From the NCBI RefSeq assembly GCF_007004545.3, contig NZ_CP045503.2:1644501-1708500 (forward strand): a stretch of 64,000 nt of DNA. The letters are read 5' to 3'. A program made the position numbers and the translations under genes. This stretch comes from Shewanella eurypsychrophilus. GTDB lineage: Bacteria > Pseudomonadota > Gammaproteobacteria > Enterobacterales > Shewanellaceae. A model generated the notes under the pieces. The model was given only the letters and a program-made list of their open reading frames with translations, searched no databases and had not been told where the DNA came from. Each line of letters opens with the position of its first letter. The first letter of the stretch is position 1. This document shows, in pieces, positions 1 to 64,000 of this stretch.

Positions 1-678
1 ACCAAATAGAGTGGCAAGCACAGCGAGAATATCAACAACATGCCCTGGCCAGCCCCAAGTACGGTCGCCTAGGATTGGATAAAAGACTGAACGCATGGAA
101 AGCGGTAAGCCTTTATTATAAGCGAAAAATGCTAAAGACAGTGACACCACGCCGTAAATCGCCCATGGGTGAAGCCCCCAGTGGAACATTGTGGCACCAA
201 GAGCCAGCTTAGCGGCTTCTGCTGTGTTTGGCTCAACATTAAGCGGTGTTTCGTACCAACCCGTAAAGTAGGCAACAGGTTCTGCAACCCCCCAAAACAT
301 TAATCCAATACCCATGCCTGCAGCAAATAACATTGCTATCCATGACATCATCGAGTAATCGGTTTTTGCTTCATCACCACCTAAACGGATTTTTCCATAT
401 GGGGAGACAATCATTGCCAAACAAAACAGGACAAAGATATTGGCAGACCACATAAACAAACCATCGAATGCCCCAATGATCTGCCATTTTATGCCATCTA
501 ATACGGATTTTGATGTTTCAGGTTCGACCAGCAATATGGCTATTAAGAAGAGTCCAATTAAGGCTGCGCTGATCCCAAAAACAGGGTTGTGAACATCAAA
601 ACCCCATTTTTGAATATTATCTTGCCCGACTGTGTAATCGGTATTATCAATACTGTATTTATCTTTTCTTGTATTCAT
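1..678 (-). CDS. BCCT-family transporter, N-terminal part (cut by window edge)
   Basis: Inner-membrane carrier of the betaine/choline/carnitine transporter family, which imports quaternary ammonium osmolytes by ion symport. The reading frame opens at an ATG whose complement is at 676-678 and runs open for 226 codons to the window edge, so only the N-terminal third or so is present. A hydrophobic segment begins around residue 32. Near residue 108 is the family signature FAAGMGIGLMFWGVAEP, followed by FHWGLHPWAIYGVVSLSLA. The upstream sequence CGAGGATCA gives a plausible ribosome site. The substrate cannot be told from this part. A second, different BCCT gene starts at 63360. Confidence 0.9.
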   Translation of the reverse strand, partial: MNTRKDKYSIDNTDYTVGQDNIQKWGFDVHNPVFGISAALIGLFLIAILLVEPETSKSVLDGIKWQIIGAFDGLFMWSANIFVLFCLAMIVSPYGKIRLGGDEAKTDYSMMSWIAMLFAAGMGIGLMFWGVAEPVAYFTGWYETPLNVEPNTAEAAKLALGATMFHWGLHPWAIYGVVSLSLAFFAYNKGLPLSMRSVFYPILGDRTWGWPGHVVDILAVLATLFG

Positions 679-1005
679 TGATCCTCGTTTAGAACAACTT
701 TCATTCGAAAAATGTGGCTTTATTTTACTTTATTAGGCGGCGACTTGCAGCCTAATGCTGAAAGCAATCACGTCTTATGCCATTTTTAGACAAAAGATTA
801 AATAATTCTTGCTTCAAGTTCTTAGTTAGTTGACCCATTAAGTGTTAAATCTATCGAATTTTAGGGACATTCTTGTGTCAGCGACGGCGATGACCCAAGG
901 CATTCCAAATCGAACAAAGAACCTGCTTGTAAATAGCCAAGTATAGATGCGGTTGTTACAGTTCGTAGGCAGAATAGAATAACATTAGAGTCAGTACTTT
1001 ATGAT
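679..1005. other. intergenic region between divergent BCCT gene and metA
   Basis: About 330 bases between the start of the minus-strand transporter gene and the MetJ boxes of metA. I see no credible reading frame, RNA gene or strong terminator. It presumably holds the transporter promoter on the minus strand, but I cannot place it with confidence. Confidence 0.4.
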
Positions 1006-1037
1006 GGACGTATGGACATCTAGAGGTCTTGATGTAT
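1006..1037 (+). promoter_or_regulatory. MetJ operator, four tandem met boxes
   Basis: Four adjacent 8-bp units end about 47 bases before the metA start: GGACGTAT (1006-1013), GGACATCT (1014-1021), AGAGGTCT (1022-1029) and TGATGTAT (1030-1037). Against the met-box consensus AGACGTCT they match at 6, 6, 7 and 5 of 8 positions by my count. Tandem 8-bp boxes directly before a methionine gene are the known binding mode of the MetJ-SAM repressor. The inference is that metA is repressed when S-adenosylmethionine is plentiful. Confidence 0.75.
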
Positions 1038-1084
1038 GATTAGGAGATAAACGATTAATCAATAGAGAGAGGATGAGACGCAGT

Positions 1085-2032
1085 ATGCCGGTTAAAATTC
1101 CCGATAATCTGCCTGCAGCAGGCATTTTAGAGTCAGAGAATATTTTCGTTATGTCCGAAACTCGGGCAGCCAATCAGGACATACGTCCGATGAAAGTATT
1201 GATCCTCAATTTGATGCCAAATAAAATTGAGACAGAAACTCAATTGCTGCGTTTACTAGGAAACACACCACTGCAGGTGGATGTGGATCTGCTCAGAATC
1301 CATGATAAAGAGTCTAAACACACGTCTATCGATCATATGAATAACTTCTATCGTGATTTTGAGGCCATTCGCCAAAAAAATTATGATGGGTTGATTATCA
1401 CAGGCGCACCGCTAGGTCAGATTGAATTTGAAGATGTGACTTACTGGGACCATATCAGAGAGATCATAGATTGGTCACAACGACATGTGACTTCTGTGCT
1501 ATTTCTTTGTTGGGCTGCTCATGCTGCTCTCTATCATTTGTATGGTTTAAACAGAAAGCTATTAGAATCTAAGCGCTCTGGCGTCTTCCTTCATCGACGC
1601 ACCAATAAGCATTTCCCTTTGCTACGGGGTTTCGATGATGAGTTTCTAGCACCTCACTCCCGTTTCGCACAAATCGATGTGGCTGCACTTAAGGCTCATC
1701 CTGCGCTGCAGGTATTAACTGAGTCTGATGAAGCGGGTGCATACATGGTGCTGAGTACAAATAGTCGAAATCTATTTGTGATGGGACACCCTGAATATCA
1801 AAAGATGACTTTGAAAGATGAGTATTTACGCGATCTTGCTGAAGGGCTCAATCCTGATATTCCGCAAAACTATTTTAGAGATAATGATCCAGATAAAGAG
1901 CCTGTAGCTCGCTGGCATGGCCATGGAAGCTTACTGGTCAGTAATTGGCTTAACTATTACGTTTATCAGTTAACGCCCTATAACCTAGATGATATGAGTG
2001 CTATTGCCCCTTGGGAAGCAGATGTTAAGTGA
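1085..2032 (+). CDS. metA: homoserine O-succinyltransferase
   Basis: Cytoplasmic enzyme for the first committed step of methionine synthesis: it transfers a succinyl group from succinyl-CoA to homoserine. The protein is 315 residues. With the start at 1085 ([10 protein letters not shown]), the catalytic cysteine falls at residue 142 ([11 protein letters not shown]) and the His/Glu pair at 235 and 237 (GHPEYQ), the positions known for E. coli MetA. That argues against the in-frame ATG at 1073. A purine-rich ribosome site GAGAGAGGA lies at 1065-1073. Four met boxes lie upstream. The C-terminal tail extends past the E. coli end with [12 protein letters not shown], and this tail is copied five times downstream. 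Confidence 0.95.
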
Positions 2033-2047
2033 GTCGTAAGTAGTGAG

Positions 2048-2482
2048 TATCAGTTAACGTCTCATATTAATCTTGATGATATGAGTGCGATTGACCCTTA
2101 GTAAGCAGATGTTTAGCGAGTCGTAAGTAGGGAGTTGTGAGTATCAGTTAACGTCTCATATTAATCTTGATGATATGAGTGCTATTGCCCCTTGGGAAGC
2201 AGATGTTAAGTGAGTCGTAAGTAGTGAGTATCAGTTAACGTCTCATATTAATCTTGATGATATGAGTGCTATTACGCCTTGGGAAGCAGATGTTTAGTGA
2301 GTCGTAAGTAGTGAGTATCAGTTAACGTCTCATATTAACCTAGACGATATGAGTGCGATTGCCCCTTGGGAAGCAGATGTTTAGTGAGTCGTAAGTAGTG
2401 AGTTGTGAGTATCAGTTAACGTCTCATATTAATCTTGATGATATGAGTGCGATTGCCCCTTGGGAAGCAGATGTTTAGTGAG
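2048..2482 (+). repeat. five tandem decayed copies of the metA 3' end
   Basis: Units begin at 2048, 2142, 2229, 2316 and 2410, each starting TATCAGTTAACG; the parental unit is in metA from 1964. Spacing is 84 to 94 bases. The 94-base spacings arise where an extra TTGTGAG is present at the unit end. Every unit still reads as the MetA C-terminus in the original frame ([14 protein letters not shown]), and four of five keep the reading to a terminal stop; the second unit of the whole array (from 2048) has an internal stop. All five extra copies share CGTCTCATATTAA, which encodes TSHIN where metA encodes TPYN. They therefore stem from a variant of the gene end and not directly from the present one. 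Confidence 0.92.
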
Positions 2483-2508
2483 CCATATTTTTACTCGATT
2501 CAACTTGC

Positions 2509-2545
2509 TAACAATAAAAATCATTTTCTATGATTTTTATTGTTA
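2509..2545. terminator. AT-rich hairpin, probable terminator after the metA repeats
   Basis: A perfect 16-bp inverted repeat, with arms TAACAATAAAAATCAT (2509-2524) and its complement (2530-2545) around the loop TTTCT. It is AT-rich and lacks a GC core, so its strength as a terminator is uncertain. It is the first strong hairpin downstream of metA. Confidence 0.5.
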
Positions 2546-2783
2546 ATCCTTTAGGCTGTGTTTGTTTGCCATTTCTGCTGCGTAGTCGCTTATACATACA
2601 GTAAAAGAGTAAAGACTCGCTGCAGAAGCAAGCATGAAAGGTCAATAGACCTTAGCTTGTTCGTCGTCATTCCACATACTCCTTCCGCTGGTAAATATTC
2701 CCTACGATTAAATTTATCTGTGTAAATTTTGAGTGACAATAATCCCCCTTGGTCACTAATCTTATATTTCTCATTACGCTTGC
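2546..2783. other. intergenic leader region before the ivd operon
   Basis: No gene is visible. A hairpin with arms AAGGTC and GACCTT (2638-2643 and 2648-2653), extended after a bulge by CAAGC/GCTTG (2629-2633 and 2655-2659), lies in the middle. The ivd promoter is expected in the last part of this interval or just after it, near the LiuR-like palindrome. Confidence 0.35.
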
Positions 2784-2799
2784 TTTACGTTCGCGTAAA
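2784..2799. promoter_or_regulatory. LiuR-like operator of the ivd operon
   Basis: Palindrome TTTACGTTCGCGTAAA with six-base arms TTTACG and CGTAAA, 79 bases before the ivdA start. It resembles the operator proposed for LiuR, the MerR-family regulator of branched-chain amino acid catabolism in Shewanella and relatives. That comparison is from memory. No liuR gene lies in this window; the MerR gene at 13498 is CueR-like. Confidence 0.5.
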
Positions 2800-2877
2800 C
2801 GTCAGAGTGCTATTCTTTAGTTATAAACTTGAACTAGATCACCTATTTTTAGTTAGCGATAAACGACGGAGCAGATA

Positions 2878-4068
2878 ATGAGTACTGAACAATTAAGCCA
2901 AGAGATCGTCATCGTAGCGGCAAAGCGTACCCCAATGGGTGGCTTTCAAGGATCCCTATCTTCCGTTCCGTCTCCAAAGTTGGCTGCGACAGCGATTAAG
3001 AGCTTAATGGTACAAACTGGGGTGGCTGCAGAGTCTATCGATGAAGTCTTGATGGGTTGTGTACTGCCTGCTGGCCTTGGTCAAGCGCCGGCACGTCAGG
3101 CGACCTTAGGTGCAGGTTTACCGCTTTGTGTTGGCGCAACCACTGTCAATAAGGTATGTGGTTCAGGCATGAAGACGGTTATGTTAGCCCATGATCTTAT
3201 CAAGGCTGGTAGTGCCGAAATTGTGATCGCTGGCGGCATGGAAAGTATGAGCCTAGCGCCTTACTTACTCGATAAAGCCCGCAGTGGTATGCGTATGGGC
3301 CACGGTAAGGTGATGGACCACATGTTCCTCGATGGTCTTGAAGATGCTTATACCGGTGGTGCTATGGGCACATTTGCTCAAAATACTGCAGATGAATTTA
3401 AAATCACCCGTGAACAGATGGATGCTTTCTCTCTGAGTTCATTAGATAAAGCCAATAAAGCTATCGACTCAGGTGCTTTTAAAGCAGAAATAGCGCCAGT
3501 CACAGTTTCGAGCCGACGCGGTGACACCCTTGTCGATACCGATGAGCAACCAGGTAATGCACGTCCCGATAAAATTCCCACACTGCGTCCAGCATTTGCT
3601 AAAGACGGTACCATTACGGCGGCAAACTCAAGTTCTATTTCTGATGGCGCCGCTGCACTAATGCTGATGACCGCAAAGCAGGCCAACGTGTTAGGTTTGC
3701 CAATACTTGCTAGCATCAAGGGCCACACGACTCATGCGCAAGAGCCTTCTCTGTTTACCACGGCACCGGTCGGCGCCATGAACAAGTTACTCGATAAGGT
3801 GAATTGGAGTAAGGATGACGTGGATCTATTCGAGATCAACGAAGCCTTCGCCATGGTAACCATGTTGGCTATCTCAGAGCTGTCTTTAGATGCATCCAAA
3901 GTGAATGTTAATGGCGGTGCGTGTGCGTTGGGCCATCCTATCGGTTGCTCTGGTTCACGTTTATTAGTCACTCTAATTCATGCCCTCAAGGCGCGCGGCC
4001 TCAAACGTGGTGTTGCATCACTGTGTATCGGTGGCGGTGAAGCCACTGCGATGGCTATTGAGGTTTAG
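2878..4068 (+). CDS. ivdA: acetyl-CoA C-acyltransferase, isoleucine degradation thiolase
   Basis: Thiolase of 396 residues. In this operon context it should cleave 2-methylacetoacetyl-CoA to propionyl-CoA and acetyl-CoA, the last step of isoleucine breakdown. The nucleophilic cysteine is at residue 94 in NKVCGSGMK. The C-terminal motifs NEAFAMV and GGACALGHPIGCSG carry the catalytic His and second Cys. ACGGAG eight bases before the ATG is the ribosome site. It is the first gene of a seven-gene set (2878-10937) in the order known as ivdABCDEFG in Shewanella. The thiolase family alone would also fit a general acetoacetyl-CoA thiolase; the specific role is inferred from neighbours. Confidence 0.88.
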   Translation: MSTEQLSQEIVIVAAKRTPMGGFQGSLSSVPSPKLAATAIKSLMVQTGVAAESIDEVLMGCVLPAGLGQAPARQATLGAGLPLCVGATTVNKVCGSGMKTVMLAHDLIKAGSAEIVIAGGMESMSLAPYLLDKARSGMRMGHGKVMDHMFLDGLEDAYTGGAMGTFAQNTADEFKITREQMDAFSLSSLDKANKAIDSGAFKAEIAPVTVSSRRGDTLVDTDEQPGNARPDKIPTLRPAFAKDGTITAANSSSISDGAAALMLMTAKQANVLGLPILASIKGHTTHAQEPSLFTTAPVGAMNKLLDKVNWSKDDVDLFEINEAFAMVTMLAISELSLDASKVNVNGGACALGHPIGCSGSRLLVTLIHALKARGLKRGVASLCIGGGEATAMAIEV

Positions 4069-4130
4069 AGGTTTTCTAGCACCTAGACCTTAGATTCTAG
4101 GCTGTGGCGTTTATGAGAAGGGATAACAAG

Positions 4131-5636
4131 ATGACGATTCAAGTGAAGCACTATATCGATGGCCAATTTATCGATGGATGCGGAGAACAGCAGATTTTGG
4201 TGACAAACCCTGCTAATAATCAAGCTATCGCCACGATTAATGCGGCGACAGTTGCAGAAGTCGAAACGGCAATTAGCAGCGCTAAAACGGCTTTTAAAAC
4301 GTGGAAAGAGGTGCCTGTTTCAGAGCGTGCTCGTGTGATGTTCAGATATCAGCATCTGCTGAAAGAGCATCATGATGAGTTGGCAACTATTCTGGCTCAA
4401 GAGACGGGTAAGACATTTGAAGATGCCAAAGGTGATGTTTGGCGTGGTATCGAAGTGGCAGAACATGCCTGTAATATTGCGACGCTAATCATGGGCGAAA
4501 CCGTTGAGAATGTTGCTAGAAGTATAGACACCTACAGTTACTCTCAGCCGCTTGGCGTATGTGCTGGTATTACCCCGTTTAATTTTCCTGCCATGATCCC
4601 ATTGTGGATGTTCCCGTTATCCATCGCCTGTGGTAACACTTTTGTGCTCAAGCCTTCAGAGCAAGATCCGATGACGCCTCAGCGTTTAGTGGAGCTATTT
4701 GAAGAAGCGGGTGCCCCTAAAGGCGTACTGCAGTTAGTTCATGGTGATAAGACGGCGGTTGATGTGCTGTTGCGTCATCAGGATATCAAGGCCATTTCTT
4801 TCGTTGGCTCTGTCGGCGTAGGTCAATATATCTATAAGACAGGCACAGATAATCTTAAGCGTGTGCAGGCATTTGCAGGGGCTAAGAATCACTGTGTCGT
4901 CATGCCTGACGCCAATAAGCAGCAAGTGATTAATAACTTAGTCGGTGCCTCCGTTGGCGCTGCAGGTCAGCGCTGTATGGCGTTATCGGTTGCCGTGTTC
5001 GTTGGCGCAGCGAAAGAGTGGATCCCTGAGTTAAAAGAGGCGATTGCTAAGGTTAAGCCTGGCCTTTGGGATGATAAAGACGCGGGTTACGGTCCACTTA
5101 TCAGCCCCGCAGCTAAAGTAAGAGTGCTCGATTTGATTGCACAAGGTAAAGCCGAAGGCGCCACGTGTTTGCTTGATGGAACTGAGTTTACAGTACCGGG
5201 ATATGAAGCGGGTAACTGGGTAGGACCGACGATGTTCAGCAAGGTCACCACAGAGATGACTATCTATAAAGAGGAAATTTTTGGCCCTGTACTGTGTTGT
5301 ATGGAAGCCGAAACTCTTGAAGAGGCGATAGGCATTGTCAATGATAGCCCTTACGGTAACGGTACCTCTATCTTTACCGCCAGTGGCGCAGTCGCACGTA
5401 AATATCAGCACGAGATTGAAGTGGGTCAGGTGGGGATCAATGTCCCAATTCCTGTGCCACTGCCGTTTTTCTCATTCACTGGCTGGAAAGGCAGTTTCTA
5501 TGGCGATCAACATGCATATGGCAAGCAGGCTGTGCGTTTCTATACCGAAACTAAGACCATCACAGCGCGTTGGTTCGAGTCGCAGATAAGCGATGCCGAG
5601 CATGCTGAGCCTAATATGACGATTACCCTGAAATAG
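4131..5636 (+). CDS. mmsA: methylmalonate-semialdehyde dehydrogenase (CoA-acylating)
   Basis: NAD- and CoA-dependent aldehyde dehydrogenase (ivdB of the ivd operon) that converts methylmalonate semialdehyde from valine into propionyl-CoA and CO2. With the ATG at 4131 the protein has 501 residues, the usual MmsA length, and AGAAGGGAT provides a ribosome site. The reading frame could extend to a GTG at 4104, but that has no such site. The catalytic cysteine sits in [30 protein letters not shown] and [19 protein letters not shown] are typical of the family. CTAG-rich intergenic sequence separates it from ivdA. Confidence 0.92.
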
Positions 5637-5754
5637 GCGACTTTAGCTGCGAGCAGCTAGCTGTAAGTTTTAAGCTGTAAGTAATGCAGTAGTTTGATGA
5701 TAAGTATAGGCTTCGAGTTTATATAAAGCGTATTCGAAGAGATAGATAACCAGT

Positions 5755-5860
5755 GTAGATGCGGCTGAGGGTATCGAAAACATGGATGTTTTCGTTAAGC
5801 GACCATGGAGGGTGTAAAGCGTCCCGAAGAAGTATCTGCACATGCCTCGCTGGCCAAGCG
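5755..5860. repeat. intergenic repeat-like element with ATGGAT dyad
   Basis: The space between mmsA and ivdC carries a compact hairpin: CGAAAACAT (5775-5783), GG, ATGTTTTCG (5786-5794). It is followed by a second, weaker dyad around ACCATGGAGGGT and then AAGCGTC. Two ACATGGATGT-like modules in a row look like a dispersed intergenic repeat of Shewanella-type genomes. That is recollection; only the dyads are directly visible. Confidence 0.4.
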
Positions 5861-5914
5861 ATAGGTTAAATTGAAACTACTGCTTTCATTTATCTAGCAA
5901 ATGAAAACTTACTG

Positions 5915-5970
5915 CGGAATACGGAATACGGAATACGGAATACGGAATACGGAATACTGAGTACTGAGTA
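5915..5970. repeat. heptanucleotide tandem repeat upstream of ivdC
   Basis: Six perfect CGGAATA units (5915-5956) are followed by two CTGAGTA units (5957-5970), eight 7-bp units in all, 72 bases before the ivdC start. It lies outside any gene. Seven is not a multiple of the DNA helical repeat or of three, so copy-number change by slippage would shift the spacing and phasing of anything upstream of it. No function is shown. Confidence 0.92.
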
Positions 5971-6042
5971 CTGATATCAACTTTGGCACTCAATATCGAG
6001 CGGAACAAATAATAAAAATAAAAAATACTTAGGAGACCTTAG

Positions 6043-7200
6043 ATGGATTTTAATCTCAGTGATGATCAGCGTCAATTTGCCGATCTAGCCCAACAGTTTT
6101 CACAAGACGAACTCGCCCCATTTGCAGCTCAATGGGACAAAGAACACCACTTTCCCAAAGATGTTATTCAACGTGCCGGAGAGCTAGGTTTTTGCTCGCT
6201 ATATTCACCGGAAAGCGAAGGCGGCATGGGGCTATCACGCCTAGATTCATCGATTATCTTCGAGCAACTTTCCATGGGCTGCACATCCACCACTGCCATG
6301 CTGACTATACACAATATGGCGACCTGGATGATCACTAGCTTTGGCTCGGAAACCTTGAGGAAAGATTGGTCTGAGCCGCTAACAACGGGTCAAAAGTTGG
6401 CTTCATACTGCCTAACCGAGGCGGGTGCGGGCAGCGATGCCGCATCACTTAAAACTAAAGCCGTAAAAGAAGGCGATGAGTATGTGATCTCTGGTGCCAA
6501 GATGTTTATCTCGGGTGCTGGCGCCACTGAAATGCTGGTGGTGATGTGCCGTACCGGCCAAGATGGCCCTAAAGGCATCTCAGCCATCGCGGTGCCAGCT
6601 GATACTGCAGGTATCACCTACGGCAAAGCGGAAGATAAGATGGGCTGGAACGCACAGCCGACTCGTGAGGTGATCTTTGATGAAGTGCGAGTACCTGTAT
6701 CGAACCTGTTAGGCGAAGAGGGTCAAGGATTCACTTTTGCGATGAAGGGCTTAGACGGCGGTCGCATCAATATCGCCACCTGCTCTGTGGGCACCGCTCA
6801 AGCAGCTCTAGAGCGTGCTACGCAATATATGAATGAGCGAAAGCAGTTCGGTAAACCCATTGCAGCGTTTCAGGCGCTGCAATTTAAACTTGCCGACATG
6901 GCAACCGAGCTAGTCGCAGCGAGGCAATTAGTGCGCCTAGCCGCTTTTAAACTCGATTGTGGCGATCCAGAAGCGACAGCTTATTGCGCCATGGCGAAAC
7001 GTTTCGCCACCGATATCGGTTTTCAAGTGTGTGATGCGGCGCTGCAACTGCATGGTGGTTATGGTTATATTCGCGAATATCCTCTAGAGCGTCACGTACG
7101 TGATGTGCGTGTACATCAGATACTGGAAGGCACTAACGAGATCATGCGCTTAATTATCGCCCGTCGTCTGCTCGATGAGAGTGCAGGACAGATTTTGTAA
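6043..7200 (+). CDS. ivdC: acyl-CoA dehydrogenase, branched short-chain
   Basis: FAD flavoprotein of 385 residues that should oxidise isobutyryl-CoA and 2-methylbutyryl-CoA in valine and isoleucine breakdown, passing electrons to ETF. CLTEAGAGSDAASLKTKA (around residue 125) and MFISGAGATEMLVVMCRT are the FAD-binding middle domain. QLHGGYGYIREYPLERHVRD and QILEGTNEIMR near the C-terminus are the classic acyl-CoA dehydrogenase end, the latter carrying the likely catalytic Glu region. TAGGAGACCTTAG before the ATG is a good ribosome site. The 406-base gap from mmsA, with repeats, leaves room for its own promoter. Substrate is inferred from the operon. Confidence 0.88.
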   Translation: MDFNLSDDQRQFADLAQQFSQDELAPFAAQWDKEHHFPKDVIQRAGELGFCSLYSPESEGGMGLSRLDSSIIFEQLSMGCTSTTAMLTIHNMATWMITSFGSETLRKDWSEPLTTGQKLASYCLTEAGAGSDAASLKTKAVKEGDEYVISGAKMFISGAGATEMLVVMCRTGQDGPKGISAIAVPADTAGITYGKAEDKMGWNAQPTREVIFDEVRVPVSNLLGEEGQGFTFAMKGLDGGRINIATCSVGTAQAALERATQYMNERKQFGKPIAAFQALQFKLADMATELVAARQLVRLAAFKLDCGDPEATAYCAMAKRFATDIGFQVCDAALQLHGGYGYIREYPLERHVRDVRVHQILEGTNEIMRLIIARRLLDESAGQIL

Positions 7201-7269
7201 CTAGCGCACTGTAACCAAACGAGAGTGATTAAAGTAGCAAGCCAGATTCGATTTAAAAGGAAGCGATAG

Positions 7270-8043
7270 ATGACAGCCTTAATAGAAGAAATTGTAGGCA
7301 ATACTGCAGTTATTACTATGAACAACCCTCCAGCTAATACTTGGACTGCTGAAAGTTTGCAACTGCTTAAAGTTAAAGTGGAAGCCCTGAATGACAATCC
7401 ACAAGTTTATGCCTTAGTGATCACGGGTGAAGGAGATAAGTTTTTCTCTGCCGGTGCCGATCTTAAACTGTTTGCCGATGGTGATAAGTCTAATGCTGCC
7501 AAAATGGCAAACTGTTTTGGCGAAGCGTTCGAAGCCTTGAGTGCGTTTACTGGCGTCTCTATCGCGGCAATCAATGGCTATGCCATGGGTGGCGGCTTAG
7601 AAGTAGCTTTAGCCTGTGATATTCGTATTGCTGAAACTCAAGCCGTTATGGCATTGCCTGAAGCGACCGTCGGCTTATTGCCCTGTGCTGGGGGAACTCA
7701 AAATCTTACAGCCCTAGTGGGAGAAGGCTGGGCTAAGCGGATGATCTTATGTGGCGAGCGAGTTGACGCAGAAAAAGCGCTGCAGTTAAAATTGGTCGAA
7801 GAAGTGGTCGATACAGGGGCTGCACTTGATACAGCAATAGCGTTAGCAGCCAAGGTGGCTAGACAAAGTCCTAGTAGCGTAAAAGCCTGTAAAACGCTGA
7901 TCCAGGCGGGTCGTAATATGCCACGAAACCATGCGTTACCTTTGGAGCGAGAGCTGTTTGCTGACTTGTTTGATACAGAAGATCAAACGGAAGGGGTTGC
8001 GGCGTTCTTAGAAAAGCGTAAGCCAAGCTGGAAGAACTGCTAA
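7270..8043 (+). CDS. ivdD: enoyl-CoA hydratase
   Basis: Crotonase-fold enzyme of 257 residues that hydrates methacrylyl-CoA and tiglyl-CoA in the valine and isoleucine routes. KFFSAGADLKLFADG and GYAMGGGLEVALACDIRI form the oxyanion-hole and CoA-binding regions. ALPEATVGLLPCAGGTQNL carries the conserved Glu. AAAAGGAAGCGATAG gives the ribosome site. Its stop shares one base with the ATG of the next gene (TAATG), so the two are probably translationally coupled. Confidence 0.88.
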   Translation: MTALIEEIVGNTAVITMNNPPANTWTAESLQLLKVKVEALNDNPQVYALVITGEGDKFFSAGADLKLFADGDKSNAAKMANCFGEAFEALSAFTGVSIAAINGYAMGGGLEVALACDIRIAETQAVMALPEATVGLLPCAGGTQNLTALVGEGWAKRMILCGERVDAEKALQLKLVEEVVDTGAALDTAIALAAKVARQSPSSVKACKTLIQAGRNMPRNHALPLERELFADLFDTEDQTEGVAAFLEKRKPSWKNC

Positions 8044-9170
8044 TGACTCATTCTACAAATAGTGTGATATTTCAAACGTTAGGTACGGTGTCTGGCAAGC
8101 AAATTGGGGTCATGACCCTGAATATGGAAAAAGCCCTTAACGCGATAAATCTTGAGATGGTTCAGTTGATGTTTGCTCAGCTCAAACTTTGGCAGAGCGA
8201 TGATGATATTGCTCTGATATTACTCGATGGGGCAGGAGAGAAAGCATTCTGTGCTGGCGGTGATGTTAGATCCATCTATCATGCATCGATTAAAGCCCCT
8301 GGTGAGGTAACCGAGCAAGCGACTGAGTTTTTCGAGCAGGAGTATCGCCTCGATCACCTAATCGATACCTATGACAAGCCTGTTCTCGTTTGGGGTAATG
8401 GTATTGTTATGGGCGGCGGTCTTGGCTTGATGATGGGCGCGAGTCACCGAGTCGTTACCGAGAACTCTCGCATTGCTATGCCTGAGGTGACGATTGGTTT
8501 ATATCCTGATGTGGGCGGCAGTTACTTTCTTAATCGCATGCCTGGCAAGCTGGGTCTATTTTTGGGTTTGACGGCTTATAATATGAATGCGGCAGATTCC
8601 AAATTTGTCGGTATAGGTAACCACTATCTTAATCATGATGACAAACAAGCCTTACTCGATAACTTGGCTACGCTAAGTTGGAGCAGTGAGGCTGCAATGA
8701 ATCATCAGCTATTGACCGACGAGCTCAATCGCTGCGGTGAACAAGGGACTGCGAACTTGCAGACTGGCCTGCTTGAAAGTCATAGGGATCAAATCAACAG
8801 GCTAGTGTCTGGCTCACTGAGCGAGATATTGCAGCGAGTGACTGAAACTGATTGTTCAGAACCTTGGCTCGAACGTCCTATCAAAACAATGTTGTCTGGC
8901 AGTCCTATTAGCTTGCAGCTTATCTACCAACAAGCTCAATTGGGGACAGACATGAGTCTGGCTGAGGTGTTTCGCTTTGAGCTGGGGTTAAGTGTTAATT
9001 GCTGCGCCGTCGGTGATTTCTCGGAAGGTGTCAGAGCATTATTGATCGATAAAGACCGTTCGCCGAAATGGTTGCATCAAGAGGTTAAGGATATTCCCGA
9101 AGCACTGATAGGTAAGATGATGTCTTCACCTTGGCAACAGGAGTCACATCCGTTATCAAATTTAGTCTAG
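8043..9170 (+). CDS. ivdE: 3-hydroxyisobutyryl-CoA hydrolase
   Basis: Crotonase-superfamily thioesterase of 375 residues, longer than hydratases, as expected for 3-hydroxyisobutyryl-CoA hydrolases. In valine breakdown it frees 3-hydroxyisobutyrate from CoA, which removes the reactive methacrylyl-CoA from the cell. FCAGGDVRSIY (around residue 71) and VMGGGLGLMMGASHRVV match the family, as does MPEVTIGLYPDVGGSYFLNR with its catalytic Glu/Asp region. The start overlaps the ivdD stop by one base. The next gene handles its product, which supports the assignment over an isomerase role. Confidence 0.88.
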   Translation: MTHSTNSVIFQTLGTVSGKQIGVMTLNMEKALNAINLEMVQLMFAQLKLWQSDDDIALILLDGAGEKAFCAGGDVRSIYHASIKAPGEVTEQATEFFEQEYRLDHLIDTYDKPVLVWGNGIVMGGGLGLMMGASHRVVTENSRIAMPEVTIGLYPDVGGSYFLNRMPGKLGLFLGLTAYNMNAADSKFVGIGNHYLNHDDKQALLDNLATLSWSSEAAMNHQLLTDELNRCGEQGTANLQTGLLESHRDQINRLVSGSLSEILQRVTETDCSEPWLERPIKTMLSGSPISLQLIYQQAQLGTDMSLAEVFRFELGLSVNCCAVGDFSEGVRALLIDKDRSPKWLHQEVKDIPEALIGKMMSSPWQQESHPLSNLV

Positions 9171-9253
9171 TTTTAGAATAAGCGAACAGGTGTTAACCCT
9201 ATTGGTATCAAATATGGTTTAGCAGGGATTTTCTTAGATTTAAGGATCAAAAG

Positions 9254-10174
9254 ATGACAACAATTGCATTTATCGGATTAGGACACATGGGTGCGCCGAT
9301 GGCGGCCAATTTAGTAAAATCAGGTGCGACAGTAAAAGTGTTTGACCTTGTTCCTGAAACGATGAAGTCGCTGACAGAGCTAGGCGCATTAAGTGCACCA
9401 ACGGCATGTGGGGCGGCGGCGGGCGCCGATGTGGTGATCACTATGCTGCCAGCGGGTAAGCATGTCCGCTCACTCTACTTAGGTGAAGGCAGCTCTGAAA
9501 AGGGTTTGCTTGATATTGTAGCTAGTGGAACCTTGTTGATCGACTGCTCAACCATAGATGCGCAAAGTGCTAAGCTGGTCGCTGAAGTGGCGGCAAGTAA
9601 AGGGTTAGAATTTATCGATGCGCCCGTATCTGGTGGTACAGCTGGTGCGGCAGCGGGGACATTAACCTTTATTTGTGGCGGCAGTGATCTAGCCTTTGAA
9701 CAAGCCTCTAAAGTGTTAACTCATATGGGCGCTAATATTTTGCATGCTGGCGGACCTGGTGCCGGTCAAGTGGCCAAGATCTGTAATAACATGCTGCTAT
9801 CAGTGTTGATGATAGCAACCAGTGAGTCTTTGCAGATGGGAATCGATCATGGCTTAGATCCTAAAGTACTTTCTGAGATAATGAAGGTCAGTAGTGGTGG
9901 TAATTGGACGCTAGATAAATATAATCCTTGTCCAGAGGTGATGGGATCAGTGCCTTCATCGAACGGCTATCAGGGCGGCTTTATGGTAGATCTTATGGTT
10001 AAAGATCTTGGCTTGTCCCAAGAAGCGGCACTGCTCTCGAATTCGAGTACGCCAATGGGCGCATTAGCTCGCAGTTTATATGTTAATCATGCTCGTCAAG
10101 GCAATGGCGAACGAGATTTTTCGAGTATTTTTGAACAATTTAATAATGTAAAACAAATTAAAAGCAAAGGGTAA
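9254..10174 (+). CDS. mmsB: 3-hydroxyisobutyrate dehydrogenase
   Basis: NAD-dependent dehydrogenase (ivdF) of 306 residues that oxidises 3-hydroxyisobutyrate to methylmalonate semialdehyde, the substrate of MmsA two genes upstream in the pathway. The N-terminal Rossmann motif is FIGLGHMGAPMAANLVKSG. The substrate-binding motif DAPVSGGTAGAAAGTL is around residue 125. GAGQVAKICNNML carries the catalytic Lys near residue 173. AAGGATCAAAAG precedes the ATG. It is followed four bases later by ivdG. Confidence 0.92.
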   Translation: MTTIAFIGLGHMGAPMAANLVKSGATVKVFDLVPETMKSLTELGALSAPTACGAAAGADVVITMLPAGKHVRSLYLGEGSSEKGLLDIVASGTLLIDCSTIDAQSAKLVAEVAASKGLEFIDAPVSGGTAGAAAGTLTFICGGSDLAFEQASKVLTHMGANILHAGGPGAGQVAKICNNMLLSVLMIATSESLQMGIDHGLDPKVLSEIMKVSSGGNWTLDKYNPCPEVMGSVPSSNGYQGGFMVDLMVKDLGLSQEAALLSNSSTPMGALARSLYVNHARQGNGERDFSSIFEQFNNVKQIKSKG

Positions 10175-10178
10175 ATCA

Positions 10179-10937
10179 ATGGACTTAAAAGATAAGGTTG
10201 TGGTCATTACTGGTGGTGCTGGTGGACTTGGTTTGGCTATGGCGTTGGATTTAGCCGAAGCCGGCGCTAAATTGGCCCTTATCGATGTCGATCAAGAGAA
10301 GCTTGAACGTGCTTGTGCCGATATTGGAGACAGGACCGAAGTGCAAGGTTATGCCTTCGATATTACCGATGAAGAAGATGTGGTCGCTGGCTTTGGTTAT
10401 ATTTTGGAAGACTTTGGTCAGGTAAACGTGTTGGTTAATAATGCCGGGATATTATTAGATGGCATGTTAGTCAAAGCCAAAGAAGGCAAGGTGACTGGTC
10501 GTATGTCATTAGAGCAGTTTCAGGCGGTGATCAATGTTAATTTAACCGGCTCATTCCTATGTGGACGTGAAGCTGCTGCTGCGATGATCGAGTCTAAGCA
10601 AGAGGGTGTGATCATCAATATCTCTAGCTTAGCTAAGGCTGGTAATGTGGGTCAGACTAATTATTCGGCGTCTAAAGCGGGTGTGGCAGCCATGTCTGTT
10701 GGCTGGGCAAAAGAGTTAGCCAGATACAATATTCGTAGTGTGGCAGTCGCTCCAGGTGTGATTGAAACTGAAATGACTGCTGCGATGAAGCCGGAAGCAT
10801 TAGAACGCCTAGAGAAAATGGTGCCAGTCGGACGTCTCGGTCAACCATCAGAGATCTCATCTACGGTGAAGTTCATCATTGAAAATGATTATGTTAATGG
10901 TCGTATATTCGAAATTGATGGTGGCATTAGAATATAG
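10179..10937 (+). CDS. ivdG: SDR-family 3-hydroxyacyl-CoA dehydrogenase
   Basis: Short-chain dehydrogenase of 252 residues. In this operon it should oxidise 3-hydroxy-2-methylbutyryl-CoA to 2-methylacetoacetyl-CoA, the substrate of IvdA, which closes the isoleucine branch. The cofactor motif VITGGAGGLGLAMAL is at the N-terminus, NNAG at residues 89-92, and the catalytic Ser and YSASK in NISSLAKAGNVGQTNYSASK. The C-terminal GGIRI is usual for the family. It begins four bases after mmsB. A strong terminator 69 bases downstream closes the operon. Confidence 0.86.
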   Translation: MDLKDKVVVITGGAGGLGLAMALDLAEAGAKLALIDVDQEKLERACADIGDRTEVQGYAFDITDEEDVVAGFGYILEDFGQVNVLVNNAGILLDGMLVKAKEGKVTGRMSLEQFQAVINVNLTGSFLCGREAAAAMIESKQEGVIINISSLAKAGNVGQTNYSASKAGVAAMSVGWAKELARYNIRSVAVAPGVIETEMTAAMKPEALERLEKMVPVGRLGQPSEISSTVKFIIENDYVNGRIFEIDGGIRI

Positions 10938-11005
10938 ACTCTAAGTGTCTAGAAACTGGGAACAAGTTCCTAGGCTCTAGTGTGTAGGACAAGTATGATC
11001 GTAAT

Positions 11006-11029
11006 AAAACGGGCCTAGGCCCGTTTTTT
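11006..11029 (+). terminator. rho-independent terminator of the ivd operon
   Basis: Stem AAAACGGGCC (11006-11015), loop TA, stem GGCCCGTTTT (11018-11027), continuing as six T in total. The GC core and T-run in the plus direction are those of a strong intrinsic terminator. Confidence 0.93.
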
Positions 11030-11126
11030 GTTTTCCCATTAACAGCATTTAACAATTAGACCTACACAAGTACTTACATAACTGCTTATGATAAGTGATA
11101 ATGTTCGATGAAAGGGGAACTGTGAG

Positions 11127-11372
11127 TTGAGGTTTGATAAGAAGATGGTTTGGTTAGAAAAAGTGACTAGAAATTTAATGTTGTTCGTTGGATTATTAGG
11201 CATTATCGTTATCTACTTGGGCTTTTTTTATCTGCTCTTCAGTGGCCGGGATACTTCGATTTTACCTTGGTATCTGCTGCTTTCCCCTTGGATTTGTGTC
11301 TTTTATGGCTTAAGTCGTAAACGGCAGTTAGAAGTCTTTGAATGGTTAAAGAAAAAAATTGTCAGAAAATAA
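11127..11372 (+). CDS. small inner-membrane protein of unknown function
   Basis: Reads 81 residues from a TTG start at 11127, with an excellent ribosome site AAAGGGGAA eight bases before it. There is no better in-frame ATG before residue 7. Two hydrophobic stretches are visible: LMLFVGLLGIIVIYLGFFYL (about residues 17-36) and ILPWYLLLSPWICVFYGL (about 45-62). A basic tail KRQLEVFEWLKKKIVRK follows. It precedes the S9 peptidase gene by 39 bases and may share its transcript. I do not recognise the family. Confidence 0.6.
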   Translation: MRFDKKMVWLEKVTRNLMLFVGLLGIIVIYLGFFYLLFSGRDTSILPWYLLLSPWICVFYGLSRKRQLEVFEWLKKKIVRK

Positions 11373-11411
11373 ATCTCAGCCAGTATATCTAGCTCTACAA
11401 AGGAGAAAATA

Positions 11412-13457
11412 ATGAAACTTCCCGTTTATGTTACTTTCATTGTTTCTATTTTTCTTATCAGTTTGCTAACGGGATGTGGAAAGCCCGATACCAGATCTGT
11501 TCAAGTTGTGGATAAGCAGGGTGGCCGAACAATTGCCCCTTATGCTAGCTGGACATCTCCCATTTCAGCCGAAGATGTGTATGGGCTATCCGATGATTTT
11601 GGCGAATTGCAGAGCGTTAATGATGCCCTTTACTTTATCCAGTCAGATTCAACGGCTGATGGTCGCATGGGAATTAAACGTTTATTAAACGATGGCTCTT
11701 TGGTCGATGCTCTGAGTGCCGAGTTTGATGTGAGGACTAAGGTTCACGAGTATGGAGGCTCGCCTTTCTTAGCGATAGGTCAGAGTATTTTTGCCTCTAA
11801 AGCTGACGACCAACTACTCTATCGTATTGCACCTAATCAATCACCTGTCCCCCTGACTTTACCTGGTACTCGTCATGCTGATTGTGTGTCATACCCCAAA
11901 GGCTCCCGCATTATCTGTATTAGAGAAGACCATAGGAAAGCGGGTGAGCCTGTGTCTAGTATCGTGGGAGTGAACCTTAATTTTGTCGCAGAAGGTGAGC
12001 CACTTGCAGAGGGGGCTGATTTTTATGCGTCACCTAAAGTCTCTCCGAATATGAAACAGTTAGCCTGGATCAGCTGGCAACATCCCAATATGCCTTGGGA
12101 TCATACTGAACTCTGGATTGGTGAGCTCGATCCTAAAGGTGGCATTCACAACAAGACTCGATTGCTGGCAGATAAGCGAGGTTCAATCACCCAACCTCTG
12201 TTCAGTCCCGATGGTGTGCTCTATTTTGTGGCAGACTTCGATAATTGGTGGAATTTATATCGTATTAGCCCCGATGGCTTATTGGAACAAGTGCTGGATA
12301 AAGATGCTGAATTTGCGGTACCCGATTGGAAGTTAGGTAATCACAATTATGCCTTTGAGTCAGAAAACACCATTGTCGCTAGTTTCATTGATAAAGGAAA
12401 AGCCTCGCTGATCCGCATCTTTCTTGATACGGGGCTCACTGAGTCCATCGCCGTCGACTTCGGGGAAATCACCCAAGTGGTCAAAGGTGAGGCAGGGATC
12501 TATTTTGTCGGTAATAAGGTGACACCTGAAAAAGGCATATACCGAGTCAATGGACGTGGCACTGAATTAATTTATTCCCCCAAGCTGACAGTGTTAGATC
12601 CAAGCTATGTATCAAGAGCCAAGAGCATCAGTTTTAAATCTGATGATGACATGACTATATATGGATATTTTTATGGTCCGAACAACCCGGATTTTATCGC
12701 TCCTAATAACACCAGACCTCCGCTAATTGTGATGCTGCATTCAGGCCCGACAGCAAAGGCCAGTTTGGCTTTTAGACGAGATATCCAGTATTGGACCAGT
12801 CGAGGCTTTGCCGTGTTGGATCTTAACTACCGTGGCAGTTCTGGTTTTGGAAGAGCTTATCGCCAAAGTCTTTATGGGGAATGGGGCAAGGCGGATGTAA
12901 AAGATGCGGTTCGAGCGGCTGGATATCTGGTTAATAAAGGCTGGGTAGATGGTACTAAACTGGCGATGAGAGGTTCGAGCGCCGGAGGTCTGACTGTGCT
13001 ATCAGCGTTGGCATTTTACGATACGTTTAAGGCTGGCGTTAGTTATGCCGGCATTAGTGATATGGCGTTATTGAGACAAGATGCTCATAAGTTTGAATCC
13101 AGTTACTTAGATCAATTAGTCGGTAAAAACAGTCCTGAGAATAATGTCTATTATGAGCGCTCGCCACTTCATCACCTTGAGGAGCTTAAAGAGCCATTAT
13201 TATTAATACAAGGGGGCGGTGACACAGTAGTTTTTACTAAGCAGTCTGTCCGAGTGTTCAATGCGCTTAAAGCCAGAGGTGTGCCAACAGCTTATTTGGA
13301 GTTTAAAGGTGAGGGCCATGCCTTAAAGCATCCGAAAAACCAAATGATATCAATAGAAGCTGAGCTCTATTTTTATGGCAAGGTGTTTGGTTTTACTCCT
13401 GCCGGTGATATCCCAAGCTTAAAAATTGAGAATGCTCACCGGCTAAATAAACACTAG
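11412..13457 (+). CDS. S9-family prolyl oligopeptidase-like lipoprotein
   Basis: Serine peptidase of the prolyl oligopeptidase/acyl-aminoacyl peptidase group, 681 residues. The N-terminus is a signal peptide with lipobox LLTGC (Cys at about residue 22), so it should be a membrane-anchored periplasmic or outer-membrane protein. Residues of about 40-400 form the predicted beta-propeller. The C-terminal third is the alpha/beta-hydrolase domain, with nucleophile MRGSSAGGLTVLS, the Asp in GGGDTVVFTK and His in KGEGHALKHP. AAAGGAGAAAATA is the ribosome site. Peptide substrates are not predictable from sequence alone. Confidence 0.88.
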   Translation: MKLPVYVTFIVSIFLISLLTGCGKPDTRSVQVVDKQGGRTIAPYASWTSPISAEDVYGLSDDFGELQSVNDALYFIQSDSTADGRMGIKRLLNDGSLVDALSAEFDVRTKVHEYGGSPFLAIGQSIFASKADDQLLYRIAPNQSPVPLTLPGTRHADCVSYPKGSRIICIREDHRKAGEPVSSIVGVNLNFVAEGEPLAEGADFYASPKVSPNMKQLAWISWQHPNMPWDHTELWIGELDPKGGIHNKTRLLADKRGSITQPLFSPDGVLYFVADFDNWWNLYRISPDGLLEQVLDKDAEFAVPDWKLGNHNYAFESENTIVASFIDKGKASLIRIFLDTGLTESIAVDFGEITQVVKGEAGIYFVGNKVTPEKGIYRVNGRGTELIYSPKLTVLDPSYVSRAKSISFKSDDDMTIYGYFYGPNNPDFIAPNNTRPPLIVMLHSGPTAKASLAFRRDIQYWTSRGFAVLDLNYRGSSGFGRAYRQSLYGEWGKADVKDAVRAAGYLVNKGWVDGTKLAMRGSSAGGLTVLSALAFYDTFKAGVSYAGISDMALLRQDAHKFESSYLDQLVGKNSPENNVYYERSPLHHLEELKEPLLLIQGGGDTVVFTKQSVRVFNALKARGVPTAYLEFKGEGHALKHPKNQMISIEAELYFYGKVFGFTPAGDIPSLKIENAHRLNKH

Positions 13458-13497
13458 ATGTCTTTTAGAACACCTGTTTTTAACTGGGTTAGCCTAG

Positions 13498-13881
13498 TTA
13501 TTCACTGAGCCCGCTCAGTATGGCGCAGTCCGGTTGATGGCCGCCGCGACAATCCTTAATTAGATGTTTTAACTGGCTCTCTAGTGCCTGCAACTTAGTT
13601 ATTCTCTCGCTCACCATCTCAAGATGAGTCTTAGCCAGACGTTTTACATCTTCGGCATCTCTTTCTTGGTTGAGCTTAAGATCGAGCAAAGAGCGGCAGT
13701 CATCTAAAGAGAAACCTAAGTCGCGACTGTGACTGATAAAGTTAAGCGAGTCGACCTGAGGTTTATCATATTCTCTGTAGCCATTCTCACCCCGCGCGGC
13801 GCAGATAAGGCCTATATCGTGATAATAACGAATACTCTTAACCGATAGACCAGTCTTTTTTGCCACTTCACCAATTTTCAT
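13498..13881 (-). CDS. cueR: MerR-family copper efflux regulator
   Basis: DNA-binding activator of 127 residues, divergent from the copper ATPase gene. The N-terminal MerR helix-turn-helix reads KIGEVAKKTGLSVKSIRYYH. A dimerisation helix follows. The C-terminal loop CRGGHQPDCAIL carries the two cysteines spaced as in the Cu(I) sensor CueR, which separates it from zinc or mercury sensors. Its start has the ribosome site TTAGGAGAC. The CueR-type promoter at 13991-14021 lies in the shared intergenic space. It is not the LiuR regulator of the ivd operon. Confidence 0.88.
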   Translation of the reverse strand: MKIGEVAKKTGLSVKSIRYYHDIGLICAARGENGYREYDKPQVDSLNFISHSRDLGFSLDDCRSLLDLKLNQERDAEDVKRLAKTHLEMVSERITKLQALESQLKHLIKDCRGGHQPDCAILSGLSE

Positions 13882-13990
13882 TACACGTCTCCTAAGTTAA
13901 TCGTTTTTATCTCTTGGCTACATTTTTATAAGATCGAATTCAGCTGAGCAACGCAAAATTCAATAAAGATAATTTATTCTCAAGAAAGAT

Positions 13991-14021
13991 TTGACTCTCC
14001 TATTAGGGGAGACATTAACCT
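13991..14021 (+). promoter_or_regulatory. CueR-activated copA promoter
   Basis: A -35 element TTGACT (13991-13996) and a -10 element TAACCT (14016-14021) are separated by 19 bases, the over-long spacer typical of MerR-family targets. Within the spacer is a perfect dyad, TCTCC (13996-14000), seven bases, GGAGA (14008-14012). The geometry and the adjacent cueR gene make this the expected copper-responsive promoter of copA. Confidence 0.88.
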
Positions 14022-14095
14022 AAGTGCAGTGAAATGGGAACAAGCCATTTAAAACAGCTTTTATCGAGACTCAATGTCTTGAGTATGGGGGATCA

Positions 14096-16405
14096 ATGAT
14101 CATGAAAAATATCAATAGCATGACCTTATATGTGCCGCAAATGAACTGCGCCAGTTGTGTTGCCAAAATTGAAGGTGCATTTGAAAAATTATCACTGCCA
14201 GGTGTGGATACTAAAGTCGCCGCACGGGTGGCTGCACGGGTAAATTTGGCCGACAAGCAGGTACAAATCCAGGGCGATATCAGCAGTGAACTTGCCATAG
14301 CAACTGTGGCAAGTGTCGGTTATGACAGCGAACTGGTACTGGATGCTAAGCTTGCCAGCGAGAATAAAATTGAAGCTGAGCGCGTCGAGTACCGTACCCG
14401 TATCATCCAATCTATGTTTGGCTTGGGCCTAGGCGTGCCTATGATGCTGTGGGGGTTGCTAGGCGGTGAGATGATGGTGAATAACCCCAGCCAACAATTG
14501 GCTTGGGGCGCCATGGGTATAATCACATTTATCCTGCTAGTGACCACAGGTGGACACTTCTATAAGGGAATGTGGCGTGCACTTAAGGCGCGCAGTGCCA
14601 ATATGGACACCTTGATTGTGCTCGGCACCACAACCGCGTGGACCTATTCTATGCTGGTGGTGATCATGCCTTCTTGGTTTCCGCCCGAGACCCGTCATGT
14701 GTACTTTGAGGCCAGTGTGATGATCTTGGGTCTGATTAATTTAGGCCATGCGCTGGAGCTCAGGGCTAAGGGCAAGACCAGTGAAGCGGTTCAGCGCCTT
14801 CTAGGCTTGCAGGCGACCACGGCAATTAGAATATCTGAAAATGGTGACGAAGAAGTTGAAATCGCTCTAATACAAGTAGGTGACATGCTGAGACTGCAGC
14901 CTGGTAGTCGAGTCGCCTTGGACGGTAAGGTATTGAATGGTGATTCGAACCTCAATGAGTCCATGTTAACCGGTGAGCCCATTCCTGTGTCTAAAAGCGT
15001 TGGCGATACGCTCAGTGCCGGCACGGTTAACGGCAATGGCAGCATCATCTATCGTGTGACCGCTGGGTTAACCGATACGCGTCTATCAAAAATCATCGAA
15101 TTGGTTCAGCAGGCGCAAACATCAAAAATGCCCATAGGCAGGCTCACGGATAAGATATCGGCTTACTTTGTTCCTGTGGTGGTGATCATTGCCCTAGCCG
15201 CTTCTATGGTGTGGTATTTAGCGGGGCCAGCGCCTCAGATATCACATGCACTCATCGTGTTAACAAGCGTTCTTATCATAGCTTGCCCTTGCGCCCTCGG
15301 ATTAGCGACACCTATGTCTATCATGGTATCAGTCGGACGAGCCGCACAGATGGGGGTGTTAATCAAAAATGGTGAAGCGCTACAAACTGCGAGTAAAGTG
15401 ACCACTGTAGTACTAGATAAAACGGGAACCATTACAGCTGGTAAGCCATCGGTAACCGATATTCGCCTGCTTGACTGTGATGACCAAAGCGCAAGTGCAA
15501 GTGAAAGCGAGAATAAAGCCTCTGTCTCTGAGAAGCTCATATTCCTGGTGGCGAGTCTCGAGCAACATTCTGAGCACCCATTAGCCCAGGCCATGCTGGA
15601 TGCCGCCAAGACGCGAGACCTAAATTTGGTCGAACCTGAACGTTTCAACAATATTCAAGGTAAAGGCATAGTGGGCATGGTCTCTGGTGTTGAGCTGGCC
15701 ATTGGCAATATGAGTTTGATGACCATGGAGAACATATCGGGTGTCGATGCTCTACAAGATGAGGTTCAGACTTTAGCCCTGCTTGGTAATACTCCGGTTT
15801 ATGTGGCACAAGAAGGGCGCTTAGTCGCTGTTATTGCCATTAGCGACCCAGTGAAATCCGATGCCAAAGAAGCCATCGCCGCGCTTAAGCGCGCCGGTAA
15901 ACGGGTGATATTACTCAGCGGTGACAAGCAAGAGACTGTGCAGGCCGTTGCCGATGAAGTGGGCATAGACGAAGTGATTGCCGGAGTCTTGCCCGAGCAG
16001 AAACAGGCTAAGATTATCGAACTGAAAGAGAGCGGAGAAGTCGTTGCCATGGTAGGAGATGGTATCAATGATGCGCCCGCCTTAATGAGTGCCGATGTGG
16101 GTATTGCCATGGGAGATGGCACCGAAGTCGCTATCGAGAGTGCCGATTTGACCTTCCTGACCGGACGTTTGTCAGTATTAGCCGACACGTTTGCTCTGGC
16201 TAATGCCAGCATGAGGAACATCAAGCAGAACCTCTTTGGCGCGTTCATCTATAACTCTTTGGGCATCCCCGTCGCAGCAGGAGTTCTATTCCCCCTAACT
16301 GGAATATTGCTTAGCCCTGTGATTGCAGGGGCTGCGATGGCACTTTCATCCTTGACTGTGGTCACCAATGCTAATCGTTTAAGGCATGTGAAGTTAACTC
16401 GCTAG
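14096..16405 (+). CDS. copA: copper-exporting P-type ATPase
   Basis: Inner-membrane P1B-type ATPase of 769 residues that pumps Cu(I) out of the cytoplasm. Domains in order: one N-terminal metal-binding domain with MNCASC (residues 16-21), membrane helices from about residue 105, the actuator loop with LTGEPIPVSK, the membrane CPC motif in IACPCALGLATP (about 397), the phosphorylation site DKTGT (about 440), SEHPLA of the nucleotide domain, and GDGINDAPAL. The start may instead be the ATG at 14102, better spaced from TGGGGGA. Odd: a 12-base in-frame duplication (14216-14239) gives VAARVAAR in the metal-binding domain. The last 150 bases are copied twice downstream. Confidence 0.94.
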   Translation: MIMKNINSMTLYVPQMNCASCVAKIEGAFEKLSLPGVDTKVAARVAARVNLADKQVQIQGDISSELAIATVASVGYDSELVLDAKLASENKIEAERVEYRTRIIQSMFGLGLGVPMMLWGLLGGEMMVNNPSQQLAWGAMGIITFILLVTTGGHFYKGMWRALKARSANMDTLIVLGTTTAWTYSMLVVIMPSWFPPETRHVYFEASVMILGLINLGHALELRAKGKTSEAVQRLLGLQATTAIRISENGDEEVEIALIQVGDMLRLQPGSRVALDGKVLNGDSNLNESMLTGEPIPVSKSVGDTLSAGTVNGNGSIIYRVTAGLTDTRLSKIIELVQQAQTSKMPIGRLTDKISAYFVPVVVIIALAASMVWYLAGPAPQISHALIVLTSVLIIACPCALGLATPMSIMVSVGRAAQMGVLIKNGEALQTASKVTTVVLDKTGTITAGKPSVTDIRLLDCDDQSASASESENKASVSEKLIFLVASLEQHSEHPLAQAMLDAAKTRDLNLVEPERFNNIQGKGIVGMVSGVELAIGNMSLMTMENISGVDALQDEVQTLALLGNTPVYVAQEGRLVAVIAISDPVKSDAKEAIAALKRAGKRVILLSGDKQETVQAVADEVGIDEVIAGVLPEQKQAKIIELKESGEVVAMVGDGINDAPALMSADVGIAMGDGTEVAIESADLTFLTGRLSVLADTFALANASMRNIKQNLFGAFIYNSLGIPVAAGVLFPLTGILLSPVIAGAAMALSSLTVVTNANRLRHVKLTR

Positions 16406-16417
16406 TTTTATTTACCT

Positions 16418-16452
16418 ATGACAATCCGAATAAAATCTATTTGGGTTGTCAT
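16418..16452 (+). terminator. hairpin after copA
   Basis: Arms ATGACAATCCGAATA (16418-16432) and TATTTGGGTTGTCAT (16438-16452) pair at 13 of 15 positions plus G-U pairs, around AAATC. It lacks a clear T-run, so termination is uncertain. A shorter version (CCGAATA with TATTCGG) recurs in the next repeat unit near 16640, so it belongs to the duplicated segment. Confidence 0.5.
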
Positions 16453-16454
16453 GT

Positions 16455-16750
16455 ATCTATAACAGTTTGGGCATCCCCGTCGCAGCAGGAGTTCTATTCC
16501 CCCTAACTGGAATATTGCTTAGCCCTGTGATTGCAGGGGCTGCGATGGCTTTGTCCTCATTAACGGTAGTGACTAACGCTAACAGGCTAAGACATGTGAA
16601 GTTGAGCCGGTAGCTTGATTGCTGCTTGAGTCAGGAGCCCGAATAAAACCTATTCGGATAGTCATGTATCTATAACCGTTTAGGCATACCAGTTGCAGCA
16701 GGCGTCTTGTTTCCACTTACCGGAATATTACTTAGCCCTGTGATTGCAGG
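16455..16750 (+). repeat. two diverged copies of the copA 3' end
   Basis: The segment that starts ATCTATAAC in copA (16247) recurs at 16455 and 16668, with periods of 208 and 213 bases. The first copy is complete to the stop and includes the downstream hairpin region. The second stops abruptly at 16750. In the first copy about 84 bases (16466-16549) are identical to copA. Then it diverges at many third positions while encoding the same peptide ([19 protein letters not shown]) except one T to S. The second copy differs from the outset, again at silent positions ([17 protein letters not shown]). Neither copy has a start codon of its own. Confidence 0.93.
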
Positions 16751-16916
16751 CCTCCCTTGTGACTAATCACCAGGGTCATACATTCTGATGTGTATACAGG
16801 TGTTTCACTTTGGGTTTTCATGGATATAATAGCGAACAATAAATGTGGGCACGTTTTTTACACATTAAATCACTCACAATATTAAGTTAATTCCCTTTAG
16901 ACATTGGAAACTTGCC

Positions 16917-17225
16917 ATGAAAAAAATTGTAATTACTGCGCTTATGCTCACTCTACCTATGCTAGTTAGTGCAGCGCCAGCTAAAGGACCTAAGCTGAAG
17001 GAATATAATCACTTAGTTGATTGTTACAGCTATGCCCAGCTGTTAAATGATGATCTAAAGATGAGTCGCTTTAAAAATAAATCACGCAAGATGCTAGATA
17101 AGATAGGCTTTTCTTATAAAGATGCGCAAAACAAGCTAGAAGTAGATCTACGTAAAGCTAAGCGCACCACCAAGAAGAAAAATGCCCGTAAAAAGTTGGA
17201 CATCTGCCAAAAATCCTATCTGTAG
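16917..17225 (+). CDS. small secreted basic protein of unknown function
   Basis: A 102-residue protein with a clear Sec signal peptide (MKKIVITALMLTLPMLVSAA, cleavage likely near residue 21), so it is probably periplasmic. The mature part is rich in Lys, with KAKRTTKKKNARKKLD near the end, and holds two cysteines (VDCYSY and DICQKSYL) that could form a disulfide. A TATAAT box at 16825-16830 may be its -10 element. I do not recognise the family. Confidence 0.65.
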   Translation: MKKIVITALMLTLPMLVSAAPAKGPKLKEYNHLVDCYSYAQLLNDDLKMSRFKNKSRKMLDKIGFSYKDAQNKLEVDLRKAKRTTKKKNARKKLDICQKSYL

Positions 17226-17415
17226 AATCCATTGGCTCTGTTCAGTTTTTAAATACATTTTTAGTTAGCTGTAAGCTTACATCGATACAGCCTCATTATT
17301 CATTGGGAAAATGAATATGAATAAGGAGGTTGTCGTGTATTTCCCCACTAAGGCAGAAACATATTTCGCCTGCTCGAATAATGTACTAAAATGAGTGCTT
17401 CCACGTGTTGGACAG

Positions 17416-17444
17416 TTGATAAATTAGCCTCGGATAGCTATAAT
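17416..17444 (+). promoter_or_regulatory. probable sigma-70 promoter of ybiT
   Basis: TTGATA (17416-17421), a 17-base spacer, then TATAAT (17439-17444): a near-consensus promoter 164 bases before the ybiT start. It implies a leader of roughly 155 bases. Two very short overlapping reading frames (17311-17394 and 17391-17519) lie across it. The promoter reading makes the first of them less likely to be part of the ybiT transcript. Confidence 0.65.
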
Positions 17445-17607
17445 GCCGCGCTTGATTTTTATCCTAGAAGCGTGGGCTTGGAATATTTTCGTCATATCTA
17501 CACTTTATACTCCAGCTAGCTTTGAATCGACTTTAATGAAGCCGATTTAGCTAAGACTCACTGCTACTTTATAGCGCATCTCATAACAGAATTTTGGAAT
17601 TTTACAC

Positions 17608-19203
17608 TTGATTACTACAGCTAATATCACCATGCAGTTTGGCGCTAAGCCACTGTTTGAAAACATCTCAGTCAAATTTGGCGGCGGCAACCGATACGGT
17701 CTGATCGGCGCTAACGGCTGTGGTAAGTCAACCTTTATGAAGATCTTAGGTGGCGAACTTGAACCTACTGGGGGTAACGTTTCTTTAGACGTGAACGAGC
17801 GTTTAGGTAAGTTAAGCCAGAATCAGTTTGGTTACGAAGAGTTCAACGTTATTGATACCGTGATCATGGGTCATGAAGAACTTTGGGAAGTGAAAAAAGA
17901 GCGTGACCGTATCTACTCTCTGCCTGAGATGACTGAAGAAGATGGTATCAAGGTTGCTGAGCTTGAGATGGAGTTTGCTGAGATGGACGGTTACACCGCT
18001 GAATCTCGTGCGGGTGAACTGCTAATGGGCGTAGGTATTGGTGTTGATCAACACTTTGGCCTAATGGGCGAAATCGCTCCAGGCTTTAAACTTCGTGTTT
18101 TATTGGCCCAGGCACTATTCTCAGATCCAGATGTGCTGCTTCTCGATGAGCCTACCAACAACTTGGACATCGATACTATTCGCTGGCTACAAGAGATGTT
18201 GAACCAGCGTAACAGCACCATGATCATCATTTCTCACGATAGATATTTCTTAAACTCAGTGTGTACTCATATGGCTGATTTGGATTACGGCGAACTACGC
18301 CTATTCCCTGGTAACTATGATGAGTACATGATGGCGGCTCAACAGTCTCGTGAGCGTTTGATGTCTGATAATGCGAAGAAGAAGGCACAGATTGCTGAAC
18401 TTCAAGGTTTCGTCGCGCGTTTCTCGGCTAACGCATCAAAGGCTAAGCAGGCGACATCACGTGCTAAGTTAATCGATAAGATTAAGATTGATGCAGTAAA
18501 AGCATCGAGTCGTGTGAATCCGTTTATTCGCTTCGAGCAAGAGAAGAAATTGTTCCGTAACGCCTTGATCGTCGAAGAGCTAACTAAAGGCTTCGATAAC
18601 GTTCCACTATTTTCAGGCATTAATATCATGGCTGAAGTTGGCGAGCGTATCGCAATTCTTGGTGAAAACGGTGTAGGTAAGACGACATTGTTACGTACGC
18701 TTATTCACGATATCCCACAGGATAGCGGTACCATTCAATGGTCTGAAAACTCAGCGATTGGTTACTACGCACAGGATCATGAGTCAGATTTCGAAAATGA
18801 CATGACCTTGTTTGATTGGATGAGCCAGTGGCGCAAAGAAGAAGATGACGATCAGTCTGTTCGTGGTTATTTAGGCCGTATGCTATTTGGCTCTGATGAC
18901 ATTAAGAAGTCAGTTAAAGTGCTTTCAGGTGGTGAGAAAGGGCGGATGTTATTTGGTAAGCTGATCATGCAGAAGCCAAATATCTTATTGCTGGATGAGC
19001 CAACTAACCACATGGATATGGAATCAATCGAGTCATTAAACAATGCACTCGAAATGTATGAAGGCACCTTGATGTTTGTCAGCCATGACCGTGCATTTGT
19101 ATCATCTCTTGCGACTCGTATCATAGAGATCAGTAAAGATGGCATCAACGACTTCAAAGGAACTTATGATGAGTTCTTGGCGAGTAAAGGTGTTGAGGCT
19201 TAA
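17608..19203 (+). CDS. ybiT: ABC-F family ATPase, YbiT type
   Basis: Soluble, ribosome-associated ATPase of the ABC-F family, 531 residues, with two tandem nucleotide-binding domains and no membrane segments. The first domain has Walker A GANGCGKS and Walker [13 protein letters not shown]; the second has GENGVGKT and [12 protein letters not shown] with signature LSGGEKGR. The start is TTG at 17608, giving [12 protein letters not shown], which aligns with the E. coli YbiT N-terminus as I remember it; the first ATG (17632) would remove this part. A strong terminator follows. These proteins act on stalled or specialised translation states. The exact role is not settled. Confidence 0.92.
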
Positions 19204-19234
19204 CTTCTCTCACCCTGCTTAATGCGCCGTCAAT

Positions 19235-19265
19235 AAAACCAGTTAGCTAGCTAACTGGTTTTTTT
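19235..19265 (+). terminator. rho-independent terminator of ybiT
   Basis: The perfect 20-base palindrome CCAGTTAGCTAGCTAACTGG (19239-19258) is flanked by AAAA and a run of seven T in the plus direction, 31 bases after the ybiT stop. Confidence 0.9.
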
Positions 19266-19401
19266 ATATCCAGTTTTTGACTCGTCATTGCTGTTCATTA
19301 GTTTCACTAAACCCGTAATTCTTCCAGTTGCTGTATCTTGCCTCACTTCCTATCATTTCTCGCTCAAATTTATGCAGTTCTCAACTCTACCTGGTCAATA
19401 A

Positions 19402-20079
19402 ATGAAAACCACATTAGCTTATCTTCCTCCGTTCATTTTATGTTGTCTATTCTCTTCCTATTCAGTGGTTGCTCAACAGAGTGAAACTGATGAGAAGGAC
19501 GGAAGTATGAAAGAGCAAAAACATCATGAAGATCCTACGCGGATCTTAACTCGCGTTGGAGTTGGCTATGATGGACAGCTGACGTTTAATGGAACCTTAG
19601 GCTTGGATGAGACTCGTATGATAAGAGGCCAAATAAATGAAGATGCTAGTGAATGGCAATTAGGCGGTTCTTGGCTGTTTGAAAAGGGAATTTTAAATGT
19701 TTATATGAATGGCCATGAACAGAGGAATACTTACAGTATTGGTACCTTTGTTCCCTTGAATAAGCTAGGTGTCGATACGGGAAAGTGGCAAGTGTTTCCC
19801 ATGGCGGGGGCCAATTTTGTCGAGGGTAAAAAGGGTAACTCAAATAGCACTGGTGCCTATGTTGGCGGTTTTGTTATCCGCCCAATCAATGAACATTGGT
19901 CTGTTTTAGCTTATAGCGGGATCTCGGCTGGCAGCAGTGATTATCTTGGTGTGTGGGGCGGTGTGGGTGCTAGCTATAAAATCACCAGCAAACAGAGCAT
20001 TCGGTTGATGGCAAGCTACTCTGAAGATAGTTATCGCACCGACAACAAGGTCAGCATCTCCTATAGCTATGAATTTTAG
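19402..20079 (+). CDS. putative outer-membrane beta-barrel protein
   Basis: A 225-residue protein with a signal peptide (hydrophobic residues of about 4-23, cleavage near SVVAQQ). The body consists of alternating short strands rich in Gly, Tyr, Ser and Thr and ends VSISYSYEF. A terminal Phe and alternating pattern are typical of outer-membrane barrels. A charged segment (KEQKHHEDPTRI) follows the signal. The ribosome site is poor. I cannot name the family; an 8- to 10-stranded barrel is likely from length. Confidence 0.6.
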   Translation: MKTTLAYLPPFILCCLFSSYSVVAQQSETDEKDGSMKEQKHHEDPTRILTRVGVGYDGQLTFNGTLGLDETRMIRGQINEDASEWQLGGSWLFEKGILNVYMNGHEQRNTYSIGTFVPLNKLGVDTGKWQVFPMAGANFVEGKKGNSNSTGAYVGGFVIRPINEHWSVLAYSGISAGSSDYLGVWGGVGASYKITSKQSIRLMASYSEDSYRTDNKVSISYSYEF

Positions 20080-20105
20080 TTCAAACATTAGGGATTAGGT
20101 TTATT

Positions 20106-20133
20106 AGAACCTAGAGCCTGGACCCTAGGTTCT
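20106..20133. terminator. CTAG-rich hairpin between convergent genes
   Basis: Arms AGAACCTAG (20106-20114) and CTAGGTTCT (20125-20133) pair perfectly across a 10-base loop. It sits between the convergent barrel-protein gene and the aminopeptidase gene and may terminate either one. It shares the CCTAGAACC/CTAGGTTC words with hairpins at several other gene ends in this window. Confidence 0.6.
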
Positions 20134-20144
20134 TTGCTTTAAAC

Positions 20145-21506
20145 TTACTTAGTAAAACGTGTTTCTAGGTAGTCAAATACTGCGCGAATACCAAAGGCTT
20201 CTCCACCGATTGGGCGGCCTGGTAATTTACGACTATTCCAACCCATCACATCGAAGTGACTCCAGCTGATATCTTCATCGACAAAGGCTTCAAGATAAAG
20301 CGCTGCAGTTATGGCACCACCTTGAGGAACACGGCCACAGTTGGCTAAATCGGCAATATCACTGCAGGTTAGCTCAAAGTAAGGCTTGTGCAGCGGCATG
20401 CGCCAGATAGGATCTTGTACATTTAGGCCTGATTGAGTCATGTCGGCGGCAACTTGGTCATCATTACTGAAGAAACCTGGCAGCTCGGTACCCAGAGCGA
20501 TACGCATAGCACCGGTTAAGGTAGCGAAATCTATCATCAACTCAGGCTTGTCATTGTTGGCTTCGGCTAACGCATCACACAGTACCAGGCGACCTTCGGC
20601 ATCGGTATTATCAATCTCGACAGTGATGCCTTTACGGGTCTTAATCACATCACCAGGACGGAACGCATTTGCCGATACCGCATTCTCAACCGCTGGAACC
20701 AATACACGCAGACGGATCGGTAAGTTACTGGCCATGATTTGGTGAGCCAGACCGATAACGTGAGCGGCGCCGCCCATATCTTTCTTCATCAAGCGCATGC
20801 CTGCGCCTGGTTTTAGATCTAAGCCGCCCGAGTCAAAACACACGCCTTTACCGACTAAGGTAACCAGAGGCGCATCTTTGTCACCCCAGGTAAGATCGAT
20901 TAAACGAGGCTGGTTTTCACTGGCGCGGCCTACCATATGAATGGTTGGGTAGTTCTGTTCTAGTAGTTCATCGCCGATGATTTGAGTGACGCTTGCACCA
21001 AACTCGGTGGCTAAGCTTTCCATTATCTCACCAAGATGCTGTGGCATCATATCGGCGGCTGGGGTATTGATTAAGTCACGAACGATAGAGACTGAGCGAA
21101 CTAGCTTCTGGGTTTCATCAACCTGAGCTTGAGTGGGTAATACAAGTAGCGGATAGTTTTTTTCATTTTTCTTGTAACGGTCGAACTTGTAAGCACCGAG
21201 TCCCCAGCTAAATGCTGCAACTTTGATTTGCTCATCAGTGCCTTGGAGCGAGTATTGGCCTGCAGGAAGCTGATTGACTAAGTCGCCGCACACCCAGTAT
21301 GAATCGGTCTCTTTGGTCACATAAATCGCTTGAGATAGCTCACCCGAGCTGTTTGGAATGATGCTCATGCCTTTGCCATCGAACTGAGTTGTCGACAACC
21401 AGTTAGTGGTTTGGACATCTTGCTCGGCTAACCAAGCTGCATATGCATCTGTGTGTAATATGGTGAGAGGGGTGCCTTTGACACCTGAGATCAATAGTTC
21501 AGTCAT
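20145..21506 (-). CDS. M17 leucyl aminopeptidase family protein
   Basis: Cytoplasmic dinuclear-metal aminopeptidase of 453 residues. The C-terminal catalytic domain carries VGKGVCFDSGGLDLKP and KKDMGGAA, metal ligands and the catalytic Lys region, then NTDAEGRLVLCDAL, the M17 signature with Asp and Glu ligands and the catalytic Arg. The N-terminal domain (about residues 1-150) is divergent. It is closer to the shorter PepB-like or general M17 group than to PepA (about 500 residues). It stands alone on the minus strand, with no operon partner evident. Confidence 0.88.
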   Translation of the reverse strand: MTELLISGVKGTPLTILHTDAYAAWLAEQDVQTTNWLSTTQFDGKGMSIIPNSSGELSQAIYVTKETDSYWVCGDLVNQLPAGQYSLQGTDEQIKVAAFSWGLGAYKFDRYKKNEKNYPLLVLPTQAQVDETQKLVRSVSIVRDLINTPAADMMPQHLGEIMESLATEFGASVTQIIGDELLEQNYPTIHMVGRASENQPRLIDLTWGDKDAPLVTLVGKGVCFDSGGLDLKPGAGMRLMKKDMGGAAHVIGLAHQIMASNLPIRLRVLVPAVENAVSANAFRPGDVIKTRKGITVEIDNTDAEGRLVLCDALAEANNDKPELMIDFATLTGAMRIALGTELPGFFSNDDQVAADMTQSGLNVQDPIWRMPLHKPYFELTCSDIADLANCGRVPQGGAITAALYLEAFVDEDISWSHFDVMGWNSRKLPGRPIGGEAFGIRAVFDYLETRFTK

Positions 21507-21662
21507 GTTGGAGTTATGCTCGCTGCTGCTTATATCAATTTGAAGGGAAGTTTATTCTTATTCGATTGACTAGAATAGCAGGCAATCGCCTTGTATGAAA
21601 GGCGCATGAGGGCAGAGAAAGCAGTAATAAAGGCAGTTTAAAAAGGGGAACAGGGGTAAGCG

Positions 21663-22058
21663 CTACTTCTCACTCTTAGCGAGTCTGCTCGAACGCTTTC
21701 TCTTCATTTCTGATAGATTATTAAATGAGCTTGGCAACACATCAACCCCTACCATTTTTCCGAGCTTGACGACTAGAGGGATGGTGATTGGCGCAAAGGG
21801 CAAAACCGCAAACACACCCAGACTCAATCCCTTTAACAGATCGGCAAATTGCTTGTTGGCTTGATTGAGCTCTTCACGGCTAGCTTGTTTTTTGGTGTAA
21901 CGCTTATAGGTGACCAACATATCTTTGGTCTCCTGTTTTTCTTGGGATAAGGCGTCTTTCAAAACGAGCATGTCGCGTTTTAAACGCAACCAGAAACGCT
22001 TCCTACCGATGCGAAATACGCGCACTGGGGCTTTGTGAATATGGGCATAGATTTTCAT
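21663..22058 (-). CDS. LETM1-like domain protein
   Basis: A 131-residue protein if translation starts at the ATG at 22058 (MKIYAHIHKAPVRVFRIGRK); the frame is open to a TTG at 22118, which would add 20 basic residues. The region LLKGLSLGVFAVLPFAPITI followed by KLGKMVGVDVLPSSF resembles the conserved hydrophobic-proline block of LETM1-like proteins, whose members bind ribosomes in mitochondria. The middle is a charged helix (DALSQEKQETKDMLVTY), and the tail is basic. No strong ribosome site decides the start. The function in bacteria is unknown to me. Confidence 0.6.
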   Translation of the reverse strand: MKIYAHIHKAPVRVFRIGRKRFWLRLKRDMLVLKDALSQEKQETKDMLVTYKRYTKKQASREELNQANKQFADLLKGLSLGVFAVLPFAPITIPLVVKLGKMVGVDVLPSSFNNLSEMKRKRSSRLAKSEK

Positions 22059-22215
22059 GGCGCGGATTGTCTCATAGCCAACCCTATGGGGATAGAGGCG
22101 ATAGCGCTTTTGTTGCAAGCATTTGTCACAAGTTTTCTCATTGAGTTTAATCTCGCTCTAAAAAGGCTAAGTAGCGCTTGTGTAGCGTTTGATGTAAACC
22201 GTCAAATACAGATGC

Positions 22216-22279
22216 TTTGTCGACAATGTATGGTTTTTTGTTTGACCATTTAACCTAATGTGGCTATATTGTCGACAAT
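22216..22279 (+). promoter_or_regulatory. two PrpR operator boxes
   Basis: The palindromes TTTGTCGACAAT (22216-22227) and ATTGTCGACAAT (22268-22279) lie before prpR, centred 52 bases apart. ATTGTCGACAAT matches my recollection of the motif assigned to the GntR-type PrpR of Shewanella. A third core, TTGTCGACAA, is inside the prpR coding region at 22423-22432. Three copies of a 10-bp palindrome within 220 bases are not expected by chance. Autoregulation and operon control are inferred. Confidence 0.75.
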
Positions 22280-22308
22280 CGAATAAAAAAGAAGCTCTAA
22301 TTAAAGGT

Positions 22309-22974
22309 ATGACATTTTTTAGCGAACAGCCAGTCACAGCGGCAGATAAGACCTTTATTCAATTACGGAAAGATATTGTTGAAGGTGAGATCCCATCGGG
22401 AACCAAGCTGAGTGAAACTGAGTTGTCGACAAAGTACGCCGTTAGCCGTGCCATAATTCGTGAAGCCATTAATCGCTTAGCGTCTTGTCATATTGTCGAG
22501 CGTAAAGCCAATGTGGGTGCCCGTGTGGTGTCGCTCACTAATGAAGGTTTAGTTGAGCTTTATCAGGTACGTGAATCCTTAGAAGGAATGGCAGCTAGAT
22601 TAGCGGCTAAGAATATGACCACAAGTGAGATAGATGATCTCAATCAGCTGTTAAATTCCCACTTTGATGAAGTCAAAAGTGGTGAGTCTTACTACCAAGA
22701 AGCCGGTGATGTCGACTTTCATTACCGCATCATAGTCGGCAGTAAGAATAAGCACCTTATCTCAATGCTCATCAATGGCATCTATCACTTGGTTCGCATG
22801 TACCGGGTACAGCTAGGTATGGCGGGTCCTAGGGTAACAACAGCGTTTGATGAGCATAAGCATATCGTACAAGCCATTTCTAACCGTGATGAAGAACTCG
22901 CTGAGATATTGATGCGTCGCCACATCATGTATTCGAAAAATAACGTAGAGAAAAATTTATCCCAAAGCCGTTAA
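22309..22974 (+). CDS. prpR: GntR-family regulator of propionate catabolism
   Basis: FCD-type GntR regulator of 221 residues. The N-terminal winged helix has LSETELSTKYAVSRAIIREA (about residues 36-55). The C-terminal all-helical FCD domain has YQVRESLEGMAARLAA and DFHYRIIVGSKN. I place the start at the ATG at 22309 because the upstream ATG at 22258 would put the operator at 22268-22279 inside the gene. It heads the prpB-prpC-acnD-prpF cluster 51 bases downstream. It is not the sigma-54 type PrpR of enterics. The likely effector, a 2-methylcitrate-cycle intermediate, is inference. Confidence 0.82.
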   Translation: MTFFSEQPVTAADKTFIQLRKDIVEGEIPSGTKLSETELSTKYAVSRAIIREAINRLASCHIVERKANVGARVVSLTNEGLVELYQVRESLEGMAARLAAKNMTTSEIDDLNQLLNSHFDEVKSGESYYQEAGDVDFHYRIIVGSKNKHLISMLINGIYHLVRMYRVQLGMAGPRVTTAFDEHKHIVQAISNRDEELAEILMRRHIMYSKNNVEKNLSQSR

Positions 22975-23025
22975 TCAAGACGACCTCGGGTATTTTAAAA
23001 ATTAAGTAGCAATATAAGAGAGGGA

Positions 23026-23907
23026 ATGATGAGCGCAGGCAAGAAGTTTCGTCAGGCACTAGCCGACAATCAACCGCTGCAGATAGTGGGCACCATTAAC
23101 GCGTACAGCGCCATGATGGCCAAACAAATTGGACATCAGGCTATTTATCTTTCCGGTGGCGGTGTTGCTAATGCCTCATACGGCTTGCCCGATTTAGGCA
23201 TGACCTCACTGAACGATGTGATTGTCGATGTGCAGCGCATTACAGCGGCTTGTGACTTACCTTTAATGGTCGATATCGATACTGGTTGGGGCGGGGCGTT
23301 CAATATTGCTAAGACCATACGAGATATGGAAAAAGCCGGCGCTGCAGCCGTGCATATGGAAGATCAGGTTGCTCAGAAGCGCTGTGGTCATCGCCCGAAC
23401 AAGGAGATTGTCTCTACCGATGAGATGGTCGACCGTATTAAAGCGGCTGTCGATGCCCGCACAGATCCAGATTTCTTCATCATGGCCCGCACTGACTCTT
23501 TCGCTCAGGAAGGACTCGAAGCTGCTATTGCGCGTGCCAAGGCTTATGTGGCTGCAGGCGCTGACGGCATCTTTGCCGAAGCGGTAAAAACTGAGGAGCA
23601 TTACCGTGCATTCTCCGAGGCATTAGATGTGCCTATTTTGGCTAATATCACCGAATTTGGCCAGACCGAGTTGTGGAACAAAGAGCAGCTGGGCGAGTGG
23701 GGGTGTGCCATGGTGCTTTACCCATTGTCGGCATTTCGTGCCATGAACAAGGCGGCGGAGATGGTCTATCAAACTATCCTTAGCGATGGCGATCAAAAAG
23801 CGGTCACCGATAAGATGCAGACCCGTATGGAGCTGTACGATTACCTGGGCTACCACGATTATGAGCAGAAGTTAGACGTGCTCTTTAGCGAAGGTAAGAA
23901 CAAATAA
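23026..23907 (+). CDS. prpB: 2-methylisocitrate lyase
   Basis: Cytoplasmic Mg-dependent lyase of 293 residues that splits 2-methylisocitrate into pyruvate and succinate, the last step of the 2-methylcitrate cycle. The isocitrate-lyase-superfamily catalytic loop reads [10 protein letters not shown], the version typical of Prp[18 protein letters not shown] holds the metal-binding Asp residues. GAGAGGGA is the ribosome site and fits the second ATG (23029) slightly better. It is the second gene of the prp cluster. Confidence 0.94.
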
Positions 23908-24112
23908 CCGTTCGCAAAAAAGGCGGTAAATAAAGAATATTCTAAGTTAGCAGATTTAAGCCTGGCGAGTGTTGATTGATTAACTGCTCGCCGGGAGATT
24001 ATAGCGTCATAAAACCTTACAAAAAGCGTGATAAAAATAGATGACCCGTTATCAAAACTCTGTGAAGGAAAGACAGAGGCGAGGTCACAAAAAACAAATT
24101 GAGGAGAGAGCA

Positions 24113-25237
24113 ATGGTTGATAAAAAATTAAGTGGTGCAGGTCTACGTGGTCAAAGTGCTGGCGAAACGAGTCTTTGTACAGTGGGAAAATCTGGCAGCG
24201 GCTTAACCTATTGTGGTTATGATGTATCAGATCTCGCCGATAATGCCACATTTGAAGAGGTGGCTTATCTGCTGTTTAACGGTGAACTGCCAACGCTCGA
24301 TCAGTTGGCGACCTACAAGGCAGAACTTAACAGCCTACGCGATCTTCCTCAGGCGCTAAAAGAGGTGCTGCAACGCATTCCACAAGATGCTCATCCTATG
24401 GATGTGATGCGCACAGGTTGCTCATTTTTAGGTAACTTAGAGCCAGAGAATGATTTTTCTGAGCAAAACCGTGCAGCTAACCGTCTACTCGCCGCATTCC
24501 CTGCCATCATGTGTTACTGGTACAAGTTTAGCCATGAAGGTGTCGAGATAGATTGCGTCACCGATGAAGACTCAATCGGCGGGCATTTCTTGCATCTTCT
24601 CAATGGCAAAGCTCCCTCTGAGCAACATCGCCGCGTGATGGATGTGTCACTCATTCTGTATGCCGAGCATGAGTTTAACGCCTCGACCTTTACCGCTCGA
24701 GTATGTGCATCAACATTATCAGACATGTTCTCTTGTGTTACCGGCGCTATCGGTACTTTGCGCGGTCCGCTACATGGCGGCGCCAATGAAGCGGCAATGG
24801 ACATGATCCAGACTTTTAGTTCACCTAAAGATGCCAAGGTGCAGATGGCGGGCATGCTCGAGCGTAAAGAGAAGATCATGGGCTTTGGTCATGCTATTTA
24901 TCGCACCTCAGATCCACGTAACGTGATCATCAAAGCCTGGTCTGAGAAGCTGGCTCATGAGCATGGTGATACCAGTCTTTACGACATATCAGTCGCCTGT
25001 GAAGAGTTTATGTGGGACAGCAAGAAACTCTTCTGTAATGCGGATTTCTTCCATGCCTCGGCTTATCACTTCATGGGTATTCCAACTAAGTTGTTTACCC
25101 CAATTTTTGTCTGTTCACGCCTAACAGGCTGGGCGGCGCACGTGATGGAGCAGCGTACCAATAATCGCATCATTCGTCCGAGCGCCGATTACACCGGTAG
25201 TGAGCCACGTAAAGTGACGCCAATCGAAGCAAGATAA
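24113..25237 (+). CDS. prpC: 2-methylcitrate synthase
   Basis: Citrate-synthase-family enzyme of 374 residues that condenses propionyl-CoA and oxaloacetate to 2-methylcitrate. The catalytic His residues lie in GPLHGGANEAAM and GFGHAIYRTSDPR; the Asp region is at SVACEEFMWDSKK. The start at 24113 (MVDKKLSGAG) follows the strong site GAGGAGAG and gives the usual length. A longer frame to 24041 lacks support. It consumes the propionyl-CoA made by the ivd operon at 2878-10937. The 205-base gap from prpB shows no further gene. Confidence 0.94.
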   Translation: MVDKKLSGAGLRGQSAGETSLCTVGKSGSGLTYCGYDVSDLADNATFEEVAYLLFNGELPTLDQLATYKAELNSLRDLPQALKEVLQRIPQDAHPMDVMRTGCSFLGNLEPENDFSEQNRAANRLLAAFPAIMCYWYKFSHEGVEIDCVTDEDSIGGHFLHLLNGKAPSEQHRRVMDVSLILYAEHEFNASTFTARVCASTLSDMFSCVTGAIGTLRGPLHGGANEAAMDMIQTFSSPKDAKVQMAGMLERKEKIMGFGHAIYRTSDPRNVIIKAWSEKLAHEHGDTSLYDISVACEEFMWDSKKLFCNADFFHASAYHFMGIPTKLFTPIFVCSRLTGWAAHVMEQRTNNRIIRPSADYTGSEPRKVTPIEAR

Positions 25238-25248
25238 GTGCTCAGGTG

Positions 25249-25287
25249 CTAGGTCCGAGTTCCTAGAACCTAGGAACTCGGACCTAG
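25249..25287. repeat. 18-bp CTAG hairpin between prpC and acnD
   Basis: Perfect arms CTAGGTCCGAGTTCCTAG (25249-25266) and CTAGGAACTCGGACCTAG (25270-25287) surround the loop AAC. This would be one of the most stable RNA hairpins in the window, yet it lies between two genes of one pathway and has no T-run. It may set relative expression or protect the upstream mRNA. It shares words with hairpins at other gene ends here. Confidence 0.85.
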
Positions 25288-25316
25288 TTGTTAGCTTTCA
25301 AATAAGTGAAACGCAT

Positions 25317-27938
25317 ATGAATACCCAATATCGTAAACCTCTACCTGGCAGCTCCCTCGATTTTTTTGATACACAAGCGGCTGTCGATGCTATCTCTCCC
25401 GGTGCTTATAGCAAACTGCCTTATTGCTCTCGTGTTTACGCCGAGAATCTGGTTCGTCGCTGCGAGCCTGCTAAGTTGACAGACTCGCTCAAACAGATCA
25501 TCGAGCGCAAGCAAGATTTGGACTTTCCCTGGTATCCGGCCCGCGTGGTGTGCCACGATATTCTTGGTCAGACGGCGTTAGTCGACTTGGCTGGTCTGCG
25601 TGATGCCATTGCCGCTAAGGGCGGCGACCCATCTAAAGTCAATCCTGTGGTGCCGACTCAGCTGATTGTTGACCATTCTTTAGCGGTGGAACACGCCGGA
25701 TTTGAGAAAGATGCTTTCGAGAAGAACCGCGCCATCGAAGACAGACGCAACGATGACAGGTTCCATTTCATCAACTGGACTAAAACGGCATTTAAAAACA
25801 TAGATGTCATTCAGCCCGGTAACGGCATCATGCACCAGATCAACCTGGAAAAGATGTCTCCCGTTATTCAGTCCCGCGATGGGGTGGCTTTTCCCGATAC
25901 CTTGGTTGGCACCGACAGTCATACGCCACATGTAGATGCCCTTGGGGTTATCGCCATAGGTGTGGGCGGTCTTGAAGCTGAAAGTGTGATGCTTGGACGT
26001 CCTTCTTACATGCGTGTTCCCGACATTGTCGGCGTCGAGCTGGTGGGTAAACGTCAGAGTGGGATCACCGCGACGGATATCGTCTTGGCGATCACTGAGT
26101 TTTTGCGTGGTGAGAAAGTGGTATCGACCTATTTAGAGTTCTATGGCGAAGGCGCCAGGGCTCTGACATTGGGCGATCGCGCCACGATTTCGAACATGAC
26201 ACCCGAATTTGGCGCCACTGCCGCCATGTTCTATATCGACGAGATGACCATAGATTATCTTAAGCTGACAGGCCGGGATGATAGCCAGGTAAAACTGGTT
26301 GAAAACTATGCCAAGCAAGCTGGCTTGTGGGCCGATACGCTAAAAGATGCAGAGTATGAGCGAGTACTGCATTTTGACTTGTCATCGGTTGGCCGTAACA
26401 TCGCCGGACCTTCTAACCCCCATCGCCGAGTGTCGACAAGTGAGCTTGCCAAGAAGGGGATCAGTGGTCATTTCGATATGAGTCGAGATGCCGATGGCAA
26501 AGACTTGATGCCTGATGGCGCCTGTATCATCGCCGCCATTACCAGTTGTACTAACACGTCAAACCCCCGCAATGTCATTGCTGCAGGCCTTATCGCCCGT
26601 AATGCTAATGCCAAGGGCTTGACCCGTAAGCCTTGGGTGAAAACCTCACTGGCACCTGGTTCCAAAGCCGTGCAGTTGTATCTTGAAGATGCCAAGTTGT
26701 TGTCAGAATTGGAGCAACTTGGCTTCGGTATTGTCGGTTTTGCCTGTACCACCTGTAACGGCATGAGCGGCGCGTTAGATCCAGTGATTCAACAAGAAGT
26801 GATCGACAGAGACTTGTACACCACGGCGGTACTTTCGGGTAATCGTAATTTCGATGGTCGTATCCATCCCTATGCCAAACAAGCCTTCTTAGCATCACCT
26901 CCTCTGGTTGTCGCCTACGCGATTGCCGGTACGATTCGCTTCGATATCGAAAAAGATGTGCTCGGCAAAGATAGCCAGGGCAATGATGTGACCTTGAAAG
27001 ATATCTGGCCCAGTGACGAAGAGATAGACGCGGTTATTGCTCAAAGTGTTAAACCTGAGCAGTTTCGTAAGGTCTATGAGCCTATGTTCGATATTAAAGT
27101 CGAGTATGGCAGTGATAACGACCCGCTATATGATTGGCGTCCACAGAGTACTTATATCCGCAGGCCTCCTTATTGGGAAGGCGCCCTCGCGGGCGAGCGT
27201 ACCATGAAGGGCATGCGTCCTCTGGCTGTGCTTGGTGACAACATCACTACTGACCACCTGTCTCCCTCGAACGCCATCATGCTCGAAAGTGCGGCTGGAG
27301 CTTATCTGGATAAGATGGGGTTGCCGGAAGTTGATTTTAACTCCTATGCGACCCACAGGGGCGATCATCTAACGACCCAACGTGCCACTTTTGCGAACCC
27401 TAAGCTGTTTAATGAGATGGTGACTCAGCTTGGTAAGAATGGCAAAGCTGAAGTTAAGCAAGGCTCATATACTCGTATTGAACCCGAAGGGATTGAGTCT
27501 CGCATGTGGGAAGCCATCGAGACCTATATGGGGCGTAAACAGCCTTTGATCATTATCGCCGGAGCCGATTATGGTCAAGGTTCGAGCCGTGATTGGGCCG
27601 CCAAAGGTGTACGTCTTGCTGGCGTAGAGGTGATTGTCGCCGAAGGTTTTGAGCGTATTCATCGCACTAACTTGGTGGGCATGGGGGTATTACCGGTTGA
27701 GTTTACCGGTGGCAATAACCGCCATTCCTATGGTATCGACGGCAGCGAAACCTATGATGTGATTGGTCAGCGCACGCCTGGGGCTGCATTAACGCTAATC
27801 ATCACTCGTAAGAATGGTGAGCAAGTTGAAGTGCCTGTTAAGTGTCGTCTCGATACGGCTGAAGAAGTATCAATCTATGAGGCTGGTGGGATTCTACAGC
27901 GTTTCGCCCAGGACTTTTTAGAGTCAAATGTGAATTAG
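25317..27938 (+). CDS. acnD: Fe-S-dependent 2-methylcitrate dehydratase
   Basis: Aconitase-family enzyme of 873 residues with a [4Fe-4S] cluster. It dehydrates 2-methylcitrate and needs PrpF as partner, a route known from Shewanella and Vibrio in place of PrpD. Cluster cysteines lie in AITSCTNTSNPRNV and GFACTTCNGMSG. The substrate-binding GADYGQGSSRDWAAKG is in the C-terminal swivel domain, and DNITTDHLSPSNAI is also present. PrpF directly follows, which separates AcnD from the housekeeping aconitase AcnA. Confidence 0.95.
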   Translation: MNTQYRKPLPGSSLDFFDTQAAVDAISPGAYSKLPYCSRVYAENLVRRCEPAKLTDSLKQIIERKQDLDFPWYPARVVCHDILGQTALVDLAGLRDAIAAKGGDPSKVNPVVPTQLIVDHSLAVEHAGFEKDAFEKNRAIEDRRNDDRFHFINWTKTAFKNIDVIQPGNGIMHQINLEKMSPVIQSRDGVAFPDTLVGTDSHTPHVDALGVIAIGVGGLEAESVMLGRPSYMRVPDIVGVELVGKRQSGITATDIVLAITEFLRGEKVVSTYLEFYGEGARALTLGDRATISNMTPEFGATAAMFYIDEMTIDYLKLTGRDDSQVKLVENYAKQAGLWADTLKDAEYERVLHFDLSSVGRNIAGPSNPHRRVSTSELAKKGISGHFDMSRDADGKDLMPDGACIIAAITSCTNTSNPRNVIAAGLIARNANAKGLTRKPWVKTSLAPGSKAVQLYLEDAKLLSELEQLGFGIVGFACTTCNGMSGALDPVIQQEVIDRDLYTTAVLSGNRNFDGRIHPYAKQAFLASPPLVVAYAIAGTIRFDIEKDVLGKDSQGNDVTLKDIWPSDEEIDAVIAQSVKPEQFRKVYEPMFDIKVEYGSDNDPLYDWRPQSTYIRRPPYWEGALAGERTMKGMRPLAVLGDNITTDHLSPSNAIMLESAAGAYLDKMGLPEVDFNSYATHRGDHLTTQRATFANPKLFNEMVTQLGKNGKAEVKQGSYTRIEPEGIESRMWEAIETYMGRKQPLIIIAGADYGQGSSRDWAAKGVRLAGVEVIVAEGFERIHRTNLVGMGVLPVEFTGGNNRHSYGIDGSETYDVIGQRTPGAALTLIITRKNGEQVEVPVKCRLDTAEEVSIYEAGGILQRFAQDFLESNVN

Positions 27939-28072
27939 CATAACGACTTATAAGCGGGTTTAATAAAGCTCAGGTAAAACATAAAGTAGATAACCATTTG
28001 TATTTTATCTGAGTTTAAATTGTTTATTTAAAAGGCTTAACTAAAAAGCTTTCCTAAAAAGGTAGTTTTGTA

Positions 28073-29401
28073 ATGACACCAGAATTGACTAACTCTTCTG
28101 AGCTTAAATCCTCTGGGCACAAGCCTCATAAGCATCAGATAAAAGTGCCTGCCACCTATATGCGCGGCGGCACCAGTAAGGGCGTGTTCTTCTCGCTAAC
28201 TGATTTGCCACTGGCTGCGCAAGTAGAAGGGGCGGCCCGTGATGCACTCTTGCTGAGAGTTATCGGTAGCCCAGACCCTTATGGCAAGCAAACCGATGGT
28301 ATGGGCGGCGCAACCTCAAGCACCAGCAAGACGGTCATATTGTCGAAAAGCACTCAGGCCGATCACGATGTGGATTACCTCTTTGGCCAAGTGGCGATTG
28401 ATAAGGCCTTCGTCGATTGGAGTGGCAACTGCGGAAACTTGTCCGCCGCTGTCGGCGCTTTCGCGATTCATGCAGGTCTTGTCGATGCCAGCCGCATTCC
28501 GGAAAACGGTATAGCCGTGATACGGGTTTGGCAGGCAAATATCAGTAAGACCATTATCGCCCATGTGCCTATCACCAACGGTGAAGTGCAGGAAACTGGT
28601 GATTTTGAACTCGATGGCGTGACTTTCCCAGCAGCAGAAATAGGTGTCGATTTTATCGACCCTGCAGATAAACCCAAGGAAGGGGAGCCTGGCATGTTCC
28701 CCACAGGTAACTTGGTCGATGAGATAAGTTTACCTGCTGGTGTTTTTAATAACAGCCTTGAGCTTGATAACGGCCCTGAGCCTAGAAACAGCCTTGAGCC
28801 AAAAAAAATAGCTGCCACCATGATCAATGCTGGCATTCCGACTATCTTCGTTAACGCCGAGGATATCGGCTATCGCGGTGATGAGTTGCAGGAAGCAATA
28901 AACGGTGATGCCAAGGTGCTTGAGATGTTTGAGTCACTGCGGGCTATAGGCGCTGTGCAGATGGGCTTAATCAGTCATGTTGATGAAGCTGCATCTCGTC
29001 AACATACCCCAAAAATCGCCTTTGTCTCGCCAGCTAGCAGTTACACCTCATCCAGTGGCAAGCAGGTTGGGACTAGTGATATAGATCTTAATGTGCGCGC
29101 CCTGTCCATGGGTAAGCTGCATCACGCCATGATGGGCACTGCAGCTGTAGCCATAGGCACGGCAGCTGTCATCCCCGGCACCTTAGTAAACCTAGCTGCG
29201 AACTCTGGCACTCAAATTAAAACTGGCATTAAGACAGGCAGCCAAGCGGACTCAGTATGCTTTGGTCACCCTTCGGGAACATTGAAAGTTGGCGCAGCGG
29301 CAGAACAGGTCGATGGTCAATGGACTGTCACTAAGGTATCCATGAGCCGCAGCGCCAGGATATTGATGGAAGGCTGGGTTAGAGTACCAGATGAGAGTTA
29401 G
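28073..29401 (+). CDS. prpF: 2-methylaconitate cis-trans isomerase
   Basis: Diaminopimelate-epimerase-fold isomerase that interconverts 2-methylaconitate forms so that AcnD and a second aconitase can finish the cycle. YMRGGTSKGVFF near residue 30 and SGNCGNLSAAVGAFAI match the family. At 442 residues it is about 45 longer than PrpF proteins I recall. Part of the excess is an insert near residues 226-245, where AACAGCCTTGAGC occurs twice (NNSLEL, RNSLEP). Another is IKTGIKTG near 382. The N-terminus carries an additional polar stretch before residue 24. Catalytic regions look intact. Confidence 0.92.
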   Translation: MTPELTNSSELKSSGHKPHKHQIKVPATYMRGGTSKGVFFSLTDLPLAAQVEGAARDALLLRVIGSPDPYGKQTDGMGGATSSTSKTVILSKSTQADHDVDYLFGQVAIDKAFVDWSGNCGNLSAAVGAFAIHAGLVDASRIPENGIAVIRVWQANISKTIIAHVPITNGEVQETGDFELDGVTFPAAEIGVDFIDPADKPKEGEPGMFPTGNLVDEISLPAGVFNNSLELDNGPEPRNSLEPKKIAATMINAGIPTIFVNAEDIGYRGDELQEAINGDAKVLEMFESLRAIGAVQMGLISHVDEAASRQHTPKIAFVSPASSYTSSSGKQVGTSDIDLNVRALSMGKLHHAMMGTAAVAIGTAAVIPGTLVNLAANSGTQIKTGIKTGSQADSVCFGHPSGTLKVGAAAEQVDGQWTVTKVSMSRSARILMEGWVRVPDES

Positions 29402-29442
29402 CTTCGAATGAAACTTGATGATATTTTTGTTGTTTATCAGTC

Positions 29443-29503
29443 ATTCCGGCAAAGCTTGTTAGCCGGAATCCAGTTTTGATGTAGGAGCGGCTTTAGCCGC
29501 GAA
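29443..29503. repeat. two REP-like palindromic elements
   Basis: First element: ATTCCGGC (29443-29450), loop, GCCGGAAT (29462-29469), followed by CCAG, like the widespread TCATTCC...GGAATCCAG repeats. Second: GTAGGAGCGGCTTTAGCCGCGAA (29481-29503) with stem GCGGCT/AGCCGC, resembling the REP sequences of pseudomonads. Two different REP classes lie side by side just after prpF. Resemblance is from memory; the dyads are visible. Confidence 0.65.
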
Positions 29504-29599
29504 TTTGTAAGCTTCAACAAGACCCGTATTATTGTCTAAATCGACTAATGTCGTGTTATGTTGCTAATGTCATTATCAGTTTAAAACAGGGAGTTAGAA

Positions 29600-29824
29600 T
29601 TGAATATTAACGCGACTTTAATTGGCCAAATACTTTTCTTTATATTATTGCTGATCCCGCTGTTTGGGTTTGTCTGCTACAAGGTAGGCAAGAAGAAAAC
29701 CGAAAACCCTAAGATGGTGGGGTTTGTTGGTGCAGCATTGTCACTTTTTCCGCCACTAAATTTTATTTTTCTTGCCGTGCTGGTGTTAAAAAGTGATCTA
29801 CCCATAGCGTTATCTGAGTCATAA
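29600..29824 (+). CDS. small two-helix membrane protein
   Basis: A 74-residue protein from a TTG start, with CAGGGAG eight bases upstream. Helix one is IGQILFFILLLIPLFGFVCY, followed by KVGKKK; helix two is FVGAALSLFPPLNFIFLAVL. Its TAA is directly followed by the ATG of the methyltransferase gene (TAAATG), which suggests coupled translation. I do not recognise the family. Confidence 0.55.
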   Translation: MNINATLIGQILFFILLLIPLFGFVCYKVGKKKTENPKMVGFVGAALSLFPPLNFIFLAVLVLKSDLPIALSES

Positions 29825-30592
29825 ATGAACCTATTTCAAGAGTATGAAAAACAGCAGGAGTGGAGAGAGTGGGAACGCTTTATTGAGTTTATTCCGCTAA
29901 CAGCTAACGACACTATTGTTGATCTTGGGTGTTCAGTCGGCGATGTCTCGCGGATGTTTTCCAGACAAGTTAAACATGTGGTTGGGGTCGATATAAATGA
30001 TGAGTTTATTACCTTCTGCGATTCCAGAAAAACCACTAACGAAACCTTTGTATTGAGTGACTTCCTGAGTCTCGACTACCTTGAAATTCAGCGCTCTTTT
30101 GGTGAGGTAAACGGCATCTGGGCCAGCTACTCTTTATCTTATTTAAGCGATCCAATTAGTTATTTAACGTCATTATACTCGGTGTTAAACGAAGGAGGCT
30201 GGATTGCCTTACTCGATGTGTCCTGCTTTATCTCAGGCAATTTGGCCAAAGACAGTAAGTATTACACCAGAGTGCTGTCGTTCGAACAGGCGTCATATCG
30301 CTCTGGCCTATATGATTTTGACTTCGGCGGTAAGATGCAAGCTATGTTGCAACAGGCAGGCTTTGATATCGTTCATGTTAATGAAGATGTCTTCGACCCT
30401 GAGCTTAACTTCTCTGGCGTGGCGCTAGTCGAGGTTATCGAGGGCTGGACTGCTAGGCTTGGCAGAATGAAAAAGCTAAGGGATCTTTTAGATGAAGAGT
30501 ACACCGAATTTTGTGATGAATTCCTCGCTAACCTTAGTGCTAATACTCACGATAAACGCGGCAATGTCAGGTTTGTTGTGGCTAAAAAGTAA
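29825..30592 (+). CDS. class I SAM-dependent methyltransferase
   Basis: A 255-residue protein with the Rossmann methyltransferase core: motif I IVDLGCSVGDVSRMF (about residues 32-46), the acidic end of strand two VVGVDINDEF, and motif for strand four GIWASYSLSYLSDP. It starts right after the small membrane-protein gene, with no spacing. The substrate is unknown. It belongs to the broad type-11/25 group and carries no DNA- or rRNA-specific signature that I can see. Confidence 0.78.
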   Translation: MNLFQEYEKQQEWREWERFIEFIPLTANDTIVDLGCSVGDVSRMFSRQVKHVVGVDINDEFITFCDSRKTTNETFVLSDFLSLDYLEIQRSFGEVNGIWASYSLSYLSDPISYLTSLYSVLNEGGWIALLDVSCFISGNLAKDSKYYTRVLSFEQASYRSGLYDFDFGGKMQAMLQQAGFDIVHVNEDVFDPELNFSGVALVEVIEGWTARLGRMKKLRDLLDEEYTEFCDEFLANLSANTHDKRGNVRFVVAKK

Positions 30593-30731
30593 AATAGACC
30601 TCACCATCAATCATCAATCTTGATTTAAGTTTGAGGGGCTGCAATAACTGTTATGCCAAGCTCAATGAGCTAAAACAGGCTTGAAAGTTAGGCAGGTATC
30701 TGGGTGGTCATCCTCTCGCGGAACTGAAAAT

Positions 30732-31514
30732 ATGAATCGAATTTTAATACTCGTTATCGTCACTTATGTTGGACTCGGAGTCATGCTCTACTTGATGCAG
30801 CGCAGCTTTATCTACTTTCCAACACAAGCGGTGGCACATAAGTTCGATGAGGTGACTTTTGAAAATGAGGGTGTATCGACAACAAGTATCTTATTAAATA
30901 AGGGTCAGGATAAGGCGATTATTTATTTTGGTGGTAATGCGGAAAATGTCGCTTTTACAGCCCCTGAATTTGAACAAGCCTTTGAACCAGCATTAGAACC
31001 AGAGTCGTCGCCTTATTCGATATATCTGGTCAATTATCGAGGCTATGGCGGCAATGAGGGCGCACCTAGCGAAGCGGCATTACTGTCAGATGCTTTGGCT
31101 ATATATGACAATTTGATATCGACCCATGAGAGTGTATTCGTGATAGGGAGAAGCTTAGGCAGCGGTGTCGCATCTTATATCGCATCGGAGCGTCCGCTGA
31201 AGAAGTTAGTCTTGGTGACCCCATTTGACAGCATTCAGAGTATTGCCCAAAAGCAATTTCCGTTTTACCCCATGTCCATACTACTCAAAGACAAGTTCAA
31301 TTCGGTAGAGCGCGCAGGGAACATCTATTCTGACACGCTAATCTTAGGGGCTGAGAATGACAAGATAGTTCGCCGGATACACACAGACAAGCTTATACAA
31401 TCATTGGTTAACCGCGCTCCTAAGGTCATTTTCATCGAAGGTGCCGGCCACAATGACATTTCCCAATATTCTACATATTATCAGTCAATATCAGCATTTT
31501 TTTATTCTCATTAA
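30732..31514 (+). CDS. membrane-anchored alpha/beta hydrolase
   Basis: A 260-residue serine hydrolase with an N-terminal membrane helix (ILILVIVTYVGLGVMLYLMQ), so the enzyme domain is probably periplasmic. The nucleophile elbow is GRSLGSGVASYIA, the Asp is probably in LILGAENDKIV, and the His in IEGAGHNDIS. The pattern resembles the YfhR/BEM46-type group. I start it at the ATG at 30732; an upstream in-frame start at 30681 adds only a polar stretch. The substrate is unknown. Confidence 0.78.
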   Translation: MNRILILVIVTYVGLGVMLYLMQRSFIYFPTQAVAHKFDEVTFENEGVSTTSILLNKGQDKAIIYFGGNAENVAFTAPEFEQAFEPALEPESSPYSIYLVNYRGYGGNEGAPSEAALLSDALAIYDNLISTHESVFVIGRSLGSGVASYIASERPLKKLVLVTPFDSIQSIAQKQFPFYPMSILLKDKFNSVERAGNIYSDTLILGAENDKIVRRIHTDKLIQSLVNRAPKVIFIEGAGHNDISQYSTYYQSISAFFYSH

Positions 31515-31575
31515 TGAGCTATAGCGGCTTCATTATTAAGTTTGCTGTTTAGTCACGTCTATGGAAAGGACACAC

Positions 31576-32781
31576 ATGTTATTTGAACCATCCCGTCACG
31601 AATTGCTTACCGAAAGTCTATGGGATCAAGATCGTGTTCAGTTAGAAATTACATCAATAATTGATGATGTTGAACAGTCAATTTTACCTAATGCCAGCTG
31701 GCCAACGCATCCCCTCGACGCCGAGAGTTATTCTAATTCCGGACCTAAGTGGTCTGCCTACGCAGGCGCGGCGGGATGTATTCACGGCCTGCGGATCCTG
31801 AAATGCTACGGTTATCAGGTTAATGACTTGTCTCACTTACTGGCTGAAGTTCATCGAGCCTTCCTCAAAGCCCCTGATGTGTCAGTTGAGCCAGGTTTAC
31901 AACTGGGGGAGATCGGCATACTCATGCCTGCAGTCTTAGCTCAGCCAGATAATCGAGAGTTATCAGACAAGCTGTTATTGTGCATGGAAGCTACGCTAGA
32001 TCTGCCCCTGTATGAGATAACATCTGGGCAGAGTGGCATGATGCACGCCGCTCTAGCGCTTTATCGTAAAACCGGCAAAGTTCGCTGGAAAGATGTATAT
32101 GTCAAAGGCGCCAAATCTCTGATGGATAATTGGAGACAAGATTCAGAAACCCGAGAATGGCTTTGGGAGAGTCAGGTCTTCGGTCCTAAAAGACATTATT
32201 ACGGTGCCTGTCATGGCATCACAGGTAATGCCAATATTCTCTTGCAAGGCGTTGATCTTCTTGCGAATGACTTGACTGAATTGATCGTAGAACGTACGGC
32301 TAGCACGCTAACTATCTCTGCTAAAAGAGAAGCGGAGCTAGCCAACTGGATCTTGTGCAGTAAACCTAATATCGAAAAGCTGCTGGTGCAGTGGTGTCAT
32401 GGCGCGGCGGGAATTGTCACTGCTATGGCAAGAACGCCTCAAATCGATTCATTTCATGCTAAGCAAATCGACGAATTACTCGCGCAGACTGGTGAGCTGG
32501 TATGGCAAGCCGGCCCTTTGGTAAAGGGGGCTAATATCTGCCACGGCACATCGGGTAATGGTTATGCCTTTTTGTATTTATACCTAAGGTGGGGAGATCA
32601 AATTTGGCTGGATAAAGCAAGAAAGTTTGCCATGCATGCTATCGAGCAGTGTCAAGCCGCTCGCTCACAATACGGTCAGGGACGGTACACGCTATGGACA
32701 GGAGATGCGGGTCTCGCCATATATTTGTATCATTGTATGCACCCAAAGGAAGCCGCCATTCCTGGCTTAGACTTGTTTTAA
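31576..32781 (+). CDS. stand-alone LanC-like protein
   Basis: A 401-residue protein of the lanthionine-cyclase C-like (LanC/LANCL) fold, an alpha/alpha barrel with a zinc site. The zinc motifs are visible: ACHGITGN (Cys 212), WCHGAAGI (Cys 274) and ICHGTSGNGYAF (Cys 322, His 323). GAAAGGAC places the start at 31576, not at the ATG at 31561. There is no LanB dehydratase, LanM, transporter or evident precursor peptide nearby, so lantibiotic synthesis is unlikely. Stand-alone LanC-like proteins may add thiols such as glutathione to dehydrated residues; that is inference. A diverged copy of its last 67 bases lies at 37913. Confidence 0.82.
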   Translation: MLFEPSRHELLTESLWDQDRVQLEITSIIDDVEQSILPNASWPTHPLDAESYSNSGPKWSAYAGAAGCIHGLRILKCYGYQVNDLSHLLAEVHRAFLKAPDVSVEPGLQLGEIGILMPAVLAQPDNRELSDKLLLCMEATLDLPLYEITSGQSGMMHAALALYRKTGKVRWKDVYVKGAKSLMDNWRQDSETREWLWESQVFGPKRHYYGACHGITGNANILLQGVDLLANDLTELIVERTASTLTISAKREAELANWILCSKPNIEKLLVQWCHGAAGIVTAMARTPQIDSFHAKQIDELLAQTGELVWQAGPLVKGANICHGTSGNGYAFLYLYLRWGDQIWLDKARKFAMHAIEQCQAARSQYGQGRYTLWTGDAGLAIYLYHCMHPKEAAIPGLDLF

Positions 32782-32811
32782 TCTGCTTCCCATTAATCTG
32801 TGATATGCCTG

Positions 32812-33573
32812 TTATAGCTCAATATTCTCTTTGAGTGACTCCATTGTTAGGGCGTAATGGCGCATATCTATCTGGTTTTTTTTGCTAACCATTGGGGATA
32901 TCGTTTTAATCATGTTTTCATAGGAAAGAGATGGGCATGCTTTTTGCCATTTCAGGCCCTGCAATATCCAGCATAGCGCATCAAAAGTGGGCCTTAAGTC
33001 GCAATCATAGCCAAACTGCCTTAAAAACCTGTTTTGTCCCATAGCGACCGCGCCTCTCTCAACTTCATTCAACAAGAGTATGCAATTAAGAATATCCTCT
33101 TTACTTGATAGTAGTTCACCTTCTGAAATCGCTCTCTTCCATACGCTCTGAGCTTGTTCTTTTACTTCAATAAAAAGGACTTGTAGGTTCCCTACAAATT
33201 CAGGGCTAGCAAGGTTGTAAATGTGGGGGTTCACGCCTAGGAAGTTAATGCAGAGATCATCTTTATCTGCGGCCCAGCATTTCATCGGATCATACGCCAT
33301 CGAGTATATGATTTTTTCTTGGTTAGACAGTGAGTCTGAATTGATTATTTTATTCACATTTTTTGAGACATCATTGATGTGTTGGATATACAGCGAGACG
33401 ACAATATCTTCTTTACAGCTAAAGTAGTTGTATAAGGTTTTCTTTGAGCATCCAGCTCGACTTGCAATGGTTGCCATTTTAAAAGAGCACATGCCTTGCT
33501 CTTTTATGACCTCAGCAGATGCTTTTAAAATGTCACTTATAACCTTTGGCGGATTGAGTAAATAGTTATTCAT
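32812..33573 (-). CDS. TetR-family transcriptional regulator
   Basis: A 253-residue regulator. The N-terminal helix-turn-helix reads MATIASRAGCSKKTLYNYF (about residues 33-51). The remainder is the variable ligand-binding domain. At 253 residues it is long for TetR. It is divergent from the dsbL-dsbI-assT genes, and a perfect 26-base palindrome lies in the shared gap, so it probably controls the sulfotransferase module. Its 3' end faces that of the LanC-like gene with 30 bases between stops. Confidence 0.8.
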   Translation of the reverse strand: MNNYLLNPPKVISDILKASAEVIKEQGMCSFKMATIASRAGCSKKTLYNYFSCKEDIVVSLYIQHINDVSKNVNKIINSDSLSNQEKIIYSMAYDPMKCWAADKDDLCINFLGVNPHIYNLASPEFVGNLQVLFIEVKEQAQSVWKRAISEGELLSSKEDILNCILLLNEVERGAVAMGQNRFLRQFGYDCDLRPTFDALCWILQGLKWQKACPSLSYENMIKTISPMVSKKNQIDMRHYALTMESLKENIEL

Positions 33574-33664
33574 ACAGGGTTTCTGCTCATGGCTCTCGTT
33601 ATTATAGTGTCACTTTCGCCATAACATCTCGCCCTGATTTTAAGGAGAAAACCTCATTCTGTGA

Positions 33665-33690
33665 CATACATTAAAATATTTTAATGTATG
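33665..33690. promoter_or_regulatory. 26-base palindrome, likely TetR operator
   Basis: The arm CATACATTAAAAT (33665-33677) is directly followed by its exact reverse complement (33678-33690), with no spacer. It lies between the divergent TetR gene and dsbL, 154 bases before the dsbL start. TetR proteins bind palindromes of this kind; assignment to the neighbouring regulator is inference. It could also form a hairpin, but there is no T-run. Confidence 0.7.
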
Positions 33691-33843
33691 GGAGTGTCTT
33701 GGCAATTTGCTGCTAATTTGTGAAATAGCGCCTTATAAGCGTAAACCTTTGGTTTCCTATAATGCAATATTTAGTCACGGAACATAACGCTGTACCTCGT
33801 TAACATAATCATCAGAAACTAACCTGATCATTATCGAGGAAAC

Positions 33844-34446
33844 ATGAAAACATCACTTACTACCTTGGCTGCAGCATTGTTTATGACATTCACAGCATCT
33901 GCAGCAAACGTAATTGATATTGATACTCCAGCACTGGATAACACAGTCCAAAAGGTTTACTCCGTCTACTGTCCGTTCTGTTACAAGTACGAAAAATCCG
34001 TTACCCCTAACTTAATCAAAAACCTGCCAGCAAGCGCTAAGTTCCAGGCAATCTGCCTAGAAAACAAGGGCGAGCTTGGTATTGAATCTTGTGAGGTATT
34101 AGCCGCTGCTGACACCATCAGTCATAAAAAATACAAGCAAGCCAAGATGGCGATGTATGCCGCTATTCACGATAAAAAGCTTAAAAATGTTAAAGGGTCT
34201 AAAGCTGTCAAAGGCGAACTAGCCGCCATAGGTCTGAAGGCTGCAGGGATCTCTCAAGCCGAATTTGAAAGCGCGCTTAACTCTTCTAAAGCACAAGAGA
34301 AGCTAGCCTATGACCGCACAATTGCACTCACTATCGCTAAGTTGAAAGGCATTCCGGCTATCGTTGTGGGCGGTAACAAGATGATTGACACCAGCACGAT
34401 TACTTCATTAGCGAACCTTGACGAAACCATCAAGAACAACCTTTAG
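33844..34446 (+). CDS. dsbL: DsbA/DsbL-type periplasmic thiol oxidase
   Basis: A 200-residue thioredoxin-fold protein with a signal peptide (cleavage near TASAAN). The redox site CPFC is at residues 43-46 (SVYCPFCYKY), and the cis-proline loop is KGIPAIVVGG (about residue 170). DsbL forms the disulfide that arylsulfate sulfotransferase needs in uropathogenic E. coli, where it is encoded with dsbI and assT. The same three gene types are together here. GAGGAAAC is the ribosome site. The name rests on context; a general DsbA cannot be excluded from sequence alone. Confidence 0.85.
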   Translation: MKTSLTTLAAALFMTFTASAANVIDIDTPALDNTVQKVYSVYCPFCYKYEKSVTPNLIKNLPASAKFQAICLENKGELGIESCEVLAAADTISHKKYKQAKMAMYAAIHDKKLKNVKGSKAVKGELAAIGLKAAGISQAEFESALNSSKAQEKLAYDRTIALTIAKLKGIPAIVVGGNKMIDTSTITSLANLDETIKNNL

Positions 34447-34454
34447 GATCCATC

Positions 34455-35069
34455 ATGATAACTAAACTCAAACTCTGGTTTGCCGAACTAAAGGCAAACC
34501 CGCTTCCCACTCTGGAAGCAACTCAAGAAGGTCGCGCCGTATGGGCCGTTATGGCCACCGCATGTGTGTTCTTACTGGGCTCAGCAATGGGGTTCTTCCA
34601 GGTTTTTCTAGAGATGGACCCTTGTGAAAACTGCGTCTACATCCGCTTCAGCCAATTCTGCATTCTGATTGCTGGCGTGATAATGATCATCAACCCTAAA
34701 AATAATGTGCTGAAGATCCTCGGTCTCGCCCTAGCTTGGTACGGCATTTTTTACGGCCTAGACAAAGCAATCATCTTGGCAGGACAGCATGTATCGAGTC
34801 ATGCCGCAGATGCAGGTCTGGATCTATTCCAATCGGGTCAAGGCGCTAATGCTTGCTCGCTAGAGCCAACGTTCCCTCTAGGACTACCACTTCATGAGTG
34901 GCTACCGTTCGAGTTTGCCCCATCAGGTATTTGCGGCGAAGACGATTGGTCGTTGCTTGGCTTAAACATGGCTCAATACTGCATTATCAGTTACTGCGTA
35001 TTCATTGCCTGTGCACTGCCATTGACCATTGCTTTTATTACTAAAACCCTGAAAAAGGGCAAGCGATGA
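34455..35069 (+). CDS. dsbI: DsbB/DsbI-type quinone-linked disulfide oxidase
   Basis: A 204-residue inner-membrane protein with four hydrophobic segments (starting near residues 27, 60, 86 and 173). The first periplasmic loop has the Cys pair in MDPCENCVYIRF. The second, longer periplasmic loop has cysteines in ANACSLEPTFP and SGICGEDDW. This matches DsbB-family chemistry: re-oxidising the DsbA-like partner with quinone. It starts eight bases after dsbL, and its stop overlaps the next start (ATGA). Confidence 0.85.
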   Translation: MITKLKLWFAELKANPLPTLEATQEGRAVWAVMATACVFLLGSAMGFFQVFLEMDPCENCVYIRFSQFCILIAGVIMIINPKNNVLKILGLALAWYGIFYGLDKAIILAGQHVSSHAADAGLDLFQSGQGANACSLEPTFPLGLPLHEWLPFEFAPSGICGEDDWSLLGLNMAQYCIISYCVFIACALPLTIAFITKTLKKGKR

Positions 35070-35248
35070 AATCATTTATAGCATTAGCCACTCTCGCTGC
35101 GCTAATCGTCGGCTGTACATCTGCTCCGAGATCAGTAGAGGTCATAACCTATCAAGACGGCAGCATTGTTTGCAAAACCATTACTGATGAAGCGACAGAG
35201 TATATCGATATTAAAGCCGCTTCAGAGTGCCCAATCAAAGACTTGTAG
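35066..35248 (+). CDS. small lipoprotein of the assT module
   Basis: A 60-residue protein with a lipoprotein signal (lipobox LIVGC, Cys 17). The mature part has two more cysteines (SIVCKTI and SECPIKDL) that may form a disulfide made by the adjacent Dsb pair. The start overlaps the dsbI stop by four bases (ATGA), so translation is coupled. I know no function; its place between dsbI and ompK suggests a role in the module. Confidence 0.75.
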   Translation: MKSFIALATLAALIVGCTSAPRSVEVITYQDGSIVCKTITDEATEYIDIKAASECPIKDL

Positions 35249-35282
35249 CCAAAAAACTAAGTGATAAACCAGGAAGATTAAG

Positions 35283-36041
35283 ATGAAAAAGACAGCGCTA
35301 ATTGTGGGCTTGGTAGGTGCGATTGTAGTGCCTACTGCGAGTGCCAGTATGCTCGCCATTGAGGCGGGCGTAATGGATTGGAGTGATAGCACAGAGGCCT
35401 ATTTTGGTGAGGGGAAAAGTGAGAATGAGTTTGTCACTATCAAGGGGGCAACAGGTAGCGCTTTTGGCGATGTATACGCCCACTTTAAGTTAGAAGACTT
35501 TACCGATTCAGACATGATGGGCTCTGAAATTAACATAGTAGGCCAAATCAATATTGGCGACAGTGATTTCAATTGGTACGGACAGGTGTTTAGTAAGCAA
35601 AAACCTGTTTGGTCAGAGACCAATACTCTGCTTGGCTTTAGCCATGACAAAACATGGGATAACGGCTGGTACACCCAAGTTGCAGTGGCTGGGCATATCG
35701 TTACCTCTGATTACAACCATTTCAGTAAGCCCAGCGGCGAAAAGTTTGACGCTAATGGCTTTAACGGTGGTTATGCCTATCTGGCGGTAAATAAGAGTTT
35801 TAGTGCATTAAGCCAGGACTTTACATTTGGTTGGTGGCAAGAGCATTACTTTGGCCGTGGTGATGACTACCTAGTGGTGTCAGGTGATGTGGAAGATCAC
35901 GGCTTTAACGGTCAAGCCACTCTTCGCTGGCATGTTGCTGGCGGTTTATCGGCTGCAATTCAATACCGTTACGCGCAAAACAATCTTGGCAAAGAGGGCT
36001 GGCAAAACGCCATGTTCTATTCAATGCAATACAACTTCTAA
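35283..36041 (+). CDS. OmpK/Tsx-family outer-membrane channel
   Basis: A 252-residue outer-membrane protein of the nucleoside-specific channel (Tsx/OmpK) family. It has a signal peptide cut near ASASM. The barrel opens with IEAGVMDWSDSTEAYFG and ends in FYSMQYNF with terminal Phe. Repeated strands such as GSAFGDVYAHFKLEDF fit the family. It lies 47 bases upstream of assT in the same direction. It may let aryl sulfates, phenols or nucleoside-like substrates reach the periplasm. That substrate role is inference. Confidence 0.82.
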   Translation: MKKTALIVGLVGAIVVPTASASMLAIEAGVMDWSDSTEAYFGEGKSENEFVTIKGATGSAFGDVYAHFKLEDFTDSDMMGSEINIVGQINIGDSDFNWYGQVFSKQKPVWSETNTLLGFSHDKTWDNGWYTQVAVAGHIVTSDYNHFSKPSGEKFDANGFNGGYAYLAVNKSFSALSQDFTFGWWQEHYFGRGDDYLVVSGDVEDHGFNGQATLRWHVAGGLSAAIQYRYAQNNLGKEGWQNAMFYSMQYNF

Positions 36042-36088
36042 TTGAAATTTTTTAAAGAAATCGAAACAATTATATTCTGGAGTTTTAG

Positions 36089-37795
36089 ATGAAAAAGACA
36101 ATTTTAGCGACATCATTGGCCATTGGCCTCATTGGTTTAAGTGGCGCCGCAGTTGCAAGTGGTGATTGGGCAGATAAGTACCTAACAACCGTAAAGACTC
36201 AAGGTGAGATCGGTATTGTTAAAGTTAACCCGTACGACTTTGCACCACTCACGGCGATTATTGACCTCAATGGTTTTGAAATTTCTAATGTAGAAGTTCG
36301 TGTAGAGCCAAAAGCTGGTGGTGTTCCTATTGAGTATCCTGTAGACGATGTTGCGGTGACGACTCACAACGGCATCCCGGTATTTGGTCTATATGCAGAC
36401 TATCAAAATACGGTAAGCGTTAAGTACGTTAAGAACGGTCAAAAAATCTCAGAGTCATACAAAATAAATACCGGACCATTGAAAAAACTTTTGTTTGATG
36501 GTCAGACTCGAACCTTCCCTGAAGTTAAGCCGGTTAAAGTTGACCATGAATTCAAAGACAGACTTTACATGGTTAACCATTTAGGGGCTGACGATAAAAC
36601 TGAGGGCTGGGACAACTATCCGATTGTATTTGTTGCCGATACAACAGGCGAAGTTCGTTGGTTTATGGATTGGGATAAGGTCTACGATCAAGATACGACT
36701 AAAGGTATCGCAATGGGCTTCCATTTAGCCGATAACGGCGAGCTTTATTGGGGACAAGATCATTACTACGCACGTTACGACATGCTAGGTCGTAAAGTGT
36801 TTAAGCGAGACATGCCGCGCGGATTCACAGGTTTCTCACATGCAATGCTAGAGATGCCAAATGGCCACTATTTATTGCGAGTGGCTAAAGAGAAGTATCT
36901 TCGTGAAGACGGTAAGCGTATTGATACCGTTCGTGACCACGTTATTGAAGTTGATCAGACCGGAAACGTCGTTCATGTATGGGACTTCAATAAAATCTTC
37001 AACAACATGCGTGACGATCTACTCGTTGGCCTAGATAGCGGCGCTGTCTGTCTAAACGTTGACGAGAGCCATGCCGGTGAAACCATGGATATCGAACCCG
37101 ATGCTCCATACGGTGACCTCCCCGGTGTTGCAGCGGGCCGTAACTGGGCACACATCAACTCCATTGAGTACGATGAAAAAGATGACACTGTTATCGTCTC
37201 TATGCGTCACCAAGGTACTGCCAAGGTCGGTCGTGATGGTGATGTTAAGTGGATCCTTGCAGCCAATAAAGGCTGGGGCGATCTTAGCGATAAAGTGCTA
37301 ACACCAGTCGACTCTAAAGGTAATAAGTTAGATTGTGATGAAAATGGTCGTTGTAGTGATACTGATTTTGATTTCCCTTGGACTCAGCACACATCATGGT
37401 TAACTTCTCGTGGCACCTTGGTTTCATTTGATAATGGTGATGGTCGCCACTTTGAGCAGCCAGCTATTCCTACGATGAAGTACTCTCGCGGTGTTGAGTA
37501 TAAGATCAACGAAGACAAGATGACCGTTGAGCAGACCTTTGAGTATGGTAAAGAGCGTGGCTATGAGTGGTATTCAGCTATCACTTCAAACATCGAATGG
37601 CGTGAAAAGACTGAAACCTTCTTCATGTACTCTGCGGCAGCGGGCTTATTCTCCGGGGAACCAGGCAAGCATTTTATCAACGAAGTGACTGAAGATGGCA
37701 AAGTGAAAGTAGAGCTAACGATTAACTCTATGGCGAAGACTGAGCCTTCTTATCGAGCGCTGATTGTTGAACCTAAGCAGTTATTTACTAAGTAA
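36089..37795 (+). CDS. assT: arylsulfate sulfotransferase
   Basis: Periplasmic enzyme of 568 residues that moves a sulfuryl group from one phenolic sulfate ester to another phenol without PAPS. The signal peptide ends near AVASGDW. Active-site residues known from E. coli AssT are present: His in GFSHAMLEM (about 251), His in NWAHINS (355), Arg in SMRHQGT (373) and the His that carries the sulfuryl group in PWTQHTSW (434). Two cysteines (residues of about 321 and 412-417 region) offer the disulfide that DsbL/DsbI would form. It ends the module that began with tetR. Confidence 0.93.
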   Translation: MKKTILATSLAIGLIGLSGAAVASGDWADKYLTTVKTQGEIGIVKVNPYDFAPLTAIIDLNGFEISNVEVRVEPKAGGVPIEYPVDDVAVTTHNGIPVFGLYADYQNTVSVKYVKNGQKISESYKINTGPLKKLLFDGQTRTFPEVKPVKVDHEFKDRLYMVNHLGADDKTEGWDNYPIVFVADTTGEVRWFMDWDKVYDQDTTKGIAMGFHLADNGELYWGQDHYYARYDMLGRKVFKRDMPRGFTGFSHAMLEMPNGHYLLRVAKEKYLREDGKRIDTVRDHVIEVDQTGNVVHVWDFNKIFNNMRDDLLVGLDSGAVCLNVDESHAGETMDIEPDAPYGDLPGVAAGRNWAHINSIEYDEKDDTVIVSMRHQGTAKVGRDGDVKWILAANKGWGDLSDKVLTPVDSKGNKLDCDENGRCSDTDFDFPWTQHTSWLTSRGTLVSFDNGDGRHFEQPAIPTMKYSRGVEYKINEDKMTVEQTFEYGKERGYEWYSAITSNIEWREKTETFFMYSAAAGLFSGEPGKHFINEVTEDGKVKVELTINSMAKTEPSYRALIVEPKQLFTK

Positions 37796-37912
37796 GAGGC
37801 ATCATAAATAAAAGCATAATAAAATATGGCCGCTAGGATGGTGGCCATATTTAGGCTAGCTAATTTGGGAGACTCCGAGAGTACGAGTGCCTGTATCTAA
37901 ATATCCTCATGC

Positions 37913-37979
37913 CTTGCCATATATGTATCATCGTCTGCATCCAGAGAAAGCCGCTATTCCTAGCTTAGATTTGTTTTGA
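37913..37979 (+). pseudogene. remnant of a LanC-like gene 3' end
   Basis: Sixty-seven bases match the last 69 bases of the LanC-like gene ending at 32781 at about 57 positions by hand alignment. A 2-base gap near the 5' side breaks the frame. The encoded end reads HPEKAAIPSLDLF against HPKEAAIPGLDLF in the intact gene, and most changes are silent or mild. No start or upstream LanC sequence is present. It lies 118 bases after assT, so the assT module is bracketed by the intact gene and this scrap. Confidence 0.88.
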
Positions 37980-38049
37980 AAGCTTTGTTTTACACAAAAA
38001 TAACGATATATCAAAAATGATATAGTCAAGAACATCCAGAGGACTAAAA

Positions 38050-38322
38050 ATGAGTAGTACATTATAGCAGCTAAAAGAAATAACTTTAAAACCCAGAAGT
38101 AAAAGCGATTTACGGTTCAAAGACACTTGCAGCTAAAGATGTTGAGATCCTAGAGGTATAAACAGATGTCCTATAAACTATATTAGATAAAGATAGATGC
38201 AGCAGCTTGTAAGCAAAGATATTTATGTTGACTCTACAGAAACCATTTCTTGGATGGAAAAAGCCGCTAACTGTGTACGAAAGGAGCAATTACATAAAGA
38301 CCAACTTAAAAAGTTTGGTTGA
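38050..38322 (+). pseudogene. decayed small gene, family unknown
   Basis: A start with a good site (CCAGAGGAC, then ATG at 38050) runs into a TAG at codon 6, and further stops follow in all plus frames. Patches remain readable: QLKEITLKPRSKSD early, AIYGSKTLAAKDVEILEV in a second frame, and ISWMEKAANCVRKEQLHKDQ (up to the stop at 38322) later. The frame changes suggest at least two indels. I cannot assign a family. It lies next to the LanC remnant in AT-rich DNA. Confidence 0.4.
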
Positions 38323-38446
38323 AATAAGGGGCTAGTGTTTTTCAAGATGATCTTAAGCTCATCCAAATGAATATTACTTATACAAAGTATAATTCGCCCC
38401 TAATACTAACTAAAACAATTCGTTTAAGTTACAGATAACCTAGCAA

Positions 38447-38617
38447 TCATACGTCCATACAAGGTTTTTTAGGATCTGGTATATTACACCAATGTGGTGG
38501 TAAAACTTGTGGTGATAGCTCTTGATCTAATTCTGGTTTTGGTTCTTGTTCTACAGCGAATGAAGATGAACTTAACAGTAGTAACGATACAGAAACGCAG
38601 GATAAAAGTTTTTTCAT
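38447..38617 (-). CDS. short secreted proline-rich peptide
   Basis: A 56-residue protein with a signal peptide (MKKLLSCVSVSLLLLSSSSF, cleavage near FAVEQ). The mature part is short and rich in Pro and Glu, with two cysteines (HWCNIPDPKKPCMDV) that could pair. GGAG six bases before the ATG at 38617 decides the start over the ATG at 38629. It stands alone in AT-rich sequence. The function is unknown. Confidence 0.5.
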   Translation of the reverse strand: MKKLLSCVSVSLLLLSSSSFAVEQEPKPELDQELSPQVLPPHWCNIPDPKKPCMDV

Positions 38618-39549
38618 TATGTACTCCATGTTATTAATACTCCCTTTCCGTTTAGCTAGGGAGCAATAACACTACACTATTTAAAAATTAGTTTCCTAAG
38701 CTCAGATATTTCATGAAATGAAAATAAATAAGAATTTTATATACTCGAACACTTAAAATAACAGGTGAACGTCCCCCTTATTTTAAGCTGCGCAACATAT
38801 AAAGCTCAAAAGTATAACAAGATGGATACGAAATGTAACAAAGTTGAAGGGCATAAAGGATGGAGTTATGTATTTCTTGATAGTTTTAAGCGCATTGTTT
38901 CTTATCGTAGCTTCGTTGGTGCGGTCTACTGGTACGCAGGCATTACCAAGATCAAAAAAGTAAATAACAATACGCCAACTTTAACCTTAAATTTGGATTG
39001 AAAATACGTTTTTACCTCCTAGTTTCAATCATCCTGGAGCAACACATCTGCTTTTAACTGCTTAAGATTGATTATCGCGTTAATGAAGCTCGAAACTACT
39101 CAGATATAGGCAATAAATCCATCACATCATAGTTATATCAATCTTGCTCAAATAACTTCCCCATATTTTTATTTTTTGCCCGTAGTAAAAGATAAAAGCA
39201 AATAACGGGGGCTGTCCTCATAAAGGACACTACTCTCAGCTCCGCTATGTCAGAAAATGAAATTACCAGCACCTAGGGGCTGCTACGCTTTAAGAGTTTT
39301 CGAACAAAATGACTTCGCTACTGCATCGGAGATCTGTGCTGTCCTAGAATGAACTTCTTATCTCCACGTCCCTTGACGTTTCCATAGTAAACCCTAAGAT
39401 AAAACTTTGCGTTCTTAGCGCTCAATACACTCCCTTTCAAGAGGGTATGCTTTCTAATTCTTTATGCGCAAAAAATCTGTTACCCGTCTTGGTTACATTT
39501 AGAGTGCCGCTATAGCACTGCTCTTGCCGTTAATCTAAAAGGAAAAGTA
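38618..39549. other. AT-rich gene-poor stretch
   Basis: About 930 bases with no convincing gene. A 78-codon frame from a GTG at 38765 has no ribosome site and no recognisable motif, though WSYVFLDSFKRIVSYRSFV looks protein-like and may be a decayed fragment. A small hairpin TGTCCT/AGGACA lies near 39208-39224 and another, CGTC/GACG, near 39369. The segment with the neighbouring pseudogenes looks like the scar of lost or inserted DNA, but no transposase or att site can be named. Confidence 0.4.
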
Positions 39550-39999
39550 ATGTTAATCGTAAGAGAAGCCTGCGAGAAAGATATCGATACTGTTTATGAT
39601 TTGATAATCGCAATAGCGAGGCATCATGATCAGGAGCAATATGTTGTCACTGATAAAAGTGAGCTGCTCAAATCTGGCTTTAGTGAAAACCCACAGTTTG
39701 GTGTGTTGCTTGCTGAAGTTGACGGTGAAGTGGCTGGTTATGCCTCCTATACCTGGAACTACTCTATCTGGCTGGGAATTTCATACATGAATATCGATGA
39801 TGTGTTTGTATGGGAGGGCTTTAGAGGCCAAAAGGTCGGTGAAGCCTTGATGCAAAAGGCGAGAAGTGTTAGCCAACTTAAAGGTGTTACTCGAATGAAG
39901 TGGGAAGTAGAGCAAGATAACCTGCAGGCGATTAAGTTTTATGAGCGTCTAGGGGCGACAGTCGATATCAAAGGTGTATGTCGCTGGTCAGCGAGTTGA
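39550..39999 (+). CDS. GNAT-family N-acetyltransferase
   Basis: A 149-residue acetyl-CoA-dependent acetyltransferase. MNIDDVFVWEGFRGQKVGEALM holds the conserved acetyl-CoA-binding motif A (RGQKVGEAL), and DNLQAIKFYERLGA is motif B near the C-terminus. The overall pattern resembles diamine/spermidine-type acetyltransferases, but the substrate cannot be fixed. AAAGGAAAAGTA is the ribosome site. Confidence 0.85.
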   Translation: MLIVREACEKDIDTVYDLIIAIARHHDQEQYVVTDKSELLKSGFSENPQFGVLLAEVDGEVAGYASYTWNYSIWLGISYMNIDDVFVWEGFRGQKVGEALMQKARSVSQLKGVTRMKWEVEQDNLQAIKFYERLGATVDIKGVCRWSAS

Positions 40000-40196
40000 G
40001 TCGATATTGATAAATACCTCTTTAATAAACCGCAATCGCCTCCTTGTTTACACTCTGTTAACTCACGCATACAGCAGAGTGTTTTTTAATATTTAGCCAT
40101 ACCTGACTTCATCTTATGTTCATGCTTAAATAAAACTCAGCTGGTATTTTATGCAGCAATAACTATTTCATAATAATTAGAAAATTAATAGGATCT

Positions 40197-41048
40197 ATGA
40201 GCATGAGCTGTCCCCACAATAACTATCGGGCCATGGAAGATGATATCCATACGGATTTCAAAGATGATATGTCCTACGGTGACTATCTAAAACTAAATCA
40301 AGTGTTAACGGCGCAACAGCCGTTATCTAATCAGCATGATGAGATGCTGTTTATCGTGATCCATCAGGCGAGTGAGCTGTGGCTCAAGCTGGCAGGACAT
40401 GAATTGAGTAGTGCGGTAAAGAATATTCAGGAGGGGGATTTTGGTCACGCGTTTAAAGTGATATCTCGGGTGAAACAGATCCTCAATCAGTTGACTCAGT
40501 CCTGGAATATTTTGTCGACATTAACGCCTGTGGACTATCTTAAGTTTCGGGATGCCTTGGGGCATTCTTCCGGTTTCCAGTCCTATGGTTATCGTAAAGT
40601 CGAATTCTTACTGGGCAATAAAAATGCGTCCCTGCTCAAGGTTCATGAAAGTGATCCTGTAGTGCACCAGGAGCTTAAGGCAATCCTAGATGCCCCTAGT
40701 CTCTATGATGTAACCCTTAAGGTATTACATGACAATGGCCTTTCTATAGACGCCGATGTGCTAAGTAGAGACTTCAGCCAAGCCTATCAGAGCAACGACT
40801 CAGTGCTTAAAGCATGGCTAAGCGTGTATCAGAATGCTGATGAGCACTTTCAACTCTATGAATTAGCAGAAAAACTAATAGATATTGAGGATAGTTTTCA
40901 GCAATGGCGCTTCAAACACATGTATACGGTGCAGCGCATCATTGGCAACAAGATGGGCACTGGTGGCTCTTCGGGTGTTGGATTCTTGAAAAAAGCGCTG
41001 GATATCAGCTTTTTCCCAGAACTGTTTGAGCTTAGAACTCATTTGTAA
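40197..41048 (+). CDS. kynA: tryptophan 2,3-dioxygenase
   Basis: Heme enzyme of 283 residues that opens the indole ring of tryptophan to N-formylkynurenine, the first step of the kynurenine route. Family motifs: MSYGDYLKLNQVL, DEMLFIVIHQASELWLKL (the His here is the distal one) and LGHSSGFQSYGYRKVEFLLG. The proximal heme ligand should be the His in WRFKHMYTVQRIIG, followed by GTGGSSGVGFLKK. It is followed by a kynureninase-like gene 78 bases on. No formamidase gene is visible here. Confidence 0.94.
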   Translation: MSMSCPHNNYRAMEDDIHTDFKDDMSYGDYLKLNQVLTAQQPLSNQHDEMLFIVIHQASELWLKLAGHELSSAVKNIQEGDFGHAFKVISRVKQILNQLTQSWNILSTLTPVDYLKFRDALGHSSGFQSYGYRKVEFLLGNKNASLLKVHESDPVVHQELKAILDAPSLYDVTLKVLHDNGLSIDADVLSRDFSQAYQSNDSVLKAWLSVYQNADEHFQLYELAEKLIDIEDSFQQWRFKHMYTVQRIIGNKMGTGGSSGVGFLKKALDISFFPELFELRTHL

Positions 41049-41126
41049 GCTCACGTAAAAACTCATGTATAAAAACGCTTTTACAACATAAATGATAATA
41101 ACACTAGCTTTGAAAGAGAGGAAAGT

Positions 41127-42314
41127 ATGAGCCAAGATATCGCGCTAACCCTCCAGCCACACTACAGCCAATTTAATGTTAGTGAACGTATTTTATTGTC
41201 GGGGCACTCACATCAAGCCTGGCCTGATGTGGCGAAACAGGGCTTGTTAAACTGCTTCGATGACGCAGCAAAACATATCGATGATAAGTGGCAGGCGGCC
41301 TTTGAAAAGGCTGACAGAGTGCGGGGATTTTATCGGGGATTACTCGGTGATCCTAAGGCGCAGATTGCATTAGGTGCATCTACCCATGAGTTATTGCTAC
41401 GCTTCTTGTCGGATCTGAACTGTTTTAAACAGTCGCTGCGCAGGCCAATTAAGATAGTCACCACAGATGGTGAGTTTCACTCATTGCGTCGTCAGCTTAA
41501 TCGCTTAAAAGACCTTAATGTGAATATAGAGGTGGTGTCTGTACACCCAAGCAGCACCTTGGCTGAGCGACTCATCGACAAGCTCGATGCTAAAACCGAT
41601 GCCGTGATGGTTTCTGCTGTGTTCTTCGGAACCAGTGAGATATTCAAGGATGTTGGCTTAGTCGCCAAAGCTGCCGATAGCCTGAATATTCCCTGTTTAG
41701 TGGATGCCTATCATGCACTGAATGTGGTGCCTTTTGATCTCAACGAGTGGCAGTTAGCGTCGGCATTTGTGGTTGCTGGTGGCTATAAGTACTGCCAAGC
41801 AGGTGAAGGGAACTGCATGATGCGGATCCCGCAAAACTATCAAGGCAGCCCGATTATCACTGGCTGGTATGCCGAGTTTGACGTGCTTAATCAGGCGCCC
41901 GGTAAAGTGGGATTTGGCCCGGGTCAGAGTGCATTTGCAGGCTCTACCTATGATCCAAGCAGCCATTACCGCGCCGCAGAAGTGTTTGACTTTTTTGAGG
42001 CTCAAAACCTTACCGATATTAAGCTTAGGAAGATTAGCCAGCAACAGATAAGCTTACTATGGCAAGGGATTGAATCTATGGGGGTCAGTCACGAGTGTCT
42101 AGGGCTGCCGTCACATGCAATTGCCGATAATGCTGGTTTCTTATCACTCACTACGGCTAATGCCAGTACTTGGGTTAAAGAGTTGGGTCAGCTTGGGATC
42201 TTGTGTGATAGCCGTGGTAACCAGCTCAGGTTTGGCCCAGCGCCTTATGTGACTAAGGCTCAGCTAGATCAAGCACTTAATGTGGTTGAAGATCTAGCAA
42301 CACGGATTGGCTAA
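41127..42314 (+). CDS. kynureninase-like PLP enzyme
   Basis: A 395-residue fold-type I, class V PLP enzyme. The cofactor Lys is in VVAGGYKYCQAGEGNCMM (about residue 220), which parallels the GYKYLNGGPG site of kynureninases. The PLP-binding Asp and His are in CLVDAYHALNVVPF. The N-terminus (LLSGHSHQAWPDV) departs from classic KynU. With kynA just upstream it most likely cleaves kynurenine to anthranilate and alanine. A different class V activity remains possible. GAAAGAGAGGAAAGT is the ribosome site. Confidence 0.72.
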   Translation: MSQDIALTLQPHYSQFNVSERILLSGHSHQAWPDVAKQGLLNCFDDAAKHIDDKWQAAFEKADRVRGFYRGLLGDPKAQIALGASTHELLLRFLSDLNCFKQSLRRPIKIVTTDGEFHSLRRQLNRLKDLNVNIEVVSVHPSSTLAERLIDKLDAKTDAVMVSAVFFGTSEIFKDVGLVAKAADSLNIPCLVDAYHALNVVPFDLNEWQLASAFVVAGGYKYCQAGEGNCMMRIPQNYQGSPIITGWYAEFDVLNQAPGKVGFGPGQSAFAGSTYDPSSHYRAAEVFDFFEAQNLTDIKLRKISQQQISLLWQGIESMGVSHECLGLPSHAIADNAGFLSLTTANASTWVKELGQLGILCDSRGNQLRFGPAPYVTKAQLDQALNVVEDLATRIG

Positions 42315-42355
42315 CCAGTGTGCAGAACAGTTCAAACACTGAGTTAGGAGAAGGT

Positions 42356-43021
42356 ATGATTAAGTTTATTGAGTGTCTGGTCCCGTTAGACAAGCAAGAA
42401 GCATTCTCAGTGGCGCAGCGCTGTTGGCGTCAGACGTCTCACTGTCCTGGTTTTATCAAACAGTATGGCGGTTGGGACCAGAAAACGGGCCGCGCTATCA
42501 TTCTTGCTCATTGGCAGAATAGGGCGGCGATAGATGAGTTTATGGCCACCACTCATGACAAGATAGCCGAAGAAAATCAGCAACACCTCACATACGAAAG
42601 CTGTAAAGTGAGCTATTTCAACCTGGTTAACATTATGCCTAGCACTAAAGTGGCTAATGTTAGTGAGGTAGGTTTTGTCAGAGTTGCAGACTGTAAGTTG
42701 AACCCCGGTGGTGCGCCAGCATTTTTGCAAGATCAGGCTGAAATATGGACGCCTGCTATGAGTGAGTGTGATGGGATGCTCGGTGGCTACCTTGCTCAAT
42801 TGGTAACAGACCCGCTCCGTTATATGGTGATCTCACTGTGGCGCGATGAGCTGAGCCACAGTGATTATATGAAACTGCAATTTAAATATGCTCGTGCAAA
42901 GGTCAACCTTGAATCGTATATTGACGAGCTAGTGGGTTATCAGCTATCGACTATCCCAGCTTGGGATATCGACAGTTTAGAGCGTAAGACTAATACTCGT
43001 TTTAGTACTAGATGCCTTTAG
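42356..43021 (+). CDS. DUF4937-type protein, tandem ABM-like domains
   Basis: A 221-residue protein that appears to hold two antibiotic-monooxygenase-like ferredoxin folds: one around CPGFIKQYGGWDQKTGRAI, the second around CDGMLGGYLAQLVTDPLR and MVISLWRDELSHSDYMK. Proteins with DUF4937 look like this. AGGAGAAGG fixes the start at 42356; the frame is open to a GTG at 42320. It follows the kynureninase-like gene by 41 bases and probably shares its transcript. No activity is established to my knowledge; oxidation of a tryptophan-derived compound is speculation. Its 3' end overlaps the convergent transglutaminase-like gene by 14 bases. Confidence 0.7.
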   Translation: MIKFIECLVPLDKQEAFSVAQRCWRQTSHCPGFIKQYGGWDQKTGRAIILAHWQNRAAIDEFMATTHDKIAEENQQHLTYESCKVSYFNLVNIMPSTKVANVSEVGFVRVADCKLNPGGAPAFLQDQAEIWTPAMSECDGMLGGYLAQLVTDPLRYMVISLWRDELSHSDYMKLQFKYARAKVNLESYIDELVGYQLSTIPAWDIDSLERKTNTRFSTRCL

Positions 43022-43745
43022 CTCGAATACGGTTAACGTTGCGGTTCATCAGGTGACGTAGCAGGTAACGAAATAGGAACTTTTTAATTCCGCTCAAATT
43101 ACTGCCATATTTTGCGTAAAAGTCATCGGGTTGAACATACAGGCCAAAATCATCGGCAATCCCTTCGCTTTGAATATAGGTATCTTGGCCTTTCCAATCG
43201 ATATCCGGGTTTGAGAGACATTTAGTTGAGATACCATAGCCTGAAAATTGTTTGCACTGCTGACTGAAGCTTTTCTGTACCTGAGTAAGGTAGTCGCGGT
43301 CGATAATATAACCCTCTAAGTTAATCCAGCGACCATCTAGCTCGACTTCCACCCAGCTATGGATTATTCGTTTCGGTGCTATCGCAAAAAGATAGTTGGG
43401 TACTGCGCCACGCTGCAGCTCGTTAAAGATGGTAAAACCATGGAATCGACTGGAGATCCCAACGGCTCTAAGCAGTGCCATAAGTAGAGTGCCTTTGGTA
43501 TTGCATTGGCCGTAGCCATCTTTTAACACTTGGCTGGCATTAAGGCGGTCATCAGCGTTATAGCCAAATAGGATCTCATCGCGCACATAGGTATATATTG
43601 CCCCTATTGCATCATATTGACTTAGCTGCGCCCAGCCACGTATATCGACGAGCTTCTGCATACTTGGGTGCTCAAAATCTAACATCTTAGTGGTTTGTAG
43701 ATGCTGTTTAGTTATCTCGTTTTGCTTGGTTGATATTCTTGTCAT
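43008..43745 (-). CDS. transglutaminase-like cysteine protein
   Basis: A 245-residue protein with a transglutaminase-like catalytic core: Cys in DGYGQCNTKGTLL, His in IIHSWVEVELDGRW, followed by INLEGYIID with the likely acidic partner. Such domains act as peptidases or cross-linking enzymes. CAGGAGTTAGCA places the start at 43745 and not at the TTG at 43763. There is no signal peptide, so it is probably cytoplasmic. Its end overlaps the end of the convergent DUF4937 gene, and the AraC gene lies upstream in the same direction. Confidence 0.8.
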   Translation of the reverse strand: MTRISTKQNEITKQHLQTTKMLDFEHPSMQKLVDIRGWAQLSQYDAIGAIYTYVRDEILFGYNADDRLNASQVLKDGYGQCNTKGTLLMALLRAVGISSRFHGFTIFNELQRGAVPNYLFAIAPKRIIHSWVEVELDGRWINLEGYIIDRDYLTQVQKSFSQQCKQFSGYGISTKCLSNPDIDWKGQDTYIQSEGIADDFGLYVQPDDFYAKYGSNLSGIKKFLFRYLLRHLMNRNVNRIRAKGI

Positions 43746-43890
43746 TGCTAACTCCTGAATCAAGCTGTCGTATCTACTTAGAGACTATCTACTAAGTGTC
43801 TATCGATTGAGTATCTATGTGCTGATAATAGGAGTTTGTGCCGCAGATAAATTGAATAAACTGGCTAACTTGATCGGATATCTAGCTCAC

Positions 43891-44634
43891 TTATTTAAGT
43901 AGGAATAGGATCAATGCTTGCCGAATTGTCATGCCAAATTGATTTTTAAAGGTTCGGCTCAGGTGAGCACTGTCGGCAAAGCCAGCTAGGTAAGCAGCCT
44001 GAGTTGCATTGTTGCCATTTTTAAGGGCATTAAGGGCGCAGAACATTCGACGCCATAGCAGATAGGGGCGCCAAGTTATGCCCATCTGCTCGCGAAAAAG
44101 ATGCAGAAAGCGACTCTCTGATAGAGCTAGTTGCTCAGCTATCTTTGCTGCCCGCCAACCGCTGGGTTTAACGCAATCGCCATTAATGCACTTGTCCAGT
44201 TGTGAAACCAGTTCCTGTATGCGTTTGTCAGTGGGCTGACTGGTGAATGTATCGGGATAACTGCCTAGACCTAGTTGCCCAAAGAGTGGGGCTAACTGGG
44301 GAAAGGGTTGGTCGTCGCTGCTGGGAATTGATGGAATAGTGGATGATTGCAGCGCTATATCGCATGTAGAGCGGCCAGCAAGCTTCTCTTGCAGTGCTTT
44401 TCCCCAATGGCTCAGAGGTTCGATCAGGAGTATCCACCCAGATGTCATTGAGAGTTGGTGCTCAACGTCCGCATCGATTAATAGTGCGCCAGTGCCGACA
44501 TTGCCATTGAGTTGATAAGTTGAGTTACTGCTTGGCCATATCAGCTGAATAGCATGATGCTTATGGGCTGCAGTATCGAGTGCTGCGCCATAAATAATTA
44601 ACATGCCGGGCTCAAGCCAAACAGTTGGACGCAT
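43891..44634 (-). CDS. AraC-family transcriptional regulator
   Basis: A 247-residue regulator with a C-terminal double helix-turn-helix: first motif AAKIAEQLALSESRFLHLF, second NATQAAYLAGFADSAHLSRT, then FGMTIRQAL. The N-terminal part is a cupin-like sensing domain (MLIIYGAALDTAAHKHHAIQ). It is upstream of and co-directional with the transglutaminase-like gene, 145 bases apart. The target and ligand are unknown. Confidence 0.85.
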   Translation of the reverse strand: MRPTVWLEPGMLIIYGAALDTAAHKHHAIQLIWPSSNSTYQLNGNVGTGALLIDADVEHQLSMTSGWILLIEPLSHWGKALQEKLAGRSTCDIALQSSTIPSIPSSDDQPFPQLAPLFGQLGLGSYPDTFTSQPTDKRIQELVSQLDKCINGDCVKPSGWRAAKIAEQLALSESRFLHLFREQMGITWRPYLLWRRMFCALNALKNGNNATQAAYLAGFADSAHLSRTFKNQFGMTIRQALILFLLK

Positions 44635-44680
44635 ATGTTATTGGTCTCTTTCTTTATGAGTTAAAGTGAAGCTATTAAAC

Positions 44681-45532
44681 TTACTGGAAATAGTTCCAGA
44701 TTTTAAGGGCTACTGGTCCCAAGGCCCTATTTTTTAGCTTAGCGATATACATAGGCAGTTTGAAATCACCTAAGGTATTTAAGCTAACGAGTTCCCCTGA
44801 TTTCAGCTCTTTCTTCACCATATGTTCAGGCAGGCGTCCCCAGCCAAGGCCTTGAGTGATTAAGGTCTTTTTAGTGTGCAGGTCAGTGACATACCACTTA
44901 AGCGCTTCATCAATAATACTGGTATCTGGCGATCTTTTGTCAGTAGATTTGACGATGACCTGAGGATAGTTTGCAAGTTCATCCTCAGTGACATGACTCG
45001 TATCATCAAGAGGCAGCTGTGTAGAGATAAGCAGGGGAATATTCATGGTATCGATTAAGTTATAGTCCACCGCTTTATTTTTAAAAGGGGTGCCATATAT
45101 AGCAATATCGACCTTTTCATCCAGTAGCATTCTCTCACCGGATGCGACTTCGATCTCTAGATGAATCGTGGTGCTAGGGAAGTCTTGCTTAAGCTCGAGC
45201 AATAACTGAGTGATTTTATCTAAGGGGAAGTTGGAGCTAACGCCCAGACGAAGTTCTGTCTCACTCTCGCCTTTGAGTTCATTGACGTAAGTTTCGAAAT
45301 CACTTGCCTGCTTGAGTAACTGTCGAATTTTAACGATTAAGAGTTTGCCGTCTGCAGTGAGCTCTGGTCGATAAGTTTGACGGTTAAAGATCTGAAGATC
45401 GTAATAGGTTTCTACTTGTTTTACTGAGTAGGACACAGCCGAGCGCACCTTATGCAGTTTCTCGCTGGCTTTTTGAAAGCTGCCCTCTGCACAGATGGTA
45501 TCGATAACCTGAAGATGTTCTAAATTCACCAT
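44681..45532 (-). CDS. LysR-family transcriptional regulator
   Basis: A 283-residue LysR regulator. The winged helix is at the N-terminus (LEHLQVIDTICAEGSFQKAS, then KLHKVRSAVSYSVKQVE). The rest is the periplasmic-binding-protein-like effector domain. It is divergent from the SDR gene at 45658 with 125 bases between starts, the usual arrangement for a LysR regulator and its target. The inducer is unknown. Confidence 0.88.
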   Translation of the reverse strand: MVNLEHLQVIDTICAEGSFQKASEKLHKVRSAVSYSVKQVETYYDLQIFNRQTYRPELTADGKLLIVKIRQLLKQASDFETYVNELKGESETELRLGVSSNFPLDKITQLLLELKQDFPSTTIHLEIEVASGERMLLDEKVDIAIYGTPFKNKAVDYNLIDTMNIPLLISTQLPLDDTSHVTEDELANYPQVIVKSTDKRSPDTSIIDEALKWYVTDLHTKKTLITQGLGWGRLPEHMVKKELKSGELVSLNTLGDFKLPMYIAKLKNRALGPVALKIWNYFQ

Positions 45533-45657
45533 GGTCTAATAATATGACCGTTATGTACTAAAAGCTATGCTTTTTTGTGAACAAGTGTTGCCTTACAGTT
45601 ATCTCATTCGAACAAGCTCACTGAATGAAAATCACATGAGAAAAGGAAGCAAAGACG

Positions 45658-46266
45658 ATGAAAATTTTAGCAATCGGTGCAAACGGCGTTATTGGTCAAG
45701 CAGTAGTGAAGCATTTATCACAACTCCATGATGTTATCTCGGTGGGCCATAGCCGCGGAGCGATAACAGTCGATACCCAGAGTAAGGAATCGATTCGAGC
45801 CCTGTTTGAGCAAGTCGGCATGGTCGATGCGGTGGTGAGCATGGCAGGTAATGGTGCCATGGGCAGCCTTGCGGATATGCCAGACTCTGGTTACCAGACT
45901 GTGCTAGACAGTAAAGTCATGGGGCAGGTCAATCTGGTTAGAATAGGATTGGAATACCTCAATCAGGGCGGCTCGATCACCTTAACATCGGGCCAGTCTT
46001 CAAATAATCCATCACCTGGGACTGCTGCTATCTCTATGGCAACAGCTGCAGTCAATGGTTTCGTAGGGGCTGCAGCACTTGAATTGACTGATGGCAAAAG
46101 GCTTAATGCTGTGAGCCCAAGTTTCGTCAAAGAAACCATGGAGATGCTCGGCATGGACAGCAGTACTGGTATGCCAGCCGATGAGCTTGCTGCCTATTAT
46201 GCTGCCAGTGTTAGCGGGCAGAAGAATGGTGTTGTTTATCAAGCCATAGGAGGTTTAGATGAATAA
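45658..46266 (+). CDS. short-chain dehydrogenase, atypical SDR
   Basis: A 202-residue NAD(P)-binding protein, shorter than classic SDRs. Cofactor motif AIGANGVIGQAVVKHL at the N-terminus; SMAGNGAMGSLADM stands in place of the usual NNAG. The middle has ITLTSGQSSNNPSPGTAAIS, lacking a normal YxxxK pair (serine is present, Tyr is not obvious). It is therefore an atypical member, and the activity is uncertain. It is probably the target of the divergent LysR regulator. GAAAAGGAAGC is the ribosome site. Confidence 0.8.
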   Translation: MKILAIGANGVIGQAVVKHLSQLHDVISVGHSRGAITVDTQSKESIRALFEQVGMVDAVVSMAGNGAMGSLADMPDSGYQTVLDSKVMGQVNLVRIGLEYLNQGGSITLTSGQSSNNPSPGTAAISMATAAVNGFVGAAALELTDGKRLNAVSPSFVKETMEMLGMDSSTGMPADELAAYYAASVSGQKNGVVYQAIGGLDE

Positions 46267-46432
46267 ACCGGCATATTTACTTCTCAGTAGCCATTAGCTG
46301 AGGTAATTGGTTAACAGTGATTGGCAAATCGCTATCGAGAAGAGTGAAAAGGTCAGTGTGTTTTCTACGGTTTTCTACATTAACACTACACTGAAGCACA
46401 GCACTGACCATTTTTATTTCTATCCTTGTCAA

Positions 46433-46720
46433 TTAATAAGCAACCCCGATGCGTTGCTGGGGATATTTAGCGGCTTCCAGCTCATCGATCATGGCGAGTG
46501 CATAGTCACTGACCGATATCTTGCTATTTCCCTCTGAATCGACGAGTAATTGCTCTGCGCCAACACGATACAGGGCTTGTTTTTCACCAGGGAAAATCAG
46601 CGCCGCCGGACTGATAAAAGTCCAGTTAATGGGACTGGTACTTTGACGAAATACCTCCAGTGCCTTGCCCATCTCTACTGACTCTGTGTGATATTCTGCT
46701 GGGTGAAAGGTAATATTCAA
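46433..46720 (-). pseudogene. 5'-truncated NAD(P)-binding oxidoreductase
   Basis: A 95-residue frame that reads as the C-terminal half of a YwnB/BVR-B-type NAD(P)-binding reductase: INWTFISPAALIFPGEK, LLVDSEGNSKISVSDYALAM, then a normal C-terminus. The N-terminal Rossmann half (about 110 residues expected) is absent. Sequence beyond 46720 on this strand does not continue the family, and the only start is a TTG without a ribosome site. I therefore call it a remnant. Confidence 0.7.
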
Positions 46721-46895
46721 GATAATGATGTGGGTTTGTTGCTTCGCTCAGCCAGTCGAGGAAAAGGCATTGTCAGGTTACCCTGCGATCAGGCTAATCC
46801 CGTCATTTTATCGCAGAGCAATGGCAAGAGGATATAAAACGGTTAGCGCCCGTGGATTAGGCCTATTGATTGATGTTTGTTGATTAGTTGCTGAC

Positions 46896-46919
46896 AATAA
46901 AAAGCCCCTAAAAGGGGCT
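46896..46919 (-). terminator. rho-independent terminator of the RNase HI gene
   Basis: Stem AGCCCCT (46903-46909), loop AAA, AGGGGCT (46913-46919). On the minus strand the hairpin is followed by TTTTTATT, so it terminates transcription from the gene ending at 46936. Confidence 0.9.
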
Positions 46920-46935
46920 CTTTACATTATGAGGA

Positions 46936-47703
46936 TTAACCCGCGCGTAAACTTAAAATCCCAGCAAGTTCTATTGGCTCTGGGTAACGGCAAAATGCTT
47001 CATCTTTTTTATCTATGGCATAGATAGACATTCTATCGGCTAGCTCGTTACCTTCGATGCCAATATGAGCCGCCACATGGGAGATCACCAGCTTTTCTTT
47101 AAGCTCATCATATAGGGCATGTGATGCCTGAATGATCTCCAGGTTCTTGATATCCCCGGCAGTCTTACGCTTCCAGCCTTTGGTTTTCCAGCCATAGGCC
47201 CAGTTAGTGATGCAATTGATTGAGTATTGGGAGTCACTACGGATATGTACTGACTTGCCTGCTGCCAAGTTCTCTTCTGCAAGTAATAGCGCCTGATGCA
47301 GTGCATTGAGTTCGGCGGAATTGTTGGTGCCGTAGCTATTATATAGGCCGTACCAAAGTTCAGACAAAGCGTTATCTTTATATACGGCTACGCCAGAGCC
47401 CGCTTTACCTGGGTTGGGCTCACAGCCACCATCGGTGTAGATAACGACATCGTAGTCAGCGTTAGAGGCTGATGTTTTAGCCGAAGGGGCTTTTTGACTC
47501 TTGCTTGGGCTAGAGGTATTAGCTGGCTTAGCAGCATAGGCGCTCGATGCACCTTTTGAAAATGCGGCATCGGCTTCGGCTTTTGTTGGAAAAGATTTGA
47601 ACTTGGCCTTAGGGAATTTATCGACCTGACGCTTGGCTTCATCCCAGGTGGTAAAAATCCCAGTTTCTCGACCGACCCAAACCACATAAAACTTTTTAGC
47701 CAT
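46936..47703 (-). CDS. rnhA: ribonuclease H with viroplasmin-like N-terminus
   Basis: RNase HI of 255 residues that cleaves RNA in RNA-DNA hybrids. The N-terminal 45 residues (FYVVWVGRETGIFTTWDEAK) are the viroplasmin/RHD domain, which binds hybrids. A flexible Ser/Ala/Lys linker follows (about residues 50-83). The catalytic domain has all acidic residues: VIYTDGGCEPNPGKAG, NSAELNAL, IRSDSQYSI and GNELADRMS. This eukaryote-like architecture is less common in gammaproteobacteria than the short RnhA, and a separate rnhA may exist elsewhere in the genome. Confidence 0.9.
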   Translation of the reverse strand: MAKKFYVVWVGRETGIFTTWDEAKRQVDKFPKAKFKSFPTKAEADAAFSKGASSAYAAKPANTSSPSKSQKAPSAKTSASNADYDVVIYTDGGCEPNPGKAGSGVAVYKDNALSELWYGLYNSYGTNNSAELNALHQALLLAEENLAAGKSVHIRSDSQYSINCITNWAYGWKTKGWKRKTAGDIKNLEIIQASHALYDELKEKLVISHVAAHIGIEGNELADRMSIYAIDKKDEAFCRYPEPIELAGILSLRAG

Positions 47704-47943
47704 TTGATACTCTTAACGTTACTAAACAAAAGAAAATATATTGTGGCAAATACTACGGTTACCCAGCGCAAAAGTCACCTAATCAGAGGCAAGAAGCGAT
47801 AAGACTGAGGTAGATTGCGCAATCTTACTGCAGATTTAAGGGAGAGCTTACTTTCTTAAGCGGCTAGGCTAACCCCATATAAGACGCTAGGTTGACTCAG
47901 ATGAGAATAGCTGTGAAATTAAGCACATAAGTTTTTACATTGA

Positions 47944-48240
47944 GTTAAAGCAGCCTACTCAAGGAGGATCCTGGGATTTGGATTTATCGATGCCGCTCAA
48001 TGTCGGTTAGAGGCTGTTTTTGTTGACGTGGAGGCCGTCGGTATGGGCATAGGTAAGTTACTCGCGACCGAGTTGGAAGTGCAGGCTAAAAAAGCGGGCG
48101 TTGAAGAATTAAGCTTATCCTCTTCATTAAATGCTGTCGGTTTTTATCAAGAGTTAGGATATATCGCTGGAGATGAGACTCAATGGCGGCACCCCAGTGG
48201 TATCAAACTTATGTGTATTCCCATGTGTAAATTACTATGA
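47944..48240 (+). pseudogene. 5'-truncated GNAT acetyltransferase
   Basis: The frame opens after a TGA at 47941 and reads through to 48240 with a C-terminal half of a GNAT protein: LGFGFIDAAQCRLEAVFVDV, then GMGIGKLLATELEVQAKKAG (acetyl-CoA motif) and NAVGFYQELGY. The N-terminal half is missing, and the only in-frame starts (for example GTG at 48028) fall inside the conserved core. AAGGAGG at 47961 precedes no usable start. It is most likely a remnant. Confidence 0.65.
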
Positions 48241-48384
48241 TCCACGCTGCTTTGCATCTCCCCAGCTATTCAGGCTGTAGGCTGACTCACAGAATTCCCC
48301 TTAGTCTTAGGTAAACTCTGTTACCAGTTAGATATATTTTTCGACCACTTAGGTCCATTTTTTGAATTTTTAGGAGTAAATAGT

Positions 48385-49326
48385 ATGACGAGTCGTCCCA
48401 TTATCTGTGATTGTGATCCAGGCCATGATGATGCCATCTCCCTTATTCTTGCTTTCAGTACTAAAGCCTTAGATGTGTTGGCCGTGACCACGAGTGCCGG
48501 CAATCAGACACCGGATAAGACACTCAATAATGCGCTGCGCATACTGACTTTACTGGAGCAATATGACGTGCCTGTGGCTGGCGGCGCACTTAAACCGCTG
48601 GCGCGGGAATTGATCATCGCCGACAATGTGCACGGCGAGTCTGGCCTAGATGGCCCTAAGCTACCAGATCCTGGTTTTGCTCCGGTTGAGCTTAACGCGG
48701 TGGAGCTAATGGCGCAGAAAATTCGTGCCAGTGAGGTTCCGGTTATTCTTAACCCTACGGGCCCTTTGACCAATATCGCCTTGTTGCTAGCCAGCCATCC
48801 CGAATTGCACGCTAAGATAGACAGCATTGTCTTGATGGGGGGCGCTGCGGCTGCGGGTAACTGGACGCCAGCCGCCGAGTTTAATATTTTTGTTGATCCT
48901 GAATCTGCCGATATGGTGTTTAAATCAGGTATTCCCATCGTCATGTGTGGGCTGGATGTGACTCACCAAGCTTATATCGTGCAACAAGATATAGAACGAA
49001 TTCGCGCCATAGATAATCCCGTGGCTCAGTGCGTCGCGGGTCTGTTGGATTTCTTCATGATCTATCATCAAGATCCTAAATGGGGACTCAAGGGCGCACC
49101 TCTGCACGACCCTTGCACCATAGCCTGGTTGCTGAAACCTGAGCTGTTTACAGCTCAAGATGCTTGGGTCGGTATAGAGACTAAGGGAGAGTATACTCAA
49201 GGTATGACAGTCGTGGATAGATATCAGCTATCGGGTAATAAGCCCAATGCCAAGGTGTTGTTCGATGTGGATCGTGACGGCTTTGTCGATCTAATTGTCG
49301 ACTGCCTGCAGGCTTACAATAAATAG
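48385..49326 (+). CDS. inosine/uridine-preferring nucleoside hydrolase
   Basis: A 313-residue Ca-dependent hydrolase that cleaves ribonucleosides into base and ribose. The N-terminal calcium and ribose motif [17 protein letters not shown] is diagnostic. [33 protein letters not shown] and the His-containing [16 protein letters not shown] follow the family pattern. Its product ribose fits the ribokinase gene 44 bases downstream, so the two form a nucleoside salvage operon. Base preference is not decidable by eye. Confidence 0.92.
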
Positions 49327-49369
49327 CTTCTAATTTAAATACGTTATAAAAATAAGAGAACCAGGTTAT

Positions 49370-50296
49370 ATGACAAGACTTTTGGTCATTGGCAGCGCCA
49401 ATATCGATCACGTGATGGAGTTTGATTGTTTGCCCAAAGCTGGCGAGACCCTGATGAGTGAGGGTTATCGTATCGAACACGGTGGCAAAGGGGCGAATCA
49501 GGCAGTGGCTTGTGCCAGACTTAAAGGCGATGAGGCTGAAGTTAGTTTCATCTGTGCTTTGGGTTGTGACGACGCTGCCGATGCCATGGTGAATAGCTGG
49601 AATCAGGACGGTATCGCTCTGGAGCACATTAAGCAGTTTGAAGATGTCGCTACCGGGAGCGCGATGATTTTTGTCGGTGGTAACGGAGAAAATTCAATCG
49701 GGGTCGCTTCGGGCGCTAACTCGCGTCTATCGGCCGAATGGATAGATGAATGTGAGTCTGTTTTCGAGCTTTCAGACAGTCTGATTATCCAGCTGGAAAC
49801 TCCGCTGGCGAGTGTTAGGGCTGCATTGCAGCAGGCACGCAAACACGGATGTAAAACCATACTTAACCCTGCACCAGCGGCGAGACTAGACGATGACTTG
49901 TTATCTTTAGTAGATATTATTACGCCTAACGAGACTGAGGCCGAGGCATTGACGGGAGTGAGGGTTACCGATCTAGAATCAGCGGCTAATGCCGCTACGG
50001 CCTTGCATCGATCTGGTGTTTCTGTAGTTATTATAACTTTAGGATCTCAGGGGGCTTTTCTCAGTGAAAATACAGGGGAAAAGTTCCAAGGTTTGATTAA
50101 AGGTTATCAGGTGACGCCTGTCGATACAGTCGCTGCTGGAGATACCTTCAATGGTGCACTGATGGTGGGCTTATCCGAAGGCATGGAGATGAAAAAAGCA
50201 ATCGATTTTGCCAATCAATCAGCTGCCATCGCCGTGACGCGACATGGGGCTCAGCGTGGGATCCCTAAGCGGAGTGAGTTGGATTTTTCGCTTTAA
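49370..50296 (+). CDS. rbsK: ribokinase
   Basis: PfkB-family sugar kinase of 308 residues that phosphorylates ribose to ribose 5-phosphate with ATP. N-terminal signature VIGSANIDHVMEFDCLPKAG with GGKGANQAVACARLKG (pfkB motif 1); C-terminal DTVAAGDTFNGALMVGLSEG (motif 2) with the catalytic Asp in AAGDTF. It is co-directional with the nucleoside hydrolase and ends just before a terminator hairpin. Confidence 0.92.
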   Translation: MTRLLVIGSANIDHVMEFDCLPKAGETLMSEGYRIEHGGKGANQAVACARLKGDEAEVSFICALGCDDAADAMVNSWNQDGIALEHIKQFEDVATGSAMIFVGGNGENSIGVASGANSRLSAEWIDECESVFELSDSLIIQLETPLASVRAALQQARKHGCKTILNPAPAARLDDDLLSLVDIITPNETEAEALTGVRVTDLESAANAATALHRSGVSVVIITLGSQGAFLSENTGEKFQGLIKGYQVTPVDTVAAGDTFNGALMVGLSEGMEMKKAIDFANQSAAIAVTRHGAQRGIPKRSELDFSL

Positions 50297-50328
50297 ATAT
50301 GGTGTAAAAATTAATAAATGTAAACTTC

Positions 50329-50354
50329 AGAAGGGGCTGTATTTGGCCCCTTCT
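50329..50354 (+). terminator. terminator after ribokinase
   Basis: Arms AGAAGGGGC (50329-50337) and GCCCCTTCT (50346-50354) with an 8-base loop. The T-run is weak (TTCATGT) downstream of the hairpin. It lies between the convergent ribokinase and DUF1415 genes and may serve both. Confidence 0.7.
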
Positions 50355-50419
50355 TCATGTCTAAAACTACAGCCAATATTTTATAAATTGAGCTTATTTG
50401 ATACTGATTGGTATTAGAC

Positions 50420-50986
50420 TTACTTTTTCATGCATTCAGATAATAGCTTAGCGAAAAACTCACTGCCTTTACGCTGGGAAAATTCGATATTTCGCTCCGG
50501 AATGGTTTCTGGCTCGTTATAGTCAGCAAGAGCTTTTTCCATACTCGCTTCTCGAATGATATGTAGCACAGGGTAAGGAGAGCGGTTGGTATAGTTTGAG
50601 GGCTCATCCATGGGCTCGCCGTCAAAGCAATAGTCAGGGTGCATGCTGGCTAACTGATACACGCCTTCGTAACCTTGATCGATAAGCCGTTCGTTGGCTA
50701 AGTCGACCAAGTCCAGATAGGGATAAAATCCTTCAAAACCTCTGGGAATAATAAATAGGCAAGTTTCAACCTCAGGATTTTCATCTAGAAATTTGCATTC
50801 GCTGATCAAAGATTCGAGCACCATATGCATCTTAGATTCATCAATCACAGCGTAACGTATGCTGCCTTGCTCTACTTCACGACGTGCAAATGGACAGATA
50901 TTGTATTTCATGATGACACGTTCAACCCAGTTTTGAGTGTGCTGAGCAATGAGTTGCAATTCCTTGTCCTGTTCGTGCTGTGACAT
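50420..50986 (-). CDS. DUF1415 family protein
   Basis: A 188-residue soluble protein that I recognise as DUF1415: WVERVIMKYNICPFARREVE near the N-terminus, FIIPRGFEGFYPYLDLVDLA in the middle and FDGEPMDEPSNYTNRSPYP with PVLHIIRE later. The conserved Cys in NICPFA and a His in HPDYCFDGE suggest metal or redox chemistry, but no function is known to me. There is no operon partner. Confidence 0.8.
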   Translation of the reverse strand: MSQHEQDKELQLIAQHTQNWVERVIMKYNICPFARREVEQGSIRYAVIDESKMHMVLESLISECKFLDENPEVETCLFIIPRGFEGFYPYLDLVDLANERLIDQGYEGVYQLASMHPDYCFDGEPMDEPSNYTNRSPYPVLHIIREASMEKALADYNEPETIPERNIEFSQRKGSEFFAKLLSECMKK

Positions 50987-51092
50987 AGTGGTCTAGCCTT
51001 AATCTGTTTGGGTTACGCGTTGATGAAGCGCAAGGATAGGGAGGAAACTTGCTGGGTGCAAGCCTCAGTTTGAGACTGTTGTGACTGAGTGC

Positions 51093-51686
51093 TCAAGGCA
51101 ACACCATAGGAATAATTGAGGCAACTAATAATAGGGCCATACTGACATTGAAAATCTTCTGTTGGCGTGGACTTTTTAACAGCCGCTTTAAGGCTGCCCC
51201 AAACCCTAACCAAGTGATTGCACAGGGAAAAGCCACGGCGAGAAATACCAGCGCTATGGTGACAACTTGTGGCGTGATGGCAGTATCTATGCTGGTAAAG
51301 GTGGCTACAGCACCTACAGCCATGATCCAGCCTTTGGGGTTTACCCATTGAAAGGCGGCTGCTTGTAGGAAACTTAATGGGTTAGCGCTACCTTTGCCTT
51401 CCATCTTACTGCTGCTATTGGCGATCAGCCATGACAAGTAGAGCAAATAAGCTATGCCGACATATTTTATAACCATATGCAGCATTGGGTAGGCTTGGAA
51501 TACCGCGCTTAAGCCTAATCCTATGGCGAGCACCATACAAGGGAAGCCGATACAGATCCCGGTTAAGTGTGGCAGGCTACGTTTAATACCAAAATTTACC
51601 CCTGAGCTCATCAACATGACGTTGTTGGGGCCAGGTGTGATCCCAGATGAGAACGCAAACAGGGCAATCGCAAAAATAAGTTCCAT
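51093..51686 (-). CDS. LysE/RhtB-family exporter
   Basis: A 197-residue inner-membrane protein with about six hydrophobic segments. It exports amino acids or related metabolites. The N-terminal FSSGITPGPNNVMLMSSGVN is the family signature (TPGPNN), and FQWVNPKGWIMAVGAVATF is the second conserved block. The substrate is not predictable. Confidence 0.87.
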   Translation of the reverse strand: MELIFAIALFAFSSGITPGPNNVMLMSSGVNFGIKRSLPHLTGICIGFPCMVLAIGLGLSAVFQAYPMLHMVIKYVGIAYLLYLSWLIANSSSKMEGKGSANPLSFLQAAAFQWVNPKGWIMAVGAVATFTSIDTAITPQVVTIALVFLAVAFPCAITWLGFGAALKRLLKSPRQQKIFNVSMALLLVASIIPMVLP

Positions 51687-51894
51687 GGGACCTATGATAA
51701 AATCGACGGTGATTCAAAAAGGAACGGCTAGTTTAACGGACATTAATACCTTAGGAATAGCTAAATCTGCTCATGGTTCAAAGAGGGGTTCTGCTTGATT
51801 ACAATGTTTGTAATTTTGGTTACTTATGAGTCAGCTTAGGTTAACCTCAGCTAAGTTATTGTTGGAGTATTGAATACTGTTAAATGCCCATTGT

Positions 51895-52479
51895 GTGATA
51901 TCGAAAAGGAACCTCACTATCAAAAAATTAATCTTTTTATGTCTAATGACATTTCTAACGGCTTGCGTCACAGCCGAGCATATTGAAACGAGCCCAATGC
52001 GCACCACTATGGTGACAACTGGTGATCTAGGTTTTATTTCTGGCAAAAACTCCAGCTTCGCCTGGCACCCTTCGTTGGCAAATGTGGTTGCAGGTGAGAG
52101 AATTGACAGTGATAAAGTGGTTCGTCATATGCAAGTTGCCTTAACACAAGTGATGGAGTCGAAAGGCTATCATTTGGTCTCTATCGATCAATCGCCTGAT
52201 TTACTCTTGGGGTTTGGCCTCGCGCTGGGCTCTGAAATGAGTGATAAAGAGATCCTTAAGAAAGCTGGACTCGTTCCTGGACTTTCTACTACTGGAATAG
52301 ATACTGAGCAATATGAAAAAGGCTCGGTGTTAGTGGCTGTATTTAATCCTATGCAACTACAACCTGCTTGGAGGGTATTGGCCCAGGGGTTTACTGATTT
52401 CGAACAGTCAGGTAAAGAGCGCCAACAGCGTTTTGACGAACTCGTTTCTTTAATGTTGGGGAGTGTTCCTCGCATTTAA
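51895..52479 (+). CDS. DUF4136 lipoprotein
   Basis: A lipoprotein of about 194 residues with lipobox LTAC and a mature domain of the DUF4136 type (FAWHPSLANVVAGERI; DLLLGFGLALGSEM; QPAWRVLAQGF). Likely in the cell envelope. The only canonical in-frame start is GTG at 51895, which lacks a ribosome site. A strong site AAAAGGA (51904-51910) lies instead eight bases before ATC (51919-51921), which begins IKKLIFLCLMTF where a normal signal peptide would start. Either the GTG is used or ATC serves as a start. Confidence 0.72.
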   Translation: MISKRNLTIKKLIFLCLMTFLTACVTAEHIETSPMRTTMVTTGDLGFISGKNSSFAWHPSLANVVAGERIDSDKVVRHMQVALTQVMESKGYHLVSIDQSPDLLLGFGLALGSEMSDKEILKKAGLVPGLSTTGIDTEQYEKGSVLVAVFNPMQLQPAWRVLAQGFTDFEQSGKERQQRFDELVSLMLGSVPRI

Positions 52480-52545
52480 TTTCAAAGATAGTTGTTCAGG
52501 AGAAAGATTAGCTTCTACTCTGACATTATTTAGAACAACAAGTGT

Positions 52546-52573
52546 AAAAAAGGCGCCCTAAGGCGCCTTTTTT
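52546..52573. terminator. bidirectional terminator
   Basis: AAAAAAGGCGCC (52546-52557), loop CTAA, GGCGCCTTTTTT (52562-52573). It has T-runs on both strands and lies between the convergent DUF4136 and TonB-receptor genes, so it can stop transcription from both. Confidence 0.93.
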
Positions 52574-52660
52574 ACGCTCGAGCTTACCGTTGGGGCGCTA
52601 AGCATGAGCAACTGCTTGTAGCCCTATTTAAATACTAAGGGCATTAAAGATACCAATTTA

Positions 52661-54808
52661 TTAGAAGGTGGCTTTTACGCCAAGGTTAACAGTAGTGCCA
52701 AGTCCCTTAGTGTTATAGCCTGAGTAGGTATAGGCTTGCGAGCGAGCCGAGTAATAATCTTCATTGAGCAAGTTCTCAATACCAAGAGATAGCTGCCAGT
52801 TGTCGATTTGATAACTGCTACTCAAGTTGACCAAGTTATAGCTGCTAACGGGTCCTTGAGTGCCGACATACTTATCATTGACAGGTTCAAAGCGTTTACG
52901 GTCACCAACATACAGATAGTTGATGCCGATATTAGCTTGTTCAACGGGCTGCCAGTTAAGTGTTGCGGTAAATTTGGGTGCTGAAATTGTTTTACCGTCT
53001 AGATAGGTATCTTTATCTGTGTTCTTGCCCTCTATCCAGCTATAGCTGGCACTGGTACTCAAGTTATCTTGTATTTGATAATTGATCTGCCCTTCATAGC
53101 CCCAAATTTTTTGTGGCTCACGCACTGGCATATAAACGCCAGTTGCTTCAATGTATTCGCTACCCGTTCCTAGCTCTGATTCACTGCGAAATGCAGCAAT
53201 TTCATAGCTAAAATCTTCAAAGGCGCCGGAAATACCCACTTCGTAGTTATCGACAATTGAGGCTTCAGTTTGGATTAACGAGATATCATCGACGGTTGCT
53301 GTGCGCAGTAAACGGCCAAGATCTGAGATGTCAGAGCCTTGAGAGAAACTCATGAATGGGCTGAAATAATCATTCATATTGTATCTGATGCCGACATTAA
53401 ATGTCGTCGTGTCATAGTCAATCGTGCCGCCAGTTACATTCATAGGCACTGAGCATGTATCAGCATCGATACACACTTTGAGTGCCTGGTAGTCATCGAC
53501 CTTCAGATCGACACTGTCTTGACGAATACCCGCTTTCACAATCCAGTCATCATAGATCACTATTTTGGTTTGTAAGTAGGCGGCTAAATTTGTCATGTCC
53601 ATTTCAGGTACCCAGATCCGGCCGTCATCGAGCGGTTGAGAACTGACATCGTTTAGTGCATCAAGACCGTAGATAAAGCTGACTTCGACATCGTCCCAAT
53701 CGACTTGTGTATTGAAGTTAACTCGCAGACCTTTTTTATCCGACTTAATATACGATTGTCCACCGGCATAACCTTCACTGGGGTTTGACAGTCGTGTTGA
53801 GTAGAAAAACATGTTTTCTATGATTTGTGCGTAGCCATCGACAGTCAGCTGAGTATTGGTAAACAACTCATCATCAACATATTTCAGCATCAGGTTATGG
53901 TTGCCACGTGGCCCCTGAGGTTCGCCTATCTTGGGCACCCCTGAAGTATCCTTAATAGCATAAGTTTTAACACCGCTATTGACGCTACCGACCACATCAA
54001 CATAGTCAGTTTCTTGCTGAGAATCGTAATAGTTGTAAGTTAGCTGCAGGTATTTTTCTTCATCGAAGGCATAACCAAGTTTCGTAAATAGGTTTTTTGA
54101 TTGGGTTTCAGATAAGCCATATTTAAGGCCAATAACATCACCTTCTGCATCACGCTGTAGGCCTGTTTCTTCAATGGCGCCACTGACTACATAACTGAAG
54201 TTATCGACCGTGCCATCAATTGAGGCGTCGAAACGATAACCTGGAGTATCTTCAAATTTTACTGCGCTGAATTTGCTCGATGCGCCAACCTGTACTCTGG
54301 CCTTGTCATCGCTACTGGCTTTTTTGGTGATGTAGTTAATGATGCCGCCTGATGCGCCATTACCATAAATTGAGGTGGCTCCCTTAATCACTTCGATACG
54401 TTCAATCGTAGCAGCATCAATAGAGCGAATACCCAGCTGACCATTTCTTAGTGGCGTAGATTGAGGCACACCATCAATCATGATCAATGCTTGGCGGCCA
54501 CGTAATGTTTGTCCTGAGTTACTAGAGGTGCCCGAGCTTGGCGCCATTCCAGGAACACGGAACGCCAGTATGTTCTGCAGCTCTGAACTAACTAAGATAT
54601 CTTGCTTAAGCATTTTATTGTCAATCAAGGTGACCGAAGATGGCACTTCATCGATGCGCTCGACACTTCGGCTGCCGGTGATAATCATCCGCTCCATCGA
54701 GTTATTTGAAGTGTTATGTTCATCGGCGATGACAGACAGTGAAGGCAGAGCGAGGCAAAGCAGCGCACAGCGTGTGGCGATAGCTGTTTTGCTTAAAGAT
54801 AGTGGCAT
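52661..54808 (-). CDS. TonB-dependent outer-membrane receptor
   Basis: A 715-residue receptor. Signal peptide to about residue 28 (CALLCLALPSLSVIA). The plug domain begins with RMIITGSRSVERIDEVPSS and contains QTLRGRQALIMIDGVPQS and VIKGATSIYGNGASGGIIN. The 22-stranded barrel ends LGTTVNLGVKATF, with terminal Phe. CAGGATCT fixes the start at 54808, although the frame is open further upstream. A near-perfect Fur box precedes it, so it probably takes up an iron-siderophore complex. The ligand is not predictable. There is no STN signalling domain. Confidence 0.9.
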   Translation of the reverse strand: MPLSLSKTAIATRCALLCLALPSLSVIADEHNTSNNSMERMIITGSRSVERIDEVPSSVTLIDNKMLKQDILVSSELQNILAFRVPGMAPSSGTSSNSGQTLRGRQALIMIDGVPQSTPLRNGQLGIRSIDAATIERIEVIKGATSIYGNGASGGIINYITKKASSDDKARVQVGASSKFSAVKFEDTPGYRFDASIDGTVDNFSYVVSGAIEETGLQRDAEGDVIGLKYGLSETQSKNLFTKLGYAFDEEKYLQLTYNYYDSQQETDYVDVVGSVNSGVKTYAIKDTSGVPKIGEPQGPRGNHNLMLKYVDDELFTNTQLTVDGYAQIIENMFFYSTRLSNPSEGYAGGQSYIKSDKKGLRVNFNTQVDWDDVEVSFIYGLDALNDVSSQPLDDGRIWVPEMDMTNLAAYLQTKIVIYDDWIVKAGIRQDSVDLKVDDYQALKVCIDADTCSVPMNVTGGTIDYDTTTFNVGIRYNMNDYFSPFMSFSQGSDISDLGRLLRTATVDDISLIQTEASIVDNYEVGISGAFEDFSYEIAAFRSESELGTGSEYIEATGVYMPVREPQKIWGYEGQINYQIQDNLSTSASYSWIEGKNTDKDTYLDGKTISAPKFTATLNWQPVEQANIGINYLYVGDRKRFEPVNDKYVGTQGPVSSYNLVNLSSSYQIDNWQLSLGIENLLNEDYYSARSQAYTYSGYNTKGLGTTVNLGVKATF

Positions 54809-54844
54809 TGTAGATCCTGACAATGTAAATAATGTGACGCGAAT

Positions 54845-54863
54845 GATATAGATTATCAATATC
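54845..54863 (-). promoter_or_regulatory. Fur box of the TonB receptor
   Basis: On the minus strand GATATTGATAATCTATATC matches the 19-base Fur consensus GATAATGATAATCATTATC at 16 positions. It lies 37 bases before the receptor start, so iron-dependent repression is expected. It is about 130 bases from the divergent cupin gene, which may also respond. Confidence 0.85.
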
Positions 54864-54991
54864 ATTTGAAGCTTATTTACATATGTAATGTGTTTGTTGC
54901 TGTTCAAGTGCGGTTTTTGAGTTATTACGTGTTGCTGATCACACTTTTTTACCCGTATCATGTTTAAAGAATCGTATAAAAGGATATTTGT

Positions 54992-55396
54992 ATGCTTAAA
55001 CTGTGTTGGCTAGTTTTTCTGCTTGGCTCATTTTCTGTGAGTGCAGCGACCTCTAAAGATTTGATTAAATCGACTGAGTCATGGGACGGGAATAAACTGC
55101 CTGCATACTCATTGACCCAGCCTGAAGTGACAATTAAAGAGATAGTGATAGCGTCGGGTGAAGAGTTGCCTTGGCATCAGCATCCAGTGATTAATGCAGG
55201 CATACTTCTGAGCGGTGAGTTGATGGTGTACACACGCGACGGTAAACAGAAAAATCTAAAGGCTGGGGATACGCTTATTGAGTTGGTTAACACGTCTCAC
55301 TATGGGAAAAACATCAGCGAAGAGCCGGCCAAAATCGTGGTGTTTTACCTGGCGGAGCAGGGGGATAAAGTGACGGTGTTAGATCATAAACACTAA
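54992..55396 (+). CDS. secreted cupin-domain protein
   Basis: A 134-residue protein with a signal peptide (LCWLVFLLGSFSVSAA) and one cupin domain: LPWHQHPVINAGILLSGEL is cupin motif 1 with metal-binding His residues; GDTLIELVNTSHYGKN is motif 2. It is periplasmic. Small secreted cupins have many functions; none can be assigned. It is divergent from the Fur-controlled receptor. AAAAGGATATTTGT is the ribosome site. Confidence 0.8.
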   Translation: MLKLCWLVFLLGSFSVSAATSKDLIKSTESWDGNKLPAYSLTQPEVTIKEIVIASGEELPWHQHPVINAGILLSGELMVYTRDGKQKNLKAGDTLIELVNTSHYGKNISEEPAKIVVFYLAEQGDKVTVLDHKH

Positions 55397-55429
55397 TTAG
55401 CATTGTTAAATTGACTATTAATAAATAAG

Positions 55430-55455
55430 AAAGCTCATGACATACATGAGCTTTT
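55430..55455 (+). terminator. terminator after the cupin gene
   Basis: AAAGCTCATG (55430-55439), loop ACATA, CATGAGCTTTT (55445-55455). It lies between the convergent cupin and DUF2797 genes and has a short T-run in each direction. Confidence 0.8.
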
Positions 55456-55481
55456 CTGTTGAAACAGTGTATAGCGTCAGC

Positions 55482-56297
55482 TTAGCCTACGCTAATCTCA
55501 TAAGAGGTGAACTTTCTCAGATTGATCACGCCAGTATCGAAAATTAAATACTGACCTTTTATACCGAGTAAAACACCGCTAACCACAGGTTCTTTATCGA
55601 AATTATGTGAGCTTATCTTGGTTGGAAACTCGGTCACTGGAAACCTGATTGCCTGAATATCTTCATCGAGCTTCTCGATGGCATATTCACCATGGGCCAT
55701 ACAAATCTCATGAATTTTATTTTCGACTTCTGGTAATAATTCTGCAGCCTTGGCTTTTAGATCGATATCTTCAGCGTTGCCTTTAAGCATAGTGCGCCAG
55801 TTGGTCTTATCGGCGATCATCTTGGCGAGTTCCACTTCGACAAGTCCGGAGATCTGTCTGGTAGACACTTTCAAAATCGGTAGACCTTGAGTCGCGCCTT
55901 GATCGATCCAACGGGTTGGCAGTTGAGTATGACGTGTGATGCCAACTTTTAACCCCGAAGTATTCGATAGGTAAACATAATGAGGCACAAAACAGTTAGC
56001 CTCTCCCCATTCTGGCTCGCGGCATGTTCCCTCGGCAAAGTGGCAGGTCTCAGGCTTCATGATACACATGTCGCAGCTAGCCAGTTTTCTCATACAGACA
56101 AAACAATGACCCTGAGAATAACTCTTTTTTGTACGTTTACCGCAGTTACTACAGCAAATTTTACCGGTATGGGTCAAGGTCACTGTGGTGCCGATGAGTG
56201 GGTTCATATCTAATAAATCGTCGCCAACTGGCAACTGATACTGCACCTGCTGGTTATCATCCAGTGTGGCGCGCATTTTCTTGATGGTTCCTAACAT
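55482..56297 (-). CDS. DUF2797 zinc-ribbon protein
   Basis: A 271-residue protein of the DUF2797 type. The N-terminal third holds a cluster of Cys and His likely to bind zinc: ICCSNCGKRTKKSY, GHCFVCMRKLASCDMC, PETCHFAEGTCREPEW. The middle has GLKVGITRHTQLPTRWIDQG, reminiscent of a GIY-YIG-type core. The start at 56297 (MLGTIKKMRA) follows TAGGAAAAAAT; the frame is open to 56339. The function is unknown. Confidence 0.8.
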   Translation of the reverse strand: MLGTIKKMRATLDDNQQVQYQLPVGDDLLDMNPLIGTTVTLTHTGKICCSNCGKRTKKSYSQGHCFVCMRKLASCDMCIMKPETCHFAEGTCREPEWGEANCFVPHYVYLSNTSGLKVGITRHTQLPTRWIDQGATQGLPILKVSTRQISGLVEVELAKMIADKTNWRTMLKGNAEDIDLKAKAAELLPEVENKIHEICMAHGEYAIEKLDEDIQAIRFPVTEFPTKISSHNFDKEPVVSGVLLGIKGQYLIFDTGVINLRKFTSYEISVG

Positions 56298-56549
56298 ATT
56301 TTTTCCTATCATTGAGGGAGCTCTGGCGGTTCCTGACAATGGTATTTACATGACATTGACGATCTTATTGGTTTCAGTATATCAGGTTGTTGACTTCGGT
56401 CTTGATTGATTTATTCGATTGCGAAGTGATTTTGTAAAGAGGTATAGATGGAGGCTAAGTGAGGGGAGTATCGAGGAGTAAGTCATCGAAGAGAAGCTTC
56501 TCCCCGATGTTGAGATTGAGCCTGGTTTATTCTTGGGTCTGTGGCAGAT

Positions 56550-57050
56550 TTAACGGCTTATTTTATCGAGTACCACATCATCACCGATAGCATAAAGTGC
56601 TTCACAGAGCCTCTCTTCTTGTTCGGAATTTTTCATACCGAGATCGAAGTTGGCTCGAAAAAGAGCTATACCTGTGTGGCTGGCACTTTCATAGCTGCTG
56701 CTAAAGTTTTCTATGTTGATGCCTAATGCGCTTATTTTATTAGAAATATCATGCACCAAACCCGGTCTGTCATAGGCAACTAACGAGAAACTTTGCTGTT
56801 TGAGTTCGTTAGTTTGTTTGCTGGTTTTAGAGAAGGTCATGGTCAAACCTTCAATACATTCTAGACTGTCTACTAAATTATCCCAATTAGAAGCTGGAAC
56901 CTCTAGTAGCAAGATTGCTGCAAATATTCCATCGATATGTTTTAGCTCAGAATCTAGCCAATTACCGCCATGTCGACTAACAGCATGGGCAATTTGCTCA
57001 ACAAGGCCTTTTTTGTCTGCGACTTGTAGTGTGACTAAGTAATGTAACAT
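56550..57050 (-). CDS. GcvR-like protein with two ACT domains
   Basis: A 166-residue protein made of two ACT domains (ligand-binding folds): VTLQVADKKGLVEQIAHAVS at the N-terminus and LVAYDRPGLVHDISNKISAL from about residue 92. It has no DNA-binding domain, as in GcvR, the glycine-cleavage repressor partner that binds GcvA. No gcv genes are nearby, so the role may differ. It is divergent from the Pho-controlled pst operon. Confidence 0.78.
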   Translation of the reverse strand: MLHYLVTLQVADKKGLVEQIAHAVSRHGGNWLDSELKHIDGIFAAILLLEVPASNWDNLVDSLECIEGLTMTFSKTSKQTNELKQQSFSLVAYDRPGLVHDISNKISALGINIENFSSSYESASHTGIALFRANFDLGMKNSEQEERLCEALYAIGDDVVLDKISR

Positions 57051-57084
57051 GTTGATATTGCTCCTATCTATATTAAATCTTCGA

Positions 57085-57118
57085 CTGTAACACTAGTGTC
57101 ATCTTTACGTCATATAAT
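57085..57118 (+). promoter_or_regulatory. Pho box and -10 element of the pst operon
   Basis: CTGTAACA (57085-57092) and GTGTCATC (57096-57103) repeat on an 11-base pitch, as PhoB-binding direct repeats do. A third weaker repeat, ACGTCATA (57107-57114), follows. TATAAT (57113-57118) begins 10 bases after the second repeat, the spacing expected when the Pho box replaces the -35 element. PhoB activation under phosphate limitation is inferred. Confidence 0.85.
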
Positions 57119-57221
57119 CCCACACATCAGAATAATGAGATTGTTTCTAAACTATTGTTAGCATAGGAAATGAAACAATCCCAGCGAAAAGTCACATGGC
57201 TATTTAATAAACGAGGTTCTA

Positions 57222-59480
57222 ATGGAAATTCAGGCCGTAAATCCTGATTCTAAGGCTCAAAGTATACTGATGGGCAAAGGCTCGAGTAGAAGAGCAATTA
57301 TGGACAGGCTCACTCAATTTGGAGTGACTGTGGGGGGGGCAATGGTTTTTGTCGCCCTTTTATTGATCTTCTTTTACCTTTTATACGTAGTGAAGCCTAT
57401 CTTTGACAGCGCCGATGTGACGCCAGTCATGAGTGTCGAAGTTTTTGATGATTCTGTGCCAGCCTTGATGGTGGGTAGCGACGAACAGAATGAAGTCATC
57501 TATCGAGTTTCTCAAACAGGTCAAGTTGATTTTTATGATGTTAGCTCATCAAAATTAATTGAAACTGAACAGCTGGCTATTCCTCAAAACAGCAAAGTTG
57601 TCAGCAGCTCAACCTCTTTTCCAAGTGAACAGAGATTTGCTCTGGGCTTAGATAATGGACAAGTGGTAATTGCTGGAATCGAATTCGCTGTCACTTATCC
57701 AGGCAACAAGCGCCTCATTACGCCTAATTTACGTTTCCCTAACGGTAAAGCACCGATGACCGTCGATGAATCTGGTCATGGCATTCATAACCTAGCTTTT
57801 GATTACAGCAGCGATAAGATGACATTTGCTTATCAGGGCGATGATCAGGTTTGGCGACTCTCACGCCAAGAAGGTGAAGAGAACATGATGACCGAAGAGG
57901 TCGAGTGGACTGCATACAGCAGCACGATAACTGATGCTCCAGCCAGAGTTCAACAACAACTAATGACTCCGGACCAACGTCAACTTTTATTAAGATCGGA
58001 TAACAAGCTGTTTGTTTTCGATATTCGTGATGCCGAAGCCGTTTCATTACTGCAAGTATTAGAGCTTGGCCGTACGGGGGCCAATGTGACTAACATTAGT
58101 TTGCTTGCTGGTGCTAGCTCAGTGTTGGTGAGTTATGACTCTGGACTCGTTCAACAATACTTTCAGGTCAACGGTGAGCAGGGGCGTCAATATCAAGAGA
58201 TCCGCGACTTTAAAAGTGATGCGGGTATCAAGAGTGTGGCTTCGGAATTTTACCGTAAAAGCTTTGTCACCATCAGTGATGAAGGCCACTTGTCACTGCT
58301 GTATACCACTAGCCAAAGAAAGCTGTTCTCTGCAGATTTCGAGTTGAGAAATATCGGTTCAATGGGCTTTAGTCCACGTTCAAATGCCTTGGTGATTGAA
58401 GCTGATAATAAGCTGCACCTATTCAGTGTCAGCAATACCCATCCGGAAGTCTCATGGAGCGCCATGTGGAGTAAGGTGTGGTATGAAGGTTATCCTGAGC
58501 CGAAATATGTGTGGCAGTCGACATCTGGTTCTGATGACTTTGAGGCCAAGTTAAGCTTGATGCCATTAGCTTTCGGTACCATGAAAGCCGCATTTTACGC
58601 CATGATATTTGCCACGCCATTAGCCATTGCTGGTGCCATCTATACCGCATACTTCATGTCACCAAAAATACGCGCTGTGGTTAAACCGACCATTGAGATA
58701 ATGGAAGCCTTACCTACTGTGATTTTGGGCTTCTTAGCGGGTCTTTGGCTAGCCCCTCTGATTGAAGATAATTTACCGGGTATTTTAATGCTACTGGTGC
58801 TCTTGCCTGTTTCTATCCTAACGACAGCATTTACCTGGCATAACCTGCCAGATAGCGTTAAGCAGCGTTTACCGGAAACCTATCAAGAATTGATGTTATT
58901 GCCGGTGATTTTATTTGTTGGCTGGTTCTCTTTTGCGATTAGTCCAAGCCTTGAGATTGCATTCTTCGATGGTGATTCACGCATGTTTATCACTAACGAG
59001 CTTGGTATTACCTTCGATCAACGCAACGCACTCGTTGTCGGTATTGCCATGGGCTTCGCGGTTATTCCTACTATTTTCTCTATTGCCGAAGATGCGGTGT
59101 TCTCTGTACCTCGCCACTTATCAAACGGAAGTTTGGCTCTAGGAGCGACTAACTGGCAAACCTTGACTCGTGTTGTGTTATTAACAGCCAGTCCTGGGAT
59201 CTTCTCTGCCGTCATGATGGGACTCGGTCGAGCAGTTGGTGAAACCATGATTGTACTTATGGCTACGGGTAACACAGCCATCATGGAGTGGAGTGTGTTT
59301 GAAGGCATGCGGACGCTCGCGGCAAATATTGCCGTCGAGATGCCTGAATCGGCGATTGGTAGCTCGCATTACCGAGTGCTCTTCCTAGCAGCCTTTGTAT
59401 TGTTTATTTTCACTTTCTTCTTTAACACCATAGCTGAAGTCGTTAGACAACGTCTTCGTGAACGTTATAGCTCACTTTAA
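57222..59480 (+). CDS. pstC: phosphate ABC transporter permease, large form
   Basis: Inner-membrane permease of 752 residues, more than twice the E. coli PstC length. There is one N-terminal membrane helix (VTVGGAMVFVALLLIFFYLL, about residues 35-54). A soluble segment of about 380 residues follows, predicted extracytoplasmic, with repeating beta-rich blades (SLLAGASSVLVSYDSGLVQQ, HLSLLYTTSQRKLFSADFEL). Permease helices begin near residue 450, with EAA loop LALGATNWQTLTRVVLLTAS. GAGG before the ATG is the ribosome site. It heads pstC-pstA-pstB-phoU; no pstS is next to it. Such large forms are known in Shewanella and Vibrio. Confidence 0.9.
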   Translation: MEIQAVNPDSKAQSILMGKGSSRRAIMDRLTQFGVTVGGAMVFVALLLIFFYLLYVVKPIFDSADVTPVMSVEVFDDSVPALMVGSDEQNEVIYRVSQTGQVDFYDVSSSKLIETEQLAIPQNSKVVSSSTSFPSEQRFALGLDNGQVVIAGIEFAVTYPGNKRLITPNLRFPNGKAPMTVDESGHGIHNLAFDYSSDKMTFAYQGDDQVWRLSRQEGEENMMTEEVEWTAYSSTITDAPARVQQQLMTPDQRQLLLRSDNKLFVFDIRDAEAVSLLQVLELGRTGANVTNISLLAGASSVLVSYDSGLVQQYFQVNGEQGRQYQEIRDFKSDAGIKSVASEFYRKSFVTISDEGHLSLLYTTSQRKLFSADFELRNIGSMGFSPRSNALVIEADNKLHLFSVSNTHPEVSWSAMWSKVWYEGYPEPKYVWQSTSGSDDFEAKLSLMPLAFGTMKAAFYAMIFATPLAIAGAIYTAYFMSPKIRAVVKPTIEIMEALPTVILGFLAGLWLAPLIEDNLPGILMLLVLLPVSILTTAFTWHNLPDSVKQRLPETYQELMLLPVILFVGWFSFAISPSLEIAFFDGDSRMFITNELGITFDQRNALVVGIAMGFAVIPTIFSIAEDAVFSVPRHLSNGSLALGATNWQTLTRVVLLTASPGIFSAVMMGLGRAVGETMIVLMATGNTAIMEWSVFEGMRTLAANIAVEMPESAIGSSHYRVLFLAAFVLFIFTFFFNTIAEVVRQRLRERYSSL

Positions 59481-59529
59481 ATAGCGATGAACATGATGAT
59501 TAGATATATGAATTTAGGGAATAAGTATC

Positions 59530-61182
59530 ATGGGTAACTGGTTTAAGTCAGGGTCGCCGTGGGTTTGGATGACCGGCGGTGCAGTGAGCATCAGCTTGAT
59601 TGCCGTTTTAGGCTTGTTGTTGATGATAGCTTGGCGAGGATTAAGTTACTTTTGGCCTGCTGAGATCTATCAATGGGAAATGAAAGCTCCAGAAGGTCAA
59701 GTGTATACCTTAATTGGTGAAATTTACGATACCGAAGAAGTGCCCACCGAGCAGTTAGAATCAGCTGGGCATGTCTTTGCAACCTCACCAGGAGAGAGTG
59801 TGACTCGATACCTGGTAAAAACAGGTAACCGTGAGTTTGTTGGTTTAGATTTTCGTTGGATTCTGGCGACAGATATTGTCTCTCGTCATCAGCCGGAAGA
59901 TATTGCCGTTATCGAGCGAACCAAAAATGGTGACTTTTATGGCTATCCAGTTGCCGTGGTTGAGAACGGTAAGCGGCTCGAACTTGATGATGTTGAAACT
60001 TCTCTAGATTCTCACGTAGATCGTGCGGTCGAGTTGAATAACCAGGCCGTTAGACTGCAAAAAAGTGAAATTGGTTCGATTAACTATGCGCTCGAAAAAT
60101 TACGACTTCAAGAGCGTCGCTACGAGCTAGACGGTGAGCTTACTGAAGCAAAGAAAACTGAGTTAGCAGCTCAAGCGGCGAGTTTACAAGCTGATTATCT
60201 GGTGTTGGAAAAGCAGTTCTTTGCATTCAGGAGCGAAGCGGCACGAGATTCAGTGATTTTCAAAGACATGCGAAACCAGGAAGTGACGCTCAAGTTAGAT
60301 ACGATTCTTGATGTGACTTATTCGAATCGACTCAGTGTGGTGAGTAAATTAGGACATTGGTTCGTGGGAGTAGGGCGCTTTGTTAGCGATGATCCGCGTG
60401 AAGCTAATACCGAAGGCGGCGTATTTCCAGCTATCTTTGGCACGGTATTTATGGTGATGTTGATGGCTGTTATCGTGACGCCATTTGGGGTTGTTGCTGC
60501 GATTTACCTGCATGAGTATGCTAAGAAAGGTCCTGTCACTAAGATGATCCGTATTGCGGTGATTAACTTAGCGGGTGTACCTTCCATCGTTTATGGTGTG
60601 TTTGGTCTCGGTTTCTTCGTTTATATGTTTGGTGGCACTCTAGATCAACTCTTCTACCCGGAAGCACTGCCTGCTCCGACATTCGGCTCTCCAGGTGTGA
60701 TCTGGTCGGCGTTAACCTTGGCCATTTTAACTTTGCCAGTGGTCATCGTATCGACTGAAGAAGGCTTAAGCCGTATTCCAAGTTCAGTCCGTCAAGGCAG
60801 CTTAGCGCTAGGAGCAACAAAAGCTGAAACCTTATGGCGAATAATCATTCCGATGGCAAGCCCTGCAATTATGACCGGGTTGATCCTTGCAGTTGCTCGA
60901 GCCGCGGGTGAAGTTGCACCATTGATGTTGGTGGGGGTAGTGAAATTGGCTCCGACTCTGCCGGTTGATATGAACTTTCCCTTCGTGCACCTTGAGCGTA
61001 AGTTTATGCATTTAGGTTTCCATATTTATGATGTGGGCTTCCAAAGCCCGAATGTTGAGGCGGCCAGACCTTTGGTTTATGCCACTTCTTTCTTGCTGGT
61101 ATCTGTCATTGTGTCCCTGAATCTGACAGCGATAGCGGTTCGAAATCATTTACGTGAGAAATACCGCTCCCTAGAGCACTAA
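59530..61182 (+). CDS. pstA: phosphate ABC transporter permease, large form
   Basis: Partner permease of 550 residues, also longer than the enteric protein (about 296). There is one N-terminal helix (ISLIAVLGLLLMIAWRGLSY). A soluble insert (about residues 45-310) contains a helical, charge-rich stretch likely to form a coiled coil (KSEIGSINYALEKLRLQERR to LVLEKQFFAFR). The C-terminal permease domain has EAA loop GSLALGATKAETLWRIIIPM. It follows pstC by 49 bases. The paired extra domains of PstC and PstA may contact each other or PstS; that is inference. Confidence 0.9.
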   Translation: MGNWFKSGSPWVWMTGGAVSISLIAVLGLLLMIAWRGLSYFWPAEIYQWEMKAPEGQVYTLIGEIYDTEEVPTEQLESAGHVFATSPGESVTRYLVKTGNREFVGLDFRWILATDIVSRHQPEDIAVIERTKNGDFYGYPVAVVENGKRLELDDVETSLDSHVDRAVELNNQAVRLQKSEIGSINYALEKLRLQERRYELDGELTEAKKTELAAQAASLQADYLVLEKQFFAFRSEAARDSVIFKDMRNQEVTLKLDTILDVTYSNRLSVVSKLGHWFVGVGRFVSDDPREANTEGGVFPAIFGTVFMVMLMAVIVTPFGVVAAIYLHEYAKKGPVTKMIRIAVINLAGVPSIVYGVFGLGFFVYMFGGTLDQLFYPEALPAPTFGSPGVIWSALTLAILTLPVVIVSTEEGLSRIPSSVRQGSLALGATKAETLWRIIIPMASPAIMTGLILAVARAAGEVAPLMLVGVVKLAPTLPVDMNFPFVHLERKFMHLGFHIYDVGFQSPNVEAARPLVYATSFLLVSVIVSLNLTAIAVRNHLREKYRSLEH

Positions 61183-61258
61183 ATCTCGTTAGTGAATAGA
61201 TTAAATCGGCTCATGAGTATTGTGAGCCGCACAAAACAGTTAAAGTGGTAGGAATAAC

Positions 61259-62077
61259 ATGATTTCGATAGATAAGTCAGCAATGAGCAAAAACCCAATC
61301 GATTTGAATAATTTGAGTCAGGAAAATACTGCACTGGAGATCCGTAACTTAGATCTTAAGTATGCTGACAAGCAGGCACTGTTTGATGTGTCGATGAAAA
61401 TTCCGCAAAAGCAAGTGACAGCTTTTATTGGTCCAAGTGGTTGTGGTAAGTCGACCTTATTACGTTGTATCAACCGCATGAATGATCTTGTTGATCACTG
61501 TCATATTAGCGGGGAGATCTTGCTTCATGGGCAGAACATCTACGATAAAAAAGTCGATGTTGCCGCGCTACGTCGAAATGTCGGTATGGTGTTTCAGCGT
61601 CCCAATCCATTTCCTAAGTCAATTTATGAGAATGTGGTTTATGGACTACGTCTGCAAGGGCTCAACAATCGACGCGATCTTGATGAAGCCGCTGAGCGTT
61701 CTTTGCGTGGCGCTGCTATCTGGGATGAAGTGAAAGATAGATTACATGACAATGCGTTTGGCCTTTCTGGTGGTCAGCAACAGCGTTTGGTGATAGCGCG
61801 TGCCATCGCGATTGAGCCTGAAGTACTGCTGCTCGATGAGCCAACCTCGGCGCTGGATCCTATTTCAACGCTGACGATTGAAGAGCTGATCACTGAGCTT
61901 AAATCGAAATATACGGTCGTCATAGTGACACACAACATGCAGCAGGCGGCTCGAGTGTCAGATCAAACTGCATTCATGTACATGGGCGAGCTGATTGAGT
62001 ATGCAGATACCAATACTATCTTCACGACCCCACAGAAACGTAAAACAGAAGATTACATCACTGGTCGCTACGGTTAA
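61259..62077 (+). CDS. pstB: phosphate ABC transporter ATPase
   Basis: Cytoplasmic ATPase of 272 residues that drives phosphate import. Walker [10 protein letters not shown] (about residues 60-68), Q-loop [18 protein letters not shown], signature [14 protein letters not shown], Walker [13 protein letters not shown] and switch [11 protein letters not shown] are all intact. The PNPFPKS loop is typical of PstB. TAGGAATA gives the ribosome site. Confidence 0.95.
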
Positions 62078-62134
62078 TACAGTACCTCGTTCCTATTGTT
62101 GATAGGATTGAATGGCAGAATAAGGTTAATACTG

Positions 62135-62845
62135 ATGGATAACATGAACTTAAATAAACACATCTCAGGTCAGTTTAATGCTGAGCTAGATGATATTCGT
62201 AATCGAGTGCTTGCAATGGGTGGCTTAGTTGAACGTCAGCTAGAGCAGTCATTGGATGCTATTGCGAGCTTAGATGCTGAATTGGCTCAGAGAGTCATAG
62301 ACGGTGATCACAAGGTCAATGGCATGGAAGTGTCTATTGATGAAGAGTGTACTCGGATCATTGCTAAGCGTCAGCCTGCAGCGAGCGATTTAAGATTAGT
62401 ATTGGCCATCTCTAAAACCATCACAGATTTAGAACGGATCGGTGATGCCTGTGTAAAAATAGCGAGCGCAGCGCTAGATAAACGTCTTAAAAATCAGCAA
62501 CCTTTACTTGTTAGCTTAGACAACATGGGACGTCACGCCACGCGTTTTCTGCACGGCACACTCGATGCGTTAGCGCGTATGGATGCAGATGCGGCTTTTG
62601 AGCTACATAAAGAAGACACCAAAATAGACCGAGAGTATGAAGCCACTATTCGTCAACTCATGACCTATATGATGGAAGATCCCCGCTCAATTCCGGAAAT
62701 CTTAGATGTACTTTGGGCTGCACGTGCCATTGAACGTGTAGGCGATCGCTGTCAGAACATCTGTGAATACGTCATCTATTATGTGAAAGGTAAGGATGTT
62801 CGTCATGTCTCCTATGAAGAGATGGAAAAAGATCTGAATCTCTAA
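62135..62845 (+). CDS. phoU: phosphate signalling protein PhoU
   Basis: A 236-residue, all-helical cytoplasmic protein that links the Pst transporter to the PhoR-PhoB sensor system and keeps the Pho regulon off when phosphate is plentiful. Two PhoU repeats with metal-binding acidic motifs are seen: [20 protein letters not shown] and [20 protein letters not shown]. The start at 62135 ([14 protein letters not shown]) fits the family; the frame is open to 62096. The operon ends here with a clear terminator. Confidence 0.94.
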
Positions 62846-62867
62846 CCTAGAACCTAGCACCACGTAT

Positions 62868-62895
62868 AAAAATGCAGCTTTTTAGCTGCATTTTT
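62868..62895 (+). terminator. rho-independent terminator of the pst operon
   Basis: AAAAATGCAGCT (62868-62879), loop TTTT, AGCTGCATTTTT (62884-62895), then GTTTTT. The T-run follows in the plus direction. CTAG-rich sequence (AACCTAGAACCTAGC) precedes it. Confidence 0.92.
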
Positions 62896-63359
62896 GTTTT
62901 TACTATCCCCGTTATATTTTATTTAAGTAATTTAGTGCTACCTGTTACTCAGTTTTACCCATTAAATTAACGTATAGTTAAAGTATCTTTGTGTGTACAC
63001 AGGTTGCATTTAATAGAGACGAGTATAAGGCTTGTGCTAACCAGCGTAGCGTTTGATTGATATTCAATGGGATTTGTTGTCTTTCAGCCTCTTCATCGGG
63101 GTGAGCACGAGTATCTAGTTTCTGACTTTTTTGATTTGAGCTTATGCGTTACTGCATTCATAGCCAAGACTGCAAAAAAGTGCTGAATGACCTGAGTACA
63201 TAGCCGCTGAATATATAACCAAAGTGGCGTTCACAAATTGTGAGTTCCGGCACAGATACAGGTTTATAAAACTGTATGATGCCTCACCGTCTAATGTTGG
63301 CCGGGATCTCTTGTAGTTGAGTGAGTTGTATCAACTATTTGCTATTTTGCGAGAGTAGT
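62896..63359. other. intergenic region before the BetT-like gene
   Basis: About 460 bases without a credible gene. It contains a 13-base dyad TCACAA (63231-63236), A, TTGTGA (63238-63243), about 117 bases before the transporter start, which might be an operator. The promoter of the transporter gene must lie here, but I cannot place it. Confidence 0.4.
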
Positions 63360-64000
63360 ATGTCGATCAAAACTAGTATTAACCCCCCTGTTTTTTTCTC
63401 TTCCGTTTTTCTAATTGTGTTAATGGTGTTTGTTGCTGCCGTTTGGCCTGCACAAACACAAATTGTGTTTAAGTTTATTCAATCTTGGTTTGAAATGAAA
63501 ACTGGCTGGCTCTATATCTTAGGTGTAGCCATCTTCCTCATTTTCATCATCTTTGTTATGGTCAGCCGTTTCGGTGATATCAAATTAGGCCCAGATCATG
63601 CGGAGCCTGATTACAGCTATAAAAGCTGGATAGCCATGCTGTTTTCAGCGGGCATGGGTATCGGCTTGATGTTCTTTGGTGTTGCAGAACCTGTGATGCA
63701 CTATTTAGCGCCGCCAGATGCGACTCCTGAGACTATTCAAGCCGCTAAAGATGCCATGAAGATCACTTTCTTCCATTGGGGTATACATGCCTGGGCTATC
63801 TATGCTGTGGTAGCCCTAAGCTTGGCGTACTTTTCATATCGTCATAAGTTACCTCTTTTACCTCGAAGTGCACTCTACCCGCTAATTGGTGAGCGTATAT
63901 ATGGCCCAATTGGGCATGCGGTTGACACATTTGCAGTACTTGGCACCATGTTTGGTGTGGCGACATCCCTTGGTTTTGGTGTGTTACAGGTTAACTCAGG
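63360..64000 (+). CDS. BCCT-family transporter, BetT-like N-terminus (cut by window edge)
   Basis: The first 213 codons of a second betaine/choline/carnitine transporter. It opens MSIKTSINPPVFFSSVF and has membrane helices at about residues 13-32 and 51-72. The family signature is FSAGMGIGLMFFGVAEPVMH (near residue 100), followed by FFHWGIHAWAIYAVVALSLA. PPVFF and the motif forms resemble high-affinity choline transporter BetT. GAGAG lies just before the ATG. The rest lies beyond the window. Confidence 0.9.
   Translation, partial: MSIKTSINPPVFFSSVFLIVLMVFVAAVWPAQTQIVFKFIQSWFEMKTGWLYILGVAIFLIFIIFVMVSRFGDIKLGPDHAEPDYSYKSWIAMLFSAGMGIGLMFFGVAEPVMHYLAPPDATPETIQAAKDAMKITFFHWGIHAWAIYAVVALSLAYFSYRHKLPLLPRSALYPLIGERIYGPIGHAVDTFAVLGTMFGVATSLGFGVLQVNS

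Follow-up and report, generated by a model that had tools for sequence, protein, structure and literature searches.

A tandem array of metA 3' ends in Shewanella eurypsychrophilus suggests a lineage habit of gene-end duplication

Partial tandem duplications, which arise in bacteria generally by slippage or unequal recombination, are among the described systems closest to the locus reported here: in both, a gene-end segment is repeated head-to-tail, copy number changes in steps and the copies are homogenised. The present case differs in the unusually large number of genes affected in one lineage and in the apparent exchange of sequence between the live gene end and its copies. The C-terminal cassettes of polymorphic toxins (orphan Rhs and CdiA-CT; PMC3967940, PMC4927057) are likewise promoterless 3' ends that sit downstream of an intact gene, with which they can recombine. 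Here, however, the genes are housekeeping and transport genes, and exchange would leave function unchanged because their ends specify the same or nearly the same protein. Template switching is a known origin of hairpins (PMC8794818). In quasipalindrome template-switch mutations, a cluster of changes perfects a local imperfect inverted repeat (PMC8794818, PMC7202029), as appears to have happened at this locus; the difference is that the mutated copy would later have been amplified into an array.

The metA gene (homoserine O-succinyltransferase, 319 aa) lies at positions 1073..2032 on the forward strand of the window, the whole 64,000-nt stretch of DNA that was analysed, and its product matches NCBIfam TIGR01001 (MetA_succinyl) with 538 bits against a cut-off of 495. 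The initial annotation had described five extra tandem copies of the metA 3' end, and Tandem Repeats Finder, BLAST and an alignment of the units bear this out. Tandem Repeats Finder calls an array at 1964-2482 (period 87, 5.8 copies, score 772; periods 181 and 268 are also given), and a BLAST comparison of the metA tail with the next 1.5 kb yields five matches with E values of 4e-23 to 5e-15. These values, together with the finding of nothing comparable in 127 other congeners, exclude chance as the source of the array. Positions 2048-2482 hold five extra copies of the last 69 coding bases of metA, most with a short spacer. The copies run head-to-tail in one orientation and span the metA stop codon, forming a tandem array drawn from a gene 3' end, and the sequence downstream of the last unit is unique.

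All units read on the forward strand. Unit 0 (1964..2047, 84 nt) is metA's own 3' end, with the residues TPYN, the ending ADVK-TGA and a heptamer spacer. Unit 1 (2048..2141, 94 nt) has an extra heptamer and is the sole extra copy in the frame of metA; unit 2 (2142..2228, 87 nt) joins a TSHI-type 5' part to a 3' part identical to metA; unit 3 (2229..2315, 87 nt) and unit 4 (2316..2409, 94 nt) are of the TSHI type, as are unit 1 and unit 5 (2410..2482, 73 nt), the last of which is without the spacer. All five extra copies, and not metA, carry the TSHI variant, which is 3 nt longer, as had been noted. Four copies were said to read the same 14 residues up to a stop; this holds for those starting at 2142, 2316 and 2410, but not for the one at 2229, which reads ITPWEADV, and the copy at 2048 contains two internal stops. 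Steps of 7 nt in unit length correspond to one heptamer more or fewer in the degenerate series TAGTGAG-TCGTAAG-TAGTGAG-(TTGTGAG), and the stop codon of TAG-type units sits inside the first heptamer (TAGTGAG).

Beyond the array, a 16-bp perfect AT-rich inverted repeat (TAACAATAAAAATCAT...) at 2509..2545 is a candidate transcription terminator. It was not flagged by a terminator scan, which requires G+C pairs. If this palindrome is a terminator, the array would form part of the metA 3' untranslated region. Further downstream, TTTACGTTCGCGTAAACG at 2784-2801, upstream of a thiolase gene, is conserved in three sequences from relatives (L150, L238 and L239) and looks like a candidate regulator site for the degradation operon that follows.

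The TSHI type and its hairpin can be traced to a single cluster of changes, in which CCCTA of metA is replaced by TCTCATAT in the extra copies. Of the eight new bases, seven make up CTCATAT, an exact reverse-complement match to the ATATGAG that lies a few bases downstream; the chance of such a 7-mer in a random 8-nt replacement is about 0.01. Every extra copy has a hairpin that the metA end is without, and the core hairpin was calculated at -8.3 to -9.8 kcal/mol in the three TSHI units tested versus -0.7 in metA. We infer that the TSHI change was left by a template switch, which would cover seven of the eight new bases rather than all of them and goes with a modest p value.

The array had also been proposed to be a mosaic, and it is one. 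The site AACCTA/AATCTT stands in four-gamete conflict with GCT/GCG, with TTAAG/TTTAG and with the extra heptamer; the latter three are mutually consistent, so that the conflicts fit one exchange point. The last 60 nt of units 0 and 2 are identical, including a derived loss of the stop (TAG to AAG) that is common to these two units only; most close relatives, G085 and G014 among them, stop there. Since this shared stretch carries a derived change, exchange probably reached the live gene. Rewriting of the live metA end from the array is the simplest history, although the variable sites are few and parallel mutation is possible. Unit 4 does carry AACCTAGACGATATG, as first reported, and its metA-like codons are 21 nt identical to metA of the close relative G085 (AACCTAGACGATATGAGTGCG); of these, CTA, GAC and GCG are only partly kept in metA here. 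The units comprise only the gene's last 23-24 codons, have no start and have sequence blocks in common with the expressed gene, which, judged by sequence, would make them silent cassettes. Protein variants under diversifying selection were sought and not found, the metA end and unit 2 having the same residues apart from TPY/TSHI. A supposed synonymous excess in the metA units was dropped, as 5 of 11 point changes fall at third positions, which is close to chance.

We consider it likely that the metA array is a lineage-specific and mostly neutral tandem duplication, founded by a template-switched copy and reshaped afterwards by unequal exchange that included the live end. The metA 3'-end segment (69 coding bases plus the heptamer spacer) would first have been duplicated in tandem. 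One early copy would then have been hit by the template-switch mutation that created the hairpin. Slippage, or unequal crossing-over between sister chromosomes, would have multiplied this copy, and the spacer heptamer would have contributed the steps of 7 nt. Units, the live gene end included, would thereafter have been exchanged by recombination, leaving metA with a tail shared with unit 2 and unit 4 with codons seen in G085. The copies would persist because a duplication across the 3' end leaves the gene intact.

A second gene of the window, encoding a copper-type P-ATPase (14096..16405, forward strand), also has tandem 3'-end copies. It is followed on the same strand by silent copy 2 (16455..16613) and, downstream of that, by the truncated silent copy 3 (16668..16750). 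At this locus (14096-16750, gene and copies) the period is 208/213 nt, and every unit carries a terminator-like hairpin. Between the gene and copy 2 there are 15 synonymous codon differences and none that is nonsynonymous; all but one fall in the 3' half of the copy, a pattern very unlikely in a decaying non-coding copy. The ends of gene and copy 2 encode the same protein, with no diversification. The array is present in G072, G123 and G014, with remnants in G015, G094 and G085, and the number of extra copies ranges between species from 0 to 3 or more. In its 3' half, silent copy 2 most resembles the expressed ends found in G073 and G015 (93%), and the silent copy of G014 most resembles the expressed ATPase end of this genome and a G123 copy (89%). 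As silent ends are nearest to the expressed ends of other species, silent and expressed ATPase ends have changed places between species, whether through exchange within arrays or through import. When the ATPase is left aside, the synonymous share across the other gene-end copies is moderate, so that only the ATPase requires exchange.

The initial annotation had favoured an acquired second metA end. In one form of this reading, a horizontally acquired allele leaves a displaced or imported end recombined beside the resident gene by homology-facilitated illegitimate recombination, a known process (PMC3240628). The units do carry a variant absent from metA, and the ATPase array, with its purely synonymous differences and a silent end matching other species, is what import or old exchange would leave. 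The comparison across the genus (129 genomes, one per species, of which 128 have metA) nevertheless offers no TSHI donor. The residues T-P-Y, replaced by T-S-H-I in the extra copies, are present in 128 of 128 metA genes, so that a TSHI enzyme is unlikely ever to have been a working gene. With up to 3 mismatches allowed, a search for the TSHI pattern in DNA found only these five units and none in the other genomes of the genus; a second metA or further tail copy was sought elsewhere in the genome and not found, and a similarity search of plasmid and phage collections gave no match to the array or to TSHI. A weak tail similarity in a relative (L150; E 0.008, 38 nt) was set aside as chance. The unit codons otherwise match metA here and in G085. 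An acquired end thus finds no support, and we judge it unlikely, if not negligibly so. A single complex mutation in a duplicated copy, with exchange afterwards, accounts for the two sequence types proposed at the outset, and the unequal exchange proposed with them is supported between units and not with an acquired end as partner.

It could also be that the copies serve a function, as a 3' untranslated element whose repeated hairpins stabilise the metA mRNA or are a target for a small RNA or protein. A hairpin in each extra copy and none in the gene would suit such a role, and the stretch as a whole folds better than its shuffled versions (z -3.6), a value inflated by the repetition of one hairpin and by the palindrome at 2509-2545. 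Against this, units 3 to 5 have weak z-scores when taken singly, positions 1-12000 give no Rfam match up to E 0.5, and the array is conserved in no other species among the 127 other genomes of the genus. The DNA after metA in those genomes contains no comparable copies; the number of extra copies is thus 5 here versus 0 elsewhere. We would give a functional element only a small chance of being right.

Similar arrays occur at other genes. These were counted as ORFs of at least 100 aa with a downstream 3'-end copy reaching the stop, in 864 kb of this genome (G000; the window plus 40 sampled stretches) and 400 kb of the related G123 (stretches L311-L330). Such copies follow 6 of 633 ORFs in G000 and 10 of 259 in G123, 1 of 134 in G125 and 0 of 166 in G072. 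None reached a stop among 306 ORFs of the distant congener G011 or among 249 of diverse bacteria. G000 and G123 together differ from G011 and diverse bacteria with p 0.0005; G000 alone against G011 (6/633 versus 0/306) is not significant (p 0.19). Tails paired with shuffled downstream regions gave no copies, and copies of gene starts upstream reached the start in 2 cases versus 17 gene-end copies reaching the stop. Tandem arrays with a period of 30-300 occur at 21 per Mb in G000, about 72 in G123 and 5 in G011.

The affected genes include those for MetA, the copper-type ATPase, an MnmC2-like methyltransferase, YejK, a TonB receptor and a Dcu transporter, the last with 3'-end copies in both G000 and G123. 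Besides metA and the ATPase gene, four genes of this genome have tandem 3'-end copies directly downstream: those for the MnmC2-like protein (L259:1629-2454), the C-terminal part of Dcu (L267:17300-17995), a CBS-domain protein (L271:4108-6309) and an RND-type adaptor (L267:4236-5542). The Dcu frame at L267:17444-17995 is a 183-aa C-terminal ORF (profile positions 258-430), compared with 456 aa in G123, and is possibly a broken gene. The counts suggest that the metA array is one case of a lineage habit, the accumulation of gene tails as silent tandem copies, which at times change places with the end of the working gene. The 3' preference may be explained by survival bias, since a duplication spanning the 3' end leaves the gene whole.

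Prophages in icd integrate at the 3' end of the gene and carry a replacement end. Scars of such elements would share with these arrays gene-end copies that start shortly past the stop, some with synonymous differences, yet this origin is scarcely credible given that no integrase or element lies between the units, that the 84-94 nt spacing is regular with heptamer steps, that many unrelated genes (those for MetA, the ATPase, Dcu, the MnmC2-like protein, YejK and the TonB receptor) are affected against one site per integrase, and that the ATPase array in relatives is a clean expansion without an island.

More broadly, it is conceivable, though we would bet against it, that a specific process in one Shewanella lineage amplifies gene 3' ends at about 1-4% of genes into silent arrays that act as long-lived reservoirs, exchanging with live ends, also across species, and leaving the proteins unaltered. 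The gene-end arrays point to a mutation process that is specific to the lineage, can be counted and enlarges intergenic DNA, and the coding end of a housekeeping gene may be rewritten from neighbouring silent copies. The lineage may be the deep-sea violacea group; if it is and the process is real, part of that group's low coding density would come from such arrays. Reported coding densities are 77-80% for S. violacea, YLB-06 and S. benthica (PMC10059138).

A search of the open-access literature for gene-end arrays or for heptamer repeats in Shewanella found no description of either. Heptamer tandem repeats (for instance CGGAATA x6 and GTGCGAG x22) occur in the window at 5915-5974 and at 12 sites in the sampled stretches L240-L279, about 15 per Mb, and also lie directly 3' of metA in two sequences from relatives (L033 and L041). 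Lastly, two imperfect repeats with a tRNA 3'-end-like sequence (TTCGAATCCTC...CCGACCA) come after a tRNA-like gene end at L248:420-680.
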